A DNA stretch of 64,000 bases from Tubulanus polymorphus. Its lineage: Eukaryota; Nemertea; Palaeonemertea; Tubulaniformes; Tubulanidae. The stretch spans positions 12,648,278 through 12,712,277 of the forward strand of contig NC_134030.1 of the NCBI RefSeq assembly GCF_964204645.1, in the 5' to 3' direction. Position numbers and translations under genes: made by a program. Below the pieces are notes generated by a model. The model was not told the DNA's origin. It worked only from the letters and a program-made list of their open reading frames with translations, and did not search any database. Shown piece after piece: positions 1-64,000 of this stretch (position 1 is the stretch's first letter; the number at the start of each line of letters is the position of its first letter).

Positions 1-840
1 ATTTTCACTAAAATCGCTACTCCTCCATCGATTTTCAGCGGATTTCAATCAAACTTGGTATGAATGATCTATGGGGGAGTGCCTACAAAAGTACAGAGCC
101 ATATTTTTGATTTTGCATAAATTATGCAAATTAGGGCTATTTTTAGATTTTCACTTAAATCGCTACTTCTACTTCAGTTTTCAGTAGATATCAACCAAAC
201 TTGGTACGAATGATGTATGGGGGAGTGCCTACAAAAGTATAGAGCCATACTTTTGATTTTGCATAAATTATGCAAATTAGGGCTATTTTTAGATTTTCAC
301 TTAAATTGCTACTTCTACTCCAGTTTTCAGTAGATTTCAACCAAACTTCATATGAATGATCTATTGGGGAGTGCCTACAAAAGTATAGAGCCATATTTTT
401 GATTTTGCATAAATTATGCAAATTAGGCCTTTTTTAGATTTTCCTTTCAATCGCTACTCCTCCAATTTTCAGCGGATTTCAAACTTAGTATGAATGTTTT
501 TATAGGGGATTGTCTAAACCAGTATAGAGCCATATTCTAGATTATGCATAAATTTTGCAAATTAGGGATAATTTTTTTAGATTTTCACTTAAATCGCTAC
601 ACCTTCTTCAGTTTTTATCAAATTTGAATTAAACTTTTTATGAATGATCTATGGGATGATGCCTACATAAGTATAGAGGATGTTTTGCAAATTAGTTCTA
701 TTTATAGATTTATCTTGTTAAATGACTGCTTCTTCGGTTTTCAAACCGAACTTGGTATAAATGAACAATGGATGGGAGAGCCATATACTATAGCCTACTT
801 CATTTGCAATAGTTTTTCAATTTCTAAAACTTTTGTGCTA
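1..840. repeat. Tandem satellite array, about 146-bp unit
   Basis: Five to six head-to-tail, imperfect copies of a unit containing a GGTATGAATGATCTATGGG-like block, a TATAGAGCCATA block and a GCATAAATTATGCAAATTAGG block. The last block starts its GCAAATTAG at 126, 272, 419, 557 and 687, giving periods of 146, 147, 138 and 130. The array runs off the left edge and decays after about 600. Short open frames across it are chance products of the AT-rich unit. No CRISPR-like spacer structure is present because unit and spacer are not distinguishable. Confidence 0.85.
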
Positions 841-935
841 TAATATCGGTATAATTAAATTCAAATGCCTTTTATCGTAAGTAAGGATACAAGATGGACT
901 GCAAGTTGGACCGTTCAGCATTGCCATTATTTGAA

Positions 936-1667
936 GTAAGTTTCTGAAGTTGTCCTGAGAGCGTATTAAGCCTACACTAGTTCTAACCATATAAGTAATC
1001 ATTTATTGCATTTCGTGTTGACTTTTGTTTGTGATTCTGGCAAATTTTCTTAGAAAAAAGCATTGAGATTGCACTAGGGCCTATTACGTGCAGAACATCT
1101 AGAGTCAATTTATATAAAAGATGAACATGGACATTATAAAATCAAAATTTTATTTGATAACTAATTTCTTTATTGTGATGTAATTAACATATTATATGTG
1201 ATGAGTTTACTAGTAGTTCCACATAAAATGTTACGGTTTATTTAACAGTTTGTCAGTTTAGAGTATGTTAGTATGATTATTGGTATTGTGGCCCTTCTCC
1301 AAGTGGCTATAATGTCCCTGAACATCTAGTTTCAAATAGATACTGATGTGATAGTCTATGCTCCAAGCCACAACAAAGACAGCGGAGCTATATAAGCCGA
1401 CAGGCTTCTTGTTAACATCATTACCAAATCAAAACCTGCACATCCTATCATAAATAGAAATTCTAAGAATTTATTTCAAAGAATAATAAATTACGTCTTA
1501 ATATTGGGATTCGAACTCGTAGCATCCATTCAGGTGCCTTTCCCAAAGCGGGTATCCCGCGGGGAAAACCCATTACTATTTATATCGAGAATCGCCTTTT
1601 TGACAGCGAGTTCGGTGAATGAAACAGAAACAATTACACAGAAACCCATCATGGAAAGTTTCTTTCT
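936..1667. other. No gene recognised
   Basis: AT-rich sequence without a convincing exon. It contains the motif CAGCGGAGCTATATAAGCC at about 1379, which matches the unoccupied target of the MITE at 2181-2914. Confidence 0.5.
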
Positions 1668-2165
1668 GGTCTTTATTCGTCCCCCAGGGGGCACCCCTGG
1701 GGGTGGAGTTTCTATTTATTCAAATCACTTTTAGTCCTACAGTTTTTTGTCAGATCAATTCCAAATTTAGTATGAATGTTCTATGGACCAAGGCCTATAA
1801 AGTAATTTAGCCCTTTTTTGATTCGTCCCCTAGGGGGCGCCCCTGGGGGTGGAGTTTCTATTTATTCAAATCGCTACTAGTACTACAGTATTAATGCGAT
1901 CAATTCCAAATTTTGTATGAATGTTCTATGGACCAAGGCCTATAAAGTTACAGAGCCATTTTTTTGATTCGTCCTCCAGGGGACGCCCCTGGAGATGGAG
2001 TTTCTATTTCTTCAAATTGCTATTAGTCCTACAGTTTTAATCAAATCAAGTCCAAATTTGGTATGAATGTTCTATAGACCAATACCTACAAAGCACAGAG
2101 CCTTTTTGGATTTGGCCACAAGGGGGCACCCCTAGGTATGCAGCTTCTATTTCTTCAAATCACAC
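1668..2165. repeat. Second 146-bp tandem array, GC-rich variant
   Basis: Three to four units with a GGGGGCGCCCCTGGGGGTGG-type palindromic GC block followed by TTTCTATTTATTCAAATC and GTATGAATGTTCTATGGACC. The GTGGAGTTT block recurs at 1703, 1849 and about 1995, again a period of 146. The TATGAATG..CTATGG..GCCTA..AAAGT..AGAGCC core is shared with the array at 1-840, so the two are diverged branches of one satellite family. Confidence 0.8.
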
Positions 2166-2180
2166 AGCGGAGCTATATAA

Positions 2181-2914
2181 CAGAGATGAGAATTCCCCGC
2201 GGATCCACGGTTTCCCGCGGATTTCAGTATTGAAAAATATCAATTTTCCAAATAGTCCAAAAATGATGTAAAAGTATGGGGGGGGTGATGATCTCACTCA
2301 ATTGGTCCGGCGCGATCGGTAATCAGGTGAACCGTAAAAGCGTTCAGTGCCTGTTTTACTTATCGTCACGTAAAAGTATCGCATTTCAATGCATATTCAT
2401 TGCAACACAGTGATTTTGTATGTACATTTGTACTACGATGAGTTTGTATGTATTTTATCGATCGGTTGCAGACACGCACGCACAGCAACAGTAGTAACGT
2501 ATATAGGTCTACTTACTGTTGCTGCGTGTGTGTGGCGAACGCTTTCGGATATTATACACTACTTGGTGATGATTTTTAGTGAGCATTCATCGGCGCATTT
2601 TTACTGCAATAATTCAGGGCTCGACCCGTAATGCATGAGATGCTGAATGTCATCAAATGAGGATGTACCACATTGGAACTAGCCATTACCTTCCAAAATA
2701 TAATAGTCGTTCATGGGTTCGAGATCGCTCTAAGTGCTCGGAAAACGTATTTAATTTCTAAAATTTTCTTGGGGGAGGGCCCCCAAACCCCCCCCCGAAA
2801 TAGCTTCGCGCCTTAGGCGCTCGCTAGTGCTGACGGCTACGCCGTCAGCTGGTTCGCGTATGTCACTCAAGAAAAATAACCCGCGGATTTTACAGGTCGG
2901 CGTTCTCATCCCTG
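2181..2914. mobile_element. Non-autonomous DNA transposon (MITE), hAT-like ends
   Basis: The left end CAGAGATGAGAA and right end TTCTCATCCCTG form a 12-bp terminal inverted repeat with one mismatch, followed inside on both sides by CCGCGGAT-type sequence. The element is flanked by the direct repeat ATATAA (2175-2180 and 2915-2920). The sequence at about 1379-1405 has the same flanks joined with a single ATATAA, an empty site. No transposase is encoded. Ends starting CAGRG with a 5-8 bp duplication suggest the hAT superfamily (inference). Confidence 0.8.
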
Positions 2915-3381
2915 ATATAAGCCGATAGGCTCCTTGTTTAAATTTCTATTTAATTTTTCACTGGCAATGGGCACAAGAAAAAATAGAGAATCTCTTCACC
3001 ATTGCCAGTGACGAGTTATCTTGTCACTGGCTGACTGGTTGACTGAAATCGATTGTCACCAGTGGTTTTTGCCGACTGGTGGCTATTGTTGTTCACCAAA
3101 ATAAGTGCTTTTTTCAGTGCACGAATGCAAATCACGCTTTAAAGTTTCATTGGAAATTTTGAATTTTCATTCGATCTATTGTTGATTCAATCTATTGTCT
3201 CAAAGATTGTTATGTGTCTCCCTTGGACCCATCATCATAAGAAATATCAGATAGCTTAGAAATAAGATGGCATCATCATGTGGCCTTATATGTGCCAAAA
3301 ATTCATTCTTGTCCTGAATTGTTTTATAGGCCTGAAGCTTCTTTATGGTTTGTATATACATTAAAATTTTATATTTTCCAG

Positions 3382-4726
3382 TATGAACCATTCGAAAAGC
3401 CTCACAGAAAGTTTCTTGTCATTTGCTGATAGCACTACTATATCCAGTTCGTATAGATCATTGACTGACACAACATCAGATTTTTTTACATTGGATGAGT
3501 CGAAGGGTTGCACTTCAGAAACAGATAGATTGCAGACTTATGGGGTGCCAAAGAATCAACATTTTTATCAACTCACATATCCATCATCTGGTGCTTCAGA
3601 TAAATCTTTTTCAAAAGCTGAAGACACTTTCTTAAGGCATGAAGAAGAGAATGTAAAGTTGATGGACAATCAAGAACATTTAACATCTGAGGAAAGTGAC
3701 ATAACTGTTTTAAGTGGTCAGGATAGTGCCACTATGGTTCAGAAGTTAACATTGGAAGGTGTGCCAAACATCGACAAAACAATCCATTCGTCTGTCAACA
3801 GTGATTGTAATTTGCCACGCGTATCTAGAGGTGGAAGTTCAGATGACAGGAAAAAAGTTTTGGATGATTGTTCATATGGTATGCAATTGGATTCATTGAC
3901 AAGTGGTAGAACTGCAAGTGACAAAACAAGTCCTATGGGTTCATTGACAAATCGAACTTTGAATAGCATGGTGGAAAGCATTTATGAAAGTAGTATATCT
4001 CGCAAGCATTCATCAGAATCCTCAGTCTTTGATAAAGTAATCGAGAATCAGGAATCCGATATTTTCATTGTTAAACGAGTAAAAGATAAGAACATTGCTG
4101 GTTACACTGCCGGTAATAAGCGATCGGCTTGGTATAACGAAGACACTGTCCCTTTATCAACAGATCATGATGATGCCTATCCTAGCCATAAAAATCCTTT
4201 CAGTGATGACAGTGAAACTCTCTTAGATACAAATGAATATTCTTCGAACCCATTTATTACAAATGATAAAAATCCATTTGTGGAAACCACTGATGATAGT
4301 GATCAGACATGTTTACAAAAGTGTGAAAACGTTTGCAAGGATGTCACCCAGGAATCTAGAATGTATGATGACAATGGATTGACGATTCAGAATAATCCTT
4401 TTTTAGATGAAGTTACCGATGAAACTGATTGCACGTCATCAGGACAATTAATTGTGACAAATTCTCTGAAATCAGATTCATCAGTGGCATCAGCTGCATT
4501 TGCTGAGGGCGAGAATCCTTTCAGAAGTGAAGTATTAGTAAATATGGGTGACTGCTGTTCCATACAGCGTTTAACTGGTGTACAAGTAGAAACGCCACAA
4601 AATACTGATACAAATGTTGTACGATATAATTTTGAGGATTATGGTCAGGTCGATCATCGTATCATGCTGTGGCTGACAATGAAAGTTTTCAATGAAGAAA
4701 ATGAGGAATGCCAAGCTCTCTTGCGG
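3382..4726 (+). CDS. STK11IP: STK11IP/nischarin-like exon a (large, NPF-rich)
   Basis: The acceptor TTTTCCAG ends at 3381 and the donor GTAAGT starts at 4727. The reading frame is open for 448 codons from the ATG at 3383, but the exon starts one base earlier, so this ATG is probably an internal Met. The exon holds five Asn-Pro-Phe motifs at residues about 271, 289, 297, 338 and 378 in an acidic context, then the start of the conserved C-terminal domain (VDHRIMLWLTMKVFNEEN). NPF motifs bind EH domains of endocytic proteins (family knowledge). Confidence 0.85.
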
Positions 4727-7700
4727 GTAAGTAACTCGAGTACAAATTGACCATCATTGTTCTTATGCCATCTTTGTGATGACGATTCTTCCCTAGTTTT
4801 ATGCTAATAAGATTAAACTCATCAATTTTAAGTGTGGTATTGTCCAATATATGAACCCAGATGAATTTCAAGGATTACTTATTGTCTCAAATAAAAAACT
4901 CTACATTGTTCGCATAGTTGGAGAAGAAAGGTATGTATGAACCAAATAACTTTTTTCATAGCCTATTTGGGGCTAGGCCCGAGTAGGCTATTGTGTTCAC
5001 TTTTGATCTGTTCGTCTATAGACAGAATCCAGTTTTGTGGAGAAATTTGATGTATGGTCTTGGTTTTTGGTTTCAGGGCTTGCAATCATCCGCCATTATT
5101 TGTCCAAAAAGTCACTTTGTGTAATTCGTGCAAATCCACTGAGATTAAACTTGAAAATATCCACAAAAGTCACTTTGTGTAATTCGTGCAAATCCACTGA
5201 GATTAAACTTGAAAATATCCACAAATCCCAAATTGGTTATTTTGTCTTCCAACAGGTTAGCCATCTCCTACCTGAAATTTTCAATCATTCCTTCAACTTC
5301 AGAAATACAGTCTACCTCGGATGTAACGTAGCAGTCGGGACCAGTTAATCTGTACGTTATAACCGAATACAGTATATGTACATACCGTAGAAACTGTTAT
5401 ATCCGTATGTCATTTAAAACCGAGGGATGTCCATGCATGCCTATTGTGTGCATAAAACGACTTCAATGTGTTGAATAATCAGAGAAGAAATAATTATTAT
5501 TTGCCTCCAAATATTTAAGAATATCATACTTCTCCTTAAAACTAATCACCTTTGTTTTGGAAGCCATCATGCTGCTTTAAAACACGCGTTTTCAGACTAC
5601 TGTTAGCGTATTGTGTAGGACTATGATATGCCTATATGTAAGTGTTGCCATGGAAACTATCGATAATTCGGACATGACACGTGTGCGTACAGTAGTAAGG
5701 TTATTGCACTGTTTTTAGACTTTCTTTTTTTATCTGTGATATTTTTTTCTATTTCTAATAGGCTGAGCCTATTACGATACGAATGGAGCAAATTTAAATG
5801 ACATGGTTTCAGGAGCTAAGGCCCGACTGTGCAACTGAACATTCATACAAATCATTTGTTAAAGCATTATCCATTCTCCAAATCATAGCAAGCTGAATAT
5901 TGAAAAACGGGTCTCGTTAGAATTTTATATGAGCTTTTTTGAGATAATCTGAAGGCAAAAATATCGGTTTTAAAAAGCCAATCAGAAAGCAAAGACTCCT
6001 CTATGATTGGCTTAGCCGCAGAGTTCAGCAGGTGTTCATGTGAACACGCGGTTTAAAATTGTATTTTAACCCTTTCAATACCACATAGTGTCTCCGCTGC
6101 TGTACCGGAAGGAATTTAGGGGTTTATAGGTTTATAATGGTATATAATTGAGGCTTCATAGAATAGTTACTAAGGTATCTGACACAGAAAAATTATATAG
6201 CATGTTGTTGATAACTTTTGGGCCAACAAAATAGACATAGATAATTTGGATATAAGTGAACTTGAGGTCAAGGTCACATACTCCAAGATGGCCACCATGA
6301 AAAAAATTCACGAAAAAGTTTCAGATTATCTGCTCTGTCTCCTAGGAAAATGCACTGATCTATTCAATTTCAACTGAAATTATATGCCATATATCCTTAC
6401 TTTATGTAGTAAAAAATTCAAAGCATTAGAACAACTAAAAAATTTATTTTTCCACTCATTTACGCACTTTTCCATTATATGTCGGAATGCCGGATGTAAG
6501 GGGTTTCATTGGGGTATAATTCAGGCCTCAGAAAATTGTTACCTATGTATATGACACTGATATATTGTATACCATGGTGTTGATAACCTTTGGGCTTACA
6601 AATAAGACAAATAATTTGGATATATGTGACCTTGAGGATGGACAGTTTCTGGTTATTCGTTATTGTTATTGGTTGCCATGACAACCGGATCAACAGGGTC
6701 TAAAAGTATTGTCACCGATTTCATTTTCATCATCAAAATCATTGCCGGCACAAAACCTATTTTCTGACTAAGTCTCATCATCTGAACTGCACTGTCATAT
6801 TCGTTGTCACTCACAATTTGTTCGCTACTAAATTCCAAGGCATCAGCATCACTGTCAGCGTCATATACGAGTTGCTGAACCGTTTCATCCAGCCAAATTG
6901 TTTTTAGCATTTGAACCTCTGGCATTTTTACTTCTGGCATTATTACCTATGGCATTTTTACCTCTGGCATTATTACCGCGTACCTTTCATCTAGTCTGCG
7001 CGGTTGCGCCACCTCGCGGGATTTACGCGAAGCAGCAAACACAAACATGGCCACTCTCTCAATTTTAATGATAGAAATCGTATGTGCATTTCAATTATTT
7101 CGGCTGTTAGGGCTTTAAGGCACAATATAAGTTGATGATGTGATATGGCGATGTTAATTAATGATAATTCCGCAGTGAAGCTAGTCACGAACGGTGCCGA
7201 TTGAGTGTACAGCTACCAAAAACACTGAAATGTGCGTAGTTGCGTAACTATTTGCAGTGAATTGCAGACGAAACATGAAGTCTTAACGGCCGATTAAAAA
7301 AAATTATACCAATCACAACTGTAAAATAAAAATGAGATAGAACCTAAGTTAAAATTCTGGCCATTTCTAAAATGTTATTACTAATTTTTAGTCAGTGCCG
7401 AATGTTTAGTTTTCCAACAATAATGAGGGGTGGTAGGTTGTCAATTCAAGTCATCATTTATTACACGTTACTTCCGTGTTGTTGAAAATCTCGCGATTCC
7501 TGGACCAAACCCCATTGAACGATGTGATCTGTGTGCTGGCCACAAATGCACACAGATCACACTACACTACCCATTACACACTCCAGTACCCACAGCTTTC
7601 ATATATCCATCCAAATATTTAGAGTGTCTTTCTTCCTTGATGAACTTTTGGGGACCGAAAAGACACAATTTTGGTGGCCGAACTCATCCAATCTTAGACT

Positions 7701-10700
7701 TCAACCACACTGGAAACTAAAATCCTGCAGCAACAGAATGATTAGACAATCTTTATTCTAACCAACATGGAAGTTGCCTGACTGTCTATGACTAAACAAT
7801 GACCACATAGCATTATAATTTCAGATCCCTTGAATATACTCTTGACATAACTTTTGTTGCTCATATATATTACCGATATCATTTAAAACTCTTAATCTGA
7901 GTTTCATGAATAAATTGACACACAAAACAGTATTTCTTACCTGCAGCAACAGAATGAATGAAAAATCTTCATTCTAACCAACACTGCTCCAGCAACGACC
8001 AATGACATTGTTGCTGCTTCTTTATACCCACGGAAAGTGCATGAGGGAGGAAGCACCGTATGGAAACATGACCTGACAAAACAGGCCTGGTTACAATTAT
8101 ATCACCAAAATAAAGTATTGATAATTACCTACAAACTCTTTTCTTATGACAGATTTGCTATAACTGATAAATATTGAGTTGTTAGGTTGGAACATGGTAC
8201 ATCAATTAAGTTGAATTACCATAAAAACAGCAAGCCACTTAATTTTCACCAAAATCTGGCTGCACGGAAAGGTGTAATGAAGATGACTTGTTTTAGACAT
8301 GTATGGTTTATCACAACAAATAAACATTTAATTATTTTTCATAGGGATAATCCAGATAATTGGGCCACTTGTGTAGAGAACCAATTGATAACTGAAGTGC
8401 ACTATGTAGATGTTGGTTATGGACACCAATCCTTCAGATTAGAATTTGGTACTGAGGGTTCCAGCTATACATTTATTATACGGGATCATGGACGTTGTAA
8501 GAAGTTTATCCACGGATTAACAGGTAATTGTTTCTTAATGCATTTAATATGAACAACTTTGCCTACATAATATGTCATAAGGATGTGTGGCTGACAATCG
8601 TGTGACTTTATTTGTGTAAAAATATGTCACTTTACCTTCATGACGTAGTCATGAAGGTTACAAGATGGTAGTGAGTCGATGACGTCATTTTTGTGTCGCC
8701 ACTTAAAACTTGTTGGTGGGAGTTCAGAGGAAGATTTGTGAAACGAATGAATACTTTAATCTTATTAATGCAGAGTGTAGAATTTCGCTTTTTTAAAATA
8801 TTTTCCTAAATTATTAGAAAATTCCAATAATAAGACCGTGGGAAAGTTTTTATTGTTAAATGGGCGAAGCACGGCGGCAGAGTGCACCTCTGATAAGGCG
8901 GAAATAGTTCCATGTGAAGGCAAAGATTTTAAATGATTAGACAGTCGGAGGTGGTTTATCAACTTTTTTCAACTATAGTGCTGCATTTTTCCCAATCAAA
9001 TTGCTAGATTTCGATCATTTCTCATAAGTCAACACTTGTGATTCAAGTGTGATTTTGATGTGTGTAGAGATACATCGTGACTAGCGTATTGAATAGCGGC
9101 GCCATGTTTAAGCTGCACGTCGATCGTTGAATAGTGGAATTATAGGGTGGAATTATCTTGGTTGTATCCATTTGAAGTTTATTAACTCATTCACTCCGGA
9201 ATACCCAAATTCAAAATCGCGTGCAGCAGATGGAATTTCCGCCATTTTGGTTAACAGGGGATTCCCCTCTGGTACTTCCCATGATCAACAGTGTCTATGA
9301 CGCATTGCGTAGGGGATTCCATGGAATTCCCTCACATAATTTATAATAATAATGTTTACTTGCATTCTGATTGGTTAAAATCACGTGCAGTTTGAACGTA
9401 GGCAGTGTTAAAATTTGTGACGTCATGAAAGCCGCTCTCAGCGGCTTTCCGTATGCAGCGGTAAATATCGGCGAGCCGCTGACAGCGTAGTCATTGAGTT
9501 AAAGGTTAGTGTCAACAAATGGTCTATTACAGTCCCTCTAATTTATGTGGAGAGATGCTCTTGACCGGCAAAACCGTGGTGTGTTTCGTGTTATCGTTGG
9601 CCTATGTGACTGACCTTGCTTGAGCGTTCACTGCCGGCGCGCTGCTTCAAAGTTATGAATAAAGTATTATATAACTGATTGTTAATGACATACAACAAAT
9701 AAATCTTTAAAGAGCAAATGCCATCAAAATAGAATATTGTGTAAAATTCATTTTCAAATGTGATGTATCCACAAATATCAAAAAAATAGAATTTTAGTTC
9801 AGCCACTACTGAGAAATTTCAGCACGTGCTCACTGTTATTGTTTATGTTACCAGGTGCGTGTTTCTGACGTCATCTGTGACAAACGCTCGCCGCTTCCAG
9901 TCATTTCACTAGACATTTCATGCGGTATTTCATCGTTTTAGGAGTGATTTGAATAAATAAACTCTTGCCATTGTAAGTGTTGCTACCGTTGTATATGCCA
10001 TGATAATCGTATATAAGTGAGTAGCACTGTAGGTCAGTGAATACGGTGAACAAATGATGTTTATTTTATCGATTATACATAGGCTACGCGTACTAGCACG
10101 CACATGTGCTTGTGTTGATTGTCATAGTTAACATCATAAATAGCGCCACCCGCGGGTTGAATATGAACTATACGCACGGAGTGAAGGATAAATAGATAAC
10201 TATTCCGCTAACTATTACGGCTAATTCGTGCTCCTTTTTTCAATAAGTCACATCTCAGGTCGCTATATGTATACTAAAGTTTCTTGTGGTTAAGAAATCG
10301 TGGAAAGTACAATTTGGATGGCATTTGCCCTTTAAAGAAAGGTACCTAGTGTCTGACATTCTACTGAAAAATTCTGGATTGATTCACGGCATAGGTTTTT
10401 CATAGTGAGCATTTTAGTATATGAATCAATTAAGATGATTGACAGATGCGGGTGTAGGCGCTACTAGAATAATTATGGGAAAGCCATAGAATGGCTTACG
10501 TTTCATTGGACTAGGTGCCGTATACGTGCGAATTTCAAATGCTCATTTTCGTATTATTCACTCTTGAATGTAGTAGTTGCCTGACCTCAGTTACTTGAAG
10601 GGTTGAGTGCATAGAACCACAGGGTTCCAGATCTGCTATGATATGAACTGTTTTATGCACTGCAATCATAACCACTGGTAAGACTTAAAAACGTTCTATT

Positions 10701-13700
10701 GAAACGTTTCTGCAATGTTATTCTGTGAACACTTTTTAACGTTTTACGAACGTTTTTACAAAACATTAATGAAACCTTGTCAAAACCTTGAAAACCTCGT
10801 AGAAACGTTTCAAAAAAGTTATTCCTAAACGTTTTTGAAACGTCCATTCATTCCTTTTATTGTAACATGACAGAAACATGAAAAACATAAAAACCTATCA
10901 GCAACGTTTCCTCCCTAACCTGGATTGTGGATATCCAGTAGACGGAGATAAACGAAGTCATACGTATACAATACTTATACCTTTATTGGATATGATTTTT
11001 GATAATATAATTCAGCAAAATAGATCATCATCAGCAGCGATGGTTGGACGGATAGAGATATTCCTATTGCGTTTATTTTATGGCACAGGTGACAGCCTTT
11101 CTATAAGCATCATCTTCGCAGCCACTTTCATCGTGGTGTAGGCCCCATTAATTCTCTCCTAGCACTCATCTGAAACAAATAAAGCACATTTAGATTCACA
11201 GAAAACCACGAAATTAAAAAAAAATTAAAACGACTTTTGTACATCAAATTTTGGAAGTACATGTATACTTAAATCAACTAATCAATTTGTTTCAAATATC
11301 AGTAAATGGTAAATTAATTCTTTTGTTCTTTCCTTTTAAAGTAAATTGTGATCAAGGGGCGATTCGATTCATATCGATCAGAGATCAGAAGTAAAATCGC
11401 TTGCAGTGAAACTGACATAGGCTGTTTCAAGATGGCAATGTTTGCTGTACACGTGCACATAGAGGCAGCCTCTCTCTAAGCTTCGAAACCCTCAAATGTC
11501 AACTTTTTGAAAGTGTTTTTTCTGAATCTAGGAATACATTTTACATTGATATTTTTCTCAGAAAATTATTCATAATAAGTTATGCATCTGCTTTAACAAG
11601 TATTGAATATGTTTCTGTATCGGAGTAAGGAAACGCTCCTTGAACGTTAGATAAAAATATTTCTTGAATGGTTAGCTGTAGAAGAATTCCTGTTGCCATA
11701 CCATGCAGCTAGTTCTATTCATGTGCATTTAATTTCATTTATTCACACTTTTTTAGAATTGGTTCGTAGTACAACATCATCTCAAAAAAGTAAATTGGAA
11801 GGTATTTCTCGCGAGTATGGAGAAACGGTTGACAATATCATTTCACAGATTATTGCTCCTAACAATGAAGAGACTGAAGTTATAGATGTGGATACTGGCA
11901 AGCTGAAAATCCTGTTCATATCTGGTCATTGGAAGAAAGCTAACACTACTGGTAAGTTTGTGATCATGTACCGTACATGCATAGAGCTCATTATTGAATC
12001 AAGTTTTTGTCTTGTCACACTGCACTGCAGAATGTAAATATCCATGAGATAACTTTCATTGAGTGAAGATGGCTTGCTATTATCGTTATCCATATCCTGT
12101 TGTATTTGACATATAAGAGACGTCTAAAAAAGGCTGTATCATCTTTCATCTTCCAGACCTGCCAACGTCTACGATATCAGTAGTTTTTACGAGAAAGTTG
12201 CCGTCACTACGCTAGTACGGGCAGTAGTAGATAAATACGATTTGTAAGGCCTGAAGACAAAAATACGAAAATGAGATTAATGTTACGCTTAAAGACATTT
12301 CTTTTCTTTATTTTACGATTTCAACTAAATACCTACGATAATTTTACCATTGTGGGTAAAATTACAAAAAAAACTGAACTTTACTACTATTAATACCTGC
12401 CATGCCCACTGAAACGTTATATTGATTAGTGCACGCAATGTCTATCGATGAATGACCTATATATATTAAACATGTGCCAGCTCGGTGTTCGGGAGTCTCT
12501 CAGTAGGTGCACACATTTCATATACACTTGTTCTACTTTGCTCGGCAGAAATTAATTGACAGATGATTGACTTGAGATTGGTAGACGATTCTGAACCGTA
12601 AAAGCGTTCATGATAGTAAAGTCTGCCGTTGCCATTAGTCCATCAAACTTTAAATCATGATTTCACAGGGCATCACCCAAAGAAATTAACTATATTTGAT
12701 TGATTTAATTTCCTGATTGATTTAGATTATCTACTGCTAATTATTTATTATTTAGTTGATCTTGGAGTTAATACGTATTTTGATGAAACAGGTCCCGACA
12801 TTAAAAATACAACATGTATGAAATAAAAATTGTATTGATTTCTCTACTATTGGTGCATGGCTGATTTGGTCCCTGGGAAAAACCCATTAATATAATAGGA
12901 ATTCACGTAGTCACGTAGTCAATACCTCGCGAGCTGTCTTCTCGCACGCACGTGTCTTGATATATATATATTATATGATAGATTTTGTGCAGCAACTGAT
13001 AATGCCCAACAGGCAACAGTCGTGTCAGAAATTTAAGGATTTCTATTCAAATTTGTTTCCATGTTTAACAGCATCTAGAAAAAGTGACACATTTCCTGGT
13101 TCATTTTTCATCATGATCTGATGCCAAATTATGTCTGTACACACAGCTAGCTAAAAAAGCTACTTCACTGTTGAGGGAACTACAATTTATTTGAGTTTTT
13201 TATTCAAAAACTACTCTACTGGTGAGGAAACTACTATTTTTCATAATCTTCGAAAAACTACTATTTTAGGATGTTGACGCAACTTGGTATGTAGATACTA
13301 CGGGCCAAGGGCTAAAAAGTTATAGAGCCGTTTTCTGAATTTGAACTCTTGAGAGTGCTGTGTAGGTGGTCCTTGTAAAATCTAATCATTGCTTGTTAAA
13401 GGTTGGTGTCAACAAATGGTCCATTACAGTCCCTCTAATTTATGTGGAGAGAAGCTCTTAACCGGGAAGACTGTGGTCTGTTTCGTTTTATCGTTGGCCT
13501 ACGTGACTGACCTTGCTTGAGCGTTTGCTGCCGGCGCGCCACTTCAAAGTTATGAATAAAGTATTATATAACTGATTGTTAATGACATGCAACAAATAAA
13601 CCTTTAAAGAAAGGTACCTAGTGTCTGACATTCTACTGAAAAATTTTGGATTGATTAACGGCATAGTTTTTTTATAGTGAGCATTTTAGTATATGAATCA

Positions 13701-14542
13701 ATTAAGATGATTGATTCTTGATACATTTCATGTAGTGTGATCTTTGGGGCAGCTAAAATGGGCCTGTCTTTTCATGTAAGGATTTATTACCACAAAATGA
13801 ACATTATCACCACATAGCCTATACCATCTTAACTATTTTAAAACTTGTTACATCGTTACAATGTTAATCTTTCTGTAAAACTTTGAATACTGAATCATTC
13901 TTCTTCTACTGCGTCATGAAGGTATAAGGCCCGTGGGCCTCTTGTCAATTCAGAAAATACTGTAATCCTGCGAAATTAATAGCAAAATCCGGCCTATCAA
14001 ATCCTTTAGTCTTTAATCCTTTAACCTTTGTTTATTTCAGAATTGTGGCAACCTATTACATTGATTGTGTCCCATTGCACCATCTATATATGTCACCAGA
14101 ACTACCAGTGGCCAATGCCACGTTTGCAGGCTCTTGTTCATGCAGAACTCGCAAAAACACAGTTTGAAGTTAAATCTAAACAAGTTATCAATGAAATTGA
14201 ATGCTTAGTAAGTAAATGGTGTAGTTAATTCTTGATATTTAATCTCAAATATTAACTAATCTGATATTGATTTGATTTGTTTTGCAGGAAATTTATGATA
14301 TATGTCCTACACATGTCAAAATAGTCTTCTTCAATGAAGATGGAATGAAGGACCCTGAGAGCTGGGACATAGCTATGGAAACTGAGCAGTCTCGTGATCA
14401 ATTGATACATGCTCTCTCAAAACCCTGGCAGGATGATTTTGGCGTTGCATTATCAATAAACCAATCAAAGGAAATTCCATGTAATGTGCAAACAAATTTT
14501 TCTATTGTGGCAGCTCAACCATTCTTTGGCTTTGGGAAATAG
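3382..14542 (+). CDS. STK11IP: Nischarin/STK11IP-family protein, C-terminal part (6 exons)
   Basis: Spliced gene; the exons join in phase: 3382-4726, 4833-4930, 8345-8523, 11757-11951, 14041-14207, 14288-14542, with GT/AG at every boundary and TAG at 14540-14542. They encode about 745 residues. The first 420 or so are Ser/Thr-rich, acidic and low in predicted structure. A conserved domain follows, starting at VDHRIMLWLTMKVF and continuing through LLIVSNKKLYIVRI, SYTFIIRDHGRCKKFI, ITLIVSHCTIYICHQN and VKIVFFNEDG. By family knowledge this PH-like C-terminal region belongs to LKB1-interacting STK11IP/LIP1 and its relative nischarin, proteins with N-terminal leucine-rich repeats (plus a PX domain in nischarin) that act on endosomes or lysosomes. 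The N-terminal LRR exons were not found upstream and probably lie left of the window. I favour STK11IP over nischarin only slightly; no alignment was run. Confidence 0.75.
4833..4930 (+). CDS. STK11IP: STK11IP/nischarin-like exon b
   Basis: 98 bases in phase 0, acceptor TTTTAAG, donor GTATGT. It encodes CGIVQYMNPDEFQGLLIVSN and KKLYIVRIVGEE, a beta-rich stretch of the PH-like domain. The last two bases (AG) complete an Arg codon with the first base of the exon at 8345. Confidence 0.8.
5106..5226. repeat. Perfect 58-bp tandem duplication in an intron
   Basis: A 58-bp unit starting AAAAGTCACTTTGTGTAATT is present twice head to tail, with GTCACTTT at 5111 and again at 5169. The surrounding sequence, with ACAGTCTACCTCGG at about 5310 and Tyr-poor AT-rich flanks, resembles decayed pogo-type MITE sequence. 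Confidence 0.8.
6117..6640. repeat. Two tandem copies of an about 378-bp unit
   Basis: The block beginning AGGGGTTT..GG..TATAAT and running through TGTTGATAAC..TTTGGGC to ATAATTTGGATATA.GTGA is found at about 6117-6270 and again at about 6494-6640. The second copy is cut short. It carries the TGAGGTCAAGGTCA motif common in dispersed invertebrate repeats. No exon is visible here. Confidence 0.65.
7722..7985. repeat. Short direct repeat pair, about 218 bp apart
   Basis: CCTGCAGCAACAGAATGA followed by ATC(T)TTCATTCTAACCAACA occurs at about 7724 and again at about 7942. The sequence between and around is AT-rich intron without a recognised gene. Confidence 0.6.
8345..8523 (+). CDS. STK11IP: STK11IP/nischarin-like exon c
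   Basis: The acceptor TTTTTCATAG precedes 8345 and the donor GTAATT follows 8523. It encodes DNPDNWATCVENQLITEVHY, then a block with SFRLEF, SYTFIIRD and CKKFI, which continues the PH-like fold. It joins in frame to the exons on both sides across introns of 3.4 and 3.2 kb. Confidence 0.8.
9186..9498. mobile_element. 313-bp insertion at TTAA
   Basis: The segment is bounded by TTAA (9182-9185 and 9499-9502) and is absent from the related copy near 54245, which reads continuously through the corresponding point. The ends begin CTCATTCACT on the left and CTCAATGACT on the right (reverse complement), a weak terminal inverted repeat. TTAA duplication suggests a piggyBac-type or Kolobok-type non-autonomous element. 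Confidence 0.6.
9711..10331. mobile_element. 621-bp TTAA-flanked MITE
   Basis: The left end AGAGCAAATGCCATC and right end GATGGCATTTGCCCT are inverted repeats, flanked by TTAA at 9707-9710 and 10332-10335. The copy at 13604 has the same flanks (AAACCTTTAAAGAAAGGTAC) with a single TTAA, an empty site. No transposase is encoded. TTAA duplication points to the piggyBac type. Confidence 0.8.
10640..11640. other. Intronic sequence, no gene
   Basis: 10653-10860 is rich in GAAACGTTT/AACGTTTT motifs in both orientations, a local simple-pattern repeat. The rest is unremarkable AT-rich intron. Confidence 0.5.
11757..11951 (+). CDS. STK11IP: STK11IP/nischarin-like exon d
   Basis: The acceptor CACTTTTTTAG ends at 11756 and the donor GTAAGT starts at 11952. 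It encodes a polar linker (ELVRSTTSSQKSKLEGISRE) and a strand-rich end (GKLKILFISGHWKK). Phase 1 at both ends matches the neighbours. Confidence 0.75.
11960..13398. other. Intronic sequence with repeat debris, no gene
   Basis: No exon is visible. GAACCGTAAAAGCGTTCA at about 12592 also occurs inside the MITE near 2330. 13275-13335 is a single diverged unit of the 146-bp satellite family (ACTTGGTATG..ACGGGCCAAGGGCTA..AGTTATAGAGCC). A short TA-rich tract sits at 12960-12980. Confidence 0.5.
13399..13865. repeat. Dispersed repeat family R1, copy 2
   Basis: 13399-13720 is the uninterrupted counterpart of 9501-10440 and preserves the TTAA empty site at 13604-13607. 13725-13865 (GTAGTGTGATCTTTGGGGCA..) is present in inverse orientation at 53430-53585. 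A CCCGTGGGCCTCTTGTCA motif follows at 13930, a common ending of dispersed repeats in this window (also 33323). Confidence 0.75.
14041..14207 (+). CDS. STK11IP: STK11IP/nischarin-like exon e
   Basis: The acceptor TTTATTTCAG ends at 14040 and the donor GTAAGT starts at 14208. It encodes ELWQPITLIVSHCTIYICHQ, then NYQWPMPRLQ and VKSKQVINEIECL, the region of the family with the LVS..L/I-TL-L pattern before the last domain. Confidence 0.8.
14288..14542 (+). CDS. STK11IP: STK11IP/nischarin-like terminal exon
   Basis: The acceptor TTTTGCAG ends at 14287; the exon is open for 84 codons to TAG at 14540-14542. It encodes EIYDICPTHVKIVFFNEDG, a Trp-containing strand, and a helix ending ALSKPWQDDFGVALSI, the typical C-terminal block of the family. 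No canonical AATAAA is obvious just downstream. Confidence 0.8.
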   Translation, partial: EIYDICPTHVKIVFFNEDGMKDPESWDIAMETEQSRDQLIHALSKPWQDDFGVALSINQSKEIPCNVQTNFSIVAAQPFFGFGK

Positions 14543-15572
14543 ATGAATGATAAATCCTGGCTTTGAATTAGTCCCTTATTACTCAAGACTTGAGTTATGT
14601 AGATACATGGTACTACCCAGACATCAAATACCATGATGTAATGATTAATAGGCATTTTATTTTCCTGTGAAGCAACATGATAAACATGTATAAGTTATGC
14701 TCTGTTTAAACACATTGCCAAAAACAAATTAAAAAGATGTGCATCAATTTCATTTTAATTGCCCCAGTGAGTAGCCATAAAACAATCGTAAAACAATATG
14801 GGCATACGACACAAGCCCTTTAGGTGAAAATATGCTGAGATTTTGCATTGAAGATAGTGCGAGACAAATGACCTTGTTTTGGTTACTTTTTTTCAATACA
14901 TGTACTTGCATTTCAGGGACATATTTTCTAGTTTTCTCTACTAGCTGTTGCTTATTCAAGAATTTCTTAAAAATCTAATGAGTAGATGTTAGAAAGTAAC
15001 TTCAAGTAAGTGGTCCGATTTGCCACCCATTAACACTTGAAAAAATTAGAAATGAACAAAGATTTCTATGCAAAATTCGCTGAATTCACAATGTGGCATG
15101 GGTGCTATGATTTTTCATTGGAAATATTAACTTTATGACTAATATATGGTTACGTGGTGTGGTTTGATCGATAAAATGCTGTCCTACAAACAGGTTTTTC
15201 ACTGTACATGTATAAAGTAAACCCCCTGCTTGACCGTACTGTATTTGGTCATGTTGGAAGTGCAGCGGAAAAAGCTGCAGCAATAATTTACTGAATGACA
15301 TTTATTTCTTTGAATACCATCTTTTTGACACAATTGAAGTAAATTCTCCTCAACAACATTCATTTGGTCCGCAAAAATGTCAAAATTTTTTTTACGTACA
15401 TAAATACACAGGACGGCATTCAGTATCCTAGTTTAATGTTGTCTGGCCAGCTGTTTGCACATGTGTCTGGCACTGTACTACTGTTTTGACTACGGTGTAG
15501 AACCTGATATGATGGAATTGATACGAAACTGTTCGATGTGCCGCACTTAAGCTGCTTCAGCATACAGTCATA
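14543..15572. other. Downstream flank of the STK11IP-like gene, no gene
   Basis: AT-rich sequence, presumably 3' UTR then intergenic. I see no second gene and no strong poly(A) signal. Confidence 0.4.
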
Positions 15573-15622
15573 ATCTAAAATATAGCTGCAAAGCAGCGAT
15601 AAAGGGTTTTCTGCACAGTCTT
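15573..15622. repeat. Short repeat, inverted relative to 17579-17622
   Basis: AAAATATAGCTGCAAAGCAG followed by CGATAA..GGTTTTCTGCA is found here and as its reverse complement at 17579-17622. The two lie on either side of the satellite at 16060-17110. Confidence 0.7.
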
Positions 15623-15641
15623 AAAATCCTGCTCAACGGTG

Positions 15642-15865
15642 GATTTCGACAAAGGATTTGATAAGGCACAACATCGGCTATTAGGAAGCAGTATCAATGA
15701 TAGGTCGCTAAAATGGCTCACAAGTTATCTCTGAACGAAAACTTGTAGCCGAAATCAACGGAACGCCTCATCTTGGAAATAAGTCGGTCTAACTAGTGGA
15801 GTCACGCAAGGTAGTATCCTTAGTCGTCTTCTGTTTAATGTCCTGACAAATGACATACACAGTAA
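15642..15865 (+). pseudogene. Non-LTR (LINE) reverse transcriptase fragment
   Basis: Frame 15642 onward reads DFDKGFDKAQHRLL..SLKWLTSYL then stops; after frameshifts it resumes with AEINGTPHLGN and GVTQGSILSRLLFNVLTNDI. These match the FDKAFDxVxH, WLxSYL and GxxQGSxLxPLLFxxxxNDI blocks of LINE reverse transcriptase palm motifs. It is a short, frame-broken relic of jockey/CR1-type appearance; the clade cannot be set from so little. Confidence 0.8.
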
Positions 15866-16059
15866 TCCAAAATATACCAGACCGAGTAAATCTCCAAAAC
15901 GACCTTAACACGCTGTTTGACCAAAAAACTTAATGTTCCGACAAGAAAATCTTGTTCGAATGAAAACAATTCGTTTGTTATGTTATTGTTGAAATGAAAA
16001 ACAAATTTGGTTGAGTGAAAACAATTTTTCGAATGAATGTTGAATGAAAACAATTCTGT

Positions 16060-17110
16060 TCGATTGAACGAAATACTTAATACTTTTGGTTCGGAAAAAA
16101 AAACTTTACAATATCCTTGTTTGAATGAAAAACTTAATGTTCTGACAAGAAAATTCTGTTCAGATTAAAATGATTCTGTTCGATCAAACGATTGTTCGAA
16201 CGAAAAACCTTTCGTTTGGACAAAAAAAAAGTTTCTTCAACTTTGTTCTAATGATTTTTTCAAATTGGTTCAATCGAACAGAATATTATTGGTTCGAACG
16301 AAATAAATTTTGTTCCGACGAAAGAATTTTCAAGCGAAAGGTCTTTTAGTTGACAAACATTTTTCGTTTGAAATATTGCATAGCTTTTTATTTGAACCAA
16401 TTTTTTTGTTGGAACGAAAGGTTTTTCGTATGAACAAAAAGGATATTGTTTGATTGAACAGAATTGTTTTCGTTCGAACAAAATTGTTTTCGCTCAACAA
16501 ATTTTTTTTGTCGGGACAAACATTTTTCGTTCGAACAATAACAGGTTTTTATTCAAATTTTTTTGTCAGAACAAAAAGTTTTTGTCAGAGCAAAAAGTAT
16601 ATTGTTCAATCGTACAGAATTGTTCTCATTCAACAATTTGTTCAAACAAAATAGTTTTCCCTCAACAAATTGTTTTGGTGGGGACAAAAAGTTTTCTTTT
16701 GAACAATACTATGGCACTTTATTTGATCAAATATTTATTTAAAAACGAAAAGTTTTTGTTCGAACAAACAGTACATTGGTCGATCGAACAGAATTGTTTT
16801 CATTCGAACAAATTGTTTTTGCTCAACAAATTTCTTTTGTCGGGACAAACAGTTTTTCCTTTGAACAATAACAAAGCGTTTTATTCTTACAAATTTTTTG
16901 GCAAAACAAATAGTTTTTCGTCTCAAGCTAAAATTTAAATTATAATGTCCAATCAGACAGAATTGTTTTCATTCGAAAAAAATTTTCATGTCGGAACAAG
17001 TATATTATAACAAGCGTTTTTCATTCCAAAGATCTTCGTGGAACTAAATGCTCTTTTCATTATAATGAGTAATCGTCATTTGAACAAAATAATCTTCTCG
17101 AACACAAAGG
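16060..17110. repeat. Divergent TTCGAAC-rich satellite, period about 156-173 bp
   Basis: The block CAGAATTGTTTTCATTCG recurs at about 16459, 16615, 16788 and 16958, and TCGTTCGAACAA, CTCAACAAATT and TGTCGGGACAAA recur within each unit. Open frames of up to 162 codons on both strands come from the low-complexity unit and are not genes. Shorter TTGTTCGAA fragments extend the array leftward to about 15940. Confidence 0.75.
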
Positions 17111-18115
17111 TATAATATGAACCTAGGTTTTCTTCGTATCCAATATAAAAACCGACAGTAGTTCTGTAGAAACAGTTTATTTCCTAACAGTTACGCGGTT
17201 AAAACTAAACCTCATTATTCATTAATTCTGAGATTTATCACTGAGATTTATCAGTTCACTACAGTCATCCATATCATGCCTTTTTAGGTTAAATTTTCTG
17301 GCCTTTTCATCATTCATGTTTCTGAACCATGGTTACATGAACCAAGATGAGACAGTTCCGTCGATTCTCAAGAGTCAAATAACCACCCGGTCCAGTCATC
17401 CATGGTTTCAAGTAGGCCTAATTGACTGTTTGTAGACCTTCCTTTTATAAAACCGTGTTTACCGTTGAACAAGATTCTAAATTCCCTTTATTTTCACTAG
17501 CATGGTGCGGCTGCGGTTGCATACACGCGATCGTGGTCGACAGTGGCCAGACACAAACAAGAATACGAACAAGGTTGTGCAGAAAACCTGTTATCGCTGC
17601 TTTGCAGCTATATTTTTTATTTTCTTCCCGCCGCCGCAATCATTTCAAGCCCGTCAAATATGTAATCCAACTTATTGTAAAAGAACGGCCTTAGAATCTG
17701 TCAAAAATCAGCATTTGGTCACGCCAATTAAAGATTGCTTGTAAAAGGTCCATGAATTGAATCAATTTTGATATGGTTGTCAAAACACTGTCATATGTGC
17801 AATAATCTGTAATTAGTTTGTGGCTGAAGTCATTAAGTATTAAACTATTTACTATTATGTTAATATACATACATGCCAACCCCATACGATTCCTCCATAC
17901 TCGTAACATTTTCTTCCCTAAAAAAAAAGCTCATCAGTATAGCAGTTTGGTATATAACTACGTTTTTCTCTTAAATCAGCAAAATACAATTTTTTCAAGA
18001 GAAAATATCAAGAAATTTCAAAGCTACGATTTTGTATTGGCTAATAGGATACTTAAGTTTTAATGATGATATTTTAACTGTATATAACTAATATCGGCCC
18101 GTTTGAGAAAAGTAG
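17111..18115. other. No gene recognised
   Basis: AT-rich sequence with the inverted repeat partner of 15573-15622 at 17579-17622. No exon or element end is evident. Confidence 0.4.
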
Positions 18116-18482
18116 CTAGCAGCTACGACCATGGCCTCCAACTCCAGCTTTGGAGTCGTCCACCCATCTTTTGCCTTGGAAACAATTTTTTGAGCCAAGA
18201 AGCTTTACATTGTGATTTAGTTTTGCATACGTCACAAACCCAAGTGCTGTTTTAGGCGTGGTATCAGAGAATATCATGAGTTGTATGGGCTGGTTCGCAT
18301 CGAATCCCAGCCATCTGGAAAATTCGATTGTGTGTGTTTTCATATGCGTAATTTGGAGCAATGAATCCACATGGGTCGAATATTGAGGCCATTTGAAAAA
18401 TTGCAGTACGCTTTATTTTTTTCTCATCGCTGAGCGTTTTCTCGGATACAGACATCTTGTATATGTTTACATTCCAGGTCAT
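18116..18482 (-). pseudogene. BEL/Pao retrotransposon fragment: RT end and RNase H region
   Basis: Two overlapping frames read KKIKRTAIFQMASIFDPCGF and RWLGFDANQPIQLMIFSDTT followed by PKTALGFVTYAK. They match the TKRxILSxxAxIFDPLG linker and the SDASxxAYGAxxY RNase H start of BEL/Pao polyproteins. A frameshift separates them, and the element is cut off near 18116, before the rest of RNase H and the integrase. Confidence 0.85.
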
Positions 18483-18573
18483 TCCTAGAACTGGCGCAGT
18501 TTGTTTCTGTGCTTGTCCCTACATCATCTAGTTTCACTTGTTTGTTTATGGTTTATGTTTGAAGACCATTGTC

Positions 18574-19120
18574 TCAATGTAAAGTTCGCTTTTGCAAGAC
18601 CTCTAGAGATTCCTTGTACATGTAGTACTGCATTGCGTCACGTTCCCTGTCGACGGACGTCAGCAGATTGTCAACGTAGAATTTAGAAATCCTATCAGAG
18701 GTAACCCACGAATCGGGGTGCATGTTTAAGTGGTCAAAGAGCACAGCAGCAAGAGTAAAGGGGCTTGATGTTGAGCCGAAAATTATTGTGTTATGTTGAT
18801 CATTGATTTGTGTATTAGGATCATTGTCCTTAAACCAGAAAAATCTTACAAAGCATCCATCTGGTTCCTGTAGTTCGATTGATAGAAATGTGTGGGCTTT
18901 ATCGGCTGAAAGCGCGATCTTGCCCGTTCTGAATTGCATTATTAGTTTCACTAAGTCTACCAACAGGTTTGGTCCCTGCTATACACAATCATTCAATAAT
19001 GGTATGCCTGCACTGGCATCAAATATGATTCGTAATGGTGTGGTAGAGCTCTTTTCAATACGAAAAAATGAGGCAAATCATTGCAATCTGCATCGCCAAA
19101 TACTGTTTCCCGATCTTTTA
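18574..19120 (-). pseudogene. BEL/Pao reverse transcriptase fragment
   Basis: The upstream part reads TPLRIIFDASAGIPLLNDCV (expected TxLRVVFDASAxxxxxxSLNDxL). The 129-codon frame 18574-18963 has FRTGKIALSADKAHTFLSIE, then SSPFTLAAVLFDHL and ISKFYVDNLLTSV, where YVDN is the catalytic YVDD-type motif as commonly seen in Pao elements. At least one frameshift and one stop separate the two parts. Confidence 0.9.
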
Positions 19121-19283
19121 ATTCCGTCACTGTTTGATTGTTGATGTATTCTTGCATGACCTACCTTTCGATAGGGTTCAAGCGATTAATAACCTGCTGC
19201 GATCTTTGTTGAGACTGATGTAGGTTGTTTAGAAGTTCCCTCATGTGGTCCTGACCCAATAACAGCCATCTTTGTATTGAATG

Positions 19284-19574
19284 TTAGGCTGGTATACTTT
19301 TAAGAATGAATCGATAGAGAGTTTTCGTTGCAAGGTGTTGATATACAGCTACGCGGTGTTTCATATAGTCATTGAGGGTTGTGTCATCGAAAATTAGATT
19401 ATCAATGTGATTTTCTGTTTGCGGTGCAGCTAAACAATGGGTATTGGTATTCGAGTAATTTTCTAATGGTCCAAAAACAAAACAGCCTAAATTTGAATGT
19501 TGTACGAATGGACCCCCTGAAATTTTATCTATGGGGTTTTCCAAGAACAAGTACAGATGGAAACAACTGATCAA
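19284..19574 (-). pseudogene. BEL/Pao aspartic protease region fragment
   Basis: The frame contains FLENPIDKISGGPFVQHSNL and GCFVFGP, the GGPxAQxSxLGWVxxGP block that lies between protease and reverse transcriptase in BEL/Pao elements. It is followed downstream (lower coordinates) by the RT fragments in the expected order. Confidence 0.8.
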
Positions 19575-19969
19575 AATATCTATGATAAATCTTTTTGATT
19601 CAAATTCATCCGCTTATGGTGAAGTGGCCTCTTCTTTGTAATCTTAGCAGTCTGACCAATGCTCGCAATGTATATATAGGTTTGACAACAGGTCTAACAG
19701 GACGTTGGCCTGTTCAAAAGATTTTGTAATGGTTTTTTCAAGAGAGGTCTGACCCGTTTCCAACACGAGCAGCAATTGTACTTACCTAGACAGGATTTCT
19801 GAGTTGAGTCCCATATTTTCTGTTATTTCGTTCGAATGTTCGTATAAGTCCGATTGTTTCGTATTAGTTCCATTACCAAGTTATTTTCAATTCCAGAGTT
19901 ATAGCAGATTTGATGTCGTTCCATTACATGTTGACACTCAAAGATCATGCATCCGGTAGTCAGTTTCGT

Positions 19970-20165
19970 TGATTGTTGTTCTCGATGAAGTCAGGTGTGG
20001 TGCACTCTACCACAGACCTGACAAGGACCTGAGTTGCGGCACCTTTGGGCATAGTGTACCGTTTTTAAACAGTTTGTACATAACTGTCTTTCCCATTTTA
20101 TCTTTTCGCGTTTGTGGACTGTGTCCTGACTGGCAAACCATACATGAACTACGAAGAACGTGTTT
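19970..20165 (-). pseudogene. BEL/Pao Gag zinc-knuckle fragment
   Basis: The minus-strand frame reads LCTNCLKTVHYAQRCRNSGP then CQVCGRVHHT, two CCHC-type knuckles in the CxxCLxxxHxxxxC...CxxCxxxHHTLLH arrangement typical of Pao Gag. Stops interrupt the frame on both sides. It is positioned 5' of the protease fragment on the same strand. Confidence 0.75.
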
Positions 20166-20570
20166 CAGTGAGCAATATAGTATGAGTGGACACTCGGATT
20201 TATTCTGTACACAATTTATTGTTGATCAAATTATGGTAGGATAAGTACTGACAGGAAATGGTATTCATTCGTGATTTGTACTTTAGAAACATAATACATG
20301 TGTTGAATGCCATGGATTACTGATAATGATAATACTCGTGACATGAGTCGTGACACTCCGGATGGCAAAATACTGTAACGAGACTAATTAACAAATATTA
20401 AGACATGTACATAACAATCAATCAACAACAATCATAATATCAATCATCATCATGCATCAAGTTTCATCAAATCTGAGCGTCTCTAGCCGCTTCACGTAGT
20501 GGGTGCATATCTTTCTTAATGCTAACCGTATCATGTAAGATATCAGATTCGGTTTCCATAACTGCACAAT

Positions 20571-21440
20571 TCAACACTTATGGTACAATTTTGATAACGG
20601 ACGGTTGCTTATACCATTTGCTGTTTTGATTGTAACTGACCGCACTTTCTGGTCAGAACCCCTTGCCAGATGGTGCACATACCCTATCTTCCACCTGAAA
20701 TGGGGCAGATTTTCCTGTTGTTCCAAGCATTCTCTTAGTCTAAGCAAATATTCATTTTGCCAACGTGACCAAAAACGTACTAAGAGACGATTCAAATAGA
20801 AGTAACCTATTGTAAGAATATTGTAATCTGAGTAAATCGAATCACCGTTCAGATTTTTAATTGGAAATAATTTGGATAGAGCAGTGAAGCGCCGTCCACG
20901 CAGGAGATGTGACGCGGTGAGTACCTCGTCTTCAAAGTCAACCGATATATAAGTCAATGGACGATCATTCAAGCAAGCTTCAATTTCACATAGAACAGTT
21001 CGTAATTCTATTTCACTAATGCTTGATCTGCCAAGAGTCTTTTTCAAACAATTTTTTGCCAAACCTACTATTCGCTCCCAGAATCCTCTGTGCCAAGGAG
21101 CAGCCTTAGAAATAAATTTCCATTCAACGTTTCGATGTGAAAGGAACTGATGAAGTTTTGTTTCTTTTTGCAAACGTCGATGATTCACAGTCGGTGGCAA
21201 CAAAAGGCGATTGATTATCAGATTTCAGCATCCTTGGCACGGAACATCTGGTAGCGAAATGTCTGAAACAATAAAGAAGGAAAATCTTGGACAAATTCTC
21301 TTGGACAGAACTGTTCACAAGTTCAATATGTATAGCGCAGGAAACCGCACACGTAAATAAACAAATCCAAATTTACTGATCACCCTTGACAATAAAGGGT
21401 CCACAATAATCTAGACTACATAAGTAAAGGCAGGTAGTTA
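20571..21440 (-). pseudogene. BEL/Pao integrase fragment
   Basis: The frame 20571-21203 (210 codons) reads WKFISKAAPWHRGFWERIVG, then CLNDRPLTYISVDFEDEVLT, ASHLLRGRR, RFWSRWQNEYL and a C-terminal end RSVTIKTANGISNRPLSKLY. These are diagnostic of the BEL/Pao integrase core and C-terminus. An upstream frame has CFRHFATRCSVPRMLKSDN, and degraded LLWTLYCQG sequence continues to about 21440. It lies 5' of the Gag and RT fragments on the minus strand, the reverse of normal order. Confidence 0.9.
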
Positions 21441-23637
21441 AGATACCCGACACAATGGTAATGATGGTGCATCGGATCTTTTATAAAGGAGAGCTTAAAT
21501 TCTACGACACGTAATACAACTTCGCAACAGTGACTTGACAAATTGACGAATTTGAGGTATCCAAAATTTCTCCCTGTTTTTTGCAACAGTCTACGAAACC
21601 CCGAGATGAAATACATTTGAGTGGGCGTTTCTAGAGATTAACTCAGCCAAGCAATTAAATTTTGGAACAAGCGCCGGAAATTTCGAATCGTAGGGCAACG
21701 AAGCATTCTTTAAACGACCCTTGCACTGTATGACATGGTTCTTATCAAGAAATAATTGTAGTTGCTTCACTACTAAGGGTAGACGCTTATGGATTCCCTA
21801 GACAAAGATTTGATAACGTCTTAATAATATATACTCTGATAATGTTGAATCCACTTACGTTGAGCTTCGCTGATTTCAGAAGCTCCAATTGGCTTGAAAT
21901 TACGTTGACCAATCGAACACTTAAAATTCTTGATGAATCTACATACTAGAGCCGTAATTCATAGGAGATGACTCAATGAAGAGAAACTGTCAATATCAAT
22001 TAATATTTCCGATTGAACTATCATTTTCTGGCCACATGTTGTTGATCGCAGTAAGGACAGGTTGTTCGCCAGGCCACACCGATGAAATTGCCTGTTGTTG
22101 AACTGCCTGGTGCTGATGTTTTCGATGGTACGTTTCTGACGTGTTCTCTCCAGTATTATCAAGATTTTGTGTGAATGATTTCAGGAATTTTTTTGACTCG
22201 AAACAGTCACCCTGTCCTGAGGTGCCTAGCTTTTCGAGAATACTATAATAACATTATGGCAACTCTCTTAAGCTGGTATGATGAACAGTGCACAAGATTC
22301 TGTGTCGACACCGAGGTGTGACAGCGAACGTCCATTCGTTTCATGAATTGTGATAACGCATAATGGTTCAAGGTTGTTGGTGGTAGATCGTAGATATCCT
22401 GAAAGTGGGCCCATATGATACGTCGTAAATATAGGCCTACGGGATATCGACAAATTCAAATTCTTGATTTACTCGTTTGATGGCGCTAGTCAGAACCGGA
22501 AATTGGAACCTAAATCCACCATGTTTTAGTTCATTTGCAATGAAAATCTCTCGCTTCACGTTTTCAATGAGCGATATTCTACTTACTATATATCGTCACG
22601 CGTAATCCTTTCAATATGATCATAAAACTTTGAAACGTATCTCACTAGCGCGTGTACGAATCTATTTTTTCAAGTGGCCTTCAAATGAAAGTTATTATTT
22701 AAGTAACTTAATGTATCATGAATAATCATTACAGCTATTATAGCAGAAGATGAGCACTGTGTTTTCTGTTCGTAGAATTTGTGATAAAATATTGCGGATT
22801 AATATTTCTTGTGAACTGAAATTACTAATTATAACAAACTATACCTGCTCGATGTATTCAATATTCTAGTGCTAAAATCGGGGGTAGAAAACTTCAGTTA
22901 TACGCTGGTTTTTATGGTAAGTTAATGTCCATGGCTACATCAGAAGAGGTTGCGAAGACCACCTCAGCCACCCTCTGATCGGTAATACGAGAAATTTTTT
23001 TTTCCAAATAAGTTTTTTCCCTACCTACCTACCCTACCAAATTTTTGACATGAACCGTAAAGAAAGGTATATTTTTGGCCTTCTTTGACTACAAAATAAT
23101 TCTTTTAAAAAGATAGGATACAATATAAGAATTTTCTTAACTTAAACTTATTTAAATCAAAAAGATTTCTTGGCAAACAAGCCTCAGCTCAGAAGATAAA
23201 CCACTTTACCCACGGGGCAATTTAGAAAAACCTTTCGGATGTACGTACCTTATGCTCGGCCCCTTACCTGTCTTATCTTGCCCTTTATGGTTTGCTTATT
23301 ATTCCTGGGGATTCTAGGTATTGCCACATTCTAGTTATGTATCCATGTCTGAGGGGTCAGGTCCAGGCAGCCGATTGATACTTGCAATTTTAGGCAATAT
23401 GGAACTACATGTACATTTAAACCATGAAGTCCAAATTTGTATCGGATAACTGTAACTGTTTTTATGGTTCAGCACCTCTTTATCATATGAATTTTGACTG
23501 TGAGAACTATTATGTAGTAGTAATAGTACTAAATTTGTGAAGGTTATATTCAATATTCACTTAGCTATATGAACAAAAATTAAAGCACTTGAATAACTGT
23601 ACCAAATATTCATCTGCAAATTGAGAGGTTGCAACTA
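21441..23637. other. No gene recognised
   Basis: 21441-22260 may include further decayed retroelement sequence, but no motif convinces me. 22480-23640 is AT-rich with no open frame of interest. Confidence 0.4.
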
Positions 23638-25041
23638 CAGTCAACCTCGGTTAATCCGTCTCCAACCGTATAAGTGCTTATTCCGTATGAATAAATTGGT
23701 CCCGTTTTTTAGTAACGTTATTCCTTTTAAAATTCTGTGTCTACGGTACTTCGTACTCCATAATCCATATTTTCACTTATTCCGTAGACAAATGCCCGGT
23801 CTCGTTGCCCAATTTATATGTAAATCCTTATGTGTAATCCGTATCAGCTGTCAGTAACATACAATTGAAGTGAAAAAAGTATAAACATCTGTAATCTTAT
23901 GAGGATAAAGGAGAACTGCAGTGAAAAAATTCGTATGTGCTAAAAACTTTTATAAATACATTTTCAAAACAGCAGAAAACATTTTATCTAATACTTTATC
24001 CAAAACGAGGGTTTTGTAGTGCCTGGCTGCCGCCATTTTCTCCACGTAGCAGATGCTTTTCTCTCGGCTGTGACGTAGTTCGGCCCACTTCGATACATGT
24101 TACTGCTGCTATTCATAGTGTTTTCATCACTTGTCCAATAACAGTTCTAAACTGCAACATAATGCCACATTAAAGATAATTTGGATATGTTTCACACAGA
24201 GATTGGATAAATAGAAGTAGACCCCACTGGCAGCCCAGCAGGAGTATTTTAATTGTAATTTTCAACTGAGATCTTCAATGAGTATCTATCTGTGTTCACA
24301 CTGGAGTGTGTGATGGGCCGGGAGACGTCATCATTGTTAACATGCCTCACTTTGGAATTTAAAAATGGCGGCTCTCATCTGCCATAAATTCTGCTGATAA
24401 CAGTATAATCATTGTATACAAGTTAATTAGGAAGAATTGGAAATTTCAACTAGCATAATGCTAAACAACAACAAGAGTAGAAATGAATGGCCAATTATAG
24501 TTTTTTGACTGCAGTTCCCCTTTAATGTGGTCAGTAAATATGAGAAAACACTGAAGTTAATCCATCAATGTCATAAGTCTCAAGCTTCACTAAATATTCA
24601 TTATAGATGCTATTATCTCCCAATCAGCTAAAGTCCCTTGATGAATCTCCCTCAAGTACATGGCCTGTGAGTGATCTGTACTAGACACACAATGGCTTCA
24701 AATAGTCCTACTCTACTGAAACCAGTTGGTTTGTGTTTCATCACACCAGGGAGTGTTTTCTTTTCATGATACCAAATGGATCTAATGAACCATCGGATAA
24801 TATGAACTTTTTATTCCCTGCTATCCCCCCAACAGTAAGTTAGGACGTAGTTCGACTGTATTAGTCGTCGACGGTTAGTGAGATAACTTAACCAGCAATT
24901 ATACGGATTGTGCACTTAAATCATTGTTTATACGGATAACAGTTAATTCGTATTAATTACGAATTATCTGTTATCCGTACATCACTTAATCCCTACTAAA
25001 AAGCTCAGTCCCTAGTGATACGGATTAACCGAGGTTGACTG
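23638..25041. mobile_element. Pogo/Tigger-type MITE, 1404 bp
   Basis: The ends are a perfect 22-bp inverted repeat beginning CAGTCAACCTCGGTTAATCC (23638-23659 and 25020-25041), flanked by TA on both sides (23636-23637 and 25042-25043). Subterminal sequence repeats ATACGGAT and TTATCCGTA motifs, usual in pogo-type ends. No transposase frame is present. A second element is nested inside at 23908-24522, leaving about 790 bp of original MITE. Confidence 0.9.
23908..24522. mobile_element. 615-bp MITE nested in the pogo-type element
   Basis: The left end AAGGAGAACTGCAGTGAAAA and the right end TTTTGACTGCAGTTCCCCTT are inverted repeats with few mismatches, with TA at 23906-23907 and 24523-24524. The right part (24290-24522) is repeated in inverse orientation at 53197-53425, confirming that it is a dispersed family. 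Confidence 0.8.
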
Positions 25042-25509
25042 TACTAATGATGTACCTCGTTCTTAGATTAAGGGTGAAGACGATAATTCCTCCACCAAAA
25101 CCTTTTTCAAAATATTTTAATGTTTTCTTTCTTTGATAACACAACGTGTCAAAAATGAAAGCAGAACTGTGATATGAAATTATTTGTGTAAATTTGACCA
25201 TTAGTTGCAGATAAGCAGATGTAATTATTGTTACTGAATTTTTTTACAAATGGACAATGTACATTATTGTGTTACATATTTATACATGTATTCTACAAAA
25301 GATCGAAAGAAATAAAAAAAACAAATAATCGTAAATGATGTCTCCTCTCATCCTTAAAGATGGATTTCTCATTATACATGAACAAGAGGACATGGAGGGT
25401 AAGAGCAAGACACAAGGACATTGTATGTCAGGAATCCTTGTCTGACAATTTTTTTCTGACCAATTTTGTCAGGTCCGTCCAAATAAGACTAGGTTTGCAA
25501 GGACGACTT
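25042..25509. other. No gene recognised
   Basis: AT-rich spacer between two repeat elements. No exon is visible. Confidence 0.4.
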
Positions 25510-26165
25510 GGGGTTGGACTATTTCAGATGACTCAGGATCATGTTATTTGTCAATTGGTATAATGGAAATTTTCATTTTCTAAGGTTATGAATGGCGGAT
25601 GTTTCAACTGAGAACCTTTGCCGTCATTGCATTTTAAAGGTCCGTAGGAAGAGTGTGGAATAAGAGAATGGAATTTTTACCACAGGAACGAAGAGAGACT
25701 AATCGGTACAGAAACAGAGTTTGTTTTTAAAGAGCAAATTGGAGAACAGTTCTGAGGATTTAACTCTTTGTTAAATCTAAGGAATAGAAACCAACTGAAA
25801 AAAAACTGAAATTTTACTTGCCCCCTCAAATATCTACTTGCCCTACACAAGCAGTCCAACTGTTGTATCGATTGGGAAATGGCTTTGAGATATGTAAACA
25901 CACTAGCCTAGGGGACAAGTGATAATGATAACCTACTTGCCCTAATGATAATATACTTGTCCCCGGCAATCGGACAAGTGCTTAGAATGGACCCTGGCAA
26001 GTATTGAAACGAAATACAAGTGGATGAGACCATAGGAATAAGCGCTTGATGAGACTGAAGAGTAGTCTGACGACACGTGAAGTTTGAATTAGGAAATTCC
26101 GGTAGCAGCTGAAACAATGATTAGGTACCGGCACATGATCCCAAGCCATCTGAAATAGTCGAACC
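25510..26165. repeat. Inverted repeat pair, arms 34 bp
   Basis: GACTATTTCAGATG..T..GGATCATG at 25510-25543 is matched in reverse complement at 26133-26165, with weaker similarity continuing outward. The interior has TACTTGCCC and CTTGTCCCC repeats (25820-25980). It is probably a degraded foldback-type MITE; I could not fix the ends. Confidence 0.5.
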
Positions 26166-26732
26166 CTCGTGTAGCAAATCAAAATATAAGTCCAAACTAA
26201 TGAGGTAACACATGATATACTGGTATATTTATTTTCATTTGAATGTTTGCAAAGATTTTGCGAACAAAAGATTCCATCTTTCTTTACAATCTTCCCTTTT
26301 TTACCAGACAAGTAGCTTTGAAGCAATCGTCAATCGGAGAAATAAAGCCAAACAAACTTATAACATGATACCTTTCAGAATCTACTTTGTATTTAAATAG
26401 CACACAGATACAACTAGATGAACAAGCATTTAATGCAGGTTATACATACTGCATTTACAAAATCATCAAGTTATTACACCAGAGAAATATTCAGCAATTA
26501 ACTAAGACACCTAAGCTAATGAGCATTCAGTAAGTACCCATGCAAAAACTGCGCGGATTCAGAGTCGTAGTTTGTGTATGTGTCATAATGCGCTATTATG
26601 AAATAGAGAATCCCACAATGATAACAAAAGACAAGGTCCATCACAACACGGATATAGTGTTTTATCAATGGTGAACACTATTATAAATATTCAGATGAAC
26701 TTTAAGTGTTACTGAATGCTTACCTTTATATA

Positions 26733-27058
26733 CAGGCGGGGATCTAGGGAGGGGGCCCCTCCTTTAAGTGAAGATCGTTTTTTTTTTACCGACCTCCCAC
26801 CACTCGCTTAATATTAACGCCGCAGCAGAAAAGAGGAAAGTATTTGTCATGAATTCTTGCCTCAGAATGCAGGAAATGGCCCCAAAACGGTGTTAAATTT
26901 CAAAAATTTTCTGGGGGAGACCCGCCGCAGTGGCTTCGCGCCTGTGGCGCGAAGCGTAGGAACGTCCTGCCCCTACGCCGCTCGGTGTCAATACAGTATC
27001 TTCATAGCTGCATTTATTAGGTGCCCCCCCCCTAAATTGGGCTCTAGATCCGCCCCTG
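26733..27058. mobile_element. 326-bp GC-rich MITE (CAGGGGCGGATCTAG ends)
   Basis: The left end CAGGCGGGGATCTAGGGAGG and right end CTCTAGATCCGCCCCTG are imperfect inverted repeats, both followed inside by runs of G/C that give GGGGGCCCC. The interior includes GGCTTCGCGCCTGTGGCGCG, a short palindrome-rich GC island related to the one at 2800-2860. No flanking duplication is clear. Confidence 0.65.
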
Positions 27059-27180
27059 AACTACCGTACTAGGAAATGCAAACACACCAAAACATTGTAA
27101 AATAAACTGCGAGACCTTCATACCTCTGACAGTAAACTTTTAACTTCTTGTTCCTAGCTACAGCTTGTGTATGTACTTAA

Positions 27181-27645
27181 CCCATTAGCACTCAGGAATT
27201 GCATGCACTCTGTAGTGTCAATTGCTCCTCAGAAAATTCAAGGTAAAATCTAAGTTCATCACGATACCGAATAGCTCATTTGCTGTTTATTTCCATGCAT
27301 TACAAGTATGGTTTATTTTGTAGTAAATAGTCAAGGCTTTCATATGATGTATGATTTGATGAGGTGGACCACCAAAATCGTGTCCTTTCGCCCCCCGAAA
27401 TTCATCCAAACTTACTTGGATTTGAAGTGAGCGCTCAGATGTGTAATGTTCACACTCGAAATATTCGAGAAATTGAAATAGGAGGATGTTGATTTGTGTT
27501 TGGTATTTTGAGGTGTTTAGTTTATTATAAGCTATTGGGTTCGAATCCCACTATTCGTGCAGCATACCAAAAAAGTGCTGGGCAGATTCAGGCGGCTTGA
27601 GGAGTAATAGGCAGGGCGGATATGGGTGGCTTGAGTGCTAATGGG
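27181..27645. mobile_element. 465-bp MITE (CCCATTAGCACTCA ends)
   Basis: The left end CCCATTAGCACTCA follows TTAA (27177-27180); the right end TGAGTGCTAATGGG precedes TAAA (27646-27649), a perfect 14-bp inverted repeat. The interior (CCACCAAAATCGTG..TTTCG) resembles the stretch 55190-55470, a second, diverged copy. Confidence 0.75.
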
Positions 27646-29089
27646 TAAATAAATGCTGCCTAGTGTCTTGAACTCCTATTACACTAAAAAATGTGGCAAA
27701 GATAGTGCCTTAAGATCCTGTAATGCTCCTGAGCAAGCTGCAACGCTCAATAAATGTACTTAGCATGTAATTTACATACATAACTCAATCATTACTTAAT
27801 TTGTAATGGATCAGATATTAATAAGCTGTACAGGTAATAAGCCTAAAAACCCTTGAAAGCTCACGCATGTTAATCTTACAATATGTACAGATCAGTGAAA
27901 TTAATTCAGCTCATGAATAATCTGAACACTCATGAGTAGGAAGGAGTGTATCGGGAGTTAATCCAATAATTCAATGCTCAGTTGATCCGAATCTGGGTGA
28001 AAAGTATTAGACGGGTCATCTCTATTATATTACCCAGGAAATTATTGGACATCATTCTTAGATACCTTAGGAAGTGTTCGTAAAGTTTGTACAAAAAGTG
28101 TAAAGGGGGTATCGATCTAAATTATCCTCACTTTATGTACAAGAATATCGATGGTGTATATCATCTAACTGAAACAATGGTTACCATAATCCTTATTACA
28201 GCCAACTGGTTAATCAGGTCAAAGCCTGTGTGTATATTGTTAAGATTATCGTTTGAATCCTTGAAGTGTTCCATTATATCGTGATATGAACGTAATCAAG
28301 ACTAAGCTATGCTAGCCATACCCCTTGGCTGAAGTATGAAGGCTTAACATATTTGAGACAATCCAATTGAAGGCTTAAGAGGAACAAGGTTCAAAATACC
28401 TATTCCACACACAAATATTCCTGTGGAGGCTATCATTTATGACCTGTATAGGTCAGAACAATAGCCACCATTCTCCCCCTCCATAATGTCTATATAACGC
28501 AAATATGACTGCAGCTGTTTTAGGTTAAAACCAATTGCTTAAAACAGTACACTGTATAGCTGGAACAACCTCTCCCTGAATGCCCAGAACAATGGATGAA
28601 AGACAATAACAATATCCGCCGAAGAGTACAAAAATGTTTTGTTTTCATTGAAATTCTCATTTTATAGTACTAATTTCTATCCATAAATCAGATTTTGAGT
28701 TTGCTGGAAATACCAGATGTGCCTTATGAATTTTTACTTCTCTACGTGTGAATCTATCACACAGCATAGTAAAAAAACAGTTAACGATAATCTAGGTACA
28801 TAAGAAGGGCTACAAAAGTTGTTTAACCATATCCATAGGCCTTTAGGGGGCGGAGGGTCAATTTGGTTTTTTTTCCATATGTAGTTTATGAATGCCCCTT
28901 AATAAAACTAGAATAAACATGAAAGCCTTGCCACCATCTTTCAAAGCATGAAGTTACCCCGCCTGCCACAAGTGATATTTTTATACCGATGCCTACATGT
29001 AGACATCAAGGGCCCTTTGTTGCAGGATCTCCCAAAGAAACAGAACAAAATATCTGGACACATTTGACATAACTTATTTGATTACATAT
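27646..29089. other. No gene recognised
   Basis: AT-rich sequence downstream of the dynein intermediate chain stop codon (minus strand). It would include the 3' UTR of that gene nearest to 29089. I see no other exon. Confidence 0.4.
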
Positions 29090-50140
<21,051 letters not shown>

Positions 50141-53100
50141 CTAGCAAAATGAATGAGATATATACAAGATAAAAATAATTTAAATTTCATCTTAGGTTGA
50201 GAAAAATAGTCATTTTTGCACCCGAAGGCATTGTGTGACTTTGCACAGGTGTATTAGCTATTATTCTTTTTTAAACTGAATTCTAACCCGAAAAGTTACT
50301 GCGTCAGTATTCAATACCAAGACCATACTTGTATGCTACTTAAAGATAAATTAACCATGCATGAATGTAAAAGAAGGAAGCTGCTTTTCAAATGATAATA
50401 ATTTTAAAAAAAACAATTTTGAGATGAATTTTAGTACAACAAACATTTTTCTATGAACATAATTGCTCAGTACTCTTAGATTACAGTAGGCACAAACAAA
50501 AATGTATACTTTGCATACTTGTGGCGCTCTGTTCTTGTTTCAAATTTTAAACACATAGGGCCTAATACACATTGATAGATATATCAGCTATGCCATTCCT
50601 TGAATACTACCAGTAGCGTTTTGCCTTAGAATAGCTAAGCACATGAAAGCATTCACTAAGAACTACCAAGAGTATAAAGTTCTAAATAAGGATATCAAAA
50701 AGGTAGTAGGTAAGGAACTGTAAATGCAGAGCCAAATACATTATCATATAGAAGCCAAGCATAATAAACTGGACAAAACCAAAATGCTTACTAGGTCATT
50801 TTCAAATAAGTAAAACCAACAATGAACAAAACCATGTGACCGTGTTTTAATGAAAATGACAGTACTATTAAGTGATAGCCACAGAAAATGGAATACATTT
50901 TACAATAAATATTCGTAGAGTAGCCATGTTAACCGGGTTTAGAATAAATAACAAGACGAGTAGTACTATATAGGCTAACTATTAATTTGACGCACAAGCT
51001 TACGCTACTAATGTATAGAAGCTCAGGTAAATATCAGGTAAATATTAACCAATATAGTACTACTCGCCTCGTTATTTACATTAAATATGAACAGATCTAG
51101 GACAAAAAGTTTTTTTGAAATTATATATCCACAAAACAGGCCAACTAAAGATTGCTGAAGAAAATAAATGGGTTGTAAGTCTAGAAAATTCTTAATAACA
51201 GATGATTTGGACACTCGCAAATCATACTAATGCAGCAGTCAATCAGAATCCTGACCCATCGCAATACACATGAATCCTTCTCAATAATCATCTTTCCTAT
51301 TTCGGGCATCAATTACCATGCATCAAAGACACATGATTAATACTAAATAATATGCTTTCAGAACAAGCTACTTGAGCCTTAAACCCATACAATAATTGGA
51401 AATGAAGAAAAGCCCAAGGGGCACTATGGCTAGCCTTTATACTTCTTTCCACAAAACAATGCAATTTGTGGGTTATATGTGGCAAACATTTCTTTCAATT
51501 TAGCTGTAAATTACATGGTACAGTTTCACTTCTCGGAACACATTTGGTTATTGGCATGCACACTGCGCATAGGTTAGCTTTTGAGAGGCTTGAAATTTTG
51601 GCATCACACAACCTTAGGGTCACTCCAATCATTATCATGACACATATGATATGGTTCTAAATATGGTGATCAACACCCCCTACAATGTGTTTGATAAAGA
51701 TATACATATTACCAAAAATACATATGAATTTTAGATATCATAATATATATCTTCATAATTAAAGCAGCAACGTTGATTTAACTTCATGTAAACATATACT
51801 AATGTTGAACATGAAAATCTACTGGATCATCAAGCTATCAACAGGCTGTTGGATTATATAACACCAACACCTTTAGGCATATCGCCATTACCCTCCTGGG
51901 GATTGATGCAGTATACAACTGCAAATAGATCATTAACCATGTCAAAAGATTTTGATGAAACTGTGCAGCGTGTAGTATTCAGGTTCTTAATAATAACCAA
52001 GTTCCAGAAAATCTATAACGATTCTTTGCAGCTATATCTTCAAAATTCAATTCCCCGGGTGTAGAGAAATACATATTGGAAAGTTCCAATATTGCAAGGG
52101 ATTATCTAATTAAGGCACTTACCACCTTACCAGTCATTAGAATATTTAAATCTTTGGAACAAGATTTTGTTTTTCGGAATAGTACTTACCTTTGATTGCC
52201 AATGATTTTTTTAAACGACTCCTAGAAATGCACTATAAAACCCAAGGTGGAAATCTGCAATCTTTTTACACTACAGTAGTTCACAAGAATAAGACTGAAG
52301 ACTGGTAGAGCCCAGCACAAGGATGATGGGAGGGGCTGATAGATCGCAATTAAGAGGGGCACAGTGTGTCCATCCAACTCAGAGGTGATACCCTCAAACT
52401 TCACAAAAAGTTTCAAACTAATACTACTGAGCCCGATCGAAAAAGAATAAACTCCTTGAGCTATAATAATGATCCCAGCTAAGCCAATGAGCCTAGCTGG
52501 CCTAAAACATCCCATAAATTAAATGCCTTCCAAGAGGGAAAATCTCAGGCGAGACTATTGCGCATCAGCTGGAGAAGAGAGGAAAGAAGCGCCTACCGAG
52601 CTATCAACCGAGCAATTGAGACCATGTCCAGCAAACAAACTTTGGACCCTATGCCCATGATCGATTGACGGGATACTAAAACGAGATTAGCCTGACCTTG
52701 AACCGATTAATGAATGGAATGCAAAACAGATTGGGCCAAGGATTGGGTAACCTAACCCTTCTTTTACTGCCATATTCTGAAATGGTCCCTTCCCTGGTAA
52801 GATTATCCAGGATCAATGTCATGACAACAACAGATTTAACAGATGTATACCCTACTGTCCTGACCTAATATCTGGACAGATATGTGAGAACTCTGCGTCC
52901 AGGCACCCGTGTCTATGACCCAAGCACCTGGCATTGCATATTCAGATGAGCGGGAAGCCTGTATTGAGATCCCTTTGATTGAAAAATTTTCCTTGTTTCA
53001 TGCCTCGTTCCGGAGTAGGAAATGAAAACATAGCTGGGCAAGATATGCCCCCATAACTGTGAATCTAATCGAGCCCTCTCTCATGAGATTGTAGATGACT

Positions 53101-53196
53101 CACACCAAAATATTGAGATCAAAGTCCGAGCACGGCTTCCATGCACTGCAGAAAGGGGAGCTGAAAAAAACCTTAGGGCGTCTGGCCTAACGCTCA
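50141..53196. other. No gene recognised
   Basis: AT-rich sequence upstream of the first recognised dynein exon. 51408-51500 repeats 35805-35900. 52480-53180 is somewhat less AT-rich and could be decayed retroelement sequence, but I find no protein motif. Missing N-terminal dynein exons could hide here. Confidence 0.4.
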
Positions 53197-53425
53197 AAGG
53201 GGAACTGCAGTAACAAAACCATATATTTCGCCATTCATTTCTACTAGTGTTGTTGTTTACGTAATACTAGTTAAAATTTCCAATTACCCCCTAATTACTC
53301 ATAACAATTTTAATATTCTATTGACAGAATTTACGGCAAATGAGAGCTGCCAATATTTAAGCTCCAAATGAGGCATGTAAACATTGATGACGTAGTCCCA
53401 GCCCATCACAGAAAGATTTACACTG
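53197..53425. mobile_element. Truncated copy of the 23908-24522 MITE family
   Basis: Starts AAGGGGAACTGCAGTAACAA and continues as the reverse complement of 24290-24522 (ATTTCTACTAGTGTTGTTGT against the ACAACAACAAGAGTAGAAAT strand). The other end is missing; similarity fades at about 53425. Confidence 0.75.
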
Positions 53426-53429
53426 TAAC

Positions 53430-54335
53430 ATTGTAACAAGTTTTAAAATAGTTAAGATGGTATAGGCTATGTGGCGATAATGTTCATAATGTTCTGATAA
53501 TATATCCTAACATGAACAGACAAGCCCATTTTAGCTGCCCCAAAGATCACACTACATGAAAAAATGCATCAAGAATTGGAGTAGGCATCATGCAGAAAGG
53601 AAATCCAAGATGGATGGCAACCCTGGTGGCCATACTTGAACTCAATTTTCAATAAGGGGTAGACATTTCACCTACCGAAATTCTTACACCTAGTAAAATA
53701 CATACTTACACCATGAAAATGCATCAAGAATTGCATGCCGTGTTGTGTTAGAAATTGAAGATGGCTGACCTGGCGGCCATATTTGAAAGCCGATGACCTC
53801 CATATACTAAAGACATGGACAGCTTACCTACTCCGATTCTCACACCAAATTTTGTGGAAATACATCAAGAATTGTGGGCTGCATCATGCATAAAGAAATT
53901 CAAGATGGCCACCCGAATGGCAGCCATATTCGATTGACAATAACATTTTTTTACAATAGGGGTGGACATCACGCCAGTCCCAATCTTCAAACTAATTTTC
54001 AAAAAGATTCATCGCAAATTACAGGCAAATTACTGTGTCGAATTCAATTCAATTCCAGAGGGCCTAACAAGACTCCTATGCAATAGGAGTCATGTTTGAA
54101 GCGGCGCACCTGCAGCGAACGCTCAAGCAAGGTCAGTCACGTAGGTCAACGATAACACAAAACAGACCACAGTTTTCCCGGTTAAGAGCATCTCTCCACA
54201 TAAATTAGAAGGACTATAATGGACCATTCGTTGACACAAACCTTTATTAAACTTCGTATGGATACAATCAAGATAATTCCACCCTATAATTCCACTATTC
54301 AACGATCAACGTGCAGCTTAAACATGGCGTCAAGT
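53430..54335. repeat. Dispersed repeat family R1, copy 3 (inverted), split by AAGATGG repeats
   Basis: 53430-53585 is the reverse complement of 13725-13865. 54090-54335 is the reverse complement of 9501-9660 joined to 9101-9180, and lacks the 9186-9498 insertion. Between them, 53580-54060 has three to four units of the AAGATGGC-type tandem repeat also seen at 29510-29965. Confidence 0.75.
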
Positions 54336-55711
54336 CTGACTTGGACCAGCACAAGGAACACAGATTGGGGTCCTCCCAGGCCCTAAAAAGGTGAATTCAT
54401 CCCTCGCCACCTCGATGCTGCCCTCTAGGGAGAAGCATCAATCGAACAAAATACAAATACAAAATTTGATACATACTTCTTGACATACCTTGGCACGTAG
54501 CCAAGGAGTATTATGGGATAGTCAACAATACAATAACTACGTGTATCGTACAACTACCACGATGAAAGCAAGAGTGAAAGATCCTCAAATGTTGGGACTC
54601 ACCATTAGAGAGTGCAAGATTTCCATTTCTTCCATAATCCCAAAACTAGATCCAGCGATGCATCCGATGCTTTCATAGCCGAACACCAGAGAGAAAAGAT
54701 GACAGATTTCTGCTTTGGATTGCGTAGTGCTCTCAGGAGGGTCGTATAGAAAAATCATTGCCAATCATTGTAAATTCAGATATCATTGGCAAAAAACCAA
54801 AGGAAAGGGTATTTGAAGGAAATATCAAGACTATGATATACAGCCTGATGATATTCAACAGAATCATAATTTCCAAGTGCAATTTCTAGCACTTGTCTGT
54901 AAGGAATGCACTATTCATAAGCTTAGGCAACACAACTTATCTTCAAAATTTATGCGGATATTCGAAACATGCTCAGTGACAGTAAGTCGCATACCGGTAA
55001 TCTATTGATCCATTGTTAAAAGTTAACACACAGATATCAACAAATAATGAAAATTAATGAAATTTACCCATAAGCAATCAGGGATTCCTGTATGTAGTGT
55101 ATATTACTCATCAAAAAATTTATTTCAAGGAAAAATACTCACCTATTATGGTATCAAATAGCTGATTAAATAGCAGTTTGTGTTGTTATGTAGAAATTGT
55201 CCAGGTTTTGGGAATGCAATGGGCTACCAAAATCGTGACCTTTTGTCCCCAAAATTTCATCCCAACTACGCCTACCCTCAGTTCTGTCATGCTAATACCC
55301 CAAATACTCGAGAATTTCAAATTAGATGTAACATGGATGTCCATTTTTTCTGAGGTAATGGGTTAGAATCCAAATTTTTATGTAGCAGATGAGTATTCTA
55401 GGGCAGATTTTGGCAACGTGAGAATTAGTAGCCAGCGTAGATGCAGGCGGATAGAGGGCTAGTAGGTAAATTGAGTCTCTGTATTGGAATTCATTCAAGA
55501 TGTTGTATGATGAGTGATGGCTTTGATTTATGCCTTTTGCTTTCATGAAAATGTGATAGGTGAGAAAAATTACCTAACAAGATAGAAATTCTAAAAATGG
55601 GCTTGCTGACATGGGTGTACTGAAAGCTTGATGGTTTTGTATTTCTGAAGTAGAATTAATCGAACTGATTACTTTTTAAAGAGCTAAGAGATCGGTGTTG
55701 TCTACATAATA
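54336..55711. other. No gene recognised
   Basis: AT-rich flank of the inverted-repeat element. 55190-55470 is a diverged copy of the MITE family at 27181-27645. No exon is visible. Confidence 0.45.
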
Positions 55712-56071
55712 GGGGTAATGGGCTTTCAGGCCAAAGGTCGAACGGTCGAGCTCATTAAAAAACAAAACATTAAAAGTAATTAAAAACTATAATATATTTT
55801 CATAACCGTGTGCATTTTATATTAAAACTAAATATTTATTCTAAGACATCAATAATTTAAAAAGCATATTGTATTAAATCAATTGGTCGCTCATAAAAAA
55901 TGAAAAACATGAAAATAACAATAATTTCTACTTGAATTACTCGCGAAACTCATAAAAAATGAAAAATAATTCTCGCATGCTCGAATTTATTTTTCATTTT
56001 TACTCGTTAGAAAAAAGTGTGAGTAAAGTGTGAGTGAAATAATTCATAAATCATTGAATATTTATATTTAT

Positions 56072-56728
56072 ATGCGTTGGATTCATTTTAATAAAAGTTT
56101 TGTTATTAAAATGAAGACAGAAGAAGAACCCAACTTTAAAATCGAAATCAATGAAACCAATAAATCATTTTCACAGTTTTACATTAAAAATTATATTTCA
56201 GCAACAAATTTAGTGTCCGCAAGACATTATAAAATCGATAATATTACTATGATTAATCAAATATTATCAAATGAAACATATTTAATTATTGAACTAGTAG
56301 ATACTTTTGATAATGGCGTTAAAAATCCTAAATTGTTAAATAAAGTTTTTAATTTTAAAGGAACTTTAGATGAAAACATAATTAATATTCTTAAAACTCC
56401 TTTCAATGAAAGAAATGATGATATAATACTTTCAAAAGATTACAATGATTTGATTGACTTAAGAATTGAAAGAAGACAATTATATTATTTCAATTTTGAT
56501 AATAAACAAATTATCTATAATGAAAATTCATCAAATATTGGAATTCAATGTGAATTAGATAATGAAAAATCATTTAAAGATATTGCAGTTCAATGAAAAT
56601 TAGATGATGAATTTAGAAAATTCAATCCTAATGAAAAAGTGCATTGTTATTGCGGAGGTAAATATTTAAAATCACATAAATCAAAGCATTATGAAACAAT
56701 TAAACATAAAAACTGGTGTAAAGAGTAA
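56072..56728 (+). pseudogene. Left-arm copy of the Cys/His-motif protein gene, broken
   Basis: Starts at ATG 56072 (MRWIHFNKSFVIKMKTEEEP) and is open to TGA at 56594-56596; the same frame then continues through the Cys/His motif to TAA at 56726-56728. The right-arm copy has a Cys codon where this one has TGA, a single-base difference. Otherwise the two proteins differ at only a few residues (for example LLNKV against LFNTV). Truncation removes the C-terminal motif. Confidence 0.7.
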
Positions 56729-56775
56729 CAATTCTACATTATAATTATTGAATTGAGTTAAAAGATTTAAATATC

Positions 56776-57374
56776 TAATAGACTGTTAAAATGATAAATT
56801 GTTTGACAGTTGAAATGATAAATTGTTTGACAGTTGAAATGATAAATTGTTTGACAGTTGAAATGATAAATTGTTTGACAGTTGAAATGATAAATTGTTT
56901 GACTGTTGAAATGATAAATTGTTTGACAGTTGAAATGATAAATTGTTTGACAGTTGAAATGATAAATTGTTTGACTGTTGAAATGTTAAATTGTTTGACA
57001 GTTGAAATGATAAATTGTTTGACAGTTGAAATGATAAATTGTTTGACAGTTGAAATGATAAATTGTTTGACTGTTGAAATGTTAAATTGTTTGACAGTTA
57101 AAATGATAAATTGTTTGACAGTTGAAATGATAAATTGTTTGACAGTTAAAATGATAAATTGTTTGACAGTTGAAATGATAAATTGTTTGACTGTTAAAAT
57201 GATAAATTGTTTGACAGTTGAAATGATAAATTGTTTGACAGTTAAAATGATAAATTGTTTGACAGTTGAAATGATAAATATTTTGACAGTTGAAATGATA
57301 AATATTTTGACAGTTGAAATGATAAATTGTTTAACAGTTGAAATGATAAATTGTTTGGCTGTAAATTTAATTGT
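56776..57374 (+). repeat. 24-bp minisatellite, left arm (about 25 units)
   Basis: Head-to-tail ATGATAAATTGTTTGACAGT plus TGAA, with a few base variants (AAATG for GAAATG, ATATT for TTGTT near the end). Because the unit is 24 bases without a stop, the array reads as a 196-codon frame of MINCLTVE repeats from ATG 56791 to a stop at 57379-57381. Whether it is translated is unknown. Confidence 0.9.
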
Positions 57375-57481
57375 TATTTGATTTAATCATTTAAAAGTTT
57401 AATATTTTTAAAATGATTATAAAATATTTAATTAAAAACTAGCAAATATTTTATAAACTGTTTAATTTTTCTCTTAAATAA

Positions 57482-57700
57482 ATGGATGGTTTCATTTCAA
57501 CTGGGAAAAGTGATTTGAAACATTATTTAGTTGCTGGAGGTTTAATATTGGCGGCATTATACTTTTACTATGAAAATATTTCAAAAGATTTGATGAATGA
57601 AAATAATAAATTGAGTAAAAAATTAAAGAAGTTAAATGGAAACAATCACAGAAATAAAAAGAATAAAAAAGTTAATGATTTAAATGATTTAGAGGATTAA
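57482..57700 (+). CDS. Uncharacterised 72-residue single-span membrane protein, left copy
   Basis: ATG to TAA, 72 codons: a short N-terminus (MDGFISTGKSDLKH), one hydrophobic span (YLVAGGLILAALYFYY, residues about 15-30), then a highly charged Lys/Asn-rich tail (NNKLSKKLKKLNGNNHRNKK). The right-arm copy has the same length and a single residue change (Ser6 to Pro). Preservation of length and frame in both arms supports a real gene. No family recognised. Confidence 0.65.
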   Translation: MDGFISTGKSDLKHYLVAGGLILAALYFYYENISKDLMNENNKLSKKLKKLNGNNHRNKKNKKVNDLNDLED

Positions 57701-57778
57701 AACAGCATCTTTTAATTTCATATATTTTGACTATAAAAATGAGTGAAAATATATTAAACTTATTAACTTACCAACTTA

Positions 57779-57902
57779 CCAATAGCGCGAATAGAAATCA
57801 AAAAGATTTAAATAAAAAAACAATAAGTTACTTTATCTAATACTAACTTATTGAACTTAGTTTTTTTATTTAAATCTTTTTGATTTCTATTCGCGCTATT
57901 GG
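57779..57902. repeat. Perfect 43-bp hairpin in the spacer
   Basis: The left arm CCAATAGCGCGAATAGAAAT (57779 onward, to 57821) is complementary to 57860-57902 (ending ATTTCTATTCGCGCTATTGG) across 43 bp. A further 9-bp pair, AATAAGTTA/TAACTTATT, lies inside the loop. It starts 13 bases after the end of the left arm. Confidence 0.9.
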
Positions 57903-58474
57903 TTAACAAGAATTGACTAGAATTAAAATAGATTTAACAAGAAATTCAATAACTTTAACTGTTAGTATCACTCTTGTATTATTTCATTGTTTCTCTTATT
58001 GAATAAGCCAACTAACTAATATCACTCTTGTATTATCCTAGTCAAATGTAAAGAATTTACAATATCATACTTGAATGAATTAAAACATAAATTACTTCTG
58101 TTACTTCATTTTCAGAAATAAAGCATAATATGTATTTAATACCATTAATATGTATTTGATACGTATTTAATACGTATTTGATACATTGATACCTCAACCC
58201 CCTTTTTGGTAAACTAATATTTCATACAATATTTCATACATTTCAACTAATTTAACAGTCTTATTCGTGATTTATTTCATTTAGTTTATGAATACACAAT
58301 ATACACAATTTAATACTTAAACAGTTAAACAATCTAGCGGGTTCATTGTAATCCTCTTTTATTAATGATAAATGTAAATACATAATTGAATATGATTTAT
58401 ACTTTTCCAAATATTTATAATAAATCTGTTAGATAAATAGATATTGAAACAGAAATATATATGATAAAACTATT

Positions 58475-58559
58475 TATGTACTAGACGTACGAGTAAGAAT
58501 CCAAGATTCTTACTTTCTTGGCAAGAATCTTACTTTCTTACTCGTACGTCTAGTACATA
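58475..58559. repeat. Perfect 25-bp hairpin in the spacer
   Basis: TATGTACTAGACGTACGAGT continuing to 58499 is complementary to 58535-58559. The loop repeats AAGATTCTTACTTTCTTGG. The arms themselves contain the palindrome ACGTACG-like sequence. Confidence 0.9.
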
Positions 58560-58672
58560 GATATATAAATTAGTTTTTATAAAAATCATAAATATAAATT
58601 ATTAATCTAAATATTGAAATAGTTATAATATTATCTATTTTTATATTTTCAACCAATTTAACAGTCTTATTC

Positions 58673-58975
58673 TCAATTTGAATTATACAGTTTATCATCT
58701 AATTCATGAATATATTTATGCTTTCTCAAACTCTTTTTATTTTTATATCTTTTATTACAAATTTCACAACACTTAATATTATTCAATCTATCTGAAATAT
58801 AATTCATATTTTCTATTAATTCAGTGTATCTAATTTTACAGCAATCATAGAATTCTAACAACTGTTTTATAGTATAAACTGAGAATGAAAATAAACCTGT
58901 AAGCATAATAATTGATTTAATATTCTGTTGATTTTTATATATTAGATGTAATAAGTTTAATATATTTTCACTCAT
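58673..58975 (-). CDS. Uncharacterised 100-residue protein: membrane span plus C2H2 finger
   Basis: Starts at ATG 58975 (MSENILNLLHLIYKNQQNIK) and ends before 58673. It has a hydrophobic span (SIIMLTGLFSFSVYTI, about residues 24-39), a polar middle, then a classic C2H2 pattern Cys-x2-Cys-x12-His-x3-His (CEICNKRYKNKKSL...HKYIH). The first nine codons are inside the right arm, the rest in the unique spacer. The left arm keeps ATG and the first nine codons (57739-57765) and then diverges, so only one full copy exists. A finger next to a membrane span is an odd pairing. No family recognised. Confidence 0.6.
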   Translation of the reverse strand: MSENILNLLHLIYKNQQNIKSIIMLTGLFSFSVYTIKQLLEFYDCCKIRYTELIENMNYISDRLNNIKCCEICNKRYKNKKSLRKHKYIHELDDKLYNSN

Positions 58976-59013
58976 TTTTATAGTCAAAATATATGAAATT
59001 AAAAGATGCTGTT

Positions 59014-59232
59014 TTAATCCTCCAAATCATTTAAATCATTAACTTTTTTATTCTTTTTATTTCTGTGATTGTTTCCATTTAACTTCTTTAATTTTTTACT
59101 CAATTTATTATTTTCATTCATCAAATCTTTTGAAATATTTTCATAGTAAAAGTATAATGCCGCCAATATTAAACCTCCAGCAACTAAATAATGTTTCAAA
59201 TCACTTTTCCCAGTTGGAATGAAACCATCCAT
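59014..59232 (-). CDS. Uncharacterised 72-residue single-span membrane protein, right copy
   Basis: Same protein as at 57482-57700, differing at residue 6 (MDGFIPTG). It sits between the minisatellite and the spacer-crossing gene, and the two small genes are on the same strand with 38 bases between stop and next ATG. Confidence 0.65.
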   Translation of the reverse strand: MDGFIPTGKSDLKHYLVAGGLILAALYFYYENISKDLMNENNKLSKKLKKLNGNNHRNKKNKKVNDLNDLED

Positions 59233-59346
59233 TTATTTAAGAGAAAAATTAAACAGTTTATAAAATATTTGCTAGTTTTTAATTAAATATTTTATAATCA
59301 TTTTAAAAATATTAAACTTTTAAATGATTAAATCAAATAACAATTA

Positions 59347-60119
59347 AATTTACAGCCAAACAATTTATCATTTCAACTGTTAAACAATTTATCATTTCAA
59401 CTGTCAAAATATTTATCATTTCAACTGTCAAAATATTTATCATTTCAACTGTCAAACAATTTATCATTTTAACTGTCAAACAATTTATCATTTCAACTGT
59501 CAAACAATTTATCATTTTAACTGTCAAACAATTTATCATTTCAACTGTCAAACAATTTATCATTTTAACTGTCAAACAATTTATCATTTCAACTGTCAAA
59601 GAATTTATCATTTTAACTGTCAAACAATTTATCATTTCAACTGTCAAACAATTTATCATTTTAACTGTCAAACAATTTAACATTTCAACAGTCAAACAAT
59701 TTATCATTTCAACTGTCAAACAATTTATCATTTCAACTGTCAAACAATTTATCATTTCAACTGTCAAACAATTTAACATTTCAACAGTCAAACAATTTAT
59801 CATTTCAACTGTCAAACAATTTATCATTTCAACTGTCAAACAATTTATCATTTCAACAGTCAAACAATTTATCATTTCAACTGTTAAACAATTTATCATT
59901 TCAACTGTCAAACAATTTATCATTTCAACTGTCAAACAATTTAACATTTCAACTGTCAAACAATTTATCATTTCAACTGTCAAACAATTTATCATTTCAA
60001 ACAATTTATCATTTCAACTGTCAAACAATTTATCATTTCAACTGTCAAACAATTTATCATTTCAACTGTCAAACAATTTATCATTTCAACTGTCAAACAA
60101 TTTATCATTTTAACAGTCT
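59347..60119 (-). repeat. 24-bp minisatellite, right arm (about 32 units)
   Basis: The same unit as the left arm in inverse orientation, with several more copies. A unit near 59996-60003 lacks 7 bases, which shifts the frame, so the open MINCLTVE frame starts only at 60004 and the outer five units read in another frame. Confidence 0.9.
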
Positions 60120-60170
60120 ATTAGATATTTAAATCTTTTAACTCAATTCAATGATTATAATGTAGAATTG

Positions 60171-60827
60171 TTACTCTTTACACCAGTTTTTATGTTTAAT
60201 TGTTTCATAATGCTTTGATTTATGTGATTTTAAATATTTACCTCCGCAATAACAATGCACTTTTTCATTAGGATTGAATTTTCTAAATTCATCATCTAAT
60301 TTACATTGAACTGCAATATCTTTAAATGATTTTTCATTATCTAATTCACATTGAATTCCAATATTTGATGAATTTTCATTATAGATAATTTGTTTATTAT
60401 CAAAATTGAAATAATATAATTGTCTTCTTTCAATTCTTAAGTCAATCAAATCATTGTAATCTTTTGAAAGTATTATATCATCATTTCTTTCATTGAAAGG
60501 AGTTTTAAGAATATTAATTATGTTTTCACCTAAAGTTCCTTTAAAGTTAAAAACTGTATTGAACAATTTAGGATTTTTAACGCCATTATCAAAAGTATCT
60601 ACTAGTTCAATAATTAAATATGTTTCATTTGATAATATTTGATTAATCATAGTAATATTATCGATTTTATAATGTCTTGCGGACACTAAATTTGTTGCTG
60701 AAATATAATTTTTAATGTAAAACTGTGAAAATGATTTATTGGTTTCATTGATTTCGATTTTAAAGTTGGGTTCTTCTTCTGTCTTCATTTTAATAACAAA
60801 ACTTTTATTAAAATGAATCCAACGCAT
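60171..60827 (-). CDS. Uncharacterised 218-residue protein with C-terminal Cys/His motif
   Basis: Start chosen at ATG 60827; the frame is open about 14 codons further upstream without an earlier ATG. Not recognised as a named family. The body is rich in Asn, Ile, Lys and Asp (FKIEINETNKSFSQFYIKNY, IDNITMINQILSNETYLIIE). The last 40 residues hold a Cys-x-Cys-x11-His-x5-His motif (starting CYCGGKY, ending TIKHKNW), a zinc-ribbon-like pattern that I associate with proteins of large DNA viruses, mobile plasmids and selfish elements (recollection, not searched). There is no signal peptide or membrane span. It could be DNA-binding. Codon use is extremely AT-biased, unlike the host genes here. Confidence 0.6.
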   Translation of the reverse strand: MRWIHFNKSFVIKMKTEEEPNFKIEINETNKSFSQFYIKNYISATNLVSARHYKIDNITMINQILSNETYLIIELVDTFDNGVKNPKLFNTVFNFKGTLGENIINILKTPFNERNDDIILSKDYNDLIDLRIERRQLYYFNFDNKQIIYNENSSNIGIQCELDNEKSFKDIAVQCKLDDEFRKFNPNEKVHCYCGGKYLKSHKSKHYETIKHKNWCKE

Positions 60828-61213
60828 ATAAATATAAATATTCAATGATTTATGAATTATTTCACTCACACTTTACTCACACTTTTTTCTAGCGAGTAAA
60901 AATGAAAAATAAATTCGAGCATGCGAGAATTATTTTTCATTTTTTATGAGTTTCGCGAGTAATTCAAGTAGAAATTATTGTTATTTTCATGTTTTTCATT
61001 TTTTATGAGCGACCAATTGATTTAATACAATATGCTTTTTAAATTATTGATATCTTAGAATAAATATTTAGTTTTAATATAAAATGCACACGGTTATGAA
61101 TATATATATTATAGTTATATATTACTTATATATTATAGTTTTTAATTACTTTTAATGTTTTGTTTTTTAATGAGCTCGACCGTTCGACCTTTGGCCTCAA
61201 AGCCCATTACCCC

Positions 61214-61899
61214 TATTACTATCATACACCCGGGGACTGGGAATCAGAATGGTTTTATTGTAGACGTGGACCAAGTAAGTGCTAGCTTTTAGATGGTCGT
61301 TATTTGAATATGGCGGTGTCTTTTCGGAATCTATCATAGATAATTGCTAGATTACTTATGAAGACTGTGCTGAAATAATTTGGCTGTAGAAAAATTTACA
61401 GCTGAAAGAAAAAAATATGACTAACGTGAGTGACTTCAGGTGAAGAAAAGCGAACATGAAAATTGATAGGAGCACGATTTTTCTTATAAAAACATAAAGA
61501 CATAAAGCAAAAATAAGTTGCATTTCCTTCAAATGACAATCCACTACGATCATCAGATAATGTTTAATGCCACCATAAACTATCGCCCCCTGGCCCTCCA
61601 AAGAGACAGGGAACCAGTCAAACCAGCCAATTCAATTCAGAATTTATTTTACAAAAAAGCAGTTTTAAGTTTTAGCATAGGTTTTAGATAAACTGAAAGA
61701 TAGATAGAGCAGATAGATAAACTGAAAACGTATAAATGTTCCTACGAAGATTTTTTCAAATGGCCGCTAATGCAAGCACCCAATGAAAGTAAAAGAAAAT
61801 TAAAAGAATTTCTAAAAACGTGAAAGTGTTTTATTGTTAAATTTTAATTGTGTCAATAAAGAATGAATTGAATTGTCATCAGCACTATGCAGCCCATGA
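61214..61899. other. No gene recognised
   Basis: Flank of the inverted-repeat element, AT-rich, no exon visible. Confidence 0.4.
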
Positions 61900-62615
61900 A
61901 TACAAATTTCAAGACTGATCACGCACGCTCAACCAAGGTTGGCGTGAGCTGCGTGATAGAACACGTAAGCTACAACTTTTTAATTCATTGTTGTAACAAA
62001 ATATGCTTAGGTATCAATATAATGTCGAAAAACTTTTTCCCACCTACGAATGGAACTAATGACACCAAGATGGCCGCCAATTGCGTCATAATTGGCTGAT
62101 CAAAAATACTTGTCTCAGGTATAAAACATCCTTTTCCAAAGAATACCCATCAGCAATTGCAATGAGAAATGGCAAACCAGTAGGAAGCTACAGGACTCAG
62201 AATTCGAGCCAAAATTGACATTTTTGGGCATTTAAAAAGTCCTAGGACGACCATCTTGAGTCCGATCGACCCAATTTTTGTTATGCTGATGGGCCCTGGG
62301 GGGTTCAATATATACGAAAGATCAAGGTAATTGATCAAGGCGTCTTCAAAATTTCCCTCAATAAGTTCAAAAATGTGTCAAAAGTGCTGATTTTGGCAAA
62401 CAACAATGGCTGCCAGTCGGCCATCTTGGTTCTGACAGGGCCAGTTTTTGGGCTGAAGATGTTTCTAGGGTAGATACATGTATAAACCAAATATCAAGAC
62501 ATTACCTTGAAGCGTCTTCAAAACTTCCCAAAATAACTGGATTCCGTCTACGGACGGACGGACGGACGAAAAGTGAACGCAATAGCCCGCTGGGACTAAA
62601 GTCCCAAGTGAGCTA
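61900..62615. repeat. Dispersed repeat with GGACGGACGGACG tract
   Basis: Contains two CCATCTTG..GACC/TGAC.GGGCC blocks, a GACGGACGGACGGACG run at about 62552-62568 and the ending GTGAACGCAATAGCCCGCTG. The ending is shared with 47630-48085. This style of ending is common in invertebrate dispersed repeats (general knowledge). Confidence 0.65.
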
Positions 62616-64000
62616 AAAATGACAACCAATATAGCCAATATACGGAAGGAACCTAGATTTTATCACGCATCAAATTTATGTAATTATCAGTGCCCAAGAA
62701 AAGTGTCTAATGAAAGTTATCGACTCCCCAAGCAAGTTATCAATCCCTGTGATAGCAAGATGGGCTTGCAAGAAAACCAATGGAACAATTCATATCTTCT
62801 AAACATCACTTGCTTATTGAAGTTTTAACTTAAGTAGAAATCAGCTACAGTGTAGATACCACCAATTGAATCCACAGAATGAATGAATGAATTTATCTTT
62901 ATTTATTCATCGTAATTCATGATCATCACTATCCACAAATGCAGCCACTCATAGCAGACGTTTATAAAAAGTAAGAAGTATTGTAGTGTTAGAAGGGTCA
63001 GAATATCCACTTACTGCTGCATTAAGACATATCATCACATTGAGTCAATAAATCACTATCTAATTCAGTTTCAAACAACATATCATATGGCAAGAAACTT
63101 ACCATAATAATCCCACGAGCGAGCTTTATAAGGTCAACAAAACAGAAGCTCAGTTAGCAAAAAACTCAATACATGCAATTAGAATACACAAAAAAGTATG
63201 GCAAATATTTCTAAAATCGATGCATCTCTGCAAAATTGATGGTGCAAAAAATTATTCACATTACATCATAACATCATAAAAATCATTTCAACTTCTAGCT
63301 CATAATTCTATGGCGAATCTGGAAGTTTTGAAGTAAAATCAGTCAATTAGTCACTCTCCCGATTTATCTAGCTACCCACCTCATGATGTGAAGTCTGAAG
63401 AAAATCCCTGCAACTATGTCCACAAACAAAAAGTTCCCCAACTGAGTCCTAGATATAACCATCATGCAATGCCTCAATTGGCTTTAATCATGGCCATTCT
63501 AAAAACTATATGCCCGGCCCTAGAACTGCCACTAGAGCAGCAAAGACACACAGAACATTTATTCCATCAAATACTCCTACCAACTGTTCACACTATTCAA
63601 CCGCAACAAAAGCGCTAGCAAGCCCAAGCAGTGAAGCGAACAAAGGTATATGCACAATCGATCACAAGCCTATGAATAAAGAGTGATAAACCAACCTGAT
63701 GGCATCGATGCTCTGCAAGGATACGATCCCCTACCTGATTATGCATCTATGCCATAAAAAATGTGCTGCACAAATCAGAGTGCCTGTTGTATAATCACTA
63801 GGACAAATTCCCAGATAATTACAAATAGAATAGCCCAGATTCAAAGAAAACGGATTTTGTGATAAGCTAATGATGAAATCAAGGTGCGCACAAAGGCCTA
63901 GATGGGCACTGGTAATTATCAGACAAGGTTTCAAGCCATGGTAGAGCCTGGCAATACCATCAAGTTCGAAATTAACACAGACATGCAGTTGGCAGGAATA
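62616..64000. other. No gene recognised
   Basis: AT-rich sequence to the window edge with no exon, RNA gene or element end that I can support. Confidence 0.4.

Follow-up and report, generated by a model that had tools for sequence, protein, structure and literature searches.

The long inverted repeat that we analyzed in the genome of Tubulanus polymorphus, within a window of 64,000 nucleotides (the whole stretch of DNA under analysis, whose positions are used below), is probably a non-autonomous, gene-bearing palindromic satellite of Polintons/Mavericks, dependent on a helper and of a "snap-back" type. It is one copy of a family that occurs genome-wide, on many contigs. A first-pass annotation had described it as a strongly AT-enriched 5.5-kb inverted repeat with arms of more than 2 kb, and both properties were confirmed: the left arm (55706-57765) and the right arm (58949-61220) are identical at 2,047 of 2,060 aligned positions (99.4%), and GC content is 22.2% within the element, compared to 38.0% elsewhere in the window. 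The element spans 55706-61220, slightly wider than the 55712..61213 first given. The alignment of its arms contains three gaps, of 1, 26 and 185 bases, the last of which is due to a difference in the length of a 24-bp tandem array. Rfam gave no match within the window. The features of the element are as follows.

55706..55892, forward strand: left terminal repeat of Polinton type, its outermost bases damaged, with no AGT start
56013..56058, forward strand: left copy of a sequence in common with the region upstream of a Polinton polymerase gene (84% over ~50 nt)
56072..56725, forward strand: left copy of the 218-aa gene, with one in-frame stop after codon 174 (ORF list)
56781..57357, forward strand: 24-bp tandem array of 24 units in the left arm (repeat analysis)
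57482..57700, forward strand: left copy of the 72-aa ORF (omega 0.061)
57766..57777, no strand: junction of a ~1.05-kb left-arm deletion, adjoining the central hairpin (the left match stops at 57765, with its partner at 58949)
57778..57903, no strand: conserved hairpin of ~126 nt, the palindrome centre in relatives L046 and L048
58673..58975, reverse strand: 100-aa ORF, confined here to the right half and containing a weak C2H2 finger (omega 0.20)
59014..59232, reverse strand: right copy of the 72-aa ORF (omega 0.061)
59357..60118, reverse strand: 24-bp tandem array of 32 units in the right arm (repeat analysis)
60171..60827, reverse strand: intact 218-aa ORF in the right arm (omega 0.28 across 22 elements)
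60841..60886, reverse strand: right copy of the same polymerase-upstream sequence (alignment with the Polinton)
61007..61220, reverse strand: right terminal repeat, ending ...GCCCATTACCCCTATTACT (terminus scan; 83% match to the Polinton end)

Four relatives of this element are palindromes from end to end, in which the second arm repeats the first, inverted, beyond a central turn: aligned over their entire length to their own reverse complement, L044, L046, L047 and L048 showed 99.2, 99.7, 98.9 and 99.3% identity, with lower values for L053 (95.7%), L043 (89.1%), L054 (87.9%), L045 (86.3%) and L042 (78.2%). In the window copy this palindrome is interrupted: its left arm lacks ~1.05 kb adjoining the centre, which the relatives have in both arms, and the hairpin is off-centre for this reason. 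The predicted fold of the hairpin has an energy of -51 kcal/mol (z -16.8), and none of 200 shuffled sequences was equally stable. In L044 and L047 the two halves of the hairpin are separated and another centre has arisen, so that one fixed hairpin is not required. Using the 218-aa protein as query, 150 of 692 candidate matches were scored; all 29 pairs of listed matches that neighbour each other within 10 kb are convergent, while 92 of the 150 have no listed partner. In other words, the 58 paired and 92 single matches represent more than 100 loci among the matches listed. In 11 of 15 elements, each arm has its closest match in its partner arm rather than in another of the elements compared; in the other four (L045, L051, L050 and L040/41), one arm is nearer to another element.

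Perfect palindromes are a known type of assembly artefact, and chimeric fold-back reads could in principle have produced such structures. We consider this very improbable, considering that the two window arms are separated by 13 substitutions and an array difference of 8 units, that copies lie on many contigs with every close pair convergent, and that seven elements are bordered by 6-bp duplications and otherwise by different left and right flanks.

These duplications, together with the termini, form an integration signature of Polinton type for a repeat that the first-pass annotation had regarded as of unknown type. The full terminus of the family is AGTAATAGGGG...CCCCTATTACT, of the AGT...ACT type, and the termini of the relatives are terminal inverted repeats of the AG...CT type that characterizes Polintons/Mavericks. 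In the terminus scan, the right end of the window copy is intact and its left end damaged; its flanks show no clear target duplication. Of the nine short elements with both ends located, seven (L043, L044, L045, L047, L048, L053 and L054) are flanked by perfect 6-bp target duplications; the other two, L046 and the window copy, are not. Within 4 edits, only one matching terminus was found in L039, L055 and L056, and none in L037, L038, L040-L042 and L049-L052. The TA noted earlier at both ends of the element lies beside GGGG and is part of the longer conserved terminus rather than a TA duplication, and the proposed comparison of the flanks of other copies for TA or longer duplications yielded duplications of 6 bp. 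A transposon that targets TA (Tc1/mariner type) was rejected on these grounds. We likewise rejected a MITE reading. Four places of Polinton type were examined (L001/L002, L003/L004, L005/L006 and L007/L008), and at each of them the apparent "MITE pairs" of ~330-400 bp proved to be single ends of longer elements with an inverted second terminus. These places comprised one clean 17.7-kb element, described below, and an interval of ~36 kb that has AATCAA at each end and whose two ends both resemble ends of polymerase genes.

A foldback element or a TA-target cut-and-paste transposon would account for long arms with tandem repeats and for the TA adjoining GGGG, but has practically no chance of being the right explanation: it is already refuted by the 6-bp duplications outside the AGT...ACT termini of the relatives, and the same ends occur on a Polinton that carries its own enzymes. 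As portrayed in passages of PMC3573991 and PMC3688188, Foldback/Galileo elements share with this family their long, internally repetitive inverted arms; Galileo is a P-type element, whereas this family has 6-bp duplications, Polinton-type termini, genes in its arms and a hairpin centre.

The enzyme-bearing Polinton/Maverick measures 17.7 kb, lies in the same genome (C1:12562026-12579724), has the same termini as the family and is flanked by a perfect 6-bp duplication, CACGTT. It encodes a family-B DNA polymerase (DNA_pol_B_2, 1.2e-6), an A32-type packaging ATPase (Pox_A32, 2.9e-12), and an integrase with rve (7.4e-7) and Chromo (6.2e-5) matches that both lie slightly under the curated Pfam score. 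Positions 55707-55892 of the window are 94% identical to its left end, the common stretch comprising the terminal ~190 bp, while the right terminal repeat matches the same Polinton end at 83%, the lower value being due to a 26-base insertion. Such common ends are what would be expected of a non-autonomous element mobilised by Polintons. In addition, the homology to the region upstream of the polymerase gene extends through the ATG in a wider alignment that includes the relatives and the right arm. Close to the centre of L044, L047, L049 and L053 lies a 50-bp piece of the end of the Polinton ATPase gene, which points to contact with Polintons.

The first-pass annotation had allowed that the element might be part of a known Polinton family, and this holds for its ends and for the sequence upstream of its first gene, but not for its gene set and palindromic architecture, which are its own. 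AGT...ACT ends and 6-bp duplications are also found in vertebrate Mavericks, according to a passage of PMC8097293, and the family further has its terminal repeat and polymerase-upstream sequence in common with a Polinton of this genome. Conversely, its copies measured 5-8 kb, against the 15-25 kb given for Polintons/Mavericks in a passage of PMC6431247, and they are palindromic, with genes of their own and no recognised polymerase, integrase or ATPase. Indeed, no match to polymerase, integrase, packaging ATPase or capsid proteins was found among the window ORFs, and we therefore do not file the element as a Polinton proper. The earlier observation that it lacks a recognised transposase is in line with this, as the window ORFs contain no recognised enzyme.

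Of the small frames reported previously, we found those of 218, 100 and 72 aa; the long "MINCLTVE" frames consist of 24-bp tandem repeats and are open on both strands. The 72-aa ORF is indeed repeated in both arms; the 100-aa gene is restricted to the right half by the absence of ~1.05 kb from the left arm. By eye, the 218-aa ORF has a C-terminal CxCG..H..H finger-like motif, and the 72-aa ORF a hydrophobic stretch followed by a charged tail. The likely start of the 218-aa gene is Met-14, the ATG of which lies opposite the start codon of the Polinton polymerase gene in the alignment. The 218-aa protein had no database homologue at E ≤ 10 and no relatives in IMG/VR, and weak Pfam and PHROGs matches of the small ORFs were judged to be due to chance. 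All three genes are under purifying selection, with omega values of 0.28 (218 aa), 0.061 (72 aa) and 0.20 (100 aa) and 2ΔlnL values against omega = 1 of 65, 77 and 57, respectively; plausibly, they serve replication, packaging or interaction with the helper. This selection already disfavours a reading of the elements as inert, MITE-like deletion derivatives of Polintons, which kept their ends while interior passenger DNA with functionless genes was doubled by chance snap-back. Although no enzyme genes were recognised, and ORFs are broken in several copies of the family (including the stop in the left 218-aa copy of the window), we regard this as quite improbable given omega values well below 1 and a further protein of the family, of 758 aa, with eight relatives elsewhere.

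The gene for this protein occupies, in some relatives, the place where others have the 24-bp repeats, and the 24-bp unit was not found, with up to 4 mismatches, in three relatives that carry the gene (L043, L049 and L036). Its eight relatives, in other sequence data, are 23-55% identical and share its conserved motifs. Searches of Pfam, PHROGs and PDB gave no informative match, and neither a recognised Rep domain nor an IMG/VR relative was found. The motifs DxDxTxD..G.F, YNK and RxE resemble what we take to be those of rolling-circle/Rep initiators. Possibly, the protein initiates replication, and the 24-bp arrays may serve as its binding sites. An independent small virus or linear plasmid could then have used this gene as its own replication gene, acquired the ends and upstream sequence of Polintons through recombination and borrowed only the Polinton integrase, the window type being a defective form with the gene replaced by repeats. 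We consider this rather unlikely. In its favour, L043 has both the gene and a 6-bp duplication, the motifs are conserved in the database relatives, and 64 matches were found genome-wide (59 among 150 candidates scored), several in convergent pairs. Against this, the protein has no recognised enzymatic domain, the termini and upstream sequence belong to the Polinton, and the scored matches are far fewer than those of the 218-aa protein, many being partial or with stops.

Our preferred reading remains a helper-dependent satellite of Polintons. The previous suggestion of a new class or a virus- or plasmid-like genome is retained as far as a gene-bearing, virus- or plasmid-like palindrome is concerned, with an integration type that is that of Polintons. 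Based on the like termini and duplication length, the integrase and replication machinery of Polintons would recognise the ends of the element in trans. About half an element would then constitute the unit genome, bounded by a Polinton end on one side and a hairpin on the other; replication would start at the Polinton end, turn at the hairpin and run back, making the second arm anew. Such snap-back replication would explain why arms are alike within one element while elements differ. Later, the window copy would have lost DNA on one side of the hairpin, a loss to be expected from host cleavage of an extruded centre.

Other systems resemble this in part. In a passage of PMC8235507, snap-back subgenomic genomes of adeno-associated virus are double-stranded and derived from one parental end, and a satellite-like role is proposed for them. 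The double-stranded snap-back configuration is the same, whereas those genomes are parental pieces only, and this family is tied to a different virus group, has distinct genes under selection and is integrated at more than 100 loci among the matches listed. Virophages and transpovirons (the latter being 7-kb episomes in a passage of PMC7031253) are likewise DNA elements that carry genes and live in association with a larger DNA virus; here, a Polinton resident in a eukaryotic genome would act as the helper, and the element is a palindrome. The comparison of its proteins with theirs consisted of scans of IMG/VR, which gave no match. The Tlr elements of Tetrahymena were once proposed to be a non-autonomous Polinton derivative and are reported to have a capsid-protein lineage of their own and to have diverged anciently (PMC4028283), a passage of which makes no mention of a palindromic satellite form. 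In the portions of the open-licence PMC literature covered, we recognised no palindromic, satellite or non-autonomous Polintons like this family.

Tentatively, and as a possibility rather than a probability, the family may be a virus of a virus within a eukaryotic genome: a polintovirus satellite with a perfect-palindrome genome that replicates via a hairpin end, in two layers, one bearing the 758-aa protein and one in which this was lost and the 24-bp repeats were amplified, with selected genes that may aid or hinder the Polinton helper. Polintons are considered to stand close to the base of numerous lineages of eukaryotic DNA viruses. A gene-bearing satellite that has spread to many loci alongside them would, as genomic evidence, argue strongly that Polintons replicate as viruses and are exploited as such. 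The family also offers a natural system for studying how near-perfect palindromes of 6 kb replicate and persist in a chromosome.

Comparison of the two arms confirmed the inverted repeat in the window, far beyond chance expectation, with 2,047 of 2,060 aligned positions identical and 3 gaps, the largest of which is a difference in array length. The AT enrichment proposed in the first-pass annotation was likewise borne out, with a GC content of 22.2% within the element versus 38.0% across the rest of the window.

Element: 55706-61220
Left arm: 55706-57765
Right arm: 58949-61220

The open frames of 218, 72 and 100 aa stand as first described. The 'MINCLTVE' frame proved to be an array of a 24-bp unit, repeated 24 times in the left arm and 32 times in the right. 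None of the window's ORFs was recognizable as a polymerase, integrase or ATPase, and the earlier statement that no transposase could be recognized holds. Between the arms lies a hairpin (57778-57903) whose fold has a z of -16.8, with none of 200 shuffles equally stable; beside it, the left arm lacks approximately 1.05 kb, including its copy of the 100-aa gene. A second near-perfect hairpin, seen by eye at 58476-58558 in the central region, holds a 20-bp repeat.

Elsewhere, the window contains a GC-rich (up to 51%) retroelement on the reverse strand (38499-43111), with matches to reverse transcriptase (3e-26) and RNase H; an adjoining 375-aa ORF has no Pfam match but resembles a DIRS-type tyrosine recombinase. 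An ORF at 20574-21224, also on the reverse strand, matches DUF5641 (3.6e-13), a domain typical of BEL/Pao integrase tails, and two arrays of 146-bp tandem repeats occupy positions 1-678 and 1675-2163.

Searches of the 267.8-Mb assembly (77 contigs) yielded at least 162 matches for the 218-aa protein (150 of 692 candidates scored), at least 150 for the 100-aa protein (150 of 374) and at least 150 for the 72-aa protein (150 of 340). Among the 150 listed matches of the 218-aa protein, all 29 pairs of neighbors within 10 kb were convergent, at a spacing of 0.8 to 8.9 kb, and the other 92 had no partner among the matches listed. Twenty stretches around chosen loci were fetched for detailed comparison. 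Two copies bearing the 218-aa gene, 13.3 kb apart with an identical left flank (G000:C5:8645807 and 8659121), look like a duplication of host DNA carrying the element, while one palindromic element found on two contigs with identical 218-aa copies (C2:17704721, C14:177799) perhaps reflects a duplicated contig or haplotype.

All three genes carry a signature of purifying selection under the GY model in IQ-TREE: omega was 0.28 for the 218-aa gene (22 elements; lnL -2291.15 versus -2323.65 at omega 1), the 72-aa gene, with 18 sequences, gave 0.061 (-667.43 versus -706.15), and the 100-aa gene, with 24 sequences, gave 0.20 (-1133.03 versus -1161.61). The 218-aa set held one arm per element, leaving out L049 and L037 (broken), L027, L033 and L039 (partial) and the more divergent third copy of L054. 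For the 72-aa and 100-aa genes, every distinct sequence covered to 80% or more was kept, so that both arms of one element may be included; stop codons were masked in 1 sequence of the 72-aa set and 3 of the 100-aa set. Pairwise dN/dS was milder, with a median of 0.40 over the 264 pairs whose dS exceeded 0.02. Of 15 cases, 11 had the element's own other arm as the closest sequence, ahead of every other element compared (L046, with two identical copies, was left out, and the element found in identical form on C2 and C14 entered the count a single time).

Four of the fetched relatives are palindromes over their whole length (L044, 99.2%; L046, 99.7%; L047, 98.9%; L048, 99.3%), and others are less perfect (L053, 95.7%; L043, 89.1%; L054, 87.9%; L045, 86.3%; L042, 78.2%). 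The center of L046 and L048 is a hairpin equivalent to that of the window. L044 and L047 have the two halves of this hairpin set apart, with a new center between them. In L043 and L049, a frame of 758/743 aa occupies the position that the 24-bp array has in others; searches for the 24-base unit in these two and in L036 were negative. The 758-aa gene has at least 64 genome matches (59 of 150 candidates scored), and its protein has eight database relatives at 23-55% identity, with invariant D.D.T.D..G.F, YNK and E.GL positions in their alignment. The motif spacing presumably resembles that of Rep initiators, a likeness that found no support in library searches.

The family has a common terminus, AGTAATAGGGG...CCCCTATTACT. 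Across the genome, the 12-base end motif was counted 385 times in forward and 392 times in reverse orientation. As to the flanks of the copies, for which TA or longer duplications had been considered, the longer form was found: perfect 6-bp duplications flank 7 of the 9 short elements with both ends located.

6-bp target duplications of family members
L043: ACTGCC
L044: ACCGGT
L045: AATATG
L047: TTCAAC
L048: CCTATG
L053: CCTACT
L054: GAGACC

L046 and the window copy, both ends located, lack a perfect duplication; the window copy reads GTCTAC|ATAATAGGGG on the left, which indicates a damaged end, and ATTACT|ATCATA on the right. The other fetched stretches, with one or both ends not found at up to 4 edits, are uninformative on duplications. 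Ends of the form AGT...ACT, together with 6-bp duplications, are reported for vertebrate Mavericks (PMC8097293).

The same genome harbors a 17.7-kb element (C1:12562026-12579724) with the family's termini and a CACGTT duplication. Searched in pieces, it matched DNA_pol_B_2 (1.2e-6) and endonuclease VII, Pox_A32 in a separate piece (2.9e-12), and rve (7.4e-7) and Chromo (6.2e-5), the last two slightly under Pfam curated scores; the polymerase of this copy has two in-frame stops. Judged by enzyme set, size, ends and duplication, we assign it to the Polintons/Mavericks. Both ends of a second interval, approximately 36 kb long, carry AATCAA. The packaging-ATPase query gave at least 150 genome matches (150 of 1,552 candidates scored), those scored being 95-100% identical and mostly stop-free; Polintons are therefore very abundant, and the genome is the site of a very large Polinton expansion. 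All four long-element ends examined (L001, L003, L005 and L007, from C1:12562026-12579724 and C1:12756625-12792821) hold a second inverted terminus approximately 330-400 bp inside, around a GC-rich hairpin, as do the satellites L045 and L054; this end structure resembles a small snap-back joined to the tip of the element.

Sequence is shared between satellite and Polinton at several places. Over its left terminal ~190 bp, the window element matches the Polinton end at 94%; its right end does so at 83%, because of an insertion. The region 5' of the 218-aa gene aligns with that 5' of the Polinton polymerase gene, through the ATG, and the protein therefore likely starts at Met-14. Near their centers, L044, L047, L049 and L053 carry approximately 50 bp that match the terminal part of the Polinton ATPase gene at 90-92%. 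As in the window, searches of the large ORFs carried by L043 and L049 identified no polymerase, integrase or ATPase. The most economical account takes the palindrome to be a dimer of a ~3-kb unit that has a Polinton terminus on one side and a hairpin on the other; Polinton enzymes would replicate and insert it in trans, and copying round the hairpin would produce the second arm. The use of a helper and the replication route are what we infer here, and the main rival account is an independent replicon that captured Polinton ends. This dimer account would explain the whole-element palindromes, the like arms, the common ends and upstream sequence, and the 6-bp duplications, and the nearest described form that we found is the snap-back genomes of AAV (PMC8235507).
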